Position numbers and translations under genes: made by a program. From contig JAIXWD010000023.1 in the NCBI GenBank assembly GCA_027482225.1, positions 62,001-126,000 on the forward strand: a DNA stretch of 64,000 nt. The letters run 5' to 3'. Origin of the DNA: Bacteroidota bacterium (lineage in GTDB: Bacteria > Bacteroidota > Bacteroidia > UKL13-3). The notes under the pieces were generated by a model. The model did no database searches. It was not told the DNA's origin and saw nothing but the letters and a program-made list of their open reading frames with translations. Shown in pieces: positions 1 through 64,000 of the stretch. Numbering within the stretch: position 1 is the stretch's first letter; every line of letters starts with the position of its first letter.

Positions 1-1960
1 ATTTCAAGTTAAATGAAAGACCGCCTTTAAATGCATAATGGTATCCTAATTCCTTAATGTCATCTAAGAATTTAGCAGCTACATCCATACCGCAATCTTT
101 AATTACGCTACCAATAATGTCACGTAAGTTTTTCTTGGTTAACAATTCGTTGATGTAACCATATTCGGTTGGTACAACATTGTTAAATAAAATACGGCCC
201 ATGGTTGTTTCGGTAAGTTTGTATTTTAACTCACCATCTTCTTTAACCATTACACGGCATTTTACGTTAGCATGTAAATCAACACGCTTTTCATTAAATG
301 CAATCATGGCTTCTTCAGCGCTATAAAATGCTAAATCTTCACCTTTAACAGGATTTTCGGTAATAGATTTGCGGCCTTTAGTAATGTAATAAAGACCCAA
401 AACCATATCTTGAGAAGGTACAGCAATAGGAGCACCATTAGCAGGATTAAGAATATTGTGTGATGCAAGCATTAACACTTGGGCTTCCAAAATTGCTGCG
501 TTACCTAATGGTACGTGAACAGCCATTTGGTCACCATCAAAATCCGCGTTAAAACCAGTACAAACCAATGGGTGAAGTTGAATTGCTTTACCTTCAACCA
601 ATTTTGGTTGAAAAGATTGTATACCCAATCTGTGTAGAGTAGGGGCACGATTTAGTAATACCGGGTGACCTTTTAAGATGTTTTCTAAAATATCCCAGAT
701 TACAGCTTCTTTTCTATCAACTAATTTCTTTGCAGATTTAACTGTTTTTACTATACCACGCTCCAATAACTTACGGATAATAAATGGCTTGAATAACTCT
801 GCTGCCATGTTTTTTGGAATACCGCACTCGTGTAGTTTTAAGTTTGGACCTACCACAATAACAGAACGGCCAGAGTAATCAACACGTTTACCTAGTAAGT
901 TTTGACGGAAACGACCTTGTTTACCTTTAAGCATATCGCTTAAAGATTTTAACGGACGGTTACCTTCTGTTTTAACAGCGCTAACACGTCTTGTATTGTC
1001 AAATAATGAGTCAACCGCCTCTTGTAACATACGTTTCTCGTTACGTAAAATCACCTCTGGAGCTTTAATTTCCATTAAGCGTTTTAAACGGTTGTTACGA
1101 ATTATTACTCTGCGGTATAAATCATTTAAATCTGATGTAGCAAATCGGCCACCTTCTAGAGGAACTAGCGGACGTAATTCTGGTGGAATAACAGGTAGTA
1201 TTTTTACCACCATCCACTCAGGACGGTTTTCACCGTTTTCTTGAGCCGAACGGAAACCTTCAACAACTTTTAAGCGCTTTAAAGCTTCTTGTTTACGTTG
1301 CTGTGAAGTTTCGTTGCTAGCCTTATTACGAAGGTCGAAACTTAAGTTATCAAGGTTGATGCGAGACAATAAAAACCACAATGCATCACCGCCCATTTTA
1401 GCGATAAATTTATTAGGATCTTCATCATCTAAATGCTGGTTATCTTTTGGTAACGTATCAAGAATATCTAAATATTCTTCTTCTGTTAACAAATCGTGCA
1501 TCAACACACCATCATTTCCTTTAATACCAGGTTGACATACTACATAACGTTCGTAGTATACAACCATGTCAAGTTTTTTAGTTGGTATACCTAACAAGTA
1601 ACCAATTTTATTTGGTAACGAGCGGAAATACCAGATATGTGCTACCGGAACAACAAGATTAATGTGTCCGATACGCTCACGTCTTACTTTTTTCTCAGTA
1701 ACTTCAACACCACAACGATCGCATACGATTCCTTTGTAGCGAATACGTTTGTATTTTCCGCAATGGCATTCGTAATCTTTGATTGGTCCGAAAATACGCT
1801 CGCAAAACAATCCACCCATTTCAGGTTTAAAGCTACGATAGTTAATTGTTTCGGGTTTTGTTACCTCACCGTGAGATTTAGTAAGTATTGATTCGGGCGA
1901 AGCCAAACCAATACGTATCTTGGTGAAATTACTTTTGATTTTAATATCTTTTTTTGACAT
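1..1960 (-). CDS. rpoC: DNA-directed RNA polymerase subunit beta' (3' part beyond window)
   Basis: This is the N-terminal 653 codons of the beta' subunit, which forms the catalytic cleft of RNA polymerase with RpoB. The ATG lies 18 bases after the rpoB stop. The N-terminal zinc site is visible as C65, C67, C80 and C83. The catalytic Mg-binding motif NADFDGDQM falls near residues 471-479, and the switch/bridge-proximal segment [20 protein letters not shown] precedes it. The reading frame is open to base 1, so the rest of the gene lies outside the window. It is the last visible gene of the tuf-to-rpoC superoperon. Identity is certain; only the 3' end is missing. Confidence 0.98.
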
Positions 1961-1978
1961 ATTAGTTGCTGTCTTTAA

Positions 1979-4900
1979 TTATTCAAGTGTAACATCAAGA
2001 CCTAAGCCTCTTAACTCATGCATCAATACGTTGAATGACTCTGGAAGTCCTGGTTGAGGAAGGTTATCTCCCTTAACTATGGCTTCGTAAGTTTTTGCAC
2101 GTCCAATAATATCATCCGACTTAATGGTTAAGATTTCTTGTAATATGTTGGCTGCACCAAATGCTTCAAGTGCCCATACCTCCATCTCACCAAAACGCTG
2201 ACCACCAAACTGTGCTTTACCACCCAATGGTTGTTGCGTAATTAATGAGTATGGACCGATAGAACGAGCATGCATCTTATCATCAACCATGTGACCTAAT
2301 TTTAACATGTATATGATACCAACTGTAACAGGTTGATGGAACTTATCTCCACTTAAACCATCATACAATTGCGTTAGACCAAACTCTGGAATACCAGCTT
2401 CATGGCAATATTCAAGTACTTGCTCTTCGGTGGCACCGTCAAAAATAGGAGTAGCGAACTTTAAACCTAATTCTTTACCAGCCCAGCCAAGTACTGTTTC
2501 GTAAATCTGACCCAAGTTCATACGAGAAGGTACACCTAGTGGATTCAATACAATATCTACCGGAGTTCCATCTTCCATAAACGGTAAGTCTTCATCACGC
2601 ACAATACGTGCAACTATACCTTTATTACCGTGGCGACCAGCCATCTTATCACCAACTTTTAGTTTACGCTTGTTAGCTATATAAACTTTAGCTAGTTTTA
2701 AAATACCAGTTGGTAACTCATCTCCAACAAGTACTGCAAACTCTTTACGTCTGAAATCAGCAATTTCTTGATTTAAGCGATTTTTGTAGTTTGATAAAAT
2801 CAAACGCACTTGCTCATTTTTATCAGCGTCAGTTGTCCAGTTGTTGGCATTAATGTGGGTGTAGTCGATATCGCTAAGATTTTTGTTTGTAAACTTAGTT
2901 CCTTTTGCAATTAACTCTTCACCATATACATTAAACAAACCTTGCGAGGTTTTACCTTGAAGTACGGCAAATAATTTTTCGATTAATGTTTGCTTTATAG
3001 CTTTAACATTTTTCTCATGCTCATCATGTAACTTAGCTATTTTGGCTTTGTCATCAACTTTAGCAGTTTTATCCTTTTTAGTACGAGCAAATAATTTTTT
3101 CTCGATAACAACACCTGATGTTGATGGTGGTGCCTTAAGCGAAGCATCTTTTACATCACCAGCTTTGTCTCCAAAAATAGCACGTAGTAATTTCTCTTCA
3201 GGCGATGGCTCTGTTTCTCCTTTAGGAGTAATTTTACCTATTAAAATATCACCTTCAGCTACTTCACAACCTACACGGATTAAGCCGTTTTCATCAAGGT
3301 TACGCGTTGCATCTTCACTTACGTTTGGAATGTCATTTGTTAATTCCTCTTCACCACGTTTAGTATCACGAACTTCTAATTCATATTCAGTTACATGAAT
3401 AGATGTAAAGATATCTTCTTTTACAACTCGTTCAGAAATTACGATCGCATCTTCAAAGTTGAAACCTTGCCAAGGCATGAATGCAACTTTTAAGTTGCGA
3501 CCCAATGCAAGTTCACCATTTTCGGTAGCATAACCATCACACAATACCATGCCTTTATCAACTTTATCACCTTTTTTAACAATTGGTTTTAAATTGATAC
3601 ACGTATTTTGATTGGTTCTACGGAATTTGATTAAGTCGTAAGTTTTAGTATCAGTTCCAAAGCTTACTAGTTTATCTACTTCCGATTGTTCGTAACGAAC
3701 AACAATTTTATTTGCATCTACATAATCAATAACACCTTTACCTTCTGCAACAATCATGGTACGAGAATCGCGGGCAATTTTTCCCTCTAATCCTGTTCCA
3801 ACAACCGGTGCTTGTGGTTTTAATAATGGTACTGCTTGACGTTGCATGTTCGATCCCATCAACGCACGATTCGCATCATTATGTTCAAGGAAAGGAATCA
3901 TTGATGCTGCAATCGAAACGATTTGGTTAGGAGCAATATCCATAAACTCCAATTTTTCAGCTTCCACCATTGGGAAATCACCTTCGTAACGTGCTTTTAC
4001 TTTAGGGGTAGCAAAATTGCCTTTTTCATCGTACACTGCATTACACTGTGCAATTGTTTTGCCCTCTTCGTCCTCGGCACTTAAATATGTAACCGGTTGG
4101 TCGATGCGAACTTTTCCATCTTCAACTTTTAGGTAAGGAGTTTCGATGAAACCCATACCATTAATTTTAGCATGCACACACAATGAAGAAATCAAACCGA
4201 TGTTTGGACCCTCAGGTGTTTCGATAGTACACAAACGACCGTAGTGCGTGTAGTGAACATCACGAACCTCGAAACCTGCTCTATCGCGAGAAAGACCACC
4301 TGGACCTAAGGCTGATAACCTACGTTTGTGGGTAATTTCGGCCAATGGATTGGTTTGATCCATAAACTGCGATAATTGGTTGGTACCAAAAAACGAGTTG
4401 ATTACTGATGATAATGTTTTTGCGTTAATCAAATCGGCTGGAGTAAACACCTCGTTATCACGGATGTTCATACGCTCGCGAATGGTACGTGCCATACGAG
4501 CTAAACCTACACCAAATTGAGAATATAATTGTTCGCCAACTGTACGCACACGTCTGTTACTTAAGTGATCAATATCATCCACATCTGCACGTGAATTTGA
4601 TAACTCAATTAAGTATTTCATAATGCTTACAATATCATCTTTTGTTAATACGCGTACCTCAGAAGAGGTGTTACGATTTAACTTACGATTGATACGATAG
4701 CGACCTACTTCTCCTAAATCATAACGTTTATCAGAGAAGAATAATTTATCAATTACGCCACGTGCAGTTTCCTCATCAGGTGGATCTGCATTACGTAATT
4801 GACGGTAAATGTGCTCATGAGCTTCTTTACCACTATTCGCAGTATCTTTTTGTAAGGTATTTAAAATAATAGCGAAGTCGTTGTGGTTTGATTCGTTTTT

Positions 4901-5794
4901 GTGAAGAAGAATCGTTTTCACTTCTGCTTCAACAATAAGATCAATGTGTTCGTCTTCCAAAACGGTATCACGCTCAATAATTACTTCATTACGCTCTATG
5001 GAAACTACCTCACCGGTATCTTCATCAACGAAATCTTCAACCCAAGTTTTTAATACCCTTGCAGCTAATTTACGACCAACAGCTTTTTTCAATCCTGATT
5101 TGCTCACCTTAATTTCTTCAGCTAAGTCAAATAAGTTTAAAATATCTTTATCAGTTTCGTAACCAATTGCTCTCAATAATGTTGTAACTGGGAATTTTTT
5201 CTTACGATCGATGTATGCATACATGACATTATTAACGTCTGTTGCAAATTCAATCCAGCTACCTTTAAAAGGAATAACACGAGCCGAGTATAACTTAGTA
5301 CCATTGGTGTGGTAGGTTTGACCAAAGAACACACCTGGCGAGCGATGCAATTGAGAAACAATTACGCGCTCAGCACCGTTAATACAAAAAGTCCCACCTG
5401 GTGTCATGTAAGGAATTGTACCTAAGTACACATCTTGCACGATGGTCTGGAAATCTTCATGTTCAGGATCGTTACATGATAAGCGCAACTTTGCCTTTAA
5501 CGGAACATTGTAAGTTAAACCACGCTCTATGCACTCATCAATAGAGTAACGAGGTGGATCAACAAAGTAATCAAGAAATTCTAATACGAAAATATTTCGG
5601 GTATCAGTGATAGGAAAATTTTCCTGGAACACTTTATACAGGCCTTCGTTAGCTCTGCTTTCCGATGTGGTATCGAGTTGGAAAAACTCCTTGAATGATT
5701 CTAATTGAACATCCAAGAAATCTGGGTAATCGATTACCTTTTTAACAGTTGAGAAATTAATTCTTTCTCCTGTTTGCATCATTTTATTAGCCAA
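1979..5794 (-). CDS. rpoB: DNA-directed RNA polymerase subunit beta
   Basis: Full-length RpoB of 1271 residues, the usual Bacteroidota size. The motif [18 protein letters not shown] is at residues 140-157. The rifampicin-pocket segment around residues 470-510 has the wild-type residues at the positions matching E. coli D516, H526 and S531 ([17 protein letters not shown]), so no classical resistance change is visible there. The conserved C-terminal block [20 protein letters not shown] starts at residue 1191. It forms the catalytic core with rpoC, which follows after 18 bases. A 113-base gap with a hairpin separates it from rplL upstream. Confidence 0.98.
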
Positions 5795-5858
5795 TGGATT
5801 TTTGGTTTAAAATTTGACAAAACTTTGACAAAAAATAGCAATGTTTATAAACAAGAAA

Positions 5859-5883
5859 TTGACCCTCGGCAAGCCGGGGTCAA
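5859..5883 (-). promoter_or_regulatory. Intercistronic hairpin between rplL and rpoB
   Basis: A GC-rich inverted repeat, with arms TTGACCC-CGGC and GCCG-GGGTCAA, a one-base bulge and a 2-base loop, lies in the gap between rplL and rpoB. No T-run follows on the transcribed strand, so it is not a clear Rho-independent terminator. In E. coli the same gap holds an attenuator and RNase III site that lower rpoBC relative to L12. That this hairpin does the same is inference. Confidence 0.55.
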
Positions 5884-5907
5884 GTTCCAGTAAGTGCGAG
5901 GGTAGAA

Positions 5908-6285
5908 TTATTTCAATTCTACTTCAGCACCAGCTTCTTCAAGCTTAGCTTTTAAGCTTTCAGCTTCAGCTTTGTCAACGCCCTCTTTAATTGCTTTTGG
6001 AGCACCGTCAACTAATTCTTTAGCTTCTTTCAATCCTAAACCTGTTAAGTCTTTAACAACTTTTACAACGTTTAATTTAGCTTGACCTGCGTTTTTCAAA
6101 ATCACATCAAAAGTTGATTTTTCAGCAGCAGCTTCACCTGCACCAGCAGCAGCTGGAGCGGCTACTGCAACTGCAGCAGCTGCAGGCTCTATACCGTATT
6201 CGTCTTTAAGAATTGTTGCTAACTCGTTTACTTCTTTTACTGACAAGTTAACTAACTGTTCAGCAAACGCTTTTAAATCTGCCAT
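5908..6285 (-). CDS. rplL: 50S ribosomal protein L7/L12
   Basis: 125 residues, normal for L7/L12. An N-terminal dimerisation helix binds L10. It is followed by an Ala/Gly/Pro-rich flexible hinge (about residues 36-55) and the C-terminal domain with the conserved [22 protein letters not shown] stretch that contacts translation factors. L12 is present in several copies per ribosome, so expression above its neighbours is expected; the hairpin downstream, before rpoB, fits that. It follows rplJ after 57 bases with no promoter match seen between them. Confidence 0.97.
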
Positions 6286-6342
6286 GGTTTCTAAAATTTA
6301 AATTGTTATTAATTATTGATTTTTTGTTTTTGTTTGGTTGAA

Positions 6343-6864
6343 TTATTGAGGACGCTCAGATAATGTTTTAACAATACCAGCCAATTTGCCTCCGCTTGAT
6401 TGTAATGCAGAAATAACATTTTGTGCAGGTGATTGTAATAATCCAATAACCTCTCCGATGAGTTCGTTTCTTGATTTTAGTTTAGTTAATGCATCTAATT
6501 GGTCATCGCCAATAAAGATATCAGAATCAATGTAAGCACCCTTAAGTGAGGGCTTAGTATCTTTCTTCCTAAAATCTTTGATTATTTTAGCAGGAGACTT
6601 ACTATCGTTTGAGAATAATAATGCTGTATTACCTTTTAAAATAGTGTTGATTTCGCCAAAGTTTTTTCCTGATTTTTCGATAGCTTTTTCAATTAAGGTG
6701 TTTTTGGCTACTTCCATAACTATACCTTCTTTGAAGAATGCCCTTCGTAATGCACTAGTTTTTTGTGCATCCAATGAACTAACATCAGTTAAGTAAATGA
6801 AGTTACACTCATTCAACTTTTGAGTAAGTGACTCTATAATTTCTGCTTTCTGTTCTCTATTCAT
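6343..6864 (-). CDS. rplJ: 50S ribosomal protein L10
   Basis: 173 residues. This is the base of the L12 stalk, anchored to 23S rRNA. The N-terminal rRNA-binding half and the C-terminal helix that recruits L12 dimers (ending in ISALQSSGGKLAGIVKTLSE) are both intact. The ATG lies 14 bases after the rplA stop, so the two are tightly co-transcribed. In many bacteria L10 with L12 autoregulates this operon by binding its leader; no such leader structure could be confirmed here. Confidence 0.97.
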   Translation of the reverse strand: MNREQKAEIIESLTQKLNECNFIYLTDVSSLDAQKTSALRRAFFKEGIVMEVAKNTLIEKAIEKSGKNFGEINTILKGNTALLFSNDSKSPAKIIKDFRKKDTKPSLKGAYIDSDIFIGDDQLDALTKLKSRNELIGEVIGLLQSPAQNVISALQSSGGKLAGIVKTLSERPQ

Positions 6865-6878
6865 AACTAACTGATTTA

Positions 6879-7577
6879 TTATATTCCGGGAATAGATTTG
6901 GTATCAACATGTAAGCCAGGGCTCATTGTTGATGATATACTTATGCCACGGAAGTAAGTTCCTTTTGCTGCTGAAGGCTTAAGTTTAGCGATAGTTTGAA
7001 TTAACTCAACTGCATTTTCAGCTAACTTTTCAGGTGCAAACGATGCCTTACCTATTGATGTATGGATGTTACCTTCTTTATCAACTTTAAAGTCAATTTT
7101 ACCAGCTTTTACCTCTTTTACTGTTTTACCTATTTCTGTTGTTACAGTACCAGATTTCGGGTTTGGCATTAAGTTACGAGGACCTAATACTCTTCCTAAT
7201 TTTCCTAATTTAGCCATTACGTTTGGTTGTGTTACGATAATATCGATATCAACCCAACCTTGCTCAATTTTCTGGATAAACTCATCTAAACCTACGTAGT
7301 CAGCTCCTGCTTCTTTGGCTTCTGCCTCTTTATCAGGTGTAACTAAGGCTAAAACTCTTACGGTTTTACCTGTACCGTGTGGTAGTGTTACTACACCACG
7401 TACCATTTGGTTAGCTTTTTTCGGATCAACCCCTAAGCGAATATCAATATCAACGGAAGAATCAAAGGTAGTAGAGGTAATCTCTTTAACTAGTTTTGAA
7501 GCATCGGTTAATGCATATTGCTTATTAGGCTCGATTTTAGCTAACGCTACTTTTCTTTTTTTGCTAATCCTCGCCAT
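6879..7577 (-). CDS. rplA: 50S ribosomal protein L1
   Basis: 232 residues, the standard L1 length. The signature [19 protein letters not shown] lies in the middle, flanked by the split domain I characteristic of L1. L1 forms the mobile stalk next to the E site that moves deacylated tRNA out. The gene starts 22 bases after rplK, in the usual rplK-rplA order. Confidence 0.97.
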
Positions 7578-7599
7578 TATATTATTCTTTTTTTCTTTC

Positions 7600-8046
7600 T
7601 TAATTTAATTCAGCAGGTATTTCACCTGAAACTGTTATTCCCATTGAACGGGCTGATCCTGCAACCATCTTCATAGCTGATTCTACTTTGAAGCAATTCA
7701 TGTCTTGCATTTTATCTGATGCAATTGCACGAACTTGATCCCAAGTTACTGAACCTACTTTTTTACGATTTGATTCTGCAGAACCAGAGGTGATTTTAGC
7801 TGCTTCCATTAATTGAGAAGCAACTGGAGGGGTTTTAACGATGAAATCAAATGACTTATCGCTATAAACTGAAATTACAACTGGTAATATCTTTCCTGCT
7901 TTATCTTGGGTTCTTGCATTAAATTGTTTACAAAAATCCATGATGTTAACACCCTTAGAACCTAAGGCAGGACCAATTGGAGGTGCAGGATTAGCTGCTC
8001 CACCTTTTACCTGTAATTTAATAAACCCTGTTAATTCTTTAGCCAT
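7600..8046 (-). CDS. rplK: 50S ribosomal protein L11
   Basis: 148 residues. The N-terminal domain has the Pro-rich [20 protein letters not shown] segment that binds the thiostrepton region and GTPase centre. The C-terminal rRNA-binding domain ends with [11 protein letters not shown]. It lies 44 bases after nusG in the conserved secE-nusG-rplK-rplA order. Confidence 0.97.
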
Positions 8047-8090
8047 AACGCTTTACTATTATAGTGCTTGCGCACCTTGTATATATTTAA

Positions 8091-8645
8091 TTAATTTTCT
8101 TTTTCTACTTGAACGTAATTTAACTCTAATGGTGTACTTCTTCCGAAAATTTTAACCATTACTTTAAGTTTCTTTCTGTCTTCCATTATCTCCTCAACCA
8201 CACCGCTAAATCCACTAAAAGGACCATCAATTACTTTAATTGTTTCGTTAACCAAGTATGGTTCAACAATTGTTTCTCCTTGCTCTGCTGCCTCATCAAC
8301 ATTTCCTAAAATGCGGTTAACTTCTGAGTTACGCAGTGGAGTAGGAGTGGCTTTACCACCTAAGAATCCAACTACACCATTAACTGAATCTATAATGTGA
8401 GAAGTTTCACCTATTAATTCGGCTTGAATTAAAATATAACCTGGCAAGTAATTTTTCTCTTTAACTGTTTTTTTACCATTTTTAATTTGGTAAACTTTTT
8501 CAGTTGGTATCAGGATCTGTGGCACATGCTTAAGCAAGCCCGCTCTTTCAAGCTCCGACTCTAATTGTGCCTTTACCTTCTTTTCTTGTCCGGTAACTGC
8601 TCTAACTACGTACCATTTATATTGATCCTGCGACATTCCGTTCAT
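8091..8645 (-). CDS. nusG: Transcription termination/antitermination protein NusG
   Basis: 184 residues with an N-terminal NGN domain (YKWYVVRAVTGQEKKVKAQLE, then the LPGYILIQ segment) and a C-terminal KOW domain (VIDGPFSGFSGVVEEI). It binds RNA polymerase beta' and couples it to Rho or ribosomal S10. Two ATG codons are possible, at 8645 and at 8636; the second is closer to family starts and the difference is only three residues. It starts 15 bases after secE. Confidence 0.96.
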   Translation of the reverse strand: MNGMSQDQYKWYVVRAVTGQEKKVKAQLESELERAGLLKHVPQILIPTEKVYQIKNGKKTVKEKNYLPGYILIQAELIGETSHIIDSVNGVVGFLGGKATPTPLRNSEVNRILGNVDEAAEQGETIVEPYLVNETIKVIDGPFSGFSGVVEEIMEDRKKLKVMVKIFGRSTPLELNYVQVEKEN

Positions 8646-8660
8646 CTTATATATAAAGAA

Positions 8661-8855
8661 TTATTGAAATAGTTGATAGAAAAAGCCTAATGCGCCACTT
8701 CCTGCTATATCAACTACGTATATGATCAAAGCAATAATTATTGATGCAATCATTACTATGATGGTGCTTTCTTGTAACTCGCTCCATGTTGGCCAAGTTA
8801 CCTTGTTTACAAGCTCATCGTATGATGACTTAAAATATTCGGTTAGTTTGCTCAT
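8661..8855 (-). CDS. secE: Preprotein translocase subunit SecE
   Basis: A 64-residue single-span SecE when read from the ATG at 8855; the only upstream alternative, at 8873, is a TTG. The amphipathic helix with the conserved VNKVTWPTWSELQEST motif precedes one transmembrane segment near the C-terminus. It clamps SecY in the Sec translocon. It lies directly downstream of tRNA-Trp and upstream of nusG, the classical arrangement. Confidence 0.94.
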   Translation of the reverse strand: MSKLTEYFKSSYDELVNKVTWPTWSELQESTIIVMIASIIIALIIYVVDIAGSGALGFFYQLFQ

Positions 8856-8884
8856 ATTATTTGTTTTGATCAAAAATATTTTTG

Positions 8885-8955
8885 CACGGACACAAGGATT
8901 CGAACCCTGATCAAAGGTTTTGGAGACCTCTATTCTACCATTGAACTATGTCCGT
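8885..8955 (-). tRNA. tRNA-Trp (anticodon CCA)
   Basis: The 71-nt cloverleaf has acceptor arms ACGGACA/TGTCCGT, anticodon loop CTCCAAA, and T-arm CAGGG/CCTTG with TTCGAAT. The discriminator is G and CCA is not encoded. It sits between tuf and secE in the same transcript. Confidence 0.95.
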
Positions 8956-8969
8956 GTATTTAGACACTA

Positions 8970-8997
8970 AATGTTGGCTAGTTACCCAGCCAACATT
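8970..8997 (-). promoter_or_regulatory. Intercistronic stem-loop between tuf and tRNA-Trp
   Basis: A perfect 10-bp inverted repeat (AATGTTGGCT/AGCCAACATT) with an 8-base loop lies 20 bases after the tuf stop. Only a short TTTAG follows on the transcribed strand, so it is a partial terminator, 3'-end stabiliser or processing site rather than a strong terminator. EF-Tu is needed far above SecE and NusG, which fits a drop in expression here; that role is inferred. Confidence 0.6.
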
Positions 8998-9016
8998 CAG
9001 AATCTAATTTGTTTAA

Positions 9017-10204
9017 TTATTCAAGAATTTCAGTAACCTGACCAGCACCTACTGTTCTGCCACCCTCACGGATAGCGAAACGTAAACCCTTTTCCATTGC
9101 AATTGGAGCAATTAGAGTAACGTTAATAGTTACGTTATCACCAGGCATTACCATTTCCATTCCTTCAGGTAAATGGGTTTCGCCAGTTACGTCTGTGGTA
9201 CGGAAATAGAACTGAGGACGGTATTTGTTGAAGAATGGAGTGTGACGTCCACCTTCGTCTTTTGATAATACGTAAATTTCAGCTTTAAACTTTGTATGTG
9301 GTTTTACTGAACCTGGTTTGCAAATTACCATACCTCTACGGATAGCAGCTTTATCAATACCACGTAATAATAAACCTACGTTATCACCAGCTTCTCCACG
9401 ATCTAATATTTTGCGGAACATTTCTACTCCAGTTACTACAGAAGTTAAATTTTCAGCATCTAAACCAATGATTTCAACTGCCTCATTTGAGTTAATGATA
9501 CCACGCTCGATACGACCTGTAGCAACAGTACCACGACCAGTGATCGAGAATACGTCTTCTACTGGCATTAAGAAAGGTAATTCAGTTGCACGAGGAGGAA
9601 CTGGAATGTATGTATCTACTGCATTCATCAATTCCATGATTTTCTCAACCCATTTTGCATCACCATTCAAACCACCTAATGCTGAACCGCGGATAACTGG
9701 AATTTCATCACCTGGGAATTCGTATTTGTTTAACAAATCACGGATTTCCATTTCAACGATTTCTAATAACTCTTGATCATCAACCATATCCACTTTATTC
9801 ATGAATACAACGATACGAGGTACACCTACTTGACGAGCTAATAAAATATGCTCACGAGTTTGAGGCATTGGACCATCTGTTGATGCTACTACTAGGATAG
9901 CACCATCCATTTGAGCTGCACCTGTAACCATGTTCTTTACGTAATCCGCGTGACCTGGACAGTCAACGTGAGCGTAATGACGGTTAGCGGTTGAATACTC
10001 TACGTGAGCTGTATTAATTGTAATACCACGTTCTTTTTCTTCAGGAGCTGAGTCAATTGAATCGAATGAACGAGCTTCAGATAAACCAGCATCAGCTAGA
10101 ACTTTAGTGATTGCAGCTGTTAAAGTTGTTTTACCATGATCTACGTGACCGATAGTACCAATATTAACGTGTGCTTTACTGCGGTCAAATTTTTCTTTTG
10201 CCAT
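9017..10204 (-). CDS. tuf: Elongation factor Tu
   Basis: 395 residues. This GTPase delivers aminoacyl-tRNA to the ribosome. All G motifs are present: GHVDHGKT (residues 18-25), [19 protein letters not shown] and the SAL motif. Domains 2 and 3 are complete and end in [14 protein letters not shown]. It is preceded by four tRNA genes and followed by a stem-loop and tRNA-Trp, all probably on one transcript from the promoter near 10.9 kb. Confidence 0.98.
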
Positions 10205-10340
10205 AGTTGTGTTGTTTTATTTTTTTTTAATTTTAAGTTTTTTTAATACCAAAAACCGAATGCAAATATGCACTCAGTTAAAATTGTGTTTATTCAGGAA
10301 AACACAGCAAAACCATCTACATCACTTTACTCAGTTTTAG

Positions 10341-10412
<72 letters not shown>

Positions 10413-10420
10413 TTTTAAGT

Positions 10421-10454
10421 ATTGAGGTGATTAAGATTAGTTAATCACCTCAAT
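10421..10454 (-). promoter_or_regulatory. 14-bp perfect stem-loop between tRNA-Gly and tRNA-Thr
   Basis: ATTGAGGTGATTAA and its exact reverse complement flank a 6-base loop in the spacer between two tRNA genes. No T-run follows. A structured spacer here could guide RNase processing of the polycistronic tRNA precursor; this is inferred from position alone. Confidence 0.6.
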
Positions 10455-10463
10455 TTACTCTCG

Positions 10464-10536
10464 AGCGGGAGACGAGGCTCGAACCCGCTACCTACAGCTT
10501 GGAAGGCTGTCGCTCTACCAAATGAGCTACTCCCGC
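10464..10536 (-). tRNA. tRNA-Gly (anticodon TCC)
   Basis: The 73-nt cloverleaf has acceptor arms GCGGGAG/CTCCCGC, anticodon stem ACAGC/GCTGT with loop CTTCCAA, and T-arm GCGGG/CCTCG-type with TTCGAGC. The discriminator is T, as usual for tRNA-Gly. Confidence 0.95.
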
Positions 10537-10614
10537 AGGTTTAATAAATTTAAAAAGATTACACGCCTCTTCACTGATTCTTTTTCACTCATCTTTTAAC
10601 CTATTTGATGGTGG

Positions 10615-10695
10615 TGGGGAGAGAAGGATTCGAACCTTCGAAGCCGAAGCAACGGATTTACAGTCCGTCCCATTTGACCGCTCTGGAATCTCCCC
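10615..10695 (-). tRNA. tRNA-Tyr (anticodon GTA)
   Basis: An 81-nt class II tRNA with a long variable arm. The acceptor arms are GGGGAGA/TCTCCCC and the anticodon stem is ACGGA/TCCGT with loop CTGTAAA. The discriminator is A. Confidence 0.95.
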
Positions 10696-10711
10696 ATTAC
10701 CTTTCAAGGTG

Positions 10712-10784
10712 AGCCACTTGCCGGAATCGAACCAGCGACCTACTGATTACAAATCAGTTGCTCTACCAGCTGAGCTAAAGTGGC
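10712..10784 (-). tRNA. tRNA-Thr (anticodon TGT)
   Basis: The 73-nt cloverleaf has acceptor arms GCCACTT/AAGTGGC and anticodon stem ACTGA/TCAGT with loop TTTGTAA. It is the first tRNA of the cluster, about 85 bases from the promoter. Confidence 0.95.
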
Positions 10785-11037
10785 TTTTGAGTAAGGTTAT
10801 CACTAACCTCTTTCAGTATTTTTAATATTTAAAGAACAATCTTGTCTACAAGGTTTCCTAAAAAAGGACTGCAAATGTAGTTATTTACAAGATGTATGCA
10901 AATTTTTGGAAGCAAAATTTCAAATTAACGCATTTATAGAGGCGTTGAGTTGTGTAACAGCGGGTGCAAAAGTCTTGGTTTGGGGAATAATATGCAAACT
11001 TTTTTTTATTCAGTGCTGATTATCAAGCCGAATATTT
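10785..11037. other. Gene-free spacer upstream of the tRNA-tuf operon
   Basis: About 250 bases without a credible reading frame. It holds the operon promoter (10872-10902) and AT-rich sequence; the hpf terminator follows at 11041. Nothing else was recognised. Confidence 0.7.
10872..10902 (-). promoter_or_regulatory. Housekeeping promoter of the tRNA-tuf-rpoBC operon
   Basis: On the minus strand, TTTG (10899-10902) and TACATTTG (10872-10879) are separated by exactly 19 bases. This matches the Bacteroidota primary sigma-factor consensus TTTG-N19-TAnnTTTG. Transcription should start about 7 bases beyond the -7 box and enter tRNA-Thr(TGT). Confidence 0.78.
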
Positions 11038-11040
11038 ACA

Positions 11041-11072
11041 AAAAAAGCCCGTTATGAAACATAACAGGCTTA
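11041..11072 (-). terminator. Rho-independent terminator of the xerC-hpf unit
   Basis: On the minus strand, AAGCCTGTTATG, a TTT loop and CATAACGGGCTT form a 12-bp stem with one mismatch, followed by a run of Ts. It lies 30 bases past the hpf stop. Confidence 0.8.
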
Positions 11073-11101
11073 GTATTTAGTGAAAACTTAATGGATAATT
11101 G

Positions 11102-11401
11102 TTATTTAACCTCTATTTTTTCTTTATGTTTTTTCACTTGAGCAACTAATTTATCTAAAACTAAATCAGTAGCTGTTTCAAATGTACTTGCTTGTTCTTT
11201 GGCAAATATAGAATTTCCATTCAAATTGATTTTTACCTCAACTGTTTTATTCTCTTTTTCACTATCTTTTTCAACTTTGAGGTATACATCAGTGCTTTTT
11301 ATCCCATCATAAAAGGTTTGTACCTTTTCCAACTTTTTAGTTACAAAATCTAATAACTTATAGTCTGCTGTAAAGTGGATGGATTGAATGTCTACTTTCA
11401 T
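11102..11401 (-). CDS. hpf: Short ribosome hibernation-promoting factor (HPF/YfiA family)
   Basis: 99 residues with the S30AE/HPF beta-alpha-beta-beta-beta-alpha fold pattern: IHFTADYKLLDFVTKKLEKV, then DVYLKVEKDSEKENKTVEVK, then a C-terminal helix. It binds the 30S decoding region in stationary phase to silence ribosomes. The absence of the C-terminal dimerisation domain makes it the short form. It follows the xerC-like gene after 74 bases and is ended by a clear terminator. Confidence 0.9.
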   Translation of the reverse strand: MKVDIQSIHFTADYKLLDFVTKKLEKVQTFYDGIKSTDVYLKVEKDSEKENKTVEVKINLNGNSIFAKEQASTFETATDLVLDKLVAQVKKHKEKIEVK

Positions 11402-11475
11402 ATTTTTTTATTTTATGAACCTTCAGTCTGCTTATTGAGCAGTTATTTCGGTTTGTTTTTGTTTAAGAAAAAAAA

Positions 11476-12381
11476 TTAAGCTCTTGGGTGTCGTGTTTTA
11501 TGTATGTTTTTTAATCGTTCTATGCTATTGTGTGTATAAACTTGAGTGGCTGCCAAACTTGCATGGCCTAGTAATTCTTTTATTGCGTTTAAATCTGCCC
11601 CTTTGTTTAATAGGTGTGTGGCAAATGTATGCCTAAGCACATGGGGGCTTTTTTTATCTATCGTGGTTACCATGCTTAAAAAATGTTTAACTATATTATA
11701 AACTGCTTTTGGGTACATTTTATTGTTTGAAGATAAAGCAAATAATTGCTCGTTATTTAAACCCAGTTGTGTTTTAGTTATAATATACTTTTGAATACCT
11801 AGATTTAGTTCTTTCGTAATTGGGATAATTCTTTCTTTATTCCTTTTACCTAATACTTTAATGGTTTGTCTATAGGTATCAAAATCTGAGGTTTTAAGTT
11901 CAATTAGTTCGGATAATCGAACGCCACAAGTGTAAAATAAAAGTAGAATCAACCTATTTCTTTGGCCTTCAAAATCGTTAGTAAAAAACTCCTCTTGATT
12001 GTTGTTTACCTTATGATCGAAAAGAATGTTCAAGTTTTGCTCTTCAATAAAACTAGGTAGTTTTTTTGCAACCTTTGGTGCCTGCACCTTCGAAACAGGA
12101 TTTGTAGTAATTAATTCTTCTTTAATCAAGTATTTAAAATAACTACGAAGGGCGGAAAGTTTTCTGGCAATACTTCTTGGTTCAATATTATTATTCATTA
12201 AATCAACCAACCAAGTTCTTATGTGCTGATGGCTTATTATATTTGGTGATTCTATTTCAAATTGTTGCACAATAAATGAACTGAATTGATTCAAATCATT
12301 TTGATAGCCCCGAATGGTGTGACTCGAGAAATGCTTTTCATAATTTAAATAATTTATAAATTGTTGAATGGTATTAAGCAT
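11476..12381 (-). CDS. xerC: Tyrosine recombinase XerC/XerD type
   Basis: 301 residues, the usual Xer length. The N-terminal SAM-like core-binding domain spans about residues 1-90 and the catalytic domain the rest. All active-site residues are present: R155, K179, H247, R250, H273 and nucleophile Y282. Xer proteins resolve chromosome dimers at dif during division. The position next to hpf and tuf is typical of Bacteroidota chromosomes, so this is a housekeeping gene rather than a mobile-element integrase. XerC versus XerD cannot be decided from sequence reading alone. Confidence 0.92.
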   Translation of the reverse strand: MLNTIQQFINYLNYEKHFSSHTIRGYQNDLNQFSSFIVQQFEIESPNIISHQHIRTWLVDLMNNNIEPRSIARKLSALRSYFKYLIKEELITTNPVSKVQAPKVAKKLPSFIEEQNLNILFDHKVNNNQEEFFTNDFEGQRNRLILLLFYTCGVRLSELIELKTSDFDTYRQTIKVLGKRNKERIIPITKELNLGIQKYIITKTQLGLNNEQLFALSSNNKMYPKAVYNIVKHFLSMVTTIDKKSPHVLRHTFATHLLNKGADLNAIKELLGHASLAATQVYTHNSIERLKNIHKTRHPRA

Positions 12382-12404
12382 TTCTAATTAATTTTAGTAC
12401 AATC

Positions 12405-12412
12405 CAAATATA
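12405..12412 (-). promoter_or_regulatory. Candidate -7 box for xerC
   Basis: TATATTTG on the minus strand lies 24 bases upstream of the xerC ATG and fits TAnnTTTG. No good -33 TTTG is at the right distance, so this is tentative. Confidence 0.4.
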
Positions 12413-12461
12413 GTAAAAATGTTGTAATATTGATATGGTTTTGATGATGTTTTTTTTAACA

Positions 12462-14921
12462 TCAAAGACCTAGTCTAACAGCAACATAAAAGTTACGTCC
12501 CATAGCACTTATTCCACTTGCAAATAAACGGTAATGGGCATCTAATATGTTTTCAACCCCGGTTTGTAAATTTATTGCAATTCCCCTTTTAAAGGTACTG
12601 TATTGTAGTTTTAAATTTAGTGTATACCATGATGGAGTACCTTTTGTTGTTGCATATTGTAAATTATCTTCACCATTTAGGTTGTAATCAGTAAGTTTTT
12701 TTGCACCACTAAATTGTGTGTAAAAATCTAGTCTAAAACCTTTCAACTGTAGTTGCGAACCTATACGTCCATATGATGGTGGAATATGATCGAGTGGGGT
12801 GAAATCTTCATTCTGCTTTATACGACCTTTAGTATATGTGTATGCACCATTTAAATTCCAGTTTTCGTTTAGGGTAATGTTCGCATCAACATGCCAACCT
12901 AAAATAAATCCTTTCTGTTTATTGGTTAACATATTTACTTTAGACATTTCACCATCATATATTATACTATCTGTATCGTTTATTTTAACTGGAGCTATAA
13001 CAAATGCATCATTCAATTGAGTGTAATAAACATTTGTATTTATTTTAAAACGTTTAATCAGGGTTAGGTTTGTTCCAATTTCAGATGTTATACTTTGCTC
13101 GGGTATCAGTTTATCATTTGGAATAATTATCATTTTGTTTTTACTGTTGCTGTCGAAAATTTTGCTTAAATCATCGATGTTAGGTGCATGAAAAGCATTT
13201 GATAAATTGGCATAAATGCGAAATTTGGAGTTGTGTAAATATATTAGTCCAAGATTACCATTAAGAGCATGGCTTGATTGGCTAATAGTTGGCGGCAAAA
13301 AGGAGTAAAAATCGAGGCTTTTACCTAAGTTGCTATTTGTGTTGATGTATGAAAACCTAATGCCATCATTTAAAATAAACTTAGGATTGATTTCCCAATT
13401 ATGACTAATAAATAAGCCAACTATACTCATGTTGCTTCCATCTGCAGGGTAGCGTGTGCTAAGCGATTTACGTTGTTGTGTGTTGATTTCGGTTTGAAAT
13501 GCGATTGAATTTACATCGTTAAATTGTGCATCTGTACCATATCTTATTTCATGTTTTTTTATTCGTTTAAAAATGTCAATATTTAAACTCAATACGTTTA
13601 CTTTTTCAGTTCTACTTCTTAACCACGCATTATTGAATGATCTATCATGCCTGCTTTCTTCAACAAACTGATAAGCTGCAATGGCGTTTATTTTATCAAA
13701 TAAATTTCGGCCTAGATTATACTGATAATTATATGAAAGTAATAGCCTTTTTTCGGGGCCATAATACCACTCAGCAGATTTGGGTAACCCATTACTGATG
13801 TCTGTTAACCTATCGTAACGTGGAACATTACTGGTTTTAGAGTATTGGAAATTGATAATGTGTTGAAACTTTTCTGAAGGCTTAAAAAGTAATTTTTGGC
13901 TAAAATCTGTTTGTCTGTAATTGCTTTCTTTTTGCTCATAAGGATTAGGATTATTAAATATAACATCTTGGTTATTAATTCGCTTTACAAAGTTTGGCCG
14001 TATGCCTACATTTTCCCATTCAGAACCTCTATTTCTACCTTGTATCACATTGCCAAAGCTGCTATGGGTTATAGCGGTTAATGAAGCCCATTTTTTAAAA
14101 CCAATATTTACGTTATAATGTTGAGTTGTCTCATTGTTTGCTGAAGAGTAACGGCTATAGAACTCGTTTTTTAAATAGGAAGTTTTAGAACTTGAATTAA
14201 GTTCTGGAATTCTGGTAACAAAGCTTAACACGCCACCAAGCGCATCGCTTCCATATATTACGCTTCCAGATCCATATAATATCTCTACTTTTTCAAGTAA
14301 ATTCTGATCTATACGAATTACATTTTGTAAATGGCCTGATCGATAAATGGCATTATTGAGTCTAACTCCATCAATAACAAGTAATACGCGGTTTGCTTCA
14401 AATCCTCTTAAAATTGGGCTGCCGCCACCTTGCTGGCTTTTTTGTATGTATACATTACTTTGATTAAATAATAAATCGGCTGTGTTTTGTTGATTAGCGA
14501 ATGAAATTTGTTGCCTACTGATCGTTTCAATTTGTCTTGATATGTCCTTAGCTTTTTCATTAACACGATTGGCGCTTATGATGGCTTCTTCTAATTGTGG
14601 TGTATTGTTTGTAAGGTAAAGCTTATAGTTGTTTAAAATTACATGGTAGGTAGTGTATGAAACAGATCCAATTGACTGATGTGAAATGGTAAATGTAGCC
14701 AATTGTTTTATGGCTTCCTCTTCTATTTGACAAATTCCTTTTTTGTTGGTTATGGCCAAATGTTTGTTTATGAGTTGAGTTTTATTGTTTACCCATTCTT
14801 GCGTAACAGAGGCTCCAACTAATGGTTGCATGGTTACCTTATCAAACAGTTGAAGTTCGAATTGAGCAATAGCGCGAAAGGATATTATAATAAAAATAAA
14901 ACAGTAAAAAAGCCTATTCAT
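12462..14921 (-). CDS. TonB-dependent outer membrane receptor, heme/hemoglobin-receptor-like
   Basis: 819 residues. A signal peptide (MNRLFYCFIFIIISFRAIAQ) is followed by a carboxypeptidase-like regulatory domain (about residues 21-105) and the plug domain (about 120-245). The plug contains RGFEANRVLLVIDGVRLNNA and the YGSGSVIYGSDALGGVLSF box seen in hemoglobin/transferrin-type receptors. A 22-strand barrel with a C-terminal aromatic strand completes it. The substrate is probably heme or another iron source, judged only by the plug motif. The gene lies 42 bases after the DUF983 gene, at the tail of the cytochrome oxidase operon. Its start codon is embedded in a stem-loop (see 14910-14941). 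Confidence 0.88.
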   Translation of the reverse strand: MNRLFYCFIFIIISFRAIAQFELQLFDKVTMQPLVGASVTQEWVNNKTQLINKHLAITNKKGICQIEEEAIKQLATFTISHQSIGSVSYTTYHVILNNYKLYLTNNTPQLEEAIISANRVNEKAKDISRQIETISRQQISFANQQNTADLLFNQSNVYIQKSQQGGGSPILRGFEANRVLLVIDGVRLNNAIYRSGHLQNVIRIDQNLLEKVEILYGSGSVIYGSDALGGVLSFVTRIPELNSSSKTSYLKNEFYSRYSSANNETTQHYNVNIGFKKWASLTAITHSSFGNVIQGRNRGSEWENVGIRPNFVKRINNQDVIFNNPNPYEQKESNYRQTDFSQKLLFKPSEKFQHIINFQYSKTSNVPRYDRLTDISNGLPKSAEWYYGPEKRLLLSYNYQYNLGRNLFDKINAIAAYQFVEESRHDRSFNNAWLRSRTEKVNVLSLNIDIFKRIKKHEIRYGTDAQFNDVNSIAFQTEINTQQRKSLSTRYPADGSNMSIVGLFISHNWEINPKFILNDGIRFSYINTNSNLGKSLDFYSFLPPTISQSSHALNGNLGLIYLHNSKFRIYANLSNAFHAPNIDDLSKIFDSNSKNKMIIIPNDKLIPEQSITSEIGTNLTLIKRFKINTNVYYTQLNDAFVIAPVKINDTDSIIYDGEMSKVNMLTNKQKGFILGWHVDANITLNENWNLNGAYTYTKGRIKQNEDFTPLDHIPPSYGRIGSQLQLKGFRLDFYTQFSGAKKLTDYNLNGEDNLQYATTKGTPSWYTLNLKLQYSTFKRGIAINLQTGVENILDAHYRLFASGISAMGRNFYVAVRLGL

Positions 14922-14941
14922 ATCGAGGTAAAAATAGGCTT
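14910..14941 (-). terminator. Terminator-like stem-loop overlapping the receptor start codon
   Basis: On the minus strand, AAGCCTATT, a 14-base loop and AATAGGCTT form a perfect 9-bp stem followed by TTTT. The ATG of the TonB receptor is the last three bases of the loop, and the 3' arm encodes the receptor's residues 2-4. It could end the oxidase operon or act as an attenuator that also hides the start codon. Confidence 0.62.
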
Positions 14942-14963
14942 AAAATTTATTTATTACTATTGA

Positions 14964-15365
14964 TTAGTTTGTTTTAGTGTAGTTTTTATCAAAACGAAGA
15001 GGCGAAAAAAGATAAAGCATAAACATGCGTGAATATCGAAAAACCCATGGCAATGTGATAAATACAACACCAATAATGCTGACAACATAAATCCAAAACT
15101 CTGGGTCGTGAAAGCCTAACCATAAAATGCCTAAAGTAACCAACATTAAACCTGTTGTTAATGCGTAACTAACATACATTGCCCCCCAAAAAAAACCGGG
15201 CTCAATCTCAAACCTTAAATTACAAATGGGGCATGTTTCGTGCATTTTCATAAAACTGCTTAAATCCGTTGCTTTTGTTACAAATAAATTACCAGATTGG
15301 CATCTTGGGCATTTACATTGAAGCATTGCGGCTCCTTTGTTTGCAACGAAATTATTTTTAGACAT
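14964..15365 (-). CDS. DUF983 family membrane protein
   Basis: 133 residues. The N-terminal region has two CxxC pairs (CPRCQSG at residues 19-22 and CPIC further on) that could bind zinc. Two transmembrane helices follow, then a basic C-terminus. DUF983 genes commonly accompany cytochrome oxidase genes in Bacteroidota and Alphaproteobacteria, and this one sits at the end of the cox cluster. The function is unknown; a role in oxidase assembly is inferred from neighbourhood only. Confidence 0.85.
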   Translation of the reverse strand: MSKNNFVANKGAAMLQCKCPRCQSGNLFVTKATDLSSFMKMHETCPICNLRFEIEPGFFWGAMYVSYALTTGLMLVTLGILWLGFHDPEFWIYVVSIIGVVFITLPWVFRYSRMFMLYLFSPLRFDKNYTKTN

Positions 15366-15397
15366 GATTAATCACTTTAAAGTGGGTTTTCGAATTT

Positions 15398-15625
15398 TTA
15401 TTTTGCTTTATGGTTACGATACCAAATTATGCCAAAAATAGATGCTACAATATAGGGTAGTGCTAATAAATAGAGTATTCCATTATTAAGCGTTTCGCCA
15501 ACTTGTGAGCCATTTTTCCTAGCTTCTTCCAAAGATGTTTTACACATCGGGCAACCCTGTGCAAATGCATCAGAACAAAGAGTAACTAGTAATGCAACCA
15601 ATAAAAATAAAACTATTTTTCTCAT
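15398..15625 (-). CDS. Small exported membrane protein with CPMC motif
   Basis: 75 residues. A cleavable signal (MRKIVLFLLVALLVTLCSDAFAQ) is followed at once by GCPMCKTSLEEARKNGS and then one transmembrane segment and a short basic tail. The mature protein would present a CxxC pair at its N-terminus on the periplasmic side. This suits metal handling, perhaps copper for the oxidase, but I do not recognise a named family. It lies between the DUF420 and DUF983 genes in the cox operon. Confidence 0.78.
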   Translation of the reverse strand: MRKIVLFLLVALLVTLCSDAFAQGCPMCKTSLEEARKNGSQVGETLNNGILYLLALPYIVASIFGIIWYRNHKAK

Positions 15626-15693
15626 AATTTTGTGTTACAAAGTTAACATTCAAATCATGCGTTGTTTATGATATTCATCACCTCATTTTTAAA

Positions 15694-16242
15694 TTAGAAT
15701 TTGTAATATGGTGATATCATTAAGTATACTACAACACCACTAACAGTAACAAAAAGCCATATAGGATATGTGAATCGCACCAACTTTTTATGTGTAGCAA
15801 CATCCATTTTTAGTCCGTAATAAAACGAAAGTAATATTAATGGTAAAACAAGTGCTGCGAGTATTATATGAGGTATTAATACTGCATAATAGATTGTTTT
15901 AAAACCATTATCAGGGTATAATGTATTATCAATAAAATAATGAAACAATACATACGAAACTAAAAATGCACATGATAGGATGAAGGTTATAATGTTGGTT
16001 GTTTTGTGTGCCGCAATATTTTTTTGTTTAATGAAGTAAAGCGAAACCAATAACAATAAACTGCAAGTAGCATTAATTATTGCATTAAACTTAGGTAAGA
16101 AAGATACAAAGTCGGGAATAGTATCTGGTCTTGGTATAATTTTACGGTTTAAAATTACCACTGCGGCAAATACTACTACCGAAAGTGTCATTACGATTCT
16201 GAAATAAATTTTGTCTTGATTACTTTTTGTTACTGTATTCAT
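15694..16242 (-). CDS. DUF420 family membrane protein, oxidase accessory
   Basis: 182 residues with five predicted transmembrane helices. Conserved family features include FLPKFNAIINATCSLLLL, an FHYF segment and a late HKKLVRFTYPIWLFVTVSGVVVY helix. DUF420 members such as Bacillus CtaM/YozB are needed for active heme A oxidases. The start overlaps the SCO gene stop by 23 bases, indicating translational coupling. The family assignment is good; the exact function here is inferred. Confidence 0.87.
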   Translation of the reverse strand: MNTVTKSNQDKIYFRIVMTLSVVVFAAVVILNRKIIPRPDTIPDFVSFLPKFNAIINATCSLLLLVSLYFIKQKNIAAHKTTNIITFILSCAFLVSYVLFHYFIDNTLYPDNGFKTIYYAVLIPHIILAALVLPLILLSFYYGLKMDVATHKKLVRFTYPIWLFVTVSGVVVYLMISPYYKF

Positions 16243-16915
16243 ATAATAGCACTTTAATTTCTCCCTGCAAACGTTTCATTTCATAGTCGTCTAAGGCATC
16301 ATACATTCCTCGGATTCGATTTTGTTTGTCTATTAGTAATAACTGTTGAGAGTGGTCAATTGTTCTGTCTTCAATCGAAACAGGTAATAAAAAACCTTTA
16401 CCAATATTAAAAATTTGCTCTTTATCGCTAGTTGTAAAGTGCCAATTCTTGCCAGTTATTTTGAACTTATCAGCATAAGCTTTTAATATAGGAACTGAGT
16501 CATTTTCTGGATCTACCGTAAACGAAATAAATTTCACAGGGGTTTCAGATGTTTGTAAGCCTTTTTCTTCTGCAAGTTTTCTGTTTTTGTATGCTAATTC
16601 TTGCATATCATCATAAATCAATTTAGCTCTTCTATTCATACTCGGGCAAACATCTTCGCAACTTGCAAAAAAGAAATTAGCAACGTAAATACCATCATTA
16701 AGGTTGGCTTGAGTTACTGTATCGCCATATTGATTTACTACTTTAAAATCCGGTATCTGATAGTAAATGGTGTCTTTGTTGTTTCCTTCAGGGGGTATTT
16801 TTTCTCCAAAAATAGGTAGGGTTACATAACGTTGTTGGCCAGTATTTAACATGTAAAAAATAATTACAGGCAATGATATTATGGCAATACCTATAAAGAA
16901 ATGTTTCCTTTTCAT
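16220..16915 (-). CDS. SCO1/SenC copper chaperone
   Basis: 231 residues. An N-terminal membrane anchor (about residues 5-22) leads to a thioredoxin-like domain. The copper ligands are C86 and C90 in FFFASCEDVCPSM, with H188 in the DHSQQLLLID segment. SCO proteins load or reduce the CuA centre of cytochrome oxidase subunit II. It follows the coxIV gene across a 78-base gap holding a strong stem-loop, and overlaps the DUF420 gene downstream. A second SCO gene lies at 33518-34162. Confidence 0.93.
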   Translation of the reverse strand: MKRKHFFIGIAIISLPVIIFYMLNTGQQRYVTLPIFGEKIPPEGNNKDTIYYQIPDFKVVNQYGDTVTQANLNDGIYVANFFFASCEDVCPSMNRRAKLIYDDMQELAYKNRKLAEEKGLQTSETPVKFISFTVDPENDSVPILKAYADKFKITGKNWHFTTSDKEQIFNIGKGFLLPVSIEDRTIDHSQQLLLIDKQNRIRGMYDALDDYEMKRLQGEIKVLLYEYSNKK

Positions 16916-16938
16916 TGTGAATTAAATTTTATTACGCA

Positions 16939-16970
16939 ACAAGAGGTAGTGTTTTGGCACTACCTCTTGC
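16939..16970 (-). promoter_or_regulatory. 13-bp perfect stem-loop between coxIV and the SCO gene
   Basis: GCAAGAGGTAGTG and its exact reverse complement enclose a 6-base loop. No T-run follows on the transcribed strand. It divides the structural subunit genes from the assembly genes, so it may stabilise the upstream mRNA or reduce read-through. Confidence 0.65.
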
Positions 16971-16993
16971 TTAATGTTTTGTTTTAAATGATT

Positions 16994-17374
16994 TTAATGA
17001 GCATGTGTATCGTGTGATTCTTCAGTGGCTGGTTTTGCAACTGAGTCCTTATTTACATGGTCGTCAACGTATTTTGCTTCTACTACCATGAGGGTGATTA
17101 AAAATATAACCAATACCATTGGTAATATAATCATCCATGCAAGGAATTTTCGCTCAAATTTCATGTGCATAAAAATAGATACGATAAAAAACGCTTTTAC
17201 TACACCTAGTATAATAAATACCCAGTTTCTAAACATAGTTGGATCTAATACAAAGTATAGTGCGATATCAACCAATGTAAATGCTAGAAGTATCCAAAAT
17301 GTTTTCCAAATTTGGGATTTCATATCTGTAGGAGATTCTGTATGCTCTAAGTGTTCTACTGTATGTGATGACAT
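16994..17374 (-). CDS. Cytochrome c oxidase subunit IV (prokaryotic type)
   Basis: 126 residues with three transmembrane helices and a His-rich C-terminal tail (EESHDTHAH). The pattern IWKTFWILLAFTLVDIALYF, then FIILGVVKAFFIVSIFMHMKFE, is that of the COX4_pro/CyoD family. This small subunit stabilises the oxidase core. It follows the larger subunit III gene after 48 bases. Confidence 0.9.
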   Translation of the reverse strand: MSSHTVEHLEHTESPTDMKSQIWKTFWILLAFTLVDIALYFVLDPTMFRNWVFIILGVVKAFFIVSIFMHMKFERKFLAWMIILPMVLVIFLITLMVVEAKYVDDHVNKDSVAKPATEESHDTHAH

Positions 17375-17422
17375 AATACTGTAATTTTAAATTAATCGGT
17401 TAAAAAATGAATGAGTATTTAA

Positions 17423-18142
17423 TTAGATAAGGTAATAGAAGGTAAAAACAAATACCCAAACTAAATCTACAAAATGCCAGTATAAACCTACTTTTTCAAC
17501 CATTTCATAATGGCCACGTTTTTCAAAAGTTCCGTTCAATACCTGAATAAATATAATAATATTTAATACCACACCACTAAATACGTGCATCCCGTGAAAC
17601 CCAGTAACTATAAAAAACAAGTCGGCAAATGCTACTGGTCCATATTCATTCATAGATAAGTTAGCTCCATGAAATATAGATCCATCTGCCAATAATTTAC
17701 CTGCTTCAGAACCTGTAATAAATTGAGACCATTCCCAAGCTTGGCAACCTAAGAAAGCTGCTCCACCAATAATGGTTAAAAACATGTATTTAGCAACTTC
17801 CTTTTTAGCCATTCTATGACCTGCCTCAACAGCCAATACCATTGTTACTGATGAGAAAATCAAAATAAACGTCATTAAACTAACAAACATTAATGGTAAA
17901 TGCATACCATGTAAGAATGGAAAGTGATTAAAGACTTGATCAGGTGAAGGCCAAGGTGTTTCTAAATTTCCAGAAAAGCTATAACGGACAAAACCGTATG
18001 AAACTAATAGAGATGAGAATGTGAATGCATCAGATAGCAAGAAGATCCACATCATTAATTTACCATAGCTAATGCTAAATGGAGATTTTCCGCCTCCCCA
18101 TTGTGAACGTGTGTCTGTTGTTAAAGTAGCTGAGTTTGCCAT
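17423..18142 (-). CDS. ctaE: Cytochrome c oxidase subunit III, longer paralogue
   Basis: 239 residues with seven predicted helices. It carries family marks such as FTFSSLLVSYGFVRY, the GFHGMHVFSG segment and the final GLYWHFVDLVWVFVFTFYYL helix. Subunit III supports proton uptake stability in the heme-copper oxidase. It is one of two consecutive subunit III genes; the other (194 residues) precedes it by 29 bases. This one keeps the longer N-terminal part. Confidence 0.93.
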   Translation of the reverse strand: MANSATLTTDTRSQWGGGKSPFSISYGKLMMWIFLLSDAFTFSSLLVSYGFVRYSFSGNLETPWPSPDQVFNHFPFLHGMHLPLMFVSLMTFILIFSSVTMVLAVEAGHRMAKKEVAKYMFLTIIGGAAFLGCQAWEWSQFITGSEAGKLLADGSIFHGANLSMNEYGPVAFADLFFIVTGFHGMHVFSGVVLNIIIFIQVLNGTFEKRGHYEMVEKVGLYWHFVDLVWVFVFTFYYLI

Positions 18143-18171
18143 ATATTATAAATATTCTGTTTTCTGTATGA

Positions 18172-18756
18172 TTATCTGTTCAACAATAAGAAAAAGTAAA
18201 GATAAATCCATGCAGCACCCAAAAAGTGCCAATAAGTAACACATAAATTTAAACTTAATATGCTCTTTTTGTGAACGTTTAAATAAAAAGCTTTTCCAAT
18301 TATTATAATTAAAAATATTATTCCACCTAACATATGTGCTAGATGTACGCCTGAAATAACATAAAAGAAAGACTCGGAAGGATTACCTACAAAGTGAACG
18401 TTATTTGCAACAAGTGCCTTCCATCCTAGCCATTGGCTAATGCAGAATGATACACCCAATAAAAATGTAACCAATAGTGAAATTTTAACTTGGCCTAATT
18501 CATCGCGTTTCGCAGCACGATAAGCCCATTGTATAGTGGCACTACTTAATATTACAATTATTGTGCTATACGCGAACATTGATGGAATATCAAATAATAA
18601 CCAATTGCCTTCACCTCTGCGCACAATGTATGCGCTAGTAAAACTGGCAAATAGCATTACACTTGCTACAATTAATAACCATACCACAAATTTTGATGGA
18701 TTAATTATTGGAGGTGTATCGTTTAAATTTTGTTGTTTTTTTATTGTTGCCATCAT
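18172..18756 (-). CDS. Cytochrome c oxidase subunit III, shorter paralogue
   Basis: 194 residues with five helices. The GVHLAHMLGGIIFL segment and terminal VTYWHFLGAAWIYLYFFLLL helix identify it as heme-copper oxidase subunit III. It starts five bases after ctaB. The pair of subunit III proteins is common in Bacteroidota cox operons; whether both join one complex is not shown by sequence. Two adjacent ATG codons can serve as start. Confidence 0.9.
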   Translation of the reverse strand: MMATIKKQQNLNDTPPIINPSKFVVWLLIVASVMLFASFTSAYIVRRGEGNWLLFDIPSMFAYSTIIVILSSATIQWAYRAAKRDELGQVKISLLVTFLLGVSFCISQWLGWKALVANNVHFVGNPSESFFYVISGVHLAHMLGGIIFLIIIIGKAFYLNVHKKSILSLNLCVTYWHFLGAAWIYLYFFLLLNR

Positions 18757-18761
18757 ATTGG

Positions 18762-19661
18762 TTAAATTTTATCAAATAAGTAAGCGAATTGTACCATAGG
18801 CAAATATAGGAAAGAAGCAAACATTAAACGTTTCGCGTCTTTATTATCGCAGGTTTTATAAAGTCTAAACGAGAAGTAACTAAGCATCAAACCACCAGCT
18901 ATTGCAACTATACCAGAAGTTAATCCGGTATAACCTTCGAACGTTGGCATTAAACCAATAGGCAATAAACAAATAGTAAATGCCAAGGTAATTAGAGCAG
19001 ATTTTTTATCTTTTGCGTAGGTAGGTAACATTTTAAATCCTGCACGTTTATAATCGTCATCCAAAATCCATGCAATACTCCAAAAGTGTGGAAATTGCCA
19101 AAAGAATTGAACACCAAATAATATCAACGCTTCATAGTTTAAGGTTCCACTAAAAGCAGTATATCCAATAAGAACGGGTAATGCACCAGGAAATGCTCCG
19201 ATAAAAACCGAAATAGGGGAGATGCGTTTCATTGGGGTGTATATAAAGGCATACAATAACAATGACAATGCTGCAATTCCACCAGATAGGGTATTTAAGT
19301 AATAACCCATTAACAATACACCCACAACCCCCATCAATGAACTTGCAATTACTGCTTCAGTTACACTCATGCGATTAGTTGCAACTGGACGATTTGCTGT
19401 TCGCACCATCAACTTATCATAATTCTTTTCTATGATTTGGTTAATACCGTTTGATGATCCTGTAACTAAAGTACCTCCAATTATTAATATAAACATATCA
19501 AACCAAACGATACCTTGGTTAAAGGCAGCGGTTGCATAAGTAATTACAGCTGATAGTACTACCAAAAAAGTTAAACGTGTTTTAACTAGTTGGTTGTAGT
19601 CAGTTACTTTTTGAGAAAAGTTACTAACTGCAATGACTTGATTTTGGCTTATGTTTTCCAA
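18762..19661 (-). CDS. ctaB: Protoheme IX farnesyltransferase (heme O synthase)
   Basis: 299 residues with eight to nine membrane helices. The prenyl-diphosphate site is visible as NGINQIIEKNYDKLMVRT followed by NRPVATNRM, and the second Asp-rich motif as DDDYKRAGFKMLPTY. It converts heme B to heme O, which CtaA next door oxidises to heme A. No ATG is available at the 5' end: the frame opens with TTG at 19661 and an in-frame stop lies shortly upstream, so TTG is the likely start. Confidence 0.93.
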   Translation of the reverse strand: MENISQNQVIAVSNFSQKVTDYNQLVKTRLTFLVVLSAVITYATAAFNQGIVWFDMFILIIGGTLVTGSSNGINQIIEKNYDKLMVRTANRPVATNRMSVTEAVIASSLMGVVGVLLMGYYLNTLSGGIAALSLLLYAFIYTPMKRISPISVFIGAFPGALPVLIGYTAFSGTLNYEALILFGVQFFWQFPHFWSIAWILDDDYKRAGFKMLPTYAKDKKSALITLAFTICLLPIGLMPTFEGYTGLTSGIVAIAGGLMLSYFSFRLYKTCDNKDAKRLMFASFLYLPMVQFAYLFDKI

Positions 19662-19681
19662 TTTGTTATTTGTTATGCTTT

Positions 19682-20656
19682 TTATGCATTAACTGTTTTT
19701 ACTCGTGTAAATAAAACGATGGTTATAAATAGTTGCATTCCGCAAATTAAACTGCCCACAAATAAGTGTACACTTTGTATTTGAGCTGGAAAACCAAGAT
19801 TGTCTAACACTTTACCACTTAATATTTGAGCTCCTACAAGTAAAAGCAAAGCAAGTACTGATTTATAAATGATGCTATTTCTTTCGAAAGCCAATCTGAA
19901 TTTATAAACCATAACTACAGTAAGTAATGCAATAAGAAGAGAGAATGTCCTATGGAATTTAAACATGTTACCGAGCAATTTAATCCAATGGGCTCTATTT
20001 TGCTCTCCGGTAATCAATGCTACTGCATCTACATTTTCTCTAACTTGTGTTCCGCTTACGGTTTGGATTGCAGTAACAATAAGTATTGCAATCATTATCA
20101 ACTTCAATGAACGATCGTTATTTAACTGAAACACATCAAATTGTTGCGATTTGGTTATGGTGTAAATCAATATTCCCACTATAACCAAGGCTATAACCAT
20201 GTGAATGGTTACCATCCAATGTGCTAGATTTGTTGCAACCACCTTTGCTCCAATCCACCCCTGAAATCCAGTAAGTATCAAAGCTAAAAAGCTTAGCCAA
20301 AATACCGAGGGTTTGGTTTTAAGATAAGGTATTGCAAAAAATACAGTGAGCGCTATGAATAATCCGGTTACTACACCAATTAATCTGTTTATATATTCAA
20401 TCCATGTTTTGTAAACGTCAAATTCGGCTACATTATGGGTTGAGGTTTTAAACAACTCCCTGTAATTTTCAGGTAACTCGCTAACATTTGTAGGGGGTAT
20501 CCACTGTCCGAAACATTTCGGCCAATCTGGGCAACCCATGCCGCTACCAGTACTGCGAACTAACCCACCAACAAAAATCAAAAAAAAGACTGAGGCTATA
20601 GTTAGAATGCCAAACCTTCTGAATCTTTTTTCTGATTTTGATTGATTATTTATCAT
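19682..20656 (-). CDS. ctaA: Heme A synthase (COX15/CtaA)
   Basis: 324 residues with eight membrane helices. The N-terminal loop GSGMGCPDWPKCFGQWIPPT holds the conserved cysteine pair, and several helix-borne His residues (LAHWMVTIHM, the AHWIKLLGNMFKFHRTF segment and the C-terminal VHLF) would ligate heme. It makes heme A from the heme O produced by CtaB, whose gene follows after 20 bases. It lies 34 bases downstream of ctaD. Confidence 0.93.
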   Translation of the reverse strand: MINNQSKSEKRFRRFGILTIASVFFLIFVGGLVRSTGSGMGCPDWPKCFGQWIPPTNVSELPENYRELFKTSTHNVAEFDVYKTWIEYINRLIGVVTGLFIALTVFFAIPYLKTKPSVFWLSFLALILTGFQGWIGAKVVATNLAHWMVTIHMVIALVIVGILIYTITKSQQFDVFQLNNDRSLKLIMIAILIVTAIQTVSGTQVRENVDAVALITGEQNRAHWIKLLGNMFKFHRTFSLLIALLTVVMVYKFRLAFERNSIIYKSVLALLLLVGAQILSGKVLDNLGFPAQIQSVHLFVGSLICGMQLFITIVLFTRVKTVNA

Positions 20657-20690
20657 TTTACTTAGCCAAGCTAAATACTACGATTTGGTT

Positions 20691-22559
20691 TTAAGCTTTT
20701 TTGTTTTCTACCAATGGCATGGTAGTATTTTTCAAATCAAAATGAACTGCTTTAGGTTCATCTAATGGATCTGTTTGGTCTGCATCAGGTATGTCTTGTG
20801 GGATATAATCCAACTCTGATCCTGGTTTGCTATAATCATATGGCCAACGATATACATAAGGAATATCACCTGGCCAATTCCCGTGTATGTGCTTAACAGG
20901 TGCTGTCCACTCTAACGTGTTGGAATTCCAAGGGTTTTGAGGAGCACGTTTACCTTTAAATATACTTCCAAAGAAGTTAATCAAGAATAAAAGTTGTGCG
21001 GCACCACCAATAATTGCAGCTATGGTAACAAATTGGTTCATGTCAACAAATACATTAAATTGATCATATGCTGTATTTGCATAATATCTGCGAGGTACAC
21101 CAGCTAATCCCATGAAATGCATAGGGAAGAAAACACAGTATGCTGAAATCAATGTTAACCAGAAATGAATATATCCTAATGTGTTATTCATCATACGGCC
21201 AAACATTCTTGGGAACCAATGGTAAATACCACTTAACATACCAAATATAGCTGCACTTCCCATTACTAAATGGAAGTGGGCTACAACAAAGTATGTATCG
21301 TGCAAGTTAATATCTAATGCAGCGTTGCCAAGGTAAATGCCAGTTAAACCGCCAGATATAAAGAAAGATACCAAGCCTATTGCAAACATCATGGCAGGAG
21401 TTAAATGTAAATTACCTTTCCATAAAGTAGCCAAATAGTTAAAGGTTTTTACAGCTGATGGTACCGCAATAATTAAAGTACCTAACATAAATACCGAGCC
21501 TAAGAAAGGATTCATACCTGTTATAAACATGTGGTGACCCCATACTATAAAAGACAAGAATGCGATAGCTAAGATTGAACCAATCATTGCACGATAACCA
21601 AATATTGGCTTACGTGAATTGGTAGCAATTACTTCTGAGGTTATACCCAATGCAGGTAATAGAATGATATATACCTCTGGATGTCCAAGGAACCAGAATA
21701 AATGTTGATATAACACGGGGCTACCACCAACACGTTCTATACCACCTGCTAATTCTGCAACTATTTCGTTTAAATAGAAACTTGTTCCAAAACTACGGTC
21801 GAATATCAATAATAAACCAGCACCTAATAGTACAGGAAAAGATAATAATCCTAACACCGCAGTAATAAAAAAGGCCCATATAGTTAATGGCATGCGAGTC
21901 ATTTTCATTCCTTTTGTACGCATGTTTAATACTGTTGTGATGTAATTAATACCACCCAACAAAGCCGATGCTATAAAAAGAATAATAGCTACTAGCCACA
22001 AAGTCATACCAGTACCAGAACCCGGAATAGCTTTTGGTAATGCTGATAAAGGAGGATAAACAGTCCAACCTGCCGATGCAGGCCCACCATCAACAAATAG
22101 TGAGGATAGCAACACTATTGAAGACAAGAAGAAAAACCAATATGAAAGCATATTCATGAAAGGTGATGCCATGTCACGTGCGCCCACTTGTAGTGGAATA
22201 AGTAGGTTTGAAAATGTTCCACTTAAACCTGCTGTAAGTACATAAAATACCATGATGGTACCATGTATTGTAATTAATGCCAAATAGAAGTTAGGATCTA
22301 ATTTACCATCTTTGCCCCATTGCCCTATCACGCTTTCCAAGAAAGGAAACTTCATGTCTGGGTATGCTAATTGCAAGCGAAAGATTAATGACATCATCAT
22401 ACCAATTACTCCCATTATGATACCAGTGATTAGGAATTGCTTCGCAATCATTTTGTGGTCCATAGAGAAAACGTATTTGCTTATGAATGTCTCATGGTGA
22501 TGGCCATGATCATGAGCGTCATGGTTTGTTCCATCTGTGTTTGCTGTGTGCGTGCTCAT
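20691..22559 (-). CDS. ctaD: Cytochrome c oxidase subunit I
   Basis: 622 residues. This is the catalytic subunit, with twelve core helices plus an extended His-rich N-terminus. The CuB/heme a3 region reads WFLGHPEVYIILLPALG (H and cross-linked Y), then WGHHMFITGMNP, and the heme ligands lie in HDTYFVVAHFHLVMG. The ExxHPEVY and TY-containing K-channel elements point to an A-type oxidase. It lies between ctaC and ctaA in one operon. Confidence 0.96.
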   Translation of the reverse strand: MSTHTANTDGTNHDAHDHGHHHETFISKYVFSMDHKMIAKQFLITGIIMGVIGMMMSLIFRLQLAYPDMKFPFLESVIGQWGKDGKLDPNFYLALITIHGTIMVFYVLTAGLSGTFSNLLIPLQVGARDMASPFMNMLSYWFFFLSSIVLLSSLFVDGGPASAGWTVYPPLSALPKAIPGSGTGMTLWLVAIILFIASALLGGINYITTVLNMRTKGMKMTRMPLTIWAFFITAVLGLLSFPVLLGAGLLLIFDRSFGTSFYLNEIVAELAGGIERVGGSPVLYQHLFWFLGHPEVYIILLPALGITSEVIATNSRKPIFGYRAMIGSILAIAFLSFIVWGHHMFITGMNPFLGSVFMLGTLIIAVPSAVKTFNYLATLWKGNLHLTPAMMFAIGLVSFFISGGLTGIYLGNAALDINLHDTYFVVAHFHLVMGSAAIFGMLSGIYHWFPRMFGRMMNNTLGYIHFWLTLISAYCVFFPMHFMGLAGVPRRYYANTAYDQFNVFVDMNQFVTIAAIIGGAAQLLFLINFFGSIFKGKRAPQNPWNSNTLEWTAPVKHIHGNWPGDIPYVYRWPYDYSKPGSELDYIPQDIPDADQTDPLDEPKAVHFDLKNTTMPLVENKKA

Positions 22560-22600
22560 ATACTTTTTTAGTCGTAATTATTGTTGTTAATAATAAAGAA

Positions 22601-24085
22601 TTAATTATCCAATTTTGTTTTAGTTGATGTTTCAACTTGAGCTGTTGCTAGCTCGTTTGGTGTACTTTTATTAACCAATCTTGGTTGTTGAGCTAACCAT
22701 TGTTTAAATTCTTCTTTGGTGTGAACCACTACTTTCATTTTCATTCTGTAATGCGCACCTCCACAAATTTTATTACATAGAATAACATAATCAAATTTAG
22801 GGTTATTCAGTTTTTGGCGCATTTCTGCAGTTGTTAATGATGGTGTGAAACCAAATTGTGTAGGTAACCCTGGTACCACATTCATTTGTACACGGAAGTG
22901 CGGTAAATATGCAGAGTGTATTACATCTTTAGCACGGAACTTTAACAATACAGGCTCACCTACACCTAAATGTAATTCATTGGTAATAATATCATCTTGT
23001 GCTTTAATGTCATTTGTATCAACCCCTAATGCATTAATAACTCCAATTTGACGGAAGTCATGTTTTCCTAAGATGTTATCTTCACCGGCATAACGTGCAT
23101 TCCATGCAAATTGATATCCGTATACTTCAACTATACGTGATTTTGGATCGTTTTCACCGGTCATTTCAGTCCAAGTTTTTAAGCCTCTAACTACCAATAT
23201 AGTTAATACGATGGCAGGAATCACTGTCCATATCAATTCTATCTTGTGGTTGTCAGGATAAAACAAAGCTCTTCGTTTTGAACTGTGCTTATATTTATAT
23301 GCATACCAAAACAATAAGCCTTGGGTGATAAAAAATACTATACCTGTGATGATTAAAGTAATCATAAACATGTTATCGTATTCCGCTCCATGAGTTGAAG
23401 CTGGAGTTTGGTTAAACACAGTTAATTTCCCGTGTTCCCATATTTCCCAAGCAGATGCTATAATACCAATAGAACCAAATGCCAGCATTAATTTGGCATT
23501 AATACCATTCCAATTAATTACTGGTTTACCTTGTATTTCACCTACTTTAGCTAAAATATCTAACACTAAAACAATAACCATTATTAATAATAACATAATA
23601 ATAATGACTAACCAATTGATGCTGGTTTTTAATGTTCCACTAACTTCAGAGGTAATTGTGTCAGTTGTTGTGGCGTTAGATGATGAAGTTCCTGTAGGAA
23701 CAACAGTGGCTTGTAATGGTGCTTCACTTTCTTTTTTAATGAAAGCGATAATTGATTTAATTTGGTTGTCGCTTAAGTTCTCAAACGAAGTCATTACCGA
23801 CTCATTGTTCTCTTTGTAAATGGCTACGGCATCAGCATCGCCACTTTTAATAAGCGCTTGCGAGTTTTTAATCCATTTGAGCAACCAGGCTTCTTTACGT
23901 TTGGTGTGAACATTTTTTAAGGCAGGGCCAACTACCTTTTCATTAATAGCGTGGCACGATGTGCAGTTTGCATTGTAAAGTTTTTCACCCTCTTCTGCAC
24001 TTTGAGCAAATGCAGCTGTTAATGAGAAGCTGAAAAGTGCTGATACAAGTACAAGCGATTTTAAAACAGATGTAACAATTTTCAT
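22601..24085 (-). CDS. ctaC: Cytochrome c oxidase subunit II fused to N-terminal cytochrome c
   Basis: From the ATG at 24085 the protein has 494 residues and begins with a clean signal peptide ending AAFAQ; an ATG at 24118 would only add 11 residues in front of it. A class I cytochrome c domain comes first (CTSCH at residues 41-45, Met ligand in the NESVMTSFENLSD region). A linker and membrane helix follow, then the two-helix hairpin and CuA cupredoxin domain of subunit II. CuA ligands are visible in CNKICGGAHYRM near the C-terminus. The usual fusion places the cytochrome at the C-terminus; here it is N-terminal, a form seen in Bacteroidota. It is the first gene of the cox operon. Confidence 0.93.
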   Translation of the reverse strand: MKIVTSVLKSLVLVSALFSFSLTAAFAQSAEEGEKLYNANCTSCHAINEKVVGPALKNVHTKRKEAWLLKWIKNSQALIKSGDADAVAIYKENNESVMTSFENLSDNQIKSIIAFIKKESEAPLQATVVPTGTSSSNATTTDTITSEVSGTLKTSINWLVIIIMLLLIMVIVLVLDILAKVGEIQGKPVINWNGINAKLMLAFGSIGIIASAWEIWEHGKLTVFNQTPASTHGAEYDNMFMITLIITGIVFFITQGLLFWYAYKYKHSSKRRALFYPDNHKIELIWTVIPAIVLTILVVRGLKTWTEMTGENDPKSRIVEVYGYQFAWNARYAGEDNILGKHDFRQIGVINALGVDTNDIKAQDDIITNELHLGVGEPVLLKFRAKDVIHSAYLPHFRVQMNVVPGLPTQFGFTPSLTTAEMRQKLNNPKFDYVILCNKICGGAHYRMKMKVVVHTKEEFKQWLAQQPRLVNKSTPNELATAQVETSTKTKLDN

Positions 24086-24242
24086 TTTGCGTATATTAGA
24101 AAATAAAATCTTTATCAATTTTTTCAGATTGCGAATGTATAGTATTTTTTATATGTGTCACTATCTTAAAGCACAATTTTTTAAGAATTTTACAAGCATT
24201 TAAAACTCATTTCGTAACTAATTGTGATTAAAATATTTGCAA

Positions 24243-25328
24243 TTATTTTTTTTGTTGTATTGGAGATTTATTTGTTGTTTGTATGGACACTTTCGGTACT
24301 TTTAACGGTTCTTTTTTGATGCTATCAGGGTTAATTATGTTGTTTTTAACAGAAATATTCAATGGTGTTAACGAAATTTTACTTTTATAAACACGTAATC
24401 CAAAATCTGTATTATTACGCAACATAAAAGCTCCAAGAACATACTGATTGGTTTTGCCAAACATTACATTTCTGGCGATGTTTCCAGTAAAATCAATATG
24501 ATTAATCAATTTACCTGTTTTTAATTCCCAAACTTTAACGCTTCCATCATTGCATCCTGTTGTAACGTAACTATTGTCATTGCTAATACTAATTGTAGTT
24601 ACCTTCCAGCAATCAACTGGTAAAATACGTATTTGTTTACCTGTTGTTAAATCCCAAATTCTGGCAGTTTTATCATTTGAGCCGCTTACCATGTATTTAC
24701 CATCGTTTGTTATGGCGATATCATTAACTACATCGGTGTGTCCGTCTAATGTTTTCAATACTTTACCAGATAACATGTGGTATAGTTTGATTTTAGGCTC
24801 AGCACCAGCAATATACACAAGCTTTACATCATTAGTTGGCGCAATAGCACTTACAGGTTGACCATTCATAATTGTATTTGCTTGTTTCCCTGTCATTAAA
24901 TCCCAAACAATAACTGTTTTATCGTCCGATCCCGAGTATAAGTATCGCCCATCTGGGGCAAACATCAAGCAATTTATTTTATCTTTATGTGCTTCAAATC
25001 TTCTGCTTTGTCGCCAAAGTGAATCCCATAATAGAATAACTCTATCTTCGCTGCCACTAGCTAATAACTTACCATTACTGTTGAATGAAACAACATTAAC
25101 AGGTCCCATGTGGCCACTTAAGGTTTTGAAATAGGAGAACGGACTATCTGCTTTATATATATTAATCTTTTGATCAAAGGAGCCAGAGGCAATGAATCCT
25201 TGAGTTGAAATTGATACTGCATCCACATCATTAACGTGGCCTCCCAATATGGTAACTGGTTCCGTTTGAGCTTGCGCAAATATGGGTAAAGTGATGGTTA
25301 CTGAAAGGATAGTTATTAAGAGCTTCAT
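24243..25328 (-). CDS. Exported WD40-repeat protein
   Basis: 361 residues. A signal peptide (MKLLITILSVTITLPIFAQ) is followed by about seven WD40 repeats with typical GHxxxV and GSxDKxxxxWD elements, for example SGSEDRVILLWDS and SGSNDKTARIWDL. A C-terminal Lys/Pro-rich tail follows. It should fold as a beta-propeller outside the cytoplasm and act as a binding scaffold; the partner is unknown. It lies alone between the cox operon and aroE, with about 120 bases on either side. Confidence 0.85.
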   Translation of the reverse strand: MKLLITILSVTITLPIFAQAQTEPVTILGGHVNDVDAVSISTQGFIASGSFDQKINIYKADSPFSYFKTLSGHMGPVNVVSFNSNGKLLASGSEDRVILLWDSLWRQSRRFEAHKDKINCLMFAPDGRYLYSGSDDKTVIVWDLMTGKQANTIMNGQPVSAIAPTNDVKLVYIAGAEPKIKLYHMLSGKVLKTLDGHTDVVNDIAITNDGKYMVSGSNDKTARIWDLTTGKQIRILPVDCWKVTTISISNDNSYVTTGCNDGSVKVWELKTGKLINHIDFTGNIARNVMFGKTNQYVLGAFMLRNNTDFGLRVYKSKISLTPLNISVKNNIINPDSIKKEPLKVPKVSIQTTNKSPIQQKK

Positions 25329-25450
25329 ACCTCCAAATCTTAACTTTTAAGGTTAAAAAACACATCCTTTTGATGAATAGATATTAACAAAAAGGACACA
25401 TTAGGAATAGGGATTATGTAAAACTTTGATTATCTGAATGAATTAGCTTT

Positions 25451-26176
25451 TTATTCATTCCATATTTGCCAAGCTTTCTCTGCTTGAAGTGTTAACATCT
25501 CCAATCCGTTTTTGGTAACCGCACCATTTTCTCTTGCCTGTTTTAAAAACAGTGTTTCTTCAGGTAGATAAATTAAATCATAAACTAAGTGCAAGTTGGT
25601 GATGTAGTTATATGGTATAGGAGGAAAATCACTAACCAGTGGAAACATACCTAAAGGAGTACAGTTAATAATTATTTGATGAGAACGTATGAATGATTTA
25701 TCTAATTCTTCGTATAATAATCCCTCATCTGCTTTGCGGGTAACTTCCGTAAATTTAATGCCTAATTTATTTAAAACGTAATTTACGGCCTTTGATGCAC
25801 CACCTGTACCCAATACTAATGCACTTTGATGCCAAGGTTTTAATAAAGGTAAAATGCTTTTTTCGAAACCAAATACATCTGTATTGTAACCTATCAGTTC
25901 ATTTTGGGTAAATTTTATGGTATTAACAGCACCTATTTCTTGTGCAACAAGATCAAGATGGTTAAGGAAAGGAATAACTTGTTGCTTAAATGGGATTGTT
26001 ATATTTAAACCTTTTAGATCTTGATGGTTTTTTATTAACTCAGGGAAATCCTCTATGCGTTCTAAAGCAAAGTTTTGATAAATAGCATCAATTCCTTGCT
26101 CTGCAAATTTTTGGTTAAAATAATTTGCCGAGTAACTATTTTTTAGCGGAAATCCAATTAAGCCATATCGTTGCAT
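25451..26176 (-). CDS. aroE: Shikimate dehydrogenase
   Basis: 241 residues. The shikimate-binding N-terminal half contains YGLIGFPLKNSYSANYFN and GLNITIPFKQQV (catalytic Lys). The NADP-binding half has the LGTGGASKAV glycine-rich loop and NCTPLGMFP. It reduces 3-dehydroshikimate to shikimate in aromatic amino acid synthesis. The start lies 4 bases after the preceding gene's stop, suggesting co-transcription with the choice-of-anchor/OmpA gene. Confidence 0.95.
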   Translation of the reverse strand: MQRYGLIGFPLKNSYSANYFNQKFAEQGIDAIYQNFALERIEDFPELIKNHQDLKGLNITIPFKQQVIPFLNHLDLVAQEIGAVNTIKFTQNELIGYNTDVFGFEKSILPLLKPWHQSALVLGTGGASKAVNYVLNKLGIKFTEVTRKADEGLLYEELDKSFIRSHQIIINCTPLGMFPLVSDFPPIPYNYITNLHLVYDLIYLPEETLFLKQARENGAVTKNGLEMLTLQAEKAWQIWNE

Positions 26177-26180
26177 GTTA

Positions 26181-27320
26181 TTATTTTGCTTTACGGTAAA
26201 ACACTATTTCTACCCTGCGGTTAATTGCTTTGTTTTTATCCGTTTGGTTATCTGTTATTGGTTCTGAACTTCCTCTGCCAATGGCAATGAACTTGGCGCA
26301 CCTTAAATCAGCTTGTTCAAATAGCTGCGTTAAATAATTTGCTCTATGGAAGGAAAGCAATTGATTGCTATCTGCATTACCCGAATAGTCTGTGTGGCCA
26401 ATAATAACTATACTATCAAATGCAAATCGGCTTAAGCTATCACAAAGTTTTTTAGTTTTTAATAACTCTTTCTGGTTTAAAGCATATAAATTACTTTCAA
26501 AATTAAATGTGTAACTACGTGTAACTGCCTCATATTTTTTAGGCTTTGTAGATAAGCTGCGTAAAGAGTATGCTTCTAACAACACACCACTATCGTATTC
26601 GCAATCCTCTAAATCAACCACCATTATTTTTAAACGGTAAGGTTTGCCTTTGGCAACTCGAACACCAGTGTATATTGGCTTTAAAAATCCATCAAACTCT
26701 AATACGTTGTAATAAGGGCTTGTTGGAGAGGTGTTGTCAATATAAAGTTCTGGGAGTTTAAGGTGATTAACATTATTTACGTTAATCATTTTTTTGTTGG
26801 GTAATACTGCTAAGTTTTTAGGTTTTGATTTCACAAACATTGGTTCAAGTAATAATTGAAACATATCGTTAAATTCTTTACCAACAAACTCTGGATATTC
26901 TTCGCTACCAAAAACAAATGCGAAACAAAGGCTATCACTATCTGGAATAAATTCAATTTCTAAAACAGCACCATCGCACTGTGGGGCTTTCGTAATTAAG
27001 TCCTCATCAAAAAAGAAATGATCAGAGAAGTTGGCTCCTGAATTTGGCCTTGAGTTGTTGCCAGCAATTAGCTCAACTCGACCTGTACTTAGTAACAAGC
27101 CTTTACTAAATCCGGTTATGCGATTTGCATCTGTAAAAGTACCAATTGCTTCTGGATGGCCCTTATAGCTTATTTTGGTAAGTTGTATGCCATCACCCAA
27201 AAAATAATTTTTAACTAACGATTGTACCTTATTTACATCACCCATCTCGCTTACCTTAATCTGTGCCGACACAGTTAAAGCAAACCAGATAAACAATATT
27301 AGTATTGGTATTTTTTGCAC
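26181..27320 (-). CDS. Exported protein with choice-of-anchor L-like domain and OmpA C-terminal domain
   Basis: 379 residues. A signal peptide (MQKIPILILFIWFALTVSA) leads to a region resembling the choice-of-anchor L domain: a free-end GLLLSTGRV, FVFGSEEYPEFVGKEFNDMF, then a VVDLEDCEYDSGVLLEAYSL closing strand. The C-terminal third is an OmpA/MotB peptidoglycan-binding domain (IIGHTDYSGNADSNQLLSFHRA, then NRRVEIVFY). It would tether a surface-type domain to peptidoglycan. The start codon is GTG; no ATG gives a complete signal peptide. Confidence 0.82.
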   Translation of the reverse strand: MQKIPILILFIWFALTVSAQIKVSEMGDVNKVQSLVKNYFLGDGIQLTKISYKGHPEAIGTFTDANRITGFSKGLLLSTGRVELIAGNNSRPNSGANFSDHFFFDEDLITKAPQCDGAVLEIEFIPDSDSLCFAFVFGSEEYPEFVGKEFNDMFQLLLEPMFVKSKPKNLAVLPNKKMINVNNVNHLKLPELYIDNTSPTSPYYNVLEFDGFLKPIYTGVRVAKGKPYRLKIMVVDLEDCEYDSGVLLEAYSLRSLSTKPKKYEAVTRSYTFNFESNLYALNQKELLKTKKLCDSLSRFAFDSIVIIGHTDYSGNADSNQLLSFHRANYLTQLFEQADLRCAKFIAIGRGSSEPITDNQTDKNKAINRRVEIVFYRKAK

Positions 27321-27360
27321 TGTTTATAATGTAGCAAACGTTTTTGTAATTTATATGATG

Positions 27361-27651
27361 CTATTTTTCTATAAATTTAGGCACATGGAAATAATCGCTA
27401 TCCTTTGCAGGGGCGTTTTTTAGCGCTTCCTCTTTAGTAATTGGATGATGAACTTCATCTGCTCGTAAAACATTTACTTCATTAGTCATAAAAATTAATG
27501 GTTCTACATGGTCAGTGTTTAACTCATTTAACTTCTCTATAAATCCGGTTATTTTACTTAAGTCACCTTTAAGTTTTTCTTTTTCTTCGGCAGTAAACTC
27601 CAACTTAGCAAGGTCTGCTAATTTATCAATCATTTCATTGTTTATGTCCAT
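27361..27651 (-). CDS. gatC: Aspartyl/glutamyl-tRNA amidotransferase subunit C
   Basis: 96 residues with the GatC pattern: helical IDKLADLAKLEFTAEEKEKL, then ITGFIEKLNELNTDHVEPL, and the C-terminal LRADEVHHPITKEEALKNAP with the final FHVPKFIE. It stabilises the GatA-GatB complex that converts Glu-tRNA-Gln or Asp-tRNA-Asn. It overlaps the plsC stop by 17 bases. gatA and gatB are not nearby. Confidence 0.93.
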   Translation of the reverse strand: MDINNEMIDKLADLAKLEFTAEEKEKLKGDLSKITGFIEKLNELNTDHVEPLIFMTNEVNVLRADEVHHPITKEEALKNAPAKDSDYFHVPKFIEK

Positions 27652-28387
27652 ACTCTGCTAGTTTATTTGCTATTAAATTGTGCACTTGAAGTTTAAGTGC
27701 AGGTATATCTTCAATGGTTAATCCTTCTGTACTAATTGGTTGATGTACATATTGTATTACCCTTCCCGGCATAAACCTAAACTTACCATTATCAGGTAAT
27801 ATTTTCCAATTGTTTATTATGGTAACGGGTAAAATTGCTGTTTGTGTTTCTACAGCAAGTTTAAATGCACCATCTTTAAATTTACCTAATTTTGGTGCAT
27901 TACTATGAATGGTTCCTTCAGGGAAAATAACAATGCTGCGTTTTTCTTTTTTTAATTGCTCAACCGCACGTTGGTATGCCTTGGCTGCATGACGTGGATT
28001 TTTACGATCAACGGCAATATCAATGGTTCTGAAAAAAATACCAAAAATGGGTACATGCGCCAATTCTATTTTTGCCATAAAATTGAAATTGATTTTTAAT
28101 TTTACGGTTAATGTAACTATATCTAGCTTGCTGGTATGATTGGGCGCAATTATGTAGGCCTTGCCTTTATGTTTAAAACGCGTTTCTTCAATTTGTTTAA
28201 CAAATATTGCCCCGCAAAAAAACAGCCAATGCCCCCAAACTTTGCGTAATTTATGCCCGTATTTGTACCATCTTGGGTTACTTAATGTAATAGCAAAACC
28301 AGGGTATAAAATAATAAAGCCAATGGCTGTCATCAACCCAAAATAAATGGCTAAAACAAATTTTACGGCTTCAATTATTGATTTCAA
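27635..28387 (-). CDS. plsC: 1-acyl-sn-glycerol-3-phosphate acyltransferase
   Basis: 250 residues. An N-terminal membrane segment precedes the acyltransferase motifs: NHTSKLD (HX4D catalytic pair), the FRTIDIAVDR region and FPEGTIH. It makes phosphatidic acid from lysophosphatidic acid. The frame starts at TTG (28387); the first ATG is 18 codons later and would cut the membrane segment, so TTG is preferred. It overlaps gatC downstream. Confidence 0.9.
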   Translation of the reverse strand: MKSIIEAVKFVLAIYFGLMTAIGFIILYPGFAITLSNPRWYKYGHKLRKVWGHWLFFCGAIFVKQIEETRFKHKGKAYIIAPNHTSKLDIVTLTVKLKINFNFMAKIELAHVPIFGIFFRTIDIAVDRKNPRHAAKAYQRAVEQLKKEKRSIVIFPEGTIHSNAPKLGKFKDGAFKLAVETQTAILPVTIINNWKILPDNGKFRFMPGRVIQYVHQPISTEGLTIEDIPALKLQVHNLIANKLAEYGHKQ

Positions 28388-28436
28388 CTTGCGTATATAG
28401 TTAGTATGGTATAAGTAAAAAGTTAATTGGTTGATG

Positions 28437-29078
28437 TTAACGTCCCCAAGTGTCTGGACTTTTTCTCCATTCAGCCAATACGCTCATTTGTTCGGGCTTA
28501 ATTAGATTTTTGTTTGCTGCAACTTCAACCAAAACATTATAGTTACTTAATGAGAAGTATGGGCATTGTGCTTCATCAAAAGCCAACTTAGCTGCATCAA
28601 ACCCATAGGTAAAAATAGATACCATACCTAAAACTTCGCAACCAAATTCGCGTAATGATTGTATGGCTTGTAAACTGCTTTTACCTGTAGATACAAGGTC
28701 TTCAACCACTACTACTTTTTGTCCAGGTTTAATATCTCCTTCTACTTGTTTGCCCATTCCATGCTTTTTAGCTTCAGACCGAACATAACCAAATGGTAAA
28801 TTCACTTCATCGGCTACTAGCGCTCCAGGGGCAATACCTGCTGTTGCAACACCAATGATGGCTTGTGCTTCTGGAAATTCACTTTTTACCAATTCACCCA
28901 ATGATGTTTTAATAAAATTGCGAACATGTGGGTGCGATAACGATAAACGATTATCACTGTATATGGGCGATTTCCATCCGCTAGTCCAAGTAAATGGGGC
29001 ATTAGGATTTAATTTAACCGCGTTAATTTCTAATAAATATTCCGCTATCTTCGCGGCTGTACTATCAACTTGTTGCAT
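28437..29078 (-). CDS. pyrE: Orotate phosphoribosyltransferase
   Basis: 213 residues from the ATG at 29078. The PRPP-binding loop VVVVEDLVSTGKSSLQAI and the orotate-site segment FTWTSGWKSPIYSDNR are present. It forms OMP in pyrimidine synthesis. An ATG at 29102 would place the start inside the divergent NUDIX gene and upstream of the likely -7 box, so 29078 is chosen. It is divergent from the NUDIX gene with 7 bases between start codons. Confidence 0.95.
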   Translation of the reverse strand: MQQVDSTAAKIAEYLLEINAVKLNPNAPFTWTSGWKSPIYSDNRLSLSHPHVRNFIKTSLGELVKSEFPEAQAIIGVATAGIAPGALVADEVNLPFGYVRSEAKKHGMGKQVEGDIKPGQKVVVVEDLVSTGKSSLQAIQSLREFGCEVLGMVSIFTYGFDAAKLAFDEAQCPYFSLSNYNVLVEVAANKNLIKPEQMSVLAEWRKSPDTWGR

Positions 29079-29082
29079 CACG

Positions 29083-29090
29083 CAAATGTA
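29083..29090 (-). promoter_or_regulatory. Candidate -7 box of pyrE
   Basis: TACATTTG on the minus strand ends 4 bases before the pyrE ATG and overlaps the ATG of the divergent NUDIX gene. A transcript from it would be nearly leaderless. The -33 region has only a weak GTTT-type match. Confidence 0.45.
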
Positions 29091-29688
29091 TAAAATTTTC
29101 ATTAACGATAAACCTTTACTGTTAACATCAACAGATATTAATGATGCACGCTATAAAGCATGCACCAGGGTTACCTACGATCCGATTAAAACTGCTCGTT
29201 ATTTAAAGGATTGTGAGGCAAAAAAACACACAGGTTTTGTATTAATTACCGATGATATAGATTTTGCTTTAGCTGATGTGTGTACGCACGTTGCAGTTGT
29301 TGAAGCAGCTGGTGGTGTAGTGTTTAATACCAAAAACGAAATGTTGCTTATTAAACGTTTGGGTAAATGGGATTTGCCTAAAGGCAAAATAGAAGGAGAG
29401 GAGTTGCCAGAAGAAAGTGCCGTGCGCGAGGTGATGGAAGAGTGTGGGATTGATGGATTATCGATTATTGAAAAGTTGCCAAACACTTATCACATTTATA
29501 AAATGCATAATTTTAATTTTTTAAAAATTACGCATTGGTACAAAATGCAAACTGATTTTGAAAAGCCACTAACACCTCAACTTGAAGAAAGCATAACTGA
29601 AGTAAAATGGGTGCTTTGGGAAAGTATAAACCCTGATACTTTAGATACCTATGTTTCTATTTCGGAGTTACTGAAAGAATTGAAATAA
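29086..29688 (+). CDS. NUDIX hydrolase domain protein
   Basis: 200 residues from the ATG at 29086. The frame stays open for about 77 codons further upstream, but that part lies over pyrE. The NUDIX box spans residues 100-122 (GKIEGEELPEESAVREVMEE...) and is intact, so divalent-metal-dependent cleavage of a nucleoside diphosphate compound is expected. The first 65 residues are an extra N-terminal domain with no motif I recognise. The substrate cannot be told. It is followed by a strong bidirectional terminator. Confidence 0.88.
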   Translation: MYKIFINDKPLLLTSTDINDARYKACTRVTYDPIKTARYLKDCEAKKHTGFVLITDDIDFALADVCTHVAVVEAAGGVVFNTKNEMLLIKRLGKWDLPKGKIEGEELPEESAVREVMEECGIDGLSIIEKLPNTYHIYKMHNFNFLKITHWYKMQTDFEKPLTPQLEESITEVKWVLWESINPDTLDTYVSISELLKELK

Positions 29689-29689
29689 A

Positions 29690-29729
29690 ATAAAAACGCC
29701 ACTTCATGAAAATGAAGTGGCGTTTTTAT
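29690..29729. terminator. Bidirectional terminator between NUDIX and desaturase genes
   Basis: AAAAACGCCACTTCAT, a 4-base loop and the exact reverse complement form a 16-bp stem bordered by A- and T-runs. It can stop transcripts of both convergent genes. Confidence 0.9.
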
Positions 29730-29744
29730 TTCTTATTTATTGTA

Positions 29745-30821
29745 TTAAATGGCTTGGCCAACTTGCTTTAAGTGTATAAAGTGCGACTTAATGGCACTTA
29801 CTACAGTTGGAAATTCGCGGTAATTTACACCATACTCTTTACATGTTTGTTTCACAATTTTATTGATTGCAGGATAGTGAACGTGGCTGATTTTAGGGAA
29901 TAAATGATGTTCTACTTGGAAATTTAATCCACCTAAAATCCAACTCATGCTTTTACTACGGGTAGCAAAATTTACTGTGGTATTAATTTGGTGTTTAGCC
30001 CATTCTGTTTGAATTTTAGTATCATTTCCTTCGGGAACAACAAAGTGTGTGTCTTCTACAACATGTGCTAATTGGAATACTACTGCAATTACAATACCTG
30101 CCGTTGATGCTAAAATTAAATACCCTAAAATAGTTGGTATTATACCAACAAAAAAGAATGGCATTATAATAAAGAAGAAAACATATAATACTTTGGAAAT
30201 CCAGAAATTAAAATGCTCAGGTAAATTCATTTTACGCATTTTGGTATGTTCGGCAATTTTACCAGTAAAATACTTATTAAAATCGTTGAAGAAAACCCAA
30301 AATAAATAAGTAGTGCAATACAAGAATAAACTGTAGTAATGCTGGAAACGATGGAACCATTTTTTTTCTTGGTCTTGGTGAATACGAATGTAAGGTTTGA
30401 CATCGATGTCATCATCCATGCCTTCTACGTTGGTGTAACTATGGTGATTTATATTATGTTTTTGACTCCAAATATAAACGTTGCCACCTAACACATTTAA
30501 GCTAAGTCCCATAAAGGTGTTAACCCATTTGCGTGAAGAGTAACTTCCGTGAGCACCATCATGCATTACATTGAAACCAATAGAAGCCATGTTAACTCCT
30601 AGTAACATACAAATTAAAATACTTACTGTGGTTGATTCAGGGGTGAAAAATACCATAAAAATGTACCCTACTAATAGGGTGGTAAGTAAAATAATTGTTT
30701 TGGCATATAATTTTAAATTACCAGATGCCTTTATATTGTTCTCATTAAAATAGTTATCTACTCTCTTCTTTAAATCATTAAAAAAGGTAGGCTCACTGTT
30801 GTTAAATTTTATTTTTGACAT
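29745..30821 (-). CDS. Membrane fatty acid desaturase
   Basis: 358 residues from the ATG at 30821. The three His boxes of acyl-lipid/acyl-CoA desaturases are HDGAHG (residues 87-92), HNINHH (122-127) and QVEHH (302-306). The QxxHH third box is typical of front-end or linoleoyl-CoA-type desaturases. At least four membrane helices are visible. It probably adds a double bond to membrane lipid chains with di-iron chemistry. A TTG further upstream at 30845 lies inside the presumed -7 box and is rejected as start. Confidence 0.92.
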   Translation of the reverse strand: MSKIKFNNSEPTFFNDLKKRVDNYFNENNIKASGNLKLYAKTIILLTTLLVGYIFMVFFTPESTTVSILICMLLGVNMASIGFNVMHDGAHGSYSSRKWVNTFMGLSLNVLGGNVYIWSQKHNINHHSYTNVEGMDDDIDVKPYIRIHQDQEKKWFHRFQHYYSLFLYCTTYLFWVFFNDFNKYFTGKIAEHTKMRKMNLPEHFNFWISKVLYVFFFIIMPFFFVGIIPTILGYLILASTAGIVIAVVFQLAHVVEDTHFVVPEGNDTKIQTEWAKHQINTTVNFATRSKSMSWILGGLNFQVEHHLFPKISHVHYPAINKIVKQTCKEYGVNYREFPTVVSAIKSHFIHLKQVGQAI

Positions 30822-30842
30822 ACTTAATTTTAAGAATACTAA

Positions 30843-30850
30843 CAAATGTA
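30843..30850 (-). promoter_or_regulatory. Candidate -7 box of the desaturase gene
   Basis: TACATTTG on the minus strand, 22 bases upstream of the ATG, matches TAnnTTTG. An ATTG lies 21 bases further upstream as a weak -33 element. Confidence 0.5.
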
Positions 30851-30949
30851 TGCATTGGTATTTACAAAAAGCAATAAACCAATAATAATTATGTCACTTA
30901 GTTATCTACAATTTATTGGTAGTTGTAAAAAATCAATTGTAAATGACAC

Positions 30950-30957
30950 TATATTTG
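30950..30957 (+). promoter_or_regulatory. Candidate -7 box ahead of cobalamin riboswitch 1
   Basis: TATATTTG fits TAnnTTTG and lies about 30 bases before the riboswitch. A convincing -33 element was not found. Confidence 0.42.
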
Positions 30958-30984
30958 CACACTCAGTTTTGTTTAGTTATTGTT

Positions 30985-31165
30985 AAACATTTTAGGGAAT
31001 GCAGTTAAAGTCTGCAACAGTGCCCGCTGCTGTGAGTGTAGTTATTAATTTTATATGTTTTTACCACTGTGAGTATGTGTCATGGGAAGGTTTGTAAAAT
31101 TTTACACAAGTCAGAAGACCTACTGGGTAATTTATTGGTTAAACTTTCGGGAATAAAGGTGATAA
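30985..31165 (+). promoter_or_regulatory. Cobalamin (B12) riboswitch 1
   Basis: The aptamer core runs from GGGAATGCAG (about 30995) through AACAGTGCCCGCTGCTGTGA, with the variable P7-type arm around 31040-31090 and GGGAAGG at 31084. The B12 box AAGTCAGAAGACCTACT lies at 31108-31124. It controls the T9SS-exported protein gene that follows. The box differs slightly from the commonest AGAAGACCTGCC form. The expression platform was not resolved. Confidence 0.85.
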
Positions 31166-31226
31166 CTACATTTCATGCTTAAACATGCCTTGTGCTTATC
31201 TTAATTGTTTCCATTTATTTTTATTA

Positions 31227-32222
31227 ATGAAGATGAGAATTTTAATAGCATTAGTAATGTGCATGGTTTTAACAAAAACACATGCTCAATTCCCACCACA
31301 AGCTGGTATTATTGGAACTACTGCTATGCATAAAGATAGTAGTGTTTTTATAGCTTGGGCAAATAGTGGTTTTATCAATAGAGGTTGGCAAGATGTGTCG
31401 GATACCACATTGGGTAAAGCACAAGTAGGAGATGAAACATATATACCTGGGCCTGCCGGAAACGGAATTGTAAGTTTGGGAGATGGTGGCGAAGCTATTG
31501 TAACGTTTGTAAAGCCAATAAAAAATGGAGTTGGTTTTGACTTTGCTGTTTTTGAAAATGGATTTATTGATCAAACGTTAAAACCAGGAACGGCTTTTTT
31601 AGAGTTAGCATTTGTTGAGGTGAGCAGTGATGGCATAAATTATTTCAGGTTTCCTTCTTCCTGTTTAAATGATACCACTAAACAAATAGATTCTTATGAG
31701 GGTATTGATGCTTCAAAGTTGAATAATTTAGCTGGTAAATACATTGCAAACTTTGGAACTCCTTTTGATTTGGAGGAGTTGAAAAATACTTCAGGTTTAG
31801 ATGTAATGAGTATTACTCATGTAAAAATAATTGATGTAGTTGGCTCGATAACAAATAAGTATGCAACACGCGATAGTTATGGAAACAAAATAAACGATCC
31901 ATGGCCAACACCGTTTTCGCAAAGCGGTTTTGATTTAGATGCTGTAGGTGTTATTCATCAAAATAACAATGTTGGTTTAACAGATTTAGCGGCTAATAAA
32001 CTACAATTAAATGTTTTTCCTAATCCGGCTTCATCTCAAACTAATATTAGCATAAGTATTAATGGAGTTAACGAAGCAATTGTTGAGGTGTATTCACATC
32101 TTGGTAAGTTAGTAAAAACATCAAACCTAAGTACTGCATTAAAAATTGAAGAGCCAGGTGTTTATTATTTGAAGGTAAAACATGATAAGGGTAATCATAA
32201 ACAAAAAATAACAGTGTTATAA
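31227..32222 (+). CDS. T9SS-exported surface protein under B12 riboswitch control
   Basis: 331 residues from the ATG at 31227, which gives a proper signal peptide (MKMRILIALVMCMVLTKTHAQ); an earlier ATG at 31185 would put 14 non-signal residues in front. The body has repeated beta-rich motifs (GDGGEAIVTFVKP, GVGFDFAVFENGF, FLELAFVEVSSDG, SGFDLDAVGVI) seen in surface proteins but no enzyme signature. The last 75 residues form a type A T9SS sorting domain (LNVFPNPASS to the C-terminus). Location directly after a cobalamin riboswitch suggests a role in B12 capture at the surface; this is inference. Confidence 0.85.
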   Translation: MKMRILIALVMCMVLTKTHAQFPPQAGIIGTTAMHKDSSVFIAWANSGFINRGWQDVSDTTLGKAQVGDETYIPGPAGNGIVSLGDGGEAIVTFVKPIKNGVGFDFAVFENGFIDQTLKPGTAFLELAFVEVSSDGINYFRFPSSCLNDTTKQIDSYEGIDASKLNNLAGKYIANFGTPFDLEELKNTSGLDVMSITHVKIIDVVGSITNKYATRDSYGNKINDPWPTPFSQSGFDLDAVGVIHQNNNVGLTDLAANKLQLNVFPNPASSQTNISISINGVNEAIVEVYSHLGKLVKTSNLSTALKIEEPGVYYLKVKHDKGNHKQKITVL

Positions 32223-32353
32223 TGAATGTTGTTGTAAAAACCTGCGAAATCTGTAATCAAGCTTTTGTGTGTAATACTAAAAATGTAAGTAATTGTCTTT
32301 GCTCACAAATTCTATTGAGCAGTGAGGCGCTACAATACATCCAAATGCATTAA
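32222..32353 (+). CDS. Small Cys-rich protein, CWC-like
   Basis: 43 residues whose ATG shares one base with the stop of the preceding gene (TAATG), so translation is probably coupled. Cysteines at 8, 11, 17, 25 and 27 follow the CxxC-x3-F-x-C...CxC spacing of the cysteine-rich CWC family, although W is replaced by L (CLC). It is shorter than usual members. It has no signal peptide, so it would be cytoplasmic and likely binds a metal. The function is unknown. It closes the first riboswitch unit. Confidence 0.7.
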   Translation: MNVVVKTCEICNQAFVCNTKNVSNCLCSQILLSSEALQYIQMH

Positions 32354-32419
32354 ACAGATTGTTTGTGTTTAAGTTGTTTGAAAAGTATAAACGATAAAAT
32401 GAAATTAGCATAGTTGGTA

Positions 32420-33025
32420 ATGAACAAAATCATAAACTCATGTATTGCTTTTTTGTTGATGTTAACTGCATGTAAAAACACGGTTGATGATGCATCGAAT
32501 ATATTACTAATCAACCCTAAACAAACTTACTTAATAGCTGGAGATAGTATTCAATTTACGATAACTAACGCAACAATAAATACAGTTATCAACCTTCAAC
32601 CCAATATTGGGGATTATAAATCAGGTAATTGGTATGTGGCACCATCAAGTATTGTTGTTGATTCAACCCCAATTAATATCGTGTTTAAGGATGATGTAAG
32701 ACAAGCAACAGCAATGATTACGATTTTGAAATCTGATGTGAACGATACCATCATTTCTTTTAATAAAACCATTTTGCCACTGATGGTTGCCAATTGTAAT
32801 TTCCAATTTTGTCATGGTAATGGTTCGCGTGCAGGCAAAGTTGAGTTAAGTACATACGATAGTGTAATGAAATTAGTAACGGCCTTTAAACCCAATAGCA
32901 GCGTGCTTTATACTAGCTTGTTAAAAACAGATCCATTGCGCAGAATGCCACCTGCTGGTCCTTTGCATGCTTATAAAATTAACTACATTAAAAAGTGGAT
33001 TGAGCAAGGTACTTTAAATAATTAG
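32420..33025 (+). CDS. Lipoprotein with CX4CH cytochrome c-type heme site
   Basis: 201 residues from the ATG at 32420; an earlier TTG at 32414 is less likely. The lipobox LTAC places the lipidated Cys at residue 18. The middle is beta-rich and Ig-like. The C-terminal third has FNKTILPLMVANC then C131-H132, giving a C126-X4-C131-H132 motif, followed by RMPPAGPLHAYKINYIKKWI with the possible Met ligand. CX4CH proteins of this build are frequent in Bacteroidota and resemble the Planctomycete-type cytochrome C domain. Heme attachment is probable but not certain. Confidence 0.75.
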   Translation: MNKIINSCIAFLLMLTACKNTVDDASNILLINPKQTYLIAGDSIQFTITNATINTVINLQPNIGDYKSGNWYVAPSSIVVDSTPINIVFKDDVRQATAMITILKSDVNDTIISFNKTILPLMVANCNFQFCHGNGSRAGKVELSTYDSVMKLVTAFKPNSSVLYTSLLKTDPLRRMPPAGPLHAYKINYIKKWIEQGTLNN

Positions 33026-33099
33026 TTATACTGTTGTTAAATCATTGATTTAATGGTTTGGGTAAAGCTAACTTTGCGTACAATTATTATTTAAGTTTT

Positions 33100-33513
33100 A
33101 TGATGAAAAAATTAGTTTTTGGAATGTTTATAGTATTTGCGTTTGCTTGCAGTAATCCTTTAGTTGAAGAAAAAATTGACATCAAACCTATAGAAAAAGA
33201 AGTTATGGAAATTCATGATGAAATAATGCCTAGCATGAGTGAAGTTGTCTTTTTAACCGATGCGATTGATAGTGTAATGAAACAAGAAAAAGACACCATT
33301 AAGTTGCAAGAATTTGGGGTTATTAAAGAATCGTTAGTGAAATCAGATAAGGATATGATGCATTGGATGCGCAGTTATAAATCGCCTGCACAGCCTTATG
33401 ATAGTAATTCGCTAAACTACATAAATAAAGAAAAAGAAAAGGTAGTTAAACTAAGGGCTTTAATATTAAAATCGATTGCAGATGCCAATACTTGCTTACA
33501 AAACAAAAAATAA
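33100..33513 (+). CDS. Helical lipoprotein of unknown function
   Basis: 137 residues from the ATG at 33100 (a second ATG follows at once). The signal MMKKLVFGMFIVFAFAC has a lipobox ending at Cys17. The remainder is charged and helical, with EIHDEIMPSMSEV and DKDMMHWMRSY. A similar Met/His-containing helical lipoprotein often sits beside SCO and cytochrome c genes in Bacteroidota. The sequence cannot settle whether it binds copper or is purely structural. It precedes the SCO gene by 4 bases. Confidence 0.75.
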   Translation: MMKKLVFGMFIVFAFACSNPLVEEKIDIKPIEKEVMEIHDEIMPSMSEVVFLTDAIDSVMKQEKDTIKLQEFGVIKESLVKSDKDMMHWMRSYKSPAQPYDSNSLNYINKEKEKVVKLRALILKSIADANTCLQNKK

Positions 33514-33517
33514 TACA

Positions 33518-34162
33518 ATGAAATTAAATATTAAAAGTGTGGTATTCATAGTAACCTCATGCACACTGGCTGCATGTAATTCATCAACACAAAATACATT
33601 ACCAATATTGGGTAACCGTGTTGCAGAGGAAAAAATGATTGATGGAAAATTGGTAGTTGATACCATTTATCAAACCGTACCTAAGTTTAGTTTATTAAAT
33701 CAGGATAGTGTTGTGGTGAATAATGAAACAGTAAGAGGGAAAATATATGTAGCCGACTTTTTTTTCACCAGTTGTCCAACCATTTGCCCTGTAATGAAAA
33801 AGGAAATGATTAGGGTGTACGAAAAATTTAAAGGCAATAATCAAGTTTTAATGTTATCACATACCATAGACCCTGACTACGACACGATACAGCTATTGCG
33901 CGATTATGCCGATCGGTTGGGATCTGATGGTAAACAATGGATGTTTTTATGTGGCGAAAGAAAGCCATTGTATGAGTTAGCCGAAAAAGGTTACTACGCA
34001 TCGGCTGTTGTTGATAGCACAGAACCGGGTGGTTTTATTCATAGCGGTGGTTTTATTTTGGTTGATAAACAACAACGCGTAAGAGGTATTTATGATGGAA
34101 CATCTGCAACTGATGTAGACAAGCTGATGGTGGATATGGATGTACTTTTAAAAGAACAATGA
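33518..34162 (+). CDS. SCO1/SenC family lipoprotein
   Basis: 214 residues from the ATG at 33518. The lipobox LAAC lipidates Cys20. Copper ligands are C86 and C90 in FFFTSCPTICPVM and H175 in GGFIHSGGFILVD. It differs from the SCO protein of the cox operon by being a lipoprotein rather than helix-anchored. It overlaps the downstream cytochrome c gene by 4 bases (ATGA), so the two are likely co-translated and may act as a redox or copper-delivery pair. Confidence 0.92.
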   Translation: MKLNIKSVVFIVTSCTLAACNSSTQNTLPILGNRVAEEKMIDGKLVVDTIYQTVPKFSLLNQDSVVVNNETVRGKIYVADFFFTSCPTICPVMKKEMIRVYEKFKGNNQVLMLSHTIDPDYDTIQLLRDYADRLGSDGKQWMFLCGERKPLYELAEKGYYASAVVDSTEPGGFIHSGGFILVDKQQRVRGIYDGTSATDVDKLMVDMDVLLKEQ

Positions 34163-34557
34163 GAGTTGTTATCACATTAATCGTTGTGGTGTTTTTTGCT
34201 GCATGTATGGAAGCACCAAATGTAAACATGCAGCAAGTGGCGCACGGACAACAATTGTACGAAATACATTGTGCAAATTGCCATCAATTGGATGGTAAGG
34301 GTATAGCACGAATTATTCCTCCATTGTTAAATGCCGATTACATTTTAAAAAATAGAAATTTGTTACCGAAAATTATTCGTAATGGCATGCAACAAAGGAT
34401 TTTTATAAATAGAATAATATACCAACAAAAAATGCCAAATAACAATAAATTAACCGATGCAGAAATTACCGCATTGGTAAACTTTGTAGAGTTTAGGTTT
34501 GCTAAATCAACACAACTGCTCTCTGCTGATAGTGTAAAGAATTTACTAAATAAATAA
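34159..34557 (+). CDS. Cytochrome c lipoprotein
   Basis: 132 residues. The lipobox FAAC lipidates Cys16. One class I heme site is present, C38-ANC-H42 (CANCHQLDGKG), with the probable axial Met in QQKMPNNNKLTDAEI. It overlaps the SCO gene by 4 bases. It should carry electrons at the periplasmic face; a partner oxidase or copper protein is not identified. Confidence 0.9.
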   Translation: MRVVITLIVVVFFAACMEAPNVNMQQVAHGQQLYEIHCANCHQLDGKGIARIIPPLLNADYILKNRNLLPKIIRNGMQQRIFINRIIYQQKMPNNNKLTDAEITALVNFVEFRFAKSTQLLSADSVKNLLNK

Positions 34558-34700
34558 AGTACTACTTTGTGTTTTTATGGTACTTTTCAGTTAAAATTCT
34601 ATTTTTAATTCATGTTTATTGTGTTTAAATTTATATTTTTAATGATTTTCGGGTGTAGGTTTTTAAGTTATTGTGCATATTTTTATTATAATTGCGACAC

Positions 34701-35180
34701 ATGAAACGTTTTTCAATATTGGCATTAATTGTTACTGGGTTAACAATAGCCACCTTAACAAGTTGTTCAAAAGATGATAATTCTTCAAACTCTGTCATTA
34801 CAACCGATGCAAGAGATTTGTCAGTAGGTTCTTACATCGGCACGTTTACTACGGTAATAGCTGGACAAACGAATTCAGATTCGGCAAATTTTACGATTTC
34901 GAAAGGTGCTAATAATACCATAAACATTTTAGATGATGGTATTAATATTTTAACAGGAGCGATAGTAACTACAGGAACAAACTACAAATCAAGTATACCT
35001 GCCCAAACCATAAAAACTTATGACGAAACAGACTCAACAGAAATGACTTTTAATATTATAGGTAATGGAAATGACCCTGTTTCATTTGAAAGTAGTTCAA
35101 AAAGGTTTACCTATAGTATTAAACTTGTTGGTGGTCAATTGGATGGATTGATTGTTACAACAACAGGTATTAAACAATAA
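34701..35180 (+). CDS. Small lipoprotein of unknown function
   Basis: 159 residues from the ATG at 34701. The signal MKRFSILALIVTGLTIATLTSC lipidates Cys22 and is followed by a KDDNSSNS linker. The rest is beta-rich with Gly/Thr-rich stretches and no known motif. It stands alone between the cytochrome gene and a bidirectional terminator. Confidence 0.72.
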   Translation: MKRFSILALIVTGLTIATLTSCSKDDNSSNSVITTDARDLSVGSYIGTFTTVIAGQTNSDSANFTISKGANNTINILDDGINILTGAIVTTGTNYKSSIPAQTIKTYDETDSTEMTFNIIGNGNDPVSFESSSKRFTYSIKLVGGQLDGLIVTTTGIKQ

Positions 35181-35198
35181 TTTTCTAACTACTGAAAC

Positions 35199-35236
35199 GA
35201 AAAAAGCGCGGAAACTTAGTTTCTGCGCTTTTTTTG
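35199..35236. terminator. Bidirectional terminator
   Basis: AAAAAAGCGCGGAAACT and AGTTTCTGCGCTTTTTT form a stem with one mismatch and a tiny loop, bordered by A- and T-runs. It serves the plus-strand lipoprotein gene and the convergent M28 peptidase gene. Confidence 0.88.
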
Positions 35237-35257
35237 ATTTTGATTTACGTTTTATAA

Positions 35258-36484
35258 CTAAAACGTAACCGATAAGATTACTTGATTTACTCCCCTTAAC
35301 ACCGTTGCTTGCACTTGTTGGCCTTTGTTGCGTTTAGATAAGGCCTTCATGTAATCTTGCATATTATTTATGGTAAATTCACCTAATTGAATCAATACAT
35401 CACCAGCTTGCATACCGGCTAATATAGCAGGCTTACCATCATTCACCGCATCAATTTTCACGCCTTTTCCTTCAAAAGAATAATCGGGCATTATGCCTAA
35501 GGTTACTTTAAAGCTAACTCGCGATTGTTCTGGTTGTTTGGTTTTGGTAAATGGAATGTTTTCTGTTTCGGCCAATGCAGTTGCAATTTGTTGAATGAAT
35601 TGCAATACCTCTACTTCACCTTCAAAATTAATCTTCTCTTTATCGTCAGTTGATTTGTGGTAGTCGGAGTGCTGACCGGTAAAGAAATGTAATACCGGAA
35701 TGTTTTTTAAATAAAATGATGTTTGATCAGAAGGACCAATACCTGACGAATCAAAACCTAAAGTTAAATTGGTTTTTGTATTAGCAAAAATGTTACTATA
35801 AGCAGGACTAGTTCCAACTCCAAATACCATTAACTTTTTGGTCGAGTCGTTAAGTCTGCCAATCATATCCATGTTAATCATTGCGCTAACTTTAGTTAAG
35901 TCTATGGTTGGGTTATTTGTAAAATATTTCGAGCCAATTAAACCATCTTCTTCAGCCGAATAACACATAAATAAAAAGTTACTTTTTTCTTTGATGCCGT
36001 TGTTTGCAAAATAGTTGGCAAGCGCTAAAACACCTGCTGTTCCAGATGCATTATCATCAGCACCATTATGTATTAATTTTTTGTTTTTATCTAATGATGA
36101 ACCATGTTCTCTGAATCCAAGGTGGTCGAAATGCCCGCCTATTACAATGGTTTTAGTTGAACCGTTATCTAAAAATCCAATTACATTAGAGCCATTTTTT
36201 GTTTCGCCTAATGCTACTGTATCGTGTGGTGATTTTTTAGTTTTATAATTAAAAGGTTGCGCGTAACCTTTGGTTCCCATAGGCTTTAAACCATAGTTTT
36301 TAAACTGCTTACTAATGTAATTAATAGCTAATTTTTCGCCTTTGGTACCCGGTTCTCTACCTTGTAATTTATCATCAGCCAAATAAGAAATGTGTGGTTT
36401 TATTACATCAACCGTAATATTTTGTGCAAAAAGTACAAGTGAAATTAGATTAGTTACTAATGTTAATAATGTCTTTATTTTCAT
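35258..36484 (-). CDS. Exported M28 aminopeptidase with C-terminal PDZ domain
   Basis: 408 residues. A signal peptide (MKIKTLLTLVTNLISLVLFAQ) precedes an M28 zinc peptidase domain. Two-zinc ligands are visible in order: GGHFDHLGF (His), HNGADDNASG (Asp), YSAEEDGLIGS (catalytic and ligand Glu), NMDMIGR (Asp) and HSDYHKSTDD (His). A PDZ domain fills the C-terminal 90 residues (YSFEGKGVKIDAV, then AGMQAGDVLIQLGEF). It should trim N-terminal residues from peptides outside the cytoplasm. Confidence 0.92.
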   Translation of the reverse strand: MKIKTLLTLVTNLISLVLFAQNITVDVIKPHISYLADDKLQGREPGTKGEKLAINYISKQFKNYGLKPMGTKGYAQPFNYKTKKSPHDTVALGETKNGSNVIGFLDNGSTKTIVIGGHFDHLGFREHGSSLDKNKKLIHNGADDNASGTAGVLALANYFANNGIKEKSNFLFMCYSAEEDGLIGSKYFTNNPTIDLTKVSAMINMDMIGRLNDSTKKLMVFGVGTSPAYSNIFANTKTNLTLGFDSSGIGPSDQTSFYLKNIPVLHFFTGQHSDYHKSTDDKEKINFEGEVEVLQFIQQIATALAETENIPFTKTKQPEQSRVSFKVTLGIMPDYSFEGKGVKIDAVNDGKPAILAGMQAGDVLIQLGEFTINNMQDYMKALSKRNKGQQVQATVLRGVNQVILSVTF

Positions 36485-36527
36485 TTTAGCTCTAAGATTT
36501 TGTATATCTATAAATACCCGATTTATT

Positions 36528-36989
36528 TTATAGGTATTTTACCTCTTGGGGTAAATAAGGACTTGCATCACCACCGTTACGAATTAAATCGCGAACAACA
36601 CTGCTACTTATTGGTGTATATGCCGGGTCGCACATCAAGAAAATAGTTTCAATATTGGGTTTCACCAATTTGTTCATTTGTGCGATATTTTTTTCGTAAT
36701 CAAAATCGCTCATATTGCGTAAACCTCTTAGTATGTATTGCGCACCAATTTCTTCGCAAAAAACTACTGTTAAACCTTCATAAGCTTGTACGCGTACTTT
36801 ATGTTGGTTTTTAAAAATATCTTTAATCCAATTTTCTCTTTGCTCAAGCGAAAACAAAGTGCTTTTAGAACTATTATGACCAATACCAATTACAATTTCA
36901 TCAAACAAATGCATGGCACGATCAATCAAGTTGATGTGACCAATTGTAATGGGATCAAAAGTGCCGGGGAACAAAGCAATACGTTTCAT
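36528..36989 (-). CDS. coaD: Phosphopantetheine adenylyltransferase
   Basis: 153 residues. The nucleotidyltransferase motif GTFDPITIGHINLIDRA is at residues 9-25, and the ISSSVVRDLIRNGG loop is near the C-terminus. It forms dephospho-CoA from phosphopantetheine and ATP. It follows rsmD after 38 bases; the order DUF3822-rsmD-coaD is common in Bacteroidota. Confidence 0.96.
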   Translation of the reverse strand: MKRIALFPGTFDPITIGHINLIDRAMHLFDEIVIGIGHNSSKSTLFSLEQRENWIKDIFKNQHKVRVQAYEGLTVVFCEEIGAQYILRGLRNMSDFDYEKNIAQMNKLVKPNIETIFLMCDPAYTPISSSVVRDLIRNGGDASPYLPQEVKYL

Positions 36990-37027
36990 ATGATTTATAT
37001 TGGTATGGCGAATATGCAGAAAATTAT

Positions 37028-37567
37028 CTAAACACCTGCACTAAAAAAACTAAAGCAAGATTGTCCGTATATACGCTTGTTTAAAAAGTTAGGTTCTTTA
37101 TCTAAATCCAATGTGGTCTCGTGTTCAACTATTAACCATCCATTTGGGTTAAGTAATTTACGCTCTGCAACTAGTTTTGGTATTTGGTTGATATCGCGAT
37201 GCGCATAAGGCGCATCAGCAAATATAATATCGTAAGGAGTAAGGGCACTTTTTAAAAACGTAAACGCATCTTTTTTTACTACATCAATATTGTTTAATGT
37301 GTGTTTTTGTTTCATGCTTTTAATAAACTCAACGCACTTAAAATTTAAATCTACAGCAGTAATTTTTTGTGCATCGCGAGAGGCAAATTCATAGCTGATA
37401 TTACCTGTTCCACTAAACAAGTCAAGCACATGTAATTCGTCAATATTAAAGTTGTTTTCAATAATATTAAACAAACTCTCCTTGGCCCTATCTGTTGTAG
37501 GTCGAACGGGCAAGCCTTTTGGTGGAGTAATTAAAATGCCTTTTAAATTTCCGCTTATTATTCGCAC
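37028..37567 (-). CDS. rsmD: 16S rRNA (guanine966-N2)-methyltransferase RsmD type
   Basis: 179 residues. It begins with GTG at 37567. The N-terminal RIISGNLKGILITPP and RPTTDRAKESLFNII segments are characteristic of RsmD, and the SAM loop is VLDLFSGTGNISYEFASR. Motif IV reads DAPY instead of the usual DPPY, a substitution in a catalytic motif that deserves checking. It overlaps the DUF3822 gene by 10 bases. Confidence 0.9.
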   Translation of the reverse strand: MRIISGNLKGILITPPKGLPVRPTTDRAKESLFNIIENNFNIDELHVLDLFSGTGNISYEFASRDAQKITAVDLNFKCVEFIKSMKQKHTLNNIDVVKKDAFTFLKSALTPYDIIFADAPYAHRDINQIPKLVAERKLLNPNGWLIVEHETTLDLDKEPNFLNKRIYGQSCFSFFSAGV

Positions 37568-38421
37568 AATAATGTGTGTATCGCTAAATAATGTTGTTGT
37601 TCCTGAAACTCCCTAAATGATAAAGGATATTGTATGCCGTCAAACCTGTTCATAGTTTGTACATGCGGAATATACTTTTTTAGTAACCCAATGGTGGCTG
37701 ATGAAGAAGAAATATCACCCATTACATAAATGCCAAACTTATCTGCTTGCAGTTTTAATTGCTCTGCAACTGATAAAATAAAGTACACAGTGTCGGTATC
37801 TGCATCAACATGATAGGTGTTTAAAAACTTTATTTCGTTTTGATGGTACTGTAAAACTGTTATGTACGAAGGTGCTATACCAACCAATAAATGTTGTTTT
37901 AAATCGTTTTCGTTAAACTCAGTTGCGGTTTGGATAAGCAATAAACTTTGATGAATAATTTCGGCATTACCCAATACACTTCTTATTGCTGCATAGCCAC
38001 TTTGTGGCAATGCAAACACACATATGGTTTGTTGTTTAATTAAAGCATTGTGCAATACTTGTAGGTTAGGTAATTTTTTGTGCACCAAATACAAGTACGT
38101 TTCAGCTTGGTTGATATCAAACAAAGCCTCTGGAACCAATGTGAAAATTTCGTTATCAATAAATATCCTAATGTTTCTGTATGATGTATTGTACCACTCC
38201 AACTGACTTACCAAATTGGACAATTGAAGTGAGTTGCAAGCAAACACATCAAAAGATGTATTGGCATACCTAAAGCCCATTACGCGACTGGTATTGTGTA
38301 TGGTAAAACTAATGCGATTGGTAGCCAAACAAACATCTAATACATAATTTTCTACAGCCGATAAATCAAGCTCACTATCAATGTAGGTAAAAATGTGGTG
38401 TGAATCCATTTGGCTTTGCAT
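37558..38421 (-). CDS. DUF3822 family protein
   Basis: 287 residues without signal or membrane segment. The fold suggested by the alternation of strands is actin-like/ATPase-related (FVLVPEALFD-type segments, then IAPSYITVLQYHQNEIKFLNTY), but no catalytic motif is certain. DUF3822 proteins are restricted to Bacteroidota and usually sit upstream of rsmD and coaD, as here. The function is unknown. Confidence 0.82.
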   Translation of the reverse strand: MQSQMDSHHIFTYIDSELDLSAVENYVLDVCLATNRISFTIHNTSRVMGFRYANTSFDVFACNSLQLSNLVSQLEWYNTSYRNIRIFIDNEIFTLVPEALFDINQAETYLYLVHKKLPNLQVLHNALIKQQTICVFALPQSGYAAIRSVLGNAEIIHQSLLLIQTATEFNENDLKQHLLVGIAPSYITVLQYHQNEIKFLNTYHVDADTDTVYFILSVAEQLKLQADKFGIYVMGDISSSSATIGLLKKYIPHVQTMNRFDGIQYPLSFREFQEQQHYLAIHTLLCE

Positions 38422-38440
38422 GTATGCTTATGTACTTTCG
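38409..38440 (+). promoter_or_regulatory. Candidate promoter of the thioesterase gene
   Basis: TTTG (38409-38412) and TACTTTCG (38433-38440) are 20 bases apart. The -7 box differs from TAnnTTTG by a C, a variant that recurs upstream of other genes in this window. It overlaps the start of the divergent DUF3822 gene. Confidence 0.5.
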
Positions 38441-38469
38441 TAGGCCGTAAAAGTAATAAAAAAAATTAT

Positions 38470-38904
38470 ATGATGAAGCTTAAGCCCGCTGAACCTGATT
38501 TTGTGGAAATGGTAAAAGAGAAAATAGGTGGTAACTATTTTTCTATACACATTGGCATAAACATACACCGCATTGATGTTGGTGAAATAGAGGCAACCAT
38601 TGATTTACAAGGGCATCATCTACAACAAATGGGATACGTGCATGGAGGAGTTACGGCAACATTTGCCGATGTAGTAAGTGGTTTTGCAGCTTTTACTTTG
38701 GCTAAAAGAGGGCAAGGGATAGTAACAGCCGATTTGCGTGTAAGTTATTTAAATCCAGGTATAGGCACTAAGCTGTATGGGAAAGGATGGGTAATAAAGG
38801 CAGGTAGTCGCATGCATTTTTGTGAGGCAGAAATTTGGACGATAGACGAAAACGGCAAACGCACCGATGTTGCCAAATCGAGCAGCACCATGGTGGTGGT
38901 GTGA
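38470..38904 (+). CDS. PaaI-type hotdog thioesterase
   Basis: 144 residues from the ATG at 38470. The hotdog motif QQMGYVHGGVTATFADVVSG carries the expected Gly-Gly turn and catalytic Asp, followed by DLRVSYLNPG. Family members hydrolyse acyl- or aryl-CoA thioesters. The substrate is unknown. The gene is bordered by a repeat-rich gene-free patch downstream. Confidence 0.9.
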   Translation: MMKLKPAEPDFVEMVKEKIGGNYFSIHIGINIHRIDVGEIEATIDLQGHHLQQMGYVHGGVTATFADVVSGFAAFTLAKRGQGIVTADLRVSYLNPGIGTKLYGKGWVIKAGSRMHFCEAEIWTIDENGKRTDVAKSSSTMVVV

Positions 38905-38942
38905 TTTCTTTTTGTCACTTTTTGTGTGGGCAAATTTTAATT

Positions 38943-38984
38943 CAACGAGGCCAAAAACAATTTATAACAACGAGTTAAAAAGTA
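38943..38984 (+). repeat. Direct repeat A, copy 1
   Basis: A 42-nt unit starting CAACGAGGCCAAAAA and ending CAACGAGTTAAAAAGTA. It recurs with few changes at 39436-39478 in the same orientation. Confidence 0.8.
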
Positions 38985-38997
38985 ACCAAAAAGCCCA

Positions 38998-39081
38998 CCA
39001 CGAATGCCAAATCCGACCTGATTCCTCGCACGAGGCCAACCGCCCCTGGGCAGAATCAGTCGGATTTCACACCATTCGTGG
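38998..39081. repeat. Long imperfect hairpin
   Basis: The outer arms CCACGAATG/CATTCGTGG and inner arms AAATCCGAC-TGATTC/GAATCA-GTCGGATTT pair around a GC-rich centre that itself contains CCTCG-CA-CGAGG. The 84-base palindrome could fold as RNA or as a cruciform. Confidence 0.75.
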
Positions 39082-39212
39082 ACGCCCACCGCACCTGAGT
39101 CATTCAAGCATAATTTATTGATTCAAACATGAATATCAAACAAACTTATGTTTGATTTATGTATCATCATTGAAGGACTCCACACGGCACATGAGATTTT
39201 TGCGTAACAAGT

Positions 39213-39299
39213 AAGTGCAGTTGTATTTGCGCTGGGTTTGGCAAGCAATCAGGAAATGAAGCGTAGCGAAATGGCTTTGATTGCGCTGTATACAACAAG
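39213..39299. repeat. Nested inverted repeats
   Basis: GTTGTAT/ATACAAC forms the outer arms, with GCAATCA/TGATTGC inside. The core contains GAAGCGTAGCGAAATGG. It is an imperfect long hairpin. Confidence 0.55.
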
Positions 39300-39340
39300 C
39301 GTAACTTGTAGCAAAAAGATCATAAGCCTTGAATTTTTTG

Positions 39341-39370
39341 CTAACTTTTTGTTTCAAGACAAAAAGTTAG
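39341..39370. repeat. Perfect 11-bp inverted repeat
   Basis: CTAACTTTTTG and its exact reverse complement flank an 8-base loop. The T-rich arm resembles the CTTTTTGTCACTTTTTG stretch at 38908-38924. Confidence 0.75.
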
Positions 39371-39375
39371 GCGGT

Positions 39376-39392
39376 TTGGGGTGCAACCCCAA
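39376..39392. repeat. Short hairpin B, copy 1
   Basis: TTGGGGT-GCA-ACCCCAA, preceded by GCGGT. It recurs with a 4-base loop at 39487-39504. Confidence 0.75.
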
Positions 39393-39435
39393 GAAATAAA
39401 TGGAGAAGTTTGTTTCAAAACAACTGCGCAGCAAT

Positions 39436-39478
39436 CAACGAGGCCAAAAAACAATAAACAACAACGAGTTAAAAAGTA
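39436..39478 (+). repeat. Direct repeat A, copy 2
   Basis: The 43-nt partner of 38943-38984. It is followed by a second copy of hairpin B, whereas copy 1 is followed by the long hairpin. Confidence 0.8.
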
Positions 39479-39486
39479 TTGCGGGT

Positions 39487-39504
39487 TTGGGGTGGCAACC
39501 CCAA
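39487..39504. repeat. Short hairpin B, copy 2
   Basis: TTGGGGT-GGCA-ACCCCAA, preceded by GCGGGT. It lies 37 bases past the mtgA stop on the transcribed minus strand. Confidence 0.75.
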
Positions 39505-39541
39505 GGAATTTGTTATGGATTGTATTACAAATTACTTTAAA

Positions 39542-40294
39542 CTACCCCTTCTTTTTCTTCTTATCACCCTCGTCTCTCCAAGGCAACTTACCAATTTTAT
39601 ACATGTAACGCTGCACCACAGAAGCTTTTTTATTAATGTATTTACTTGGTTTATTAGCAATAAATTTACGCGGGTTTGGCAAGCAAGCTGCTATCAAAGC
39701 ACACTCTCGTTTGGTTAGTGTTTGGGCATTTTTATTAAAGTAATGTTTAGCTGCGGCTTCTATACCATAAACACCATCACCCATTTCAATAATGTTGATG
39801 TAAACTTCTAAAATGCGTTTTTTGGTCCACAGCAACTCCAAGCAAACCGTAATACCCATTTCGGGTAATTTTCTTACCCAACTCCGATTTGGTGTAAAAA
39901 ATAAGTTTTTGGCTGTTTGTTGGCTAATGGTGCTTGCACCACGCATTTTTTTCCCGGTTTTCATACCAGTCTTTACAGATTTGTAAATTTGTTCAAAATC
40001 AAAACCGTAATGACTAATAAACTTGATGTCCTCACTGGTTAAAACAGCATAACAAAATTTATCAGTTACATAGTCGATGCTTCTCCAAGTTTTGTTAAGT
40101 TTAATGGGTTTGTCATTAGCAACTTGCTCAAACACGCGTTTAATGTGTAAAGGAGTAAAGGGAACAGGTATAACGCGGTATAATATGATTAATAACATGG
40201 CAAACTGAAAACCAACAACAAACAACCTAAATAAGAACATGCTTATTTTTTTGAGTGCTTTAGTAAGATTAAATCCGCCTGCCTTTTTAACCAT
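39542..40294 (-). CDS. mtgA: Monofunctional peptidoglycan glycosyltransferase
   Basis: 250 residues. One N-terminal membrane anchor (about residues 20-42) precedes a GT51 transglycosylase domain. Catalytic Glu88 lies in TSEDIKFISHYGFDF, and the RGASTISQQTAKNLFF motif is at residues 118-133. It polymerises lipid II into glycan strands. There is no transpeptidase domain, unlike the PBP1A gene at the window's right end. The C-terminus is Lys-rich. Confidence 0.94.
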   Translation of the reverse strand: MVKKAGGFNLTKALKKISMFLFRLFVVGFQFAMLLIILYRVIPVPFTPLHIKRVFEQVANDKPIKLNKTWRSIDYVTDKFCYAVLTSEDIKFISHYGFDFEQIYKSVKTGMKTGKKMRGASTISQQTAKNLFFTPNRSWVRKLPEMGITVCLELLWTKKRILEVYINIIEMGDGVYGIEAAAKHYFNKNAQTLTKRECALIAACLPNPRKFIANKPSKYINKKASVVQRYMYKIGKLPWRDEGDKKKKKG

Positions 40295-40606
40295 GTTGCA
40301 ATGATAAGAAGTATTGAATACACATCACACAACTTTTATAATTTATACAAACATGGTTTTGTTGTTTGTTGTAAATTATGGAAAGGAATTGGGGGCGCTA
40401 ACAGAAAACTCAGAATTATACAGAATTGATAATCACAAGGGTCACTAAGTTAATCACTTAGTATACTAGGTTTTGTCTTTAGCAGAAGCCATGGAATTGC
40501 ACAGACTCCCTGTGCCTCTGCGCCTCTGTGGTTCAACTCCCCAATAACTGGGTTTATTAATAATTATCTTTTCCTCAAGCCAACTATTTACGATTATTGC
40601 CAAAGT
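40295..40606. other. Gene-free spacer between mtgA and trmN6-like genes
   Basis: About 310 bases. Apparent minus-strand reading frames here are not protein-like. It contains a short inverted repeat (CTAAGT/ACTTAG near 40447-40463) and a GC-rich tract around 40500-40535 with tandem-like CTCTGCGCCTCTGTGG. The divergent promoters must lie here, but no full consensus was found. Confidence 0.6.
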
Positions 40607-41329
40607 ATGAGTGAGTTTACATTTAAACAGTTTACCATAAAGCAGCAAAAAAGTGCCATGAAAATTGGTACGGATAGTGTATTGCTGGGTTGCCTGGCTG
40701 AGGTAGAACACGCTCAAAAAATATTGGATATTGGTACGGGTACAGGCATACTTGCTTTGATGTGCGCCCAAAGAAGTGAAGCAAAAATTGATGCGGTTGA
40801 AATTGATGAGCAAACCACTTTGGAGGCCGAGTTTAACTTTAATAACAGTAAATGGATTAACCGATTAAATGTTCATCACCAATCATTACAAAATTTTACA
40901 TCAACGTGCCCGCATTTATTTGATGTAATCATCAGTAATCCGCCATATTTTGTTAAGAATAATAATTTTTATATTATAAATGAACAGCGCAGCAAAGCTC
41001 GTCATGATGCTGATTTGCCCTTAAACGATTTGGCAAAATATGCTTATCAATTGTTAAAGGATGAGGGCCATTTTTGGTTGATTTTACCTACACAAGAAGC
41101 GCAATTGTTTTCGAATTATGCATTGGAGGCAGGATTGTTTTTAAAACAACAAACAGTGCTTTTTCCTAAAGTCAACAAGGCTTCCAATCGGGTGATACAA
41201 CAATGGTGTAAATACGAAACAACAGCCGTAAACAATAGCTTTGTTATTTACGAAACAAACGGTGAACCCACAATGGCTTATAAAAAAATTGCACAAGAAT
41301 TTTATATTGGGAAACAGTTTATGTTGTGA
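40607..41329 (+). CDS. trmN6: tRNA1(Val) (adenine37-N6)-methyltransferase type
   Basis: 240 residues. The early TFKQFTIKQQKSAMKIGTDSVLLG matches the family N-terminus. The SAM loop is ILDIGTGTGILALM and the catalytic motif is ISNPPYF. It should methylate N6 of A37 in a tRNA. The identification is by similarity of layout; another N6-adenine or RNA methyltransferase is possible. Confidence 0.87.
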   Translation: MSEFTFKQFTIKQQKSAMKIGTDSVLLGCLAEVEHAQKILDIGTGTGILALMCAQRSEAKIDAVEIDEQTTLEAEFNFNNSKWINRLNVHHQSLQNFTSTCPHLFDVIISNPPYFVKNNNFYIINEQRSKARHDADLPLNDLAKYAYQLLKDEGHFWLILPTQEAQLFSNYALEAGLFLKQQTVLFPKVNKASNRVIQQWCKYETTAVNNSFVIYETNGEPTMAYKKIAQEFYIGKQFML

Positions 41330-41529
41330 GTCTTAGCTCACAGAAGTTAAAGAATTTCTCTGAAATGTTGAATTGACAAACTTAGATAGTCTAAAAATAT
41401 TATTTATCAATGACTCCTGTTTTAGCTCCCCTGAACTTCCTTTTGATACTCGCGCATTTGCAAAATCAGCGCAAAGCGGACAACAGACGCTAAGGTCTGT
41501 AAAAGCTCGAATAGGGTTTTACAAGTCAA

Positions 41530-42858
41530 TTAATACTTCTTCTCCACAAACGAAATTCCGTATTCGGCCAATTCATTTAAAATTGGATTGTACAATTCAG
41601 GCATGGTTGGTATTACTACACCACGTAGCTTAATATCACCCAACATTAAGTGTTTGGCGGCAATAGCCATTGGTAAACCTACGGTTTTTGACATGGCAGT
41701 TAACACCTCGTTTTCGCCTTTTACCACCAAAGCGCTGCTTATTTTTTCTTTCTTGTTTGGATAACTTGCCTCAATTTCGTGATACATCACTATCATATCC
41801 AACTCACCTTTTTGTAGCTTCCATTTTTGTTGTAGCAACTGCTGTAAAATAAAGGCAGGAGAACCTTCTGTTAAGTTAATTTTGGTATCATCAAAAAAGC
41901 CTAACCAAACTAATTTTTTAAACTCATCTTGTTCTTGGGTTAGGTTTAAAAAATCACACACACGCTGTTCCAATTGGCTTAAGTCGTTACCGGGAGTAAA
42001 CGCACTTACCAATTCGCGATAAGTTAGATTTTGAGTGTTATGAATGACAAAACTATCATCTGTTAAACCCAATTTCACCAGGTTATTCCATGCTTTTGAG
42101 TAACCTTTTTTTCTGAGCGTACCACGTAAAACAGTATGTGCACTTTCAATACCATATGGTTTGATGTAACTTAACGAATCGCGGTTGGCATAACTTTCAA
42201 ACGAGCCATGGTTTTCAATGTGCACCTCTTCCGTTTGCTTAAAAATACGTTGAGGTGGAATAAACTTCAATTCATTTTGCTCTAAATATTGCGCGGTACT
42301 TTGTCCGGCAACTACAACGTTTCTTGGGTTCCAAGTAAATTTATAATTCCATGGGTTATCATCAAAATCAGGTGCAACCAATCCGCCACAAAACGATTTA
42401 AATACATCAATACTTCCACCTTTTGCCTTTACCTCATCAATTATTTTCATAGCCGATAAGTGATCAATACCCGGATCTAAACCACATTCATTTAGTAACA
42501 GAACATCGTTATTTATTGCATTGTTGTGTAAACTTTGCATTTCAGGGCTAACATAACTTGCCGTAATTAAATGTTTCTTTAAGCTAACACAATTGCGCGC
42601 CACATGTATATGCATGAAAGCAGGTAGCAATGATATAATCAAATCGTTAGCCGAAACTAATTGTTCAACTTGTTCGTTATCTGTTGCGTTAAGTTTAATT
42701 GCTTTAGCGTTTTTTTGATTGGCAATCTTATTTTCAGCAGCCTCTAAATTACTATCGGCAACGGTAATTTGCCAATTAAAAATATTAGCTTGCTCTAATA
42801 AATATTTTATTAAGTATGATGATGAAAGGCCTGCTCCAATTACCAGTATGTTTTTCAT
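41530..42858 (-). CDS. Saccharopine dehydrogenase-like oxidoreductase
   Basis: 442 residues from the ATG at 42858, which begins right at the Rossmann loop (MKNILVIGAGLSSSYLIKYL); an ATG 13 codons upstream is unlikely because a -7-like box lies between. Later segments AGQSTAQYLEQNELKF, LRGTLRKKGYSKAWNNL and MSKTVGLPMAIAAKHLMLG match the saccharopine reductase/lysine 6-dehydrogenase C-terminal domain. It is probably an NAD(P)-dependent enzyme of lysine catabolism or a related amino acid route. The exact substrate is uncertain. Confidence 0.85.
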   Translation of the reverse strand: MKNILVIGAGLSSSYLIKYLLEQANIFNWQITVADSNLEAAENKIANQKNAKAIKLNATDNEQVEQLVSANDLIISLLPAFMHIHVARNCVSLKKHLITASYVSPEMQSLHNNAINNDVLLLNECGLDPGIDHLSAMKIIDEVKAKGGSIDVFKSFCGGLVAPDFDDNPWNYKFTWNPRNVVVAGQSTAQYLEQNELKFIPPQRIFKQTEEVHIENHGSFESYANRDSLSYIKPYGIESAHTVLRGTLRKKGYSKAWNNLVKLGLTDDSFVIHNTQNLTYRELVSAFTPGNDLSQLEQRVCDFLNLTQEQDEFKKLVWLGFFDDTKINLTEGSPAFILQQLLQQKWKLQKGELDMIVMYHEIEASYPNKKEKISSALVVKGENEVLTAMSKTVGLPMAIAAKHLMLGDIKLRGVVIPTMPELYNPILNELAEYGISFVEKKY

Positions 42859-42884
42859 AAAAAAAACCAATGTATTTAAGGGTA

Positions 42885-42892
42885 CGAAACTA
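42885..42892 (-). promoter_or_regulatory. Candidate -7 box for the saccharopine dehydrogenase-like gene
   Basis: TAGTTTCG on the minus strand lies 27 bases before the ATG at 42858. It matches the TAnnTTCG variant; no clear -33 was seen. Confidence 0.35.
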
Positions 42893-42931
42893 TACATTTA
42901 CTTTACAATTTTTAACTAAACTTGTATAACT

Positions 42932-43420
42932 ATGAGCGAAATCAGAAGAGAATCTGTTTTAAATAGATATACAGATATTAATGAGTTAAGCGCGAGTGAT
43001 CGTGATTTGTTAAAAGAAGCCAAAAACGCTGTTGGAACCTCGTACGCTCCGTATTCAAATTTTCATGTAGGTTGTGCATTACTTCTTAACAATGGGGTTG
43101 TTGTTAAAGGTAGCAATCAAGAAAATATTGCATACCCAAGTGGTTTGTGTGCTGAACGTGTTGCCATATTTAGTGCAGGAGCAAATTACCCAAACGAGGC
43201 TGTTAAAACAATAGCCATAACAGTAAAGGCCGATAAGTTTAAAGTTACTGAACCTATTATGAGTTGCGGTGCTTGCTTACAAAGCATGAGCGAATATGAA
43301 ATGAGGTTTATGCAACCAATGCGTATAATTTTACAAGGTGAAACTGGAGATATTTATATTGCTGAAGGATTAAAAAACTTTATGCCATTTATGTTTTGGT
43401 CTGATGAGTTAAAAGGTTAA
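42932..43420 (+). CDS. cdd: Cytidine deaminase
   Basis: 162 residues. Zinc ligands are C73 (in GLCAERVAIF, with catalytic Glu75) and C112 and C115 (in MSCGACLQSM). The Cys-type CAE motif marks the tetrameric class. It converts cytidine or deoxycytidine to uridine forms. It ends 2 bases before the adenine deaminase gene, so the two form a nucleoside-salvage operon. Confidence 0.95.
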   Translation: MSEIRRESVLNRYTDINELSASDRDLLKEAKNAVGTSYAPYSNFHVGCALLLNNGVVVKGSNQENIAYPSGLCAERVAIFSAGANYPNEAVKTIAITVKADKFKVTEPIMSCGACLQSMSEYEMRFMQPMRIILQGETGDIYIAEGLKNFMPFMFWSDELKG

Positions 43421-43422
43421 AC

Positions 43423-45024
43423 ATGGCAAAAATTAAAGCCAATTTGGTTGATGTTATACAGCGTGAAATTTATGCTGCAGAGGTGAATTTTGAAAATGGT
43501 ATTATTCAGTCTATTCTCCCCATTAAAGAAACCGTATCTGGATATTTATTGCCCGGTTTTGTTGATGCACATGTCCATATAGAAAGTTCTCTTTTGGTGC
43601 CTTCTGAGTTTGCGCGAATGGCTGTAATGCATGGAACTGTATCTACAGTGAGCGATCCACACGAAATAGCAAATGTACTTGGAGTGCAAGGTGTTGAATA
43701 CATGATTGAAAACGGAAAAAAAACTCCGTTTAAGTTCTTTTTTGGCGCACCAAGTTGTGTACCTGCTACCGTTTTTGAAACTGCGGGCGATAATGTTACG
43801 GTGGCTGATATTGAAAAATTGTTACAACGTGACGAGGTACTTTATCTAGCAGAAATGATGAATTATCCGGGTGTTGTTTTTGACGATCAATTGGTGCATC
43901 AAAAAATAAAAGCTGCACACAAAGCCAATAAACCTGTTGATGGACATGCGCCCGGACTTAGAGGTGAACAATTACGTAAATATTTTGCTGCGGGTATCTC
44001 AACCGATCATGAGTGTTTTACTTTGGATGAAGCAGAAGAAAAGTTGGCTTTAGGTATGCACGTTTTAATAAGAGAAGGTAGTGCTGCGCGTAATTTCGAA
44101 GCTTTGATTCCTGCTTTAAAAACGCATCCTAATCAAATTATGTTTTGCAGTGATGATAAGCATCCCGATTCGTTATTGGTCGGTCACATCAATAAACTTT
44201 GTTCAAGAGCAATAGCACTAGGTTATGATTTGTTTGATGTTTTGCAAGCCGCATGTTTCAACCCTGTTAAACACTATAAACTTCCGGTGGGTTTACTTCA
44301 ACACAATGCTCCAGCCGATTTTATTTTTGTTGATGATTTGGTTCATTTTAATGTAAAACAAACTTTTATTAATGGGAAATTGGTTTTTGATGAAGGTAAA
44401 GTATTGATTGATTCAGTGAATGTAGAAGCTGTTAATAAATTTAATATCTTACCATTAAAAGTAGAAGATTTTGCCTATACACCTAAAGAATTAGAATATG
44501 TTATTGTATGTGAAGATGGACAATTGGTAACAAAGAAATTAGTTTTTAAAAAAGCGGACATCAGCACACAAATTGATATATTAAAAATTGCGGTTGTGAA
44601 CCGTTATGCCAAAGCAAAAGTTGCTACTGCCTACATTAAAAATATTGGTTTAAAACAAGGTGCTATTGCAAGTAGTGTTGCACACGATAGCCATAATATT
44701 ATTGTGGTTGGTGTTGATGACGAAAGTATTTGTAAAGCAGTAAACTTGTTGGTTGAAAATACAGGAGGTTTAAGTGCGGTGAGTAGCAACGAAAGTTATG
44801 TTTTACCACTACCAATTGCCGGATTAATGAGTAATTGCGATGCTTGGGAAGTGGCTGATCGATATACTCAAATAGATCATTTTAGTAAGCAGGTTTTAGG
44901 TTCAACATTAAACGCGCCATTCATGAGTTTAAGTTTTATGGCTTTGCTAGTAATACCCGATATTAAATTAAGCGACAAAGGTTTGTTTGATGGTAACTCA
45001 TTTAACTTTTTGAAGGTGGTATAG
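43423..45024 (+). CDS. ade: Adenine deaminase
   Basis: 533 residues of the AdeC family. Metal-site motifs appear in order: DAHVHIESSLLVP, then EMMNYPGVV, DGHAPGLRG, STDHECFT and MFCSDDKHPD. The C-terminal domain ends with SNCDAWEVADRYTQI and LSFMALLVIPDIKLSDKGLFD. It deaminates adenine to hypoxanthine. It is translationally close to cdd (2-base gap). Confidence 0.95.
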   Translation: MAKIKANLVDVIQREIYAAEVNFENGIIQSILPIKETVSGYLLPGFVDAHVHIESSLLVPSEFARMAVMHGTVSTVSDPHEIANVLGVQGVEYMIENGKKTPFKFFFGAPSCVPATVFETAGDNVTVADIEKLLQRDEVLYLAEMMNYPGVVFDDQLVHQKIKAAHKANKPVDGHAPGLRGEQLRKYFAAGISTDHECFTLDEAEEKLALGMHVLIREGSAARNFEALIPALKTHPNQIMFCSDDKHPDSLLVGHINKLCSRAIALGYDLFDVLQAACFNPVKHYKLPVGLLQHNAPADFIFVDDLVHFNVKQTFINGKLVFDEGKVLIDSVNVEAVNKFNILPLKVEDFAYTPKELEYVIVCEDGQLVTKKLVFKKADISTQIDILKIAVVNRYAKAKVATAYIKNIGLKQGAIASSVAHDSHNIIVVGVDDESICKAVNLLVENTGGLSAVSSNESYVLPLPIAGLMSNCDAWEVADRYTQIDHFSKQVLGSTLNAPFMSLSFMALLVIPDIKLSDKGLFDGNSFNFLKVV

Positions 45025-45460
45025 TTCGTTTTTCATGCCCTTTTTTACTCATGCAATTTGGCGATTTAGCAATTTCTTGGTTTATGGTTTCTAAAAAACT
45101 CAAGTAATACAAGTTGTGAGTTTTATAACTTATATATTGAAATAGATGAGTAATACATATTTTAATAATAGGATACAAGAAATTTCAATAAGAATTAAAC
45201 GGGCAGTTTTATTTCCAATGCAGCGGTGGTATAAATCACCATTTCATTTATATTATTGTTTTGTAAATATTTATACCTAAAAACTTGTTATAACTGATTA
45301 CCTGAAAAATTCGTTATTTTTATGAATTTTATCGTTTATTTTATTTCATTAATACTTCATTATTTTCCACTCAATTTTTAGTTTTCTTAAGGTTAATAGT
45401 TGGTGGATAATAAATTTTCACATACAGCCATAAGTACTTAGCATTTTTTGTTTAACCATA
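45025..45460. other. AT-rich gene-free spacer
   Basis: About 435 bases between ade and the promoter of the second riboswitch unit. I see no reading frame, hairpin with a T-run, or repeat worth calling. Confidence 0.6.
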
Positions 45461-45493
45461 CTTGCACAAAATTAAAATATTAAAATACCTTTG
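45461..45493 (+). promoter_or_regulatory. Candidate promoter of the btu operon
   Basis: CTTG (45461-45464) and TACCTTTG (45486-45493) are 21 bases apart. The -7 box matches TAnnTTTG exactly, and it lies about 40 bases before the riboswitch core. Confidence 0.52.
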
Positions 45494-45529
45494 TTTCATC
45501 TTTTGGTGCATGTTAGTTTTTTACCATGC

Positions 45530-45720
45530 TTAAAAGGGAATTAGGTGTAACTCCTAAACAGTACCCGCTGCTGTAAGTACCAAATCAATGCAAATTGGTT
45601 TAAAAAGGTTGTTTAAATCTTAGTCACTGTTCTAACAAAACGAATGGGAAGGCCAAACAATCTGGTATAAGTCAGAAGACCTGCCAATAGTATTTTTACC
45701 ATGTAGCTTTCGGGAAAAAA
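45530..45720 (+). promoter_or_regulatory. Cobalamin (B12) riboswitch 2
   Basis: The core includes AAAAGGGAATTAGGTGTAAC (about 45532-45551), ACAGTACCCGCTGCTGTAAG (45558-45577) and GGGAAGGCC near 45648. The canonical B12 box AAGTCAGAAGACCTGCC is at 45669-45685. It precedes btuB, so it should shut the uptake operon off when cobalamin is abundant. A GCTTT...AAAGC hairpin just after it (about 45707-45724) may be the expression platform. Confidence 0.92.
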
Positions 45721-45810
45721 AGCGAAGGGGGATAGCATAAGCTTTATCACTTACTGTTCCTTTTTATATTTTTCTATTTGTTAAAGCTGCATACTTTTTT
45801 TATTAAAAAA

Positions 45811-47703
45811 ATGAAACAAGTATTGGCATTAGTAGGTTTATTTTGGCTTTGTTGTTTACAACTTAAAGCTCAAATATCGTCTGCAGACACTATTAAACAT
45901 TTACCTGATTTTACTGCACGTGGCCATCGTTTCGAGTCATTTAATATTGGTGCTAAAATGGTGCAAACTGATTCGTTAGTTAAGCTTATTTCCATAAATG
46001 ATAATATAGCTCAATTATTAAGTTATAACAGCCAGGTGTTTATTCGTGCATATGGTCATAACCAAATTGCTACTTCAAGTTTTAGAGGTGCAGGTGCACA
46101 ACACACTGCAGTATTGTGGAATGGAGTAAATCTGCAAAACAGCCTTTTAGGTCAAACAGATTTAAGCTTGTTGCCTGCAGGATTTATGGATGATATTGGT
46201 GTTTATTACGGTGGTAACTCCGCATTGTATGGTGCAGGCGCAATTGGTGGCGCTATAATGCTCAACAACTCATCCGCTTTTAACAAAAATGGAGCTAACT
46301 ATCAAATTGGTATAGGTAGTTTTGGGATGATACAACATCGTTTGGCATTAACTTACGGCACCAATAAAAGCTATATAAAAGCACGTTTTTATCATCAATC
46401 TGCACAAAATAATATTGAATACCATAACTATACATTAGCCGAAAAACCTTTACAAAAGTTGGTACATGCTGAGCAAAGAAGTAATGGGTTGATGTTGGAA
46501 ACAGGATATAAAATTAACACGAAACAAGAGATTAACCTGCGTTACTGGTATGGATATACAGACCGTGATATTCCACCTACAATTGGCATGGCAGTTAACA
46601 ACTCATATCAAATTGATGAAGCCAACCGATTAGGTATTGAATGGAAACGCACCTCAACTAAAAGTAGATGGATTGGTCGTGCTGCCTTTGTAAATGAATA
46701 TTTAAATTATAACGATCCTACAACATACAATTCTGGAATTAGTAAGAGTAAAACATTTATTAGCGAATTGGAAAATACCACACAAATCAACCCAAATACC
46801 GCCTTAAATTTTGGTGTAAATTATACAGGAAATTTTGTACAAAGTAGTGGCTATACAAAAAATGTAAGCAGAAATAGTATAGCTTCATTTGTATCTTTAA
46901 ACAACAATTGGAGTAAGAAGTTCAAAACAACAGTTAACCTTCGTCAGGATTTTGTTGATACCGAGTTTAAGCCATTTACAGCAGGTGCTGGTGCTGATTA
47001 TAAATTCAGTAAATACATAAGTTTGTTAGCTCAATTTAACAAGTCGTTTAGAATGCCTACACTTAACGATTTGTATTGGGTAACAGGTAATTTAAACCTA
47101 TTACCCGAACAAGGTTACTCACAAGAGTTGGGTTTATCAGCAAAGGGCACAACCGAACATGCTTACTTTAGTATTCAACTTAATGGATTTAATCGTCAAA
47201 TAAATAATTGGATTTTGTGGCAACCATATGGTGGTTCATGGACACCTCAAAACTTGTTACAAGTGTGGAGTAGGGGTATAGAGTGGAATACACGTTATAC
47301 ATATTGCTACAAGAAATTCATGTGGAGTGCACGCGGAGATTTGAATTATATATTATCAACTAACCAAAAGGCTAATTTGCAAAATGATGTCACAGTAGGT
47401 AAACAGCTAATTTACATTCCGCGATTAACATATCAAACTTGGTTAACATTTACTTATAGCAATGCGTATTTAGCATTTAATCAAACATATACCGGCTATC
47501 GTTTTACAAGCAGTGATAATAGCTCTTTTGTTGATGATTATTTATTGGTAAACATGTTTATGGGTAAAACATTTAAACTAAAAAAAGGGCAGGTTGATAT
47601 CAAGTTTCACATCAATAATATATTTAACCAAGAATATCAGGTGTTGCCATCAAGGCCAATGCCTATGCGAAATTTTTTATTCAGTTTAGGAGTTTCATTT
47701 TAA
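45811..47703 (+). CDS. btuB: TonB-dependent cobalamin receptor
   Basis: 630 residues from the ATG at 45811, which gives signal MKQVLALVGLFWLCCLQLKAQ; a TTG at 45778 is less likely. The plug domain contains IRAYGHNQIATSSFRGAGAQ, VLWNGVNLQNS and GGNSALYGAGAIGGAIMLN. A compact 22-strand barrel ends in the aromatic MRNFLFSLGVSF. There is no carboxypeptidase-like extension. The BtuB assignment rests on the riboswitch and the BtuG-like neighbour as well as the short BtuB-type build. Confidence 0.9.
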   Translation: MKQVLALVGLFWLCCLQLKAQISSADTIKHLPDFTARGHRFESFNIGAKMVQTDSLVKLISINDNIAQLLSYNSQVFIRAYGHNQIATSSFRGAGAQHTAVLWNGVNLQNSLLGQTDLSLLPAGFMDDIGVYYGGNSALYGAGAIGGAIMLNNSSAFNKNGANYQIGIGSFGMIQHRLALTYGTNKSYIKARFYHQSAQNNIEYHNYTLAEKPLQKLVHAEQRSNGLMLETGYKINTKQEINLRYWYGYTDRDIPPTIGMAVNNSYQIDEANRLGIEWKRTSTKSRWIGRAAFVNEYLNYNDPTTYNSGISKSKTFISELENTTQINPNTALNFGVNYTGNFVQSSGYTKNVSRNSIASFVSLNNNWSKKFKTTVNLRQDFVDTEFKPFTAGAGADYKFSKYISLLAQFNKSFRMPTLNDLYWVTGNLNLLPEQGYSQELGLSAKGTTEHAYFSIQLNGFNRQINNWILWQPYGGSWTPQNLLQVWSRGIEWNTRYTYCYKKFMWSARGDLNYILSTNQKANLQNDVTVGKQLIYIPRLTYQTWLTFTYSNAYLAFNQTYTGYRFTSSDNSSFVDDYLLVNMFMGKTFKLKKGQVDIKFHINNIFNQEYQVLPSRPMPMRNFLFSLGVSF

Positions 47704-47714
47704 GATTAAAATAC

Positions 47715-49322
47715 ATGAAAAAACAAATTTTACTTTTAGTAACAATAATTTTTGCGGCAACTGTTATTGCACAAACTAAGTCAGGTTTTGAAGATATTAC
47801 ATTGTCTAATAACAGTGTAAAAAACGGATCAGGTGCACCTGTTAGTGGAAAATTTAATAGTGGAAACGTTGAATTTGCAAATACCTATCAAACCAACTAT
47901 GGTGGTTTTTGGAGTAATGGTTGGGCATACTCAAATATTAAAAACGATACCAACGGAACTTTTAATAATTTGTTTGCTGCTTATGCTAATTCAGGGTCAA
48001 ACAACTCATTAAATTATGCTGTCGGTCAGCAAGCTAGTGTAATGCGTATTACCGGTTTTGATGCTGGTGATACTGTAAAAGGTTTGTATTTAACGAATGG
48101 TACTTATCCTGCATTAACGATTAAAAACGGAGATACGTTTTCAAAAAAATTTGGTGGAAGTAATGGAACCGATCCTGACTTTTTGGTATTGATTATAAAA
48201 GCATGGAAAAACGGTGTAAAATCTTTAGATAGTGTAAATTTTTATCTTGCCGATTATCGCTCTGACAGCAATGCTTTAGACTATATTGTTAAAGATTGGA
48301 CCTGGGTTAACTTAACTTCTTTAGGTGCTATTGATTCGCTTGAGTTTATCATGAATTCATCAGACAAAGGACAATTTGGAATTAACACACCTTTGTTCTT
48401 TTGTGTTGATGATGTTGTGACCAAAAACGATACTGCAGATTTTGAAAATTTAAGTTTAGCAGCAAACAAGTTTTGGAGTAAACCAAACACATCTATTCGT
48501 ACAACTTACCAAAGTGGAAATTCCATTTTCCCTGCACGTTTCAGTGTATCAAGCTTTGGTGATTATTGGAGTAGTGGTTTTGCTATATCAAACAAAACAG
48601 ATGTACAATTGGATAGTGGTGTTGTTGGTTACAACAAAATATACAATGCTGTAGTTGCGCTAGGTGCTGACTCAACAGAAAACTATGCAGTTGCGCAACA
48701 AGATGCCCGTATTATTTTAACCGGAAATGCAGCAGGTAAACAATTAGAAGGAGTGTATGTAACCAACAGCAATTATGCATATTTAAGTATGAGGTGGGGC
48801 GATGGTTTTGCCCGTAGGTTTAGCGATACAGATTATTTTAAATTGAACATGATTGGTTATAAAAATGGTGTAACAACCGATACCGTTCCTTTCTATTTGG
48901 CACAAAATGGCAACATTGTTAACACGTGGACTTGGGTTGATTTAAAACCATTAGGAAATGTTGATAGTGTATTATTCCGTTTGTCATCATCAGATGTGGG
49001 GCAATTTGGAATGAATACTCCTGGGTTTTTTGCTATAGATGAATTTACAACACGTGATGTTTTTGTGGGTTTATCAACCATAAAAAACAATTTAAATGCA
49101 AGCGTATATCCTAACCCAACAACAGGTAAATTTAATTTGAGTGTTGTAGGTAAATCCAATGCTGTTTTGATAACAGTATATGATGTTATGGGTAAACAAA
49201 TGTTGAAACAATCGGTATTTAACAACAGTTGGGTTGATTTAGGTGATTTAGCTAATGGTATTTATTTTGTTATGATTGAAGATAAGAACCTATCAACAGC
49301 AGTTCGAGTATTAAAACATTAA
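47715..49322 (+). CDS. T9SS-exported protein with two DUF4465-like domains
   Basis: 535 residues. After the signal (MKKQILLLVTIIFAATVIAQ) come two tandem copies of one domain, about residues 24-235 and 240-450. Each begins with FEDITL/FENLSL, has a FWSNGWAYS/YWSSGFAIS motif, a NYAVGQQ/NYAVAQQ motif and ends GQFGINTPLFFCVDD/GQFGMNTPGFFAIDE. This fits DUF4465. A type A T9SS sorting domain closes the protein (VYPNPTTGKFNLS onward). Surface B12-binding proteins of gut Bacteroides called BtuH are, as I recall, of this domain type; a B12-binding role is therefore plausible but unproved. Confidence 0.85.
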   Translation: MKKQILLLVTIIFAATVIAQTKSGFEDITLSNNSVKNGSGAPVSGKFNSGNVEFANTYQTNYGGFWSNGWAYSNIKNDTNGTFNNLFAAYANSGSNNSLNYAVGQQASVMRITGFDAGDTVKGLYLTNGTYPALTIKNGDTFSKKFGGSNGTDPDFLVLIIKAWKNGVKSLDSVNFYLADYRSDSNALDYIVKDWTWVNLTSLGAIDSLEFIMNSSDKGQFGINTPLFFCVDDVVTKNDTADFENLSLAANKFWSKPNTSIRTTYQSGNSIFPARFSVSSFGDYWSSGFAISNKTDVQLDSGVVGYNKIYNAVVALGADSTENYAVAQQDARIILTGNAAGKQLEGVYVTNSNYAYLSMRWGDGFARRFSDTDYFKLNMIGYKNGVTTDTVPFYLAQNGNIVNTWTWVDLKPLGNVDSVLFRLSSSDVGQFGMNTPGFFAIDEFTTRDVFVGLSTIKNNLNASVYPNPTTGKFNLSVVGKSNAVLITVYDVMGKQMLKQSVFNNSWVDLGDLANGIYFVMIEDKNLSTAVRVLKH

Positions 49323-49343
49323 TAGAACCAATTTGTAGTTTTA

Positions 49344-49371
49344 ATTGACTTATCATAAATCAAAAGTCAAT
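49344..49371 (+). promoter_or_regulatory. Intercistronic hairpin before btuG
   Basis: ATTGACTT and AAGTCAAT pair across a 12-base loop in the 69-base gap between the DUF4465 and BtuG-like genes. No T-run follows. Its role is unknown. Confidence 0.4.
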
Positions 49372-49391
49372 CAAACTATACTTGAATAAAA

Positions 49392-50450
49392 ATGAAACTC
49401 AAGAAATATTTTTTATTATATATAATTTTAATAGTAGTGTTTAGCGCTTGCGAAACTACACCTACTATTACCCCCGAATATCCGCCTATTTTAAATCCTA
49501 AAGGAGGTTTGTTTATTTTAAATGAGGGTAATTTTCAATTTAGCAATGCCACATTGGATTATTATGATTTCGAAACTCAAAAATTATCAACTAATGCTTT
49601 TGAAACCACCAACAAACGCAAGTTGGGAGATATACTTCAATCCATAACCCATTATGGCGATAAAGGATATTTAGTAGTTAACAATTCGCAAAAAATAGAA
49701 GTTATTAATATGAATAACTTATCATCTATAGCCACAATCAGTGGTTTTGTTTCGCCAAGATATATGGTTATACATGGCAAACAAACAGCTTATGTAAGCG
49801 AGTACTATAATGGTGGAGTAAAAGTGGTAGACTTAAATACTAACCAAATTACTCAAACCATACCTTTAAGTGGAAACTGCGATGAATTATTGGTACATAA
49901 CAACAAACTTTATGCTACGGTATCAAACAAAAAAATGGTATATGTTATAAATACACAAAGTAATGTGGTAATGGATAGTATTGATGTAGCTTATGGCCCA
50001 AACAGTTTATTGATAGATAAAAACAATCATTTATGGGTGTTATGTTCGGGTAGGGTAATAAATGGTGGTGGTTTTGAAAATGGTGCTTTACATAAAATAA
50101 ATACAGATGCAGATACTGTGCTTCAGTTATTTTATATCACACGCCAAAGTGATCATGGGCCAATTAAATTATGTTGTAATGCTAAAAAGGATGTATTGTA
50201 TTGGATTAATAAGAGTATTTATAAGTATGAAATAGATAAAAATATGGTTTCATCAAAACCATGGCTCACATCATTTAACAATAACTTTTGGGCATTAAAC
50301 TGCGACTCTTTAACTAATGAGGTTTATGTTGGAGATGCCATTGATTTTGTTCAACGATCAACTATTAATAGGTATGACGAATCAGCAACTTTAAGAGGCA
50401 CTTTTAAGGCAGGTATTATTACTGGAGACTTTTATTTTTACTACAAATAA
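49392..50450 (+). CDS. btuG: BtuG-like beta-propeller surface lipoprotein
   Basis: 352 residues. The lipobox FSAC lipidates Cys20. The body is a YncE/DUF5074-like propeller with repeated blades such as GYLVVNNSQKIEVINMNNL, VKVVDLNTNQITQTI and MVYVINTQSNVVMDSI. In Bacteroides, BtuG is a propeller lipoprotein that caps BtuB and hands over cobalamin; gene order and riboswitch control match here. I infer the same role. The stop overlaps the next gene's ATG by one base. Confidence 0.85.
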   Translation: MKLKKYFLLYIILIVVFSACETTPTITPEYPPILNPKGGLFILNEGNFQFSNATLDYYDFETQKLSTNAFETTNKRKLGDILQSITHYGDKGYLVVNNSQKIEVINMNNLSSIATISGFVSPRYMVIHGKQTAYVSEYYNGGVKVVDLNTNQITQTIPLSGNCDELLVHNNKLYATVSNKKMVYVINTQSNVVMDSIDVAYGPNSLLIDKNNHLWVLCSGRVINGGGFENGALHKINTDADTVLQLFYITRQSDHGPIKLCCNAKKDVLYWINKSIYKYEIDKNMVSSKPWLTSFNNNFWALNCDSLTNEVYVGDAIDFVQRSTINRYDESATLRGTFKAGIITGDFYFYYK

Positions 50451-50620
50451 TGGATAAAAAAGCAGGAATACGAAAACCTAAATCCGAGTTGGTTCAAGAT
50501 GTTCATTATTATATTAACGAAAATGGATATTGGGTGTTTACAGCTTACTATCATCAACAAAGAGGATATTGTTGTAAAAGTGGTTGCAAACATTGTCCTT
50601 ATGGATTTAGTAAACAATAA
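50450..50620 (+). CDS. Small Cys-rich protein, DUF5522-like
   Basis: 56 residues, starting one base inside the btuG stop (TAATG). The sequence VFTAYYHQQRGYCCKSGCKH then CPYGF carries four cysteines (41, 42, 46, 49) in the CC-x3-C-x2-CPY pattern of DUF5522. It has no signal peptide, so it would stay in the cytoplasm. It ends the second riboswitch operon, just as the CWC-like protein ends the first unit. The function is unknown; metal binding is likely. Confidence 0.83.
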   Translation: MDKKAGIRKPKSELVQDVHYYINENGYWVFTAYYHQQRGYCCKSGCKHCPYGFSKQ

Positions 50621-50638
50621 GGAGGTTTTCCTCTTTGA

Positions 50639-50691
50639 TTTTGCCTTTATAATTAATAATTAATTTAGGGACTTTAAAAGGCAAAATTTTT
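50639..50691 (+). terminator. Probable terminator of the btu operon
   Basis: TTTTGCCTTT and AAAGGCAAAA pair across a 28-base loop and are followed by TTTTT. A smaller AAGGAGG/CCTCTTT hairpin lies just upstream at 50619-50636. Confidence 0.5.
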
Positions 50692-50906
50692 CATGCTGAG
50701 CTTAAAAAGCCTTTTTAAAACTATTAACTTTAATTAGATTAATCTACTTACAAACCCATATTAAAAAATTTTATTTTAATATGCCAAGCATGATATTTTT
50801 AGCTTTACATAAAAATGTATAGATACTTTATCTAATTGTTTAGTTTGATCAGTTTGTGCAATAGAAAAGAATGATTGGCAAACTTGTTGCAGAACTATTA
50901 TGCTTT

Positions 50907-51245
50907 TTATCCTCCTGCTTTTTTTACTTTATATCCTTTTGAAATCAACCAATTAACAATTTTATCCCTGTGATCGCCTTGAATAAGCACTTCGTCATCC
51001 TTAACACTACCACCTCCACCACAATGTTTTTTAAGATTTGAACCCAGTTCGTTTAAGTCGTTTAATGTTCCTATAAATCCTGTAATTCGTGATACGATTT
51101 TATTGCCGCCTTTTCTATCAAGATATACTTTTAATTGTTGTTGTTGTGGGGGTATGGTTTCAAACTCATTATCATTTGATGTATTGAAGTCTAAATCACT
51201 ATTGGTAGAATAAATCAATCCACCATTTTTATTTTTTGAACTCAT
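50907..51245 (-). CDS. SUI1/YciH-type translation initiation factor
   Basis: 112 residues. A low-complexity N-terminus (about 40 residues, with QQQQ) leads to the SUI1 domain: VYLDRKGGNKIVSRITGF, LKKHCGGGGSVKDDEVLIQGDHRDKI and the terminal KGYKVKKAG. Bacterial SUI1 proteins resemble eIF1 and are thought to monitor initiation. It overlaps the lipid kinase gene by 4 bases. Confidence 0.9.
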   Translation of the reverse strand: MSSKNKNGGLIYSTNSDLDFNTSNDNEFETIPPQQQQLKVYLDRKGGNKIVSRITGFIGTLNDLNELGSNLKKHCGGGGSVKDDEVLIQGDHRDKIVNWLISKGYKVKKAGG

Positions 51246-52117
51246 GCTACAATTATTTTTAAGTTAGCCGGAATTAATTTTATATCAATATGTAAATCCA
51301 TCATTAGGGGTTCGCCATCAATGTTCACTACTTCTTTTTTTTCTCTTTCAATAATAATGTGTTTTCCACTAAGCACTCTAACATGTGCTGATTGATGAAT
51401 GGTTTTATTAAAAATACGTGCACCTAATTGAGGCATTTGATGTATTTTAAATGGTTTAAGTATCGTGATGTCAAATACGCCATCATTAATATGGGCAGTA
51501 GGTGCAATAAAGGCATTGTTACCATATTGCGATCCGTTGGCTACACAAACTAAAAAGGCTTCTTCGGTTATGCTTATACCATCAACTTTAATTTTGTATT
51601 TTCTGGTTTTATATTTTGCAAACTCTGCTAATGTAATTTTGGTGTATTGCCAAAAACCTCTGTTAGGAGCATTTGCAAACATCCAACTAACATGCGCATC
51701 AAAACCAACACCCGCAACATTTAAAAAAAACTCGTTATTGGCAATCCCGGTATCCATTAATATGTAATTATAATTATTAATAGCTTTAAGAGCCTCTTCT
51801 TGTTTCATACTTAAATGCAGATGTCGTGCTAGGCCATTGCCCGAACCTAAAGGTATTATACCAAATAAAATTTCTGTTCCTGCAATATATTTAGCCGTAT
51901 TATTTATGGTGCCATCGCCACCAACTGCTACTATAACATCATATTTTTGTGCAACACATGCTTTGGCTAATTCTTTATTATGTTCGGTTGATTGGGTGTA
52001 AAATAAATCGCAATCGAAAATGTTTTTATTGATGTGTTTATCAACAAGCTCAGCGAAGTTATCTTTTGATATACCTCCTGAAATAGGGTTGATAATAAAG
52101 GCAAGTTTTTTTTTCAC
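51242..52117 (-). CDS. Diacylglycerol kinase-family lipid kinase
   Basis: 291 residues. The catalytic domain shows IINPISGG, AVGGDGTINNTAKYI and IIPLGSGNGLARHL, the last being the GSGNxxAR loop of the YegS/BmrU/DAGK family. The C-terminal beta-sandwich ends with VVNIDGEPLMMDLHIDIKLIP. It phosphorylates diacylglycerol or a related lipid. The start is GTG. An unusual palindrome lies just upstream (52134-52154). Confidence 0.92.
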   Translation of the reverse strand: MKKKLAFIINPISGGISKDNFAELVDKHINKNIFDCDLFYTQSTEHNKELAKACVAQKYDVIVAVGGDGTINNTAKYIAGTEILFGIIPLGSGNGLARHLHLSMKQEEALKAINNYNYILMDTGIANNEFFLNVAGVGFDAHVSWMFANAPNRGFWQYTKITLAEFAKYKTRKYKIKVDGISITEEAFLVCVANGSQYGNNAFIAPTAHINDGVFDITILKPFKIHQMPQLGARIFNKTIHQSAHVRVLSGKHIIIEREKKEVVNIDGEPLMMDLHIDIKLIPANLKIIVA

Positions 52118-52133
52118 GAATAGCAGCGTTATT

Positions 52134-52154
52134 TATACATATATTATATGTATA
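52134..52154. promoter_or_regulatory. Palindrome upstream of the lipid kinase gene
   Basis: TATACATAT, then ATT, then ATATGTATA form a perfect 9-bp inverted repeat 17 bases before the start codon. It could be an operator; in such AT-rich DNA it may also be chance. Confidence 0.35.
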
Positions 52155-52171
52155 TATCTTAAGGCACAAAG

Positions 52172-53059
52172 TTAATGATTCCCAAATTTATATCTAAGGC
52201 CTGCATGTAAATCCATCCTTGATATATTATCCGACTCGGTAAAAGTCACAGTTCTTTTTGATTGAGCATTAACATCTGTAATTGTGGCTTTGGTTAAGGA
52301 GCCCGAGTAAGCCCCTAATTTTAAACTTAATGCTAAGTTATAGCCCATATTAATATCCAAAATTCCTTGAAGATTTAAGCCTATTGTTGATGATTCTATT
52401 TTAAAAGGTATAGCTAAACTTGCGTCATTAAGATAACTTGTGTATCCAGCACCTATTGCAATCATAGGCAACACAGATTGTTTGGTATTGCCAAATTTTA
52501 TATACAAAGTGGGAGCAAAGTAATGCGTATTAATTTTGTCTGACAAGGGGCCTATCAATGTATCTGTACTTGTATAAACCACCACTTTATCAATGTGGTT
52601 TTGAGTATTGAAATTACCGTAATGTAAACCTAGTCCTATTCGTGAATTAATAAAATACATAGTATTTACGTGAAATGAAGTTCCAGTACGTAACTCTGTG
52701 AGGTATTTTTTATAAAAATCAGGAAGGTTTCCTTCAGGTAATGGCGCGAATAAGTATCCTAAACCTATAGTTGTAGATAGGTAAAGTCCTATACCGGAGT
52801 TTGTATTTGTTTTTCCCTTATGTTTTAAAAAAATAGAATCAACAGGCAGTATGTTGTACTGGAAATTTTTAATATGTTGGGTGGCAATATTGCCAAGATT
52901 AATAACTCCTCTGTTGTTGTAATAGTAACTAATATATAATGCTCCAAGTTCCTTTATTTTACAAGGAATACTATCATTATTAGTTTTTATAATTAAATCT
53001 TGAGCCTTTGTATGAATTGTGAAAATGATTAAAAAGGTCAATAAGATAAAGTATTTCAT
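52172..53059 (-). CDS. Predicted outer membrane beta-barrel protein
   Basis: 295 residues. A signal peptide (MKYFILLTFLIIFTIHTKAQ) is followed by a short domain and about ten amphipathic strands, such as RIGLGLHYGNFNTQ, HYFAPTLYIKFGN and MNLALSLKLG-type segments, ending LHAGLRYKFGNH. This is the pattern of small Bacteroidota outer membrane proteins. The function is unknown. It is not obviously co-transcribed with its neighbours. Confidence 0.72.
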   Translation of the reverse strand: MKYFILLTFLIIFTIHTKAQDLIIKTNNDSIPCKIKELGALYISYYYNNRGVINLGNIATQHIKNFQYNILPVDSIFLKHKGKTNTNSGIGLYLSTTIGLGYLFAPLPEGNLPDFYKKYLTELRTGTSFHVNTMYFINSRIGLGLHYGNFNTQNHIDKVVVYTSTDTLIGPLSDKINTHYFAPTLYIKFGNTKQSVLPMIAIGAGYTSYLNDASLAIPFKIESSTIGLNLQGILDINMGYNLALSLKLGAYSGSLTKATITDVNAQSKRTVTFTESDNISRMDLHAGLRYKFGNH

Positions 53060-53230
53060 TGGTATAATTGATCAGTTAATGCTTTATTAAAGACCTACAA
53101 ATTCGTTTTCTAAAGTAGAAATACAATACTGTAGCATACATATAAATGAGTAAGGCCAACTTTGTCGCTATTGGTTAATGAATTTCACTAATATCAAATT
53201 TATTTATTTTAAATTAAAAAGAATGATAAA

Positions 53231-53264
53231 AAAAAACGCTGTTGAATATACAACAGCGTTTTTT
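53231..53264. terminator. Terminator of the atp operon
   Basis: AAAAAACGCTGTTG, a 6-base loop and CAACAGCGTTTTTT form a perfect 14-bp stem with T-runs on both strands. It lies 19 bases past the atpG stop. Confidence 0.9.
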
Positions 53265-53282
53265 AAAGATTGGTTAAAAAAA

Positions 53283-54161
53283 TTAACCTGCACTTTGTGC
53301 TGCGGCACCACTTACTATTTCCGAAATTTCGGTTGTAATAGCAGCCTGACGAGCACGGTTGTATTCTACTTTTAAGCTTTTTAATAAATCACCAGCGTTT
53401 TCTGTTGCTTTATCCATAGCCACCATACGAGCACCATGCTCAGAGGCAAATGAATCAAGCAAAGCACGATACAATTGTGTTTTCAAAATTCTGGGAATCA
53501 ATTCTTCTAAAATTTCAACATCTGAAGGTTCAAAAATGTAGTCGTTCTTTTTGCCGTTTTTAGCTTTAACACCGAAGTTATTTAAGTTAATTGGCAAAAA
53601 CGATTCGTTTGTTAAAATTAAAGTTGCTGCGTTTTTAAATTGATTATACACAATTTCAATCGCATCAAATTTTTTGGTTTTAAACGCATCAAGTAAAAAC
53701 GTTCCAATTTCAAAGCCAGCATCACCGCTTAAATTTAAAAATGTATCACGGAAAGTGTAATCCATGTTAACATTTGTTTTTGCAAAAAACTCTCCTCCTT
53801 TTTTACCTATTGGTAACACGGTAATATTTTTACCCGCATATTTTTCTTTAACTAAAGTGTTAGCTAATTTAGCTACATTACTGTTAAAACCTCCACACAA
53901 ACCTCTATCACTAGTAATAACAACTAATAATACATTGTTTACTTTACGCGATTCAAAATACACTTTTAACGAATCTACTTCAACACTGTCAGCTAAGTTG
54001 CCAAGAATTCCATTTAGTTTCTCGGCATAGGGGCGCATTTGAATAATGGCATTCTGAGCCCTGCGCAATTTTGTAGCACTTACCAGCTTCATCGCTTTGG
54101 TAATTTGTTGGGTTGATGTAACCGAAGTGATACGTGTACGTACTTCTTTTAAATTTGCCAT
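53283..54161 (-). CDS. atpG: ATP synthase gamma subunit
   Basis: 292 residues. The N-terminal RTRITSVTSTQQITKAMKLVSATKLRRAQ helix and the C-terminal ATENAGDLLKSLKVEYNRARQAAITTEI helix form the rotor coiled coil; SDRGLCGGFNSN lies in the middle domain. Gamma is the central shaft, one per complex. It follows atpA across an 83-base gap with a perfect stem-loop and ends the operon. Confidence 0.96.
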   Translation of the reverse strand: MANLKEVRTRITSVTSTQQITKAMKLVSATKLRRAQNAIIQMRPYAEKLNGILGNLADSVEVDSLKVYFESRKVNNVLLVVITSDRGLCGGFNSNVAKLANTLVKEKYAGKNITVLPIGKKGGEFFAKTNVNMDYTFRDTFLNLSGDAGFEIGTFLLDAFKTKKFDAIEIVYNQFKNAATLILTNESFLPINLNNFGVKAKNGKKNDYIFEPSDVEILEELIPRILKTQLYRALLDSFASEHGARMVAMDKATENAGDLLKSLKVEYNRARQAAITTEISEIVSGAAAQSAG

Positions 54162-54189
54162 TTTTAATGATGATTGGTTGATGATGTAA

Positions 54190-54219
54190 CCGGTTGAATT
54201 TATTTAATAATTCAACCGG
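54190..54219 (-). promoter_or_regulatory. Stem-loop between atpA and atpG
   Basis: CCGGTTGAATT and its exact reverse complement flank an 8-base loop. No T-run follows. Alpha is needed three-fold over gamma, so a stoichiometry role is plausible. Confidence 0.62.
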
Positions 54220-54244
54220 CAACTATCAACTATTTTCTATTCGC

Positions 54245-55825
54245 TTAAGCGCTATATTTTGATGATAATTCTTTAGCTACCAACTCAATAGTGTTGGTAA
54301 CATCATCACTTAAATTACCTTTTTTCAACTCAGCTAAAATATTGCTGTGTTTTGCTTCCATATACTGGTGGAAATCGTTTTCAAACTCACGAACTTTATT
54401 AACAGGAATATTGTTTAGTAATCCTTTTGTTCCTAAGTAAATAATAGCTACCTGTTTCTCTACTGTTAATGGTGAGAATTGGCCTTGTTTCAAAATTTCC
54501 ACGTTACGTGCTCCTTTTGCTAAAACCGCTTTAGTTGCAGCGTCTAAGTCTGAACCAAATTTAGAGAAAGCCTCTAATTCGCGGTATTGGGCTTGATCCA
54601 ATTTTAAAGTACCCGCTACTTTTTTCATTGATTTGATTTGAGCGTTTCCACCAACACGAGATACAGAAATACCTACGTTGATAGCCGGACGAACACCAGA
54701 GTTAAATAAATTCGACTCTAAGAAAATCTGTCCATCAGTAATAGAAATTACGTTAGTAGGAATATATGCTGATACGTCACCAGCTTGTGTTTCGATGATA
54801 GGTAAAGCAGTTAATGATCCTCCACCTTTTACTAAATGTTTGATAGATGGTGGAATATCATTCATTGCTTGAGCAATGCTGTCTGTTGCATTTATTTTTG
54901 CAGCTCTTTCTAACAAACGACTATGTAAATAAAACACATCACCTGGATAAGCTTCACGACCTGGAGGACGTTTAAGTAACAAAGAAACTTCACGATATGC
55001 TACAGCTTGTTTAGACAAATCATCAAATACAATTAAAGCTGGACGACCAGTATCGCGGAAGAACTCACCAATTGCAGCACCACCCATAGGGGCGAAAAAT
55101 TGCATTGGAGCAGGATCTGATGAAGTAGCTGTTACAACAACTGTGTATGGCATCGCACCTTTTTCTTCTAAAGTTTTTACCACTTGTGCAACGGTAGAAG
55201 CTTTTTGTCCGATAGCCACGTAAATACAATATACAGGTTTACCCGCATCGTAAAATTCTTTTTGATTAATAATGGTATCAATGCAAACTGCAGTTTTACC
55301 CGTTTGACGGTCACCAATAACTAACTCACGTTGTCCACGTCCAATAGGAATCATAGCATCTATTGCTTTGATACCAGTTTGAAGTGGTTCTTTTACTGGC
55401 TCGCGGTAAATTACACCAGGTGCTTTACGCTCTAAAGGCATTTCATATAAATCACCAGTAATTGGGCCTTTACCATCTATTGGCAAGCCTAGTGTATTTA
55501 CAACACGTCCTAGCATACCTTCACCTACTTTAATAGATGCAATACGTCCAGTACGTTTTACTGTATCACCTTCAATTATTGAATCTGATGAACCAAGTAA
55601 TACAGCACCAACGTTGTCTTCTTCAAGGTTAAGTACAATAGCTTGTACTCCGTTTGCAAATTCTACTAATTCCCCACTTTGAACTTTGGTTAAGCCGTAA
55701 ATACGTGCAATACCATCGCCCACTTGGAGCACGGTACCAACTTCTTCTAATTCAGCTTCTGATTTAAAGCTGCTTAGTTGCTCTCTAATGATTGCAGATA
55801 CCTCATCAGGTCTGATCTCTACCAT
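54245..55825 (-). CDS. atpA: ATP synthase alpha subunit
   Basis: 526 residues. The P-loop [13 protein letters not shown] is near residue 170, and the arginine-finger region [20 protein letters not shown] is present. It forms the F1 hexamer with beta, whose gene is not in this operon. It lies 8 bases after atpH. Confidence 0.97.
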
Positions 55826-55833
55826 AAATTGTT

Positions 55834-56385
55834 TTATTTAGAAATGTAACTGTTTAATAATTCTTGTTTTAGCTTGCCAAGTTTTCCTGCAATACTTGCA
55901 TCAAACAACTTGTCTTCTACCTGCACTACAATACCACCGATTAAATTTGCATCAACAGTTGCAGATATATTTATTTTTTTGCCTGTTTGGCTTTCAATGT
56001 GTCCTTTAATTTCAGTAATCACAGCTTCGCTCAATTCAACAGCTGATTTAACAGTTGCGTTAGCAATGTTATTTAAATCGTTGTATTGTTCTATAAAACC
56101 ATGAGCAATGGCACCTAAAAAACCTTCACGTTTTTTACGGATTATTATGTCAAAAAACTTGATGGTTATTGGTTGAAACTGTTTTTCGAACAAGTGTTTT
56201 AATACGGCTAACTTTTTATCTCCCGGAACTATTGGACTAGACAACAAGTTACGCATGTCGCCACTGTTCGATACAATGTTGGCAAAAGTTCTCATGTCGC
56301 TCAACACGGCATCAAGGCTCTTTTGCTCATTAGATAAGTCTAAAATTGACTTAGCGTATCTGGCGGCTACCCTGTATTCTGACAT
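55834..56385 (-). CDS. atpH: ATP synthase delta subunit
   Basis: 183 residues. It begins [18 protein letters not shown] and has the conserved C-terminal pattern [32 protein letters not shown]. It links F1 to the peripheral stalk. It starts one base after atpF ends. Confidence 0.94.
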
Positions 56386-56386
56386 T

Positions 56387-56881
56387 TTAGTTAAGGCTAA
56401 TTGAGTTTAAGTTATCGTTTACAAATGCTTCTTGTTGGCCACGGTCTGCTAATTGTTTACGCAATAATTTCTCAGCCATATCAATTGATAATGTGGCAAC
56501 TTGCGATTTTAATTCGTTCATCGCATTCAATTTTTCACGTTCAATTGCATCTTTAGCTGCAATAATCATTTTATCGCCTTCAGTTTTTGCATCGCTTTTA
56601 GCTTTTGCTAAAATTTGATCTTTCATTTCGCTGGCTTCCTTTAATAAACGATCACGTTCTGCGCGTGCTTCATTTAATAAACGTTCGTTGTCGTTTTTTA
56701 ATAATTGCATTTGATCACGTGCAGCTTCAGCTTGTTTTAATGCTCCTTCAATGCTGTCTTCACGTTCTTTTAATGCTGCTGTAATTGGTTTCCAAGCAAA
56801 CTTGGTTAACAAAAACATTAAAATTAGAAAAGATAATGTAGACCAAACTACTAATCCAATGCTGGGTGTTACTAATTCCAT
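56387..56881 (-). CDS. atpF: ATP synthase b subunit
   Basis: 164 residues. One N-terminal membrane helix (about residues 8-27) is followed by a long charged coiled coil (REDSIEGALKQAEAARDQM onward). It forms the peripheral stalk. A 94-base gap with a terminator-like hairpin separates it from atpE. Confidence 0.95.
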   Translation of the reverse strand: MELVTPSIGLVVWSTLSFLILMFLLTKFAWKPITAALKEREDSIEGALKQAEAARDQMQLLKNDNERLLNEARAERDRLLKEASEMKDQILAKAKSDAKTEGDKMIIAAKDAIEREKLNAMNELKSQVATLSIDMAEKLLRKQLADRGQQEAFVNDNLNSISLN

Positions 56882-56927
56882 AAGTAAATACTTTTTTCTG
56901 TTTGTGATGTTTTTAAAATCGAAAAAG

Positions 56928-56965
56928 AAAGCCCGATATAGATTCGTAAATCACCATCGGGCTTT
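56928..56965 (-). promoter_or_regulatory. Terminator-like hairpin between atpE and atpF
   Basis: AAAGCCCGAT and ATCGGGCTTT pair perfectly across an 18-base loop, and the transcribed strand continues CTTTTTCG. This is close to a Rho-independent terminator inside the operon. The c subunit is made in about ten copies per complex, so partial termination after atpE would fit. Confidence 0.68.
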
Positions 56966-56975
56966 ACTACTGAGA

Positions 56976-57197
<222 letters not shown>

Positions 57198-57233
57198 TTA
57201 TGTTTAATAATAAAAAGATTCAAAAAATTAAGT

Positions 57234-58406
57234 TTAGTGATGATCATCATGTTGCGGTTTTTCTAAAGCCATTCCTATATATAATGCTGATAGTATGGTA
57301 AAAATAAACGCCTGAATGAAAGCTACCACCATTTCAATTACGCTAATGAAAACGATAAATGGAACAGATATGCCAGCTACAGCCAGTGATTTAAATATAA
57401 ATATTAAACAAACTAAACTTAAAATTAAAATATGGCCTGCAGTGATGTTAGCAAATAATCGTATCATCAAAGCGAATGGCTTAGTGAATAAACCTATAAT
57501 TTCTACAGGTATCATTAAAGGCCATAACCATTTTGGTACATGTGGCGAGAAAATATGACCCCAATATGTTTTTGTACCGTTTATGTTAGTTAAAATAAAT
57601 GTAATTAATGCTAATACTAATGTAACGGCTATGTTGCCAGTAACATTTGCACCTCCAGGAAAAAATGGAACTAAACCTAATACATTATTCATCCATATAA
57701 AGAAGAAAACAGTGAGTAGGTATGGCATAAAACGGGCATAATTTTCGCCTAAATTAGGACGAGCAATATCGTCACGAACAAATATAACAATTGGCTCTAA
57801 CCAAGCGCCCAAACCTTTTGGAGCACCAATTCCGCGTTTTTTGTATCCATTTGCTATACTAATGAAAATCATTAATAACAAAATAACCGACAATAAAAGT
57901 GAAGCAATATTTTTAGTGATGGATAAATCAATAACAGAAATTGATTCATCGATATTACCTGAAGCATCTACTGCTTTAATATTTTCTTTTTGTTCACCTG
58001 GGTTTTTTACTATACGATAATTGAAATGGGTCCCTTGATGTGTGGCATGTCCATGTTCAAATTTACCTGATGAGAAAAACTCAAAACCTTTACTGGTATA
58101 TAAAATAATAGGTAAATGAACTGAAGTATGACCCCATAAATGCCAATCGTGTGCATCGGCAATATGTTCCATAATAAGTTCTTGGGTGTTAAATTTTTCC
58201 TCACCTGAATTGCTATGCTTGTCAACAGCAACAGTTTCAGTTTTTGTGCTTGAATCCGAATTTTCAATCGTTGTTTCAACCGACTTGCTAGCATGATTAT
58301 GCTCATTTTGAGCACTGACAACATTATTTAGGAGTGAAAATGAAACAAAAAATACAGTCGAAAATAGTATGTTTTTGCCTGATAATCTAGTTGTTATTGG
58401 ATTCAT
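57234..58406 (-). CDS. atpB: ATP synthase a subunit with long N-terminal extension
   Basis: 390 residues. A signal-like N-terminus and a His-rich soluble extension (about residues 35-165, including AHDWHLWGHTSVHLP) precede the usual membrane part. The proton-path helix carries FTKPFALMIRLFANITAGH with the essential Arg. Such extended a subunits are usual in Bacteroidota. It overlaps the preceding small membrane protein gene by 20 bases. Confidence 0.95.
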   Translation of the reverse strand: MNPITTRLSGKNILFSTVFFVSFSLLNNVVSAQNEHNHASKSVETTIENSDSSTKTETVAVDKHSNSGEEKFNTQELIMEHIADAHDWHLWGHTSVHLPIILYTSKGFEFFSSGKFEHGHATHQGTHFNYRIVKNPGEQKENIKAVDASGNIDESISVIDLSITKNIASLLLSVILLLMIFISIANGYKKRGIGAPKGLGAWLEPIVIFVRDDIARPNLGENYARFMPYLLTVFFFIWMNNVLGLVPFFPGGANVTGNIAVTLVLALITFILTNINGTKTYWGHIFSPHVPKWLWPLMIPVEIIGLFTKPFALMIRLFANITAGHILILSLVCLIFIFKSLAVAGISVPFIVFISVIEMVVAFIQAFIFTILSALYIGMALEKPQHDDHH

Positions 58407-58794
58407 TACTGCTATGTTTTTCCTTTAAATCGAGTCGCAATTTAGCAGTAAGACTTGTAATTTCAAACACTGTGTAAAAAATGTAGGTTATAAAAAAAGA
58501 AAAAATAAAACCGAGTTCGTAATTAGTCCTTGTATATCTATAATATAGTATATAAAAAATACTAAAAATAAATCGAATGCCAATAGTTAAGTATGCCGAA
58601 ATAATAAAGGCGTAACCATCTTTCTTTCCCGCTCCCATATAGGCAATTGGGTAAATTAAAGCAGTTAAAATGGTCATGAAAACAATTGCATTTATTACAT
58701 CTTTTGTAGGTACTAAATGTGGTATACACAATACAACACCAATTTGAATAAGTGTAATTGCTATTAGAAAAATATAAAACCTGATAAAAGTCAT
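58387..58794 (-). CDS. Four-helix membrane protein in the atp operon (AtpI-like position)
   Basis: 135 residues with four predicted helices and a charged C-terminus (LRLDLKEKHSSNESNNN). It sits exactly where AtpI-type assembly proteins occur, between atpZ and atpB, and overlaps atpB by 20 bases. Sequence similarity to AtpI is weak by eye, so the role is inferred from position. Confidence 0.75.
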   Translation of the reverse strand: MTFIRFYIFLIAITLIQIGVVLCIPHLVPTKDVINAIVFMTILTALIYPIAYMGAGKKDGYAFIISAYLTIGIRFIFSIFYILYYRYTRTNYELGFIFSFFITYIFYTVFEITSLTAKLRLDLKEKHSSNESNNN

Positions 58795-58828
58795 TAGTTA
58801 TTTGATGGCGTGTTTTCCACAAAAGAAA

Positions 58829-59086
58829 CTACTCTGGGTTATTTTTACTTTTTTTAATTGTTATTGCATACAAACTATAAAAAATAGTTGATAAAGCTAT
58901 AAATAAACCAAGAAGTGTAAAGTATGGGAATTTTAAATTCAATTGTTGATCAACCCAATTACCACCTAGTGATAGTGTAACAAAGACACCAATCATTTGG
59001 AATGCAAAAGCACTATATTTAGCGTAATTAGTTAGCGATTGCTTCCGGTTGTTTGCCTGAGGCTTGTGGTTGTTGCTTGGCTCCAT
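58829..59086 (-). CDS. atpZ: AtpZ/AtpI family protein
   Basis: 85 residues. A polar N-terminus is followed by two helices: NYAKYSAFAFQMIGVFVTLSLGG and [17 protein letters not shown]. This is the AtpZ pattern, linked to F-ATPase assembly or Mg/Ca transport in other bacteria. The start lies 59 bases inside the bactofilin gene; the conserved part begins after that overlap. Confidence 0.85.
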   Translation of the reverse strand: MEPSNNHKPQANNRKQSLTNYAKYSAFAFQMIGVFVTLSLGGNWVDQQLNLKFPYFTLLGLFIALSTIFYSLYAITIKKSKNNPE

Positions 59087-59477
59087 TGTTATTGTTGTTT
59101 AACGAAGCTTCCTTAGGCTTATTCATTTTACTTGAGCCATTAAATATGGCACCAGCCTCAATAATTAATTTATTTGAAACAATATCTCCCGAAATTTTAG
59201 CTGTTGACTTAACAGTTAGTAATTCGGTAGCGTAAATATTACCATTTACTTCGCCCGATATTTCAATGTTCGCAGCTTTTACGTCACCTTCTATAATGGC
59301 TGTAGGACCTAATACCAATCTTGCTTTAGATGTTAAGTATCCTTTTATGGAACCATCAACACGCATGTCGCCATCCGAGTTAACATCACCCAAAATTTGA
59401 GTGCCACTGTTTATAATGTTTAACGTATTAGGGTTAAATGCTACTGATTGGTTTTTATTGTTGTTAAATAATGCCAT
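59028..59477 (-). CDS. Bactofilin (polymer-forming cytoskeletal protein)
   Basis: 149 residues. The central beta-helix repeats (GTQILGDVNSDGDMRVDGSIKGYL, then AIIEGDVKAANIEISGEVNG) are typical of bactofilins. A Pro/Asn/Gln-rich tail of about 30 residues follows. Bactofilins form nucleotide-free filaments at the membrane and often work with M23 peptidases in shape control. The gene upstream encodes what looks like a peptidase remnant. It is the first gene after the promoter at 59537-59567. Confidence 0.93.
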   Translation of the reverse strand: MALFNNNKNQSVAFNPNTLNIINSGTQILGDVNSDGDMRVDGSIKGYLTSKARLVLGPTAIIEGDVKAANIEISGEVNGNIYATELLTVKSTAKISGDIVSNKLIIEAGAIFNGSSKMNKPKEASLNNNNNGAKQQPQASGKQPEAIAN

Positions 59478-59536
59478 GTTATATTTTACTTATTGTTTGA
59501 TGCTTTTCAACTTTCAAACAGCTTAAATTAGAATAG

Positions 59537-59567
59537 CAAATGTAACTAAAAAATAAATTAAAGCAAA
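59537..59567 (-). promoter_or_regulatory. Promoter of the bactofilin-atp operon
   Basis: On the minus strand, TTTG (59564-59567) and TACATTTG (59537-59544) are exactly 19 bases apart, matching the Bacteroidota primary promoter. It lies about 60 bases before the bactofilin ATG. Confidence 0.77.
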
Positions 59568-59622
59568 ATGGATAGTATGAATTGCGACATTTTGTGCAAC
59601 ATGCTATATATCAGCGTTTTTG

Positions 59623-59985
59623 TTATCTTTTAAGCATGGTCGTATCTTTTGGAATATTATCTGTTACAATATTCATAAGATTTTTATAATAGACTTCTTT
59701 GTCGGAAAGAGCCTGTTCTAGCGAGTCTGTTTTATATAATGTTTTAGCCAAATCGTTTTTTAAATCAGGGTCGGAATATCCAGGTATGTATTCTCTTAAG
59801 GGTGTAAACACGATTAATAAGGAAATGATAATGGTAAAAAACACAAGAAAACTGCTAAAACCCACAAAAACATTCATTGGGGTGAGGCTTAGTGAAAACT
59901 TTTCTTCAAAGGTGGTATCGTTAATTAAAACTATTCTGTACCTATTTTTTAACTTGTGTATGAGTTTTTTCTTTTTCTTTTCCAT
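59623..59985 (-). CDS. Truncated M23-peptidase-type membrane protein (N-terminal part only)
   Basis: 120 residues from the ATG at 59985; a more upstream TTG gives no sensible N-terminus. A basic N-terminus (MEKKKKKLIHKLKNRYRIVL) precedes one membrane helix (about residues 38-60). Next comes TPLREYIPGYSDPDLKNDL and a short coiled region, then a stop at TMLKR. The layout matches the N-terminal anchor of Bacteroidota M23 metallopeptidases found next to bactofilin genes, but no HxxxD or HxH peptidase domain follows. Only 145 bases remain before bactofilin, so the domain is absent, not frameshifted. Function as it stands is unknown. Confidence 0.72.
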   Translation of the reverse strand: MEKKKKKLIHKLKNRYRIVLINDTTFEEKFSLSLTPMNVFVGFSSFLVFFTIIISLLIVFTPLREYIPGYSDPDLKNDLAKTLYKTDSLEQALSDKEVYYKNLMNIVTDNIPKDTTMLKR

Positions 59986-60030
59986 AATGTGCGAATGTTG
60001 TTTTATTGACCATTGCTCTTGTAAGTTTAT

Positions 60031-60060
60031 TTTGTAGTGTGAGGCAATAAAATAATTTTG
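60031..60060 (+). promoter_or_regulatory. Promoter of porW/sprE-PBP1A
   Basis: TTTG (60031-60034) and TAATTTTG (60053-60060) are 18 bases apart, a good match to TTTG-N19-TAnnTTTG. The expected start near 60067 leaves about 38 bases before the TTG start codon. Confidence 0.65.
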
Positions 60061-60104
60061 CGTTTTCAAAGTTAAGTATTCAAAACAAAGCAATTTTTAA
60101 GAGT

Positions 60105-62852
60105 TTGCATTATAGCATTAAAAAAAATAGTTGGAGTTTATTTACAATGGTATTATTGATACTCGTAATATCTTGTAATCCAACACGCGATAGATGGCTT
60201 AACCGTAAGTGGCATACATTAACTGGCCATTATAATGTATATTTTAATGGAGTAATCAAATTTGATGATGCCATTCAAAAATATGAAATGGGTGTTCAAA
60301 ACGATTTTAATAAAATACTACCTATTTTGATTACCCCTGATGAAGCTGCTTCCAAAGGTTTAACTCCATCAATGGATGAGGTAATAAAAAAAGCTTCAAA
60401 ATCAATTCAAATGCACATGGTTGGCCGATATACTGACGACAGTTACTTTCTAATGGCCAAGGCACAGTTTTATAAACGAGATTTTTTTGCTGCACTTGAG
60501 GGGTTTCAATATATTAACTCTAAATATCCCAATACCGATTTAACAAAAGTAACTACTGCTTGGATTGCACGCTGTTACGATGGATTAAATAAGCAAGGTG
60601 AGGCGGAAGCTGTAATGGGATTATTGATTAGTGAGATTGATCCAATTAAGTTTGCAGGTAAAAAGAAAGTACCAGAAAAATTTATTCTTAAAACTCAAAA
60701 GTTAACCAAGCAGCAAAAAGTTTTTATATATGCTACTGCTGCTGATATTTATCTTAAACAAGAAAAATACAACCTTGCAGCTGATAGGTTAAAAGTTGCT
60801 TTAACAAATGCTTCAATTAAAAATGAAAAAATTCGCTACAACTATATCCTAGGTCAATTGTACTTGTTGCAAGATAGTATTAAACAAGCTAAACAATGTT
60901 TTGTAAATGTAACCAAGTTATTGGCGCCTTACGATTTTGAATTTAATGCAAACTTAAACTTAACAAAAACATATAATCCTAAAAACAAAAAAGAAGTTAA
61001 TCAAGTAAAGCGAAACTTAAAAAGGATGCTTCGGGATGATAAAAATGATGGAATGTTTGACCAAGTTTATTTCGAATTAGCCAAAGTAGAACATCGTGCA
61101 AATGAAATACCTAATGCAATAAAACATTATCAAATTTCTATATCAAAAAGCACAAAAAATGCGACTCAAAAAACATTAAGCTATTTGGCTTTAGGTGATA
61201 TTTATTTAGCCATGCCAAACTATCGTATGGGTCAAGCTTATTATGATAGTGCGGCCAATGTTATTCCAGCAGATAATAAAGATTATAAAAAGGTTCAAGA
61301 CAAAAAAAATGTATTGAGTGAGTTAATAAGTAACATATTAATCATTGAAACCGAAGATAGTTTACAAAGCTTGTCGAAACTAAGTAAAGCTGAGTTAGAG
61401 AAAAAAGTAGATAGCTGGATTAATGCTGCAAAACTTAAAGCTGTACAAGATGCTAAAAACGCTTTAGTGCAAAAGGAAATTGAAAAACAAGCTGAATTAA
61501 ACAAACCAATTGGAGGTGGGCCAGCATTGCCTAATTTAGGATTAGAACAAGGGCAATGGTATTTTTATAATCCATCAATTAAAGCAACAGGCGAGCAAGA
61601 ATTTTTTAGTGTGCGCAAATGGGGTAGAAGAGAGAATGAGGATTTCTGGCGCATTGCAGCTAAAGAAAAAGTGAAGGATCAAAATGCTATTATAGGCGAT
61701 AGCGCAACGGTTAAAGATAGTTCCATGGTAAGCAAACCAAAAGTAGGAGAAAAATCTCCTGATGGTTTTAAAGATGTTAAGAAAGAAATTGAAAAAGTAA
61801 GTGTGTCTGAAGAACGTGCTTCTTGGGTTAAAAATGTACCATACGGTTCGGTTGAATTTGAAAAATCTAATGAGAAAATTAAAGAGGCTTATTACAACCT
61901 GGGTAATATTTACGAAGAAAAAATAAACGACCCTAATGAAGCCATAGCGAGTTTTAACAAGTTAAATAAACGTTTTCCTGCAAGTGATTACGAGGCTGAA
62001 GCTTTGTATCGTTTGTTTAAACTTTATAACAACATCAAGCAATCAGACAAAGCCGAAAATGTAAAATCTGAATTGATTAACAAATATTCTGATAGCAAGT
62101 ATGCGTTAATTCTTCTTAATAAAACGGTGGTTTCTGCCGAAAACTCAACTAATAAAGAAATTTTAAAAACATACGAAGGTATTTACCAAATGTATTTGGA
62201 TGGAAATTACATGGCCGTAAAACATGCGAAATTGGAAGCTGATAAAAAATATAGCGGCAATGCCATGCAAGCAAAATTTGATTTTTTATATGCAATAGCT
62301 GTGGGTAAAACAGATTCTATTGGGGCGTTTAAATTGGAGCTATTAGAAGTTATAAAAGCCTATCCTAAAACAGATGTGTCTCAACGTGCACAGGATATTT
62401 TAAACTTGATTAATAACCCACCTTCATTAAAAGAAAAGGAACAAGAAACAAACAAGCCAGAGTTTGCTTTAGATACTGAAGGGGCAAATTATTATGTGTT
62501 TGCAACCAAAACAGAAAAGTATGACATGAACGATTTGTTGCAAAAAATAATTAACTATAATGAAGAGTATTATCAGTTGGAAACTTTACGAGCAAATACT
62601 TTAATTTCTAATGATGGCTATCAGATTTTGTATGTCCGTGAGTTTAATAAATTAAATCCAGCAGTGCAATACTTAAATGGATTTAATACAATTGGTTTTT
62701 ATAAAAACAATGTTCCCTCTAACGTCTCTTTCATACAGTTTGTTATTTCAACCGATTTGTTTAAAAAAATGTTGAAGGAAAAGAAAATTGAAGCATACAA
62801 TACCTATTTTAGCGAACAATTACCAACCTTATTAAAACAAATTAAACCGTGA
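60105..62852 (+). CDS. porW: T9SS lipoprotein PorW/SprE, TPR-rich
   Basis: 915 residues. From the TTG at 60105 the signal is MHYSIKKNSWSLFTMVLLIL followed by VISC, with Lys residues and lipidated Cys24. The only ATG (60147) would drop the charged part, so TTG is preferred. The motif NRKWHTLTGHYNVYFNG after the lipobox and long TPR arrays (for example AFYNLGNIYEEKINDPNEAI-like repeats) match PorW/SprE, an essential part of type IX secretion and gliding. It supports the T9SS-tailed proteins seen elsewhere in this window. It overlaps the PBP1A gene by 4 bases. Confidence 0.9.
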   Translation: MHYSIKKNSWSLFTMVLLILVISCNPTRDRWLNRKWHTLTGHYNVYFNGVIKFDDAIQKYEMGVQNDFNKILPILITPDEAASKGLTPSMDEVIKKASKSIQMHMVGRYTDDSYFLMAKAQFYKRDFFAALEGFQYINSKYPNTDLTKVTTAWIARCYDGLNKQGEAEAVMGLLISEIDPIKFAGKKKVPEKFILKTQKLTKQQKVFIYATAADIYLKQEKYNLAADRLKVALTNASIKNEKIRYNYILGQLYLLQDSIKQAKQCFVNVTKLLAPYDFEFNANLNLTKTYNPKNKKEVNQVKRNLKRMLRDDKNDGMFDQVYFELAKVEHRANEIPNAIKHYQISISKSTKNATQKTLSYLALGDIYLAMPNYRMGQAYYDSAANVIPADNKDYKKVQDKKNVLSELISNILIIETEDSLQSLSKLSKAELEKKVDSWINAAKLKAVQDAKNALVQKEIEKQAELNKPIGGGPALPNLGLEQGQWYFYNPSIKATGEQEFFSVRKWGRRENEDFWRIAAKEKVKDQNAIIGDSATVKDSSMVSKPKVGEKSPDGFKDVKKEIEKVSVSEERASWVKNVPYGSVEFEKSNEKIKEAYYNLGNIYEEKINDPNEAIASFNKLNKRFPASDYEAEALYRLFKLYNNIKQSDKAENVKSELINKYSDSKYALILLNKTVVSAENSTNKEILKTYEGIYQMYLDGNYMAVKHAKLEADKKYSGNAMQAKFDFLYAIAVGKTDSIGAFKLELLEVIKAYPKTDVSQRAQDILNLINNPPSLKEKEQETNKPEFALDTEGANYYVFATKTEKYDMNDLLQKIINYNEEYYQLETLRANTLISNDGYQILYVREFNKLNPAVQYLNGFNTIGFYKNNVPSNVSFIQFVISTDLFKKMLKEKKIEAYNTYFSEQLPTLLKQIKP

Positions 62853-64000
62853 GTTTAAACGAATATTTTTTTAACAATCCGTTTTCGCGATTTTTTAAAT
62901 GGTTATGGATTTTGGTTTTTACCGGAATCATTTCTTTTACCTTGTTTGTGTTTATGGTAAGTTGGGGTTGGTTTGGTGAGTTACCTCCTCTTGAAGAATT
63001 AGAGAATCCCAAAACTTATTTAGCCTCCGAAATATATGCCGAAGATGGTGTGCTTTTGGGTAAATATTATCTTCAAAACAGATCAAATACAACATTTGAT
63101 GAATTGAGCCCTAACTTGGTAAATGCATTAATAGCAACAGAAGACGTAAGGTTTTATGATCATTCGGGTATCGATTTCAGGCGTTTTACGAGTGCGGTTT
63201 TGTTTCTAGGTAAGCGAGGTGGTGCCAGTACTGTTACCCAACAGTTAGCAAAAAACTTATTTCCGCGTAAAAAGTTTGATAACGTTTTTAACAAAGCAAC
63301 CACCAAACTTAAAGAATGGATTACAGCCATAAGAATTGAAGAACGATACACCAAAGAAGAAATTATTACCATGTATTTTAATACCGTTGAGTTTGGTGGA
63401 AATTCATTTGGTATAAGCAGTGCTGCTAAAACTTTCTTTGGTACAACTCCATTAAAACTTACTGAAGTGGAGGCAGCTATGTTGGTAGGTATGTTAAAAG
63501 CACCCACTAAATACAGTCCAGTTCGTAACCCAGCCAATGCATTATTTAGGCGAAATACAGTACTCAACCAAATGCGTAAGTACGATTTTATTAATAACGA
63601 AACTTACGATTCACTTAAAGCGAAACCTATTGAATTAAAATATCAAGAGGAGGACCACAACGATGGATTGGCTCCATATTTTAGAGAATATTTACGTCAG
63701 GAAATATTGGATTGGTGTGCCGAAAACGGTTTTAATTTATATAAAGATGGCTTAAAAATATACACCACCATTAATAGTAAAATGCAAGCAATGGCCGAAG
63801 AGAGTGTAAATACACATGTGAAATTAATGCAAGGAAAATTCTTTGAACATTGGAAAGGCCGCGAGCCATGGGGACAATATAATGAATTAATTACGGCAGG
63901 AATGAAACGCAGCGATCGTTATCTTATTATGAAAGCTGCTGGTGCTACAGAAGCGCAGATTGAGAAAGCGTTTAATACACCTGTTAAAATGAAAGTGTTC
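62849..64000 (+). CDS. mrcA: Penicillin-binding protein 1A (3' end beyond window)
   Basis: 384 codons are visible, starting with GTG at 62849 that overlaps the porW stop (GTGA). One membrane helix (about residues 17-40) precedes the GT51 transglycosylase domain. Catalytic Glu98 lies in ATEDVRFYDHSGIDF, and RGGASTVTQQLAKNLFPRKK follows at residues 123-142. The YFNTVEFGGNSFGI segment and the linker to the transpeptidase domain follow. The transpeptidase motifs are outside the window. It is a bifunctional class A PBP for cell wall synthesis. Confidence 0.95.
   Translation, partial: MSLNEYFFNNPFSRFFKWLWILVFTGIISFTLFVFMVSWGWFGELPPLEELENPKTYLASEIYAEDGVLLGKYYLQNRSNTTFDELSPNLVNALIATEDVRFYDHSGIDFRRFTSAVLFLGKRGGASTVTQQLAKNLFPRKKFDNVFNKATTKLKEWITAIRIEERYTKEEIITMYFNTVEFGGNSFGISSAAKTFFGTTPLKLTEVEAAMLVGMLKAPTKYSPVRNPANALFRRNTVLNQMRKYDFINNETYDSLKAKPIELKYQEEDHNDGLAPYFREYLRQEILDWCAENGFNLYKDGLKIYTTINSKMQAMAEESVNTHVKLMQGKFFEHWKGREPWGQYNELITAGMKRSDRYLIMKAAGATEAQIEKAFNTPVKMKVF

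Follow-up and report, generated by a model that had tools for sequence, protein, structure and literature searches.

What is a cobalamin riboswitch doing in front of a gene for a surface protein of unassigned family? The question is raised by a locus in the 64,000-nucleotide stretch of Bacteroidota DNA analysed here (the window). A sequence-only reading of this locus had claimed a cobalamin aptamer upstream of a T9SS-sorted protein and, coupled to it, a very small Cys-rich protein, and had suggested that the larger product captures cobalamin at the cell surface. The aptamer is present. The Rfam model RF00174 is matched over its full length (positions 1–189, E 6e-19) with a score above the gathering score (Table 1), and on both sequence and Rfam alignment the B12 box lies exactly where it had been placed. 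The aptamer as a whole begins 38 bases upstream of the start first given. The genome holds two RF00174 matches, both of them inside the window.

The leader contains more than the aptamer core. A hairpin about 20 bases 3' of the B12 box, P13, presents in its loop a CGGG that is complementary to the CCCG of aptamer loop L5, and we infer that the two pair as a regulatory kissing loop. Among 43 cobalamin switches at related loci, 41 carry a CGGG no more than 90 nt from the B12 box, against a shuffle expectation of 9%, and this retention points to a kissing-loop regulatory element rather than a mere aptamer. The octamer TATATTTG fits the Bacteroidota promoter −7 motif TAnnTTTG, which is retained in six of the seven aligned homologous leaders of the closest relatives, and we take it to be a promoter element. 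An intrinsic terminator was sought between the riboswitch and the gene at 31227–32222 and none was found, whilst folding of the leader RNA gave a z-score that was not useful. The riboswitch is predicted to bind cobalamin and to act by repression.

Table 1. Features of the riboswitch locus and of the btuB operon in the window
Feature	Coordinates	Strand	Basis
Cobalamin riboswitch aptamer RF00174	30947..31141	+	Rfam, 83.0 bits against gathering score 31.5
TATATTTG, fits promoter −7 motif TAnnTTTG	30950..30957	+	Aligned leaders
CCCG in L5 of the aptamer, putative partner of L13	31023..31026	+	Sequence; invariant among aligned leaders
B12 box	31108..31124	+	Sequence and RF00174 alignment
P13/L13 hairpin CTTT-CGGGAAT-AAAG, loop CGGG at 31148	31144..31158	+	Complementary to L5 CCCG
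BtuH-like T9SS cargo protein, 331 aa, ATG 31227	31227..32222	+	ORF, domain searches, fold
Signal peptide, residues 1–20, no lipobox at cleavage site	31227..31286	+	Read from sequence
BtuH-type B12-binding-like beta domain, residues 21–247	31287..31967	+	AF2, VIA, hhalign
N111-G112-F113, counterpart of BtuH2 Asn399/Phe401	31557..31565	+	Profile alignments; PMC8941943
T9SS type A C-terminal sorting domain, residues 263–330	32013..32216	+	TIGR04183, PF18962
Cys-rich CWC ORF, 43 aa, shortened by premature TAA	32222..32353	+	PF14375, 26.9 bits
In-frame remnant of CWC C-terminus, TDCLCLSCLKSINDKMKLA then stop	32354..32413	+	Frame continuation
PSCyt1-like lipoprotein with CX4CH motif (NCNFQFCHG, unusual)	32420..33025	+	PF07635, 27.7 bits
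Second cobalamin riboswitch, upstream of btuB operon	45487..45702	+	90.3 bits
BtuB-type TonB-dependent receptor	45811..47703	+	PF00593, PF07715; gene context
Double DUF4465 (BtuJ-type) protein with T9SS sorting domain	47715..49322	+	PF14717, 287 bits, two stretches; PF18962
BtuG-like DUF5074 beta-propeller lipoprotein	49392..50450	+	PF16819, 84 bits

The gene behind the first switch encodes the main protein of the locus, for which an alternative start at 31185, giving 345 residues, is possible. Its signal peptide was recognised by eye from the hydrophobic N-terminal sequence, not by a predictor. The C-terminal sorting domain scores above both relevant cut-offs (PF18962, 34.8 bits against 27; TIGR04183, 40.6 against 23) and is kept across the relatives, 64 of 64 by TIGR04183 and 63 of 64 by Pfam. 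SprA (TIGR04189) was found in the genome at 2535 bits, so the T9SS machinery is present. Both the description of the main protein as T9SS cargo with a signal peptide and the contention that this route takes the place of lipoprotein anchoring are supported by the type A tail and the lack of a lipobox. Most likely, as far as sequence can tell, this is a B12-regulated, T9SS-exported surface protein serving as a cobalamin-capture factor.

The central domain of the protein, about 225 residues long, reaches the cut-off of none of the Pfam and NCBIfam models. A structural model was built with AlphaFold2 from 64 family members (mean pLDDT 91), and 997 PDB chains were re-ranked with VIA. The highest ranking domain match, with a Z of 12.7 over 158 residues at 3.1 A, is B. 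thetaiotaomicron BtuH2 (7biz), followed by the H-domain of BtuG1 (8blw, Z 11.8); unrelated domains reach Z of about 7–9. In the plain Foldseek E-value list, computed on the two-domain model, the BtuH2 and BtuG1 chains are absent from the top 50, and the beta-glucuronidases which head that list (TM about 0.2 on the two-domain model) were dismissed as meaningless for the domain. Searches of PDB sequences with phmmer and with profiles returned T9SS tails or chance matches and did not find BtuH.

Profile–profile comparison provides a second line of evidence. Bacteroidales B12 loci supplied the BtuH-domain proteins for this purpose, recognised as such because they match 8blw and 7biz. The window family and its distant relatives align in hhalign at 99.7%, and the distant relatives align with BtuH at 93.4% (E 2.5e-7, 156 columns from the domain start). 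Direct comparison of the window family with BtuH is modest, at 71% (E 3.7e-5, about 100 columns), while DUF4465, used as a negative control, gives 0.1–0.4%. In BtuH2, Asn399 touches the phosphate of B12 and Phe401 its lower ligand (PMC8941943); these residues correspond to the N and F of GNAF in the PDB sequence, with a numbering offset deduced from the construct. In the profile alignments GNAF pairs with FENGF of the main protein, whose N111 is conserved in 100% and F113 in 98% of 81 sequences. The other BtuH2 contacts, Gln333, His476, Tyr510, Trp511 and Trp577, fall outside any confident alignment. The earlier description of a beta-rich protein is upheld by the structure search, and the statement that its family is not yet assigned remains correct for Pfam and NCBIfam, but the domain is no orphan: its fold and, by way of the distant relatives, hhalign relate it to BtuH. 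Two other families were considered and rejected: DUF4465, for which there is no PF14717 match and an hhalign value of 0.4%, and the LIC_13355 family (NF033170), whose match is too short and scores far under the cut-off of 120.

The main gene is a recurrent member of btuB–DUF4465–btuG operons well beyond the window locus. With a single genome scanned for each species, 135 relatives were recovered, and the context counts cover 80 of these. Homologues of btuB and/or btuG adjoin the gene in 45 of the 80; in 38 of these cases a riboswitch is present as well, and in seven the DNA examined holds no box, several of the seven lying on contigs that end just upstream. A further 18 are lone genes immediately preceded by a cobalamin switch, and in two the box lies farther upstream; Rfam checks accompanied these counts. 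Where boxes were found, 55 are on the sense strand versus five on the opposite strand. The commonest gene order is btuB, DUF4465, main protein, btuG. In one relative, L021, the DUF4465 and main-protein domains are fused in a single protein according to Pfam, and L086, judged by its length and N-terminus, probably carries the same fusion.

Within the family to which the source genome belongs, the gene is found in 52 of 58 genomes. Of its 54 copies, 32 lie 0.1–4 kb downstream, in sense, of an RF00174 match, nine of them at up to about 150 bases and the remaining 23 at 3–4 kb, the operon type. The other 22 have no RF00174 match within 7 kb on their contig, and for 15 of the 80 close relatives the examined DNA contains no riboswitch, so control by B12 is not universal. 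Eight named relatives, L017 and L049 among them, and others besides have neither a cobalamin riboswitch nor B12 genes nearby. When 198 genomes from the whole phylum are considered, 26 contain a relative, which is distant in 20; many of the distant relatives adjoin DUF5074 (btuG) or a cobalamin switch.

The window itself contains a btuB operon behind the second riboswitch, but that operon has no copy of the main gene in the usual place, between DUF4465 and btuG; the gene is found 14.5 kb away, behind a switch of its own. In related genera it is located inside the btuB operon, which it thus appears to have left in the source genus. The double DUF4465 protein of that operon is apparently a BtuJ-type B12 binder, likewise exported through the T9SS. 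A B12-dependent MetH is present in the genome, split into two genes on different contigs (C3:387397-389958 and C16:207123-208106), and searches for cobJ/cbiH gave no match above cut-off, a combination which fits a B12-dependent scavenger.

We consider it quite probable that the main protein is a T9SS-exported, BtuH-type B12-capture protein which forms a riboswitch unit of its own in the source genus. When cobalamin is scarce, the riboswitch, through its aptamer and kissing loop, would permit expression, and the product would pass through the Sec pathway and the T9SS to be shown on the cell surface or released from it. There the beta domain would bind cobamides, with N111 and F113 at the nucleotide loop, and might pass them to the BtuG–BtuB pair of the second cobalamin-switched operon. 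The computed parts of this scheme are the riboswitch, the features of a T9SS cargo, the fold with its remote BtuH homology and the operon association. A degree of caution is called for in reading the domain as BtuH-type, as the beta-sandwich is a common fold.

There is a small but appreciable chance that the main protein is instead a B12-regulated surface accessory which does not itself bind B12, such as a BtuBG-opening partner or a BtuL-like vesicle factor. BtuL of B. thetaiotaomicron, which also belongs to a B12 operon, shows no cobalamin binding, and BtuK2 likewise did not bind (PMC12751083); the copies of the main gene outside riboswitch control would also suit such a role. However, fold and remote homology both indicate the very domain with which BtuH binds B12, and the N-x-F contact motif is almost invariant. 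That motif also bears on the nature of the ligand. The next lipoprotein in the unit of the main gene is c-type-heme-like and sequence does not reveal ligand specificity, which leaves room for capture of incomplete corrinoids such as cobinamide, or of another tetrapyrrole. Yet the conserved counterparts of Asn399 and Phe401 contact the nucleotide loop and lower ligand, so complete cobamides are favoured and the alternative is quite improbable. That the main protein is a CBM32-like carbohydrate-binding adhesin with an incidental riboswitch is very improbable, for although T9SS cargo is frequently carbohydrate-active and CBM32 and other galactose-binding-like folds reach Z of about 8 in the VIA ranking, BtuH stands 4 Z units higher and the repeated linkage to btuB, btuG and DUF4465 in dozens of lineages would be unexpected for an adhesin.

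If members of the family do bind B12, aquatic and environmental Bacteroidota deploy a BtuH-type domain through type IX secretion, the toolkit of B12 competition is wider than known, and proteins so far recognised by their T9SS sorting domain alone gain a testable function. The surface B12 scavengers BtuG, BtuH, BtuJ and BtuK have been characterised as lipoproteins of gut Bacteroides. In the literature consulted, no mention of T9SS-exported B12 binders was found. A bolder reading, and a distinctly unlikely one, is that a widespread class of T9SS-secreted B12-binding proteins serves the Bacteroidota as released "protein cobalophores" which compete for B12 outside the cell. Together with Cys-rich mini-proteins (CWC or DUF5522) and with a lipoprotein that is c-type-heme-like, they would form a unit for capture and processing unlike the lipoprotein-based gut systems.

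A number of parallels can be drawn with known systems. With BtuH, which is BT_1956 of B. thetaiotaomicron, the main protein has in common the fold of the B12-binding domain, the core VSLG..GG...DF..N-x-F, a gene context of btuB, btuG and cobalamin riboswitch and, by prediction, a surface location. In contrast to BtuH2 it is without Ig or PKD domains, the domain beginning right behind the signal peptide; a T9SS type A tail replaces the lipoprotein signal of BtuH, direct sequence similarity is seen at profile level only, and the gene lies here outside the btuB operon. The main protein is not filed as BtuH because it has no lipoprotein signal and no Ig/PKD domains, the homology is moderate and binding is predicted only. 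DUF4465/BtuJ (IPR027828) proteins are beta-rich B12 scavengers which resemble it as operon neighbours and fusion partners and, in the window copy, by their T9SS tail, but they form a separate family without profile similarity. BtuG (DUF5074) shares operons with the main protein and, by prediction, a role in B12-regulated surface capture of B12, but is a propeller and a lipoprotein, and a stable partner of BtuB. Finally, LIC_13355 lipoproteins of Leptospira show a weak match to the core motif (about 50 residues, 25 bits, in 39 of 64 members), and may possibly be distant relatives of the main protein; no B12 link has been reported for them (PMC11891782).

The small gene that follows proved less complete than it had seemed. 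The proposed TAATG coupling is borne out, as the stop codon of the main gene (TAA 32220–32222) overlaps the ATG at 32222–32224. The 43-residue product does match PF14375 (Cys_rich_CWC) above the cut-off of 24, but over profile positions 1–35 of 50 only, and its length is due to a stop at 32351–32353. Beyond this TAA the frame continues with TDCLCLSCLKSINDKMKLA, which matches the C-terminal half of the homologues (YTDCLCLSCLKKIN...), mostly of 61–73 residues, and places the CLCxxC of the family behind the stop; 43 residues is hence not the family size. Six relatives (including L015, L018 and L049) have an intact CLCxxC tail and 62–73 residues. The 43-residue form is probably a decaying allele, although it may instead reflect an assembly error. 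In two sister genomes the CWC gene survives as a recognisable but broken remnant (L013:8980-9156 and L014:6700-6893) beside an intact main gene. CWC genes also follow btuG in seven further B12 operons, and in L039 and L064 CWC precedes the main protein in one continuous reading frame. A PF14375 search of five genomes gave no match. From these gene contexts, the association of CWC with B12 loci is recurrent and the protein dispensable. The idea of CWC as an essential partner was rejected, the gene being truncated here and decayed in L013 and L014. Four distant relatives are fused in frame behind a different mini-domain, DUF5522 (CCGxxCRHCP), which precedes the signal peptide, the position taken by CWC in L039 and L064.

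The PSCyt1-like lipoprotein gene is probably part of the riboswitch transcript. It follows the CWC gene in the closest relatives, overlaps it in L015 and L018, and follows the main gene in L017. Next on this strand come genes for SCO1/SenC, cytochrome c and another lipoprotein (33476–35180), with a strong terminator-like hairpin at their 3' side (35198–35236), an order retained in the closest relatives only. Elsewhere in the window a cluster of five tRNA genes occupies 8885–10784 on the minus strand.
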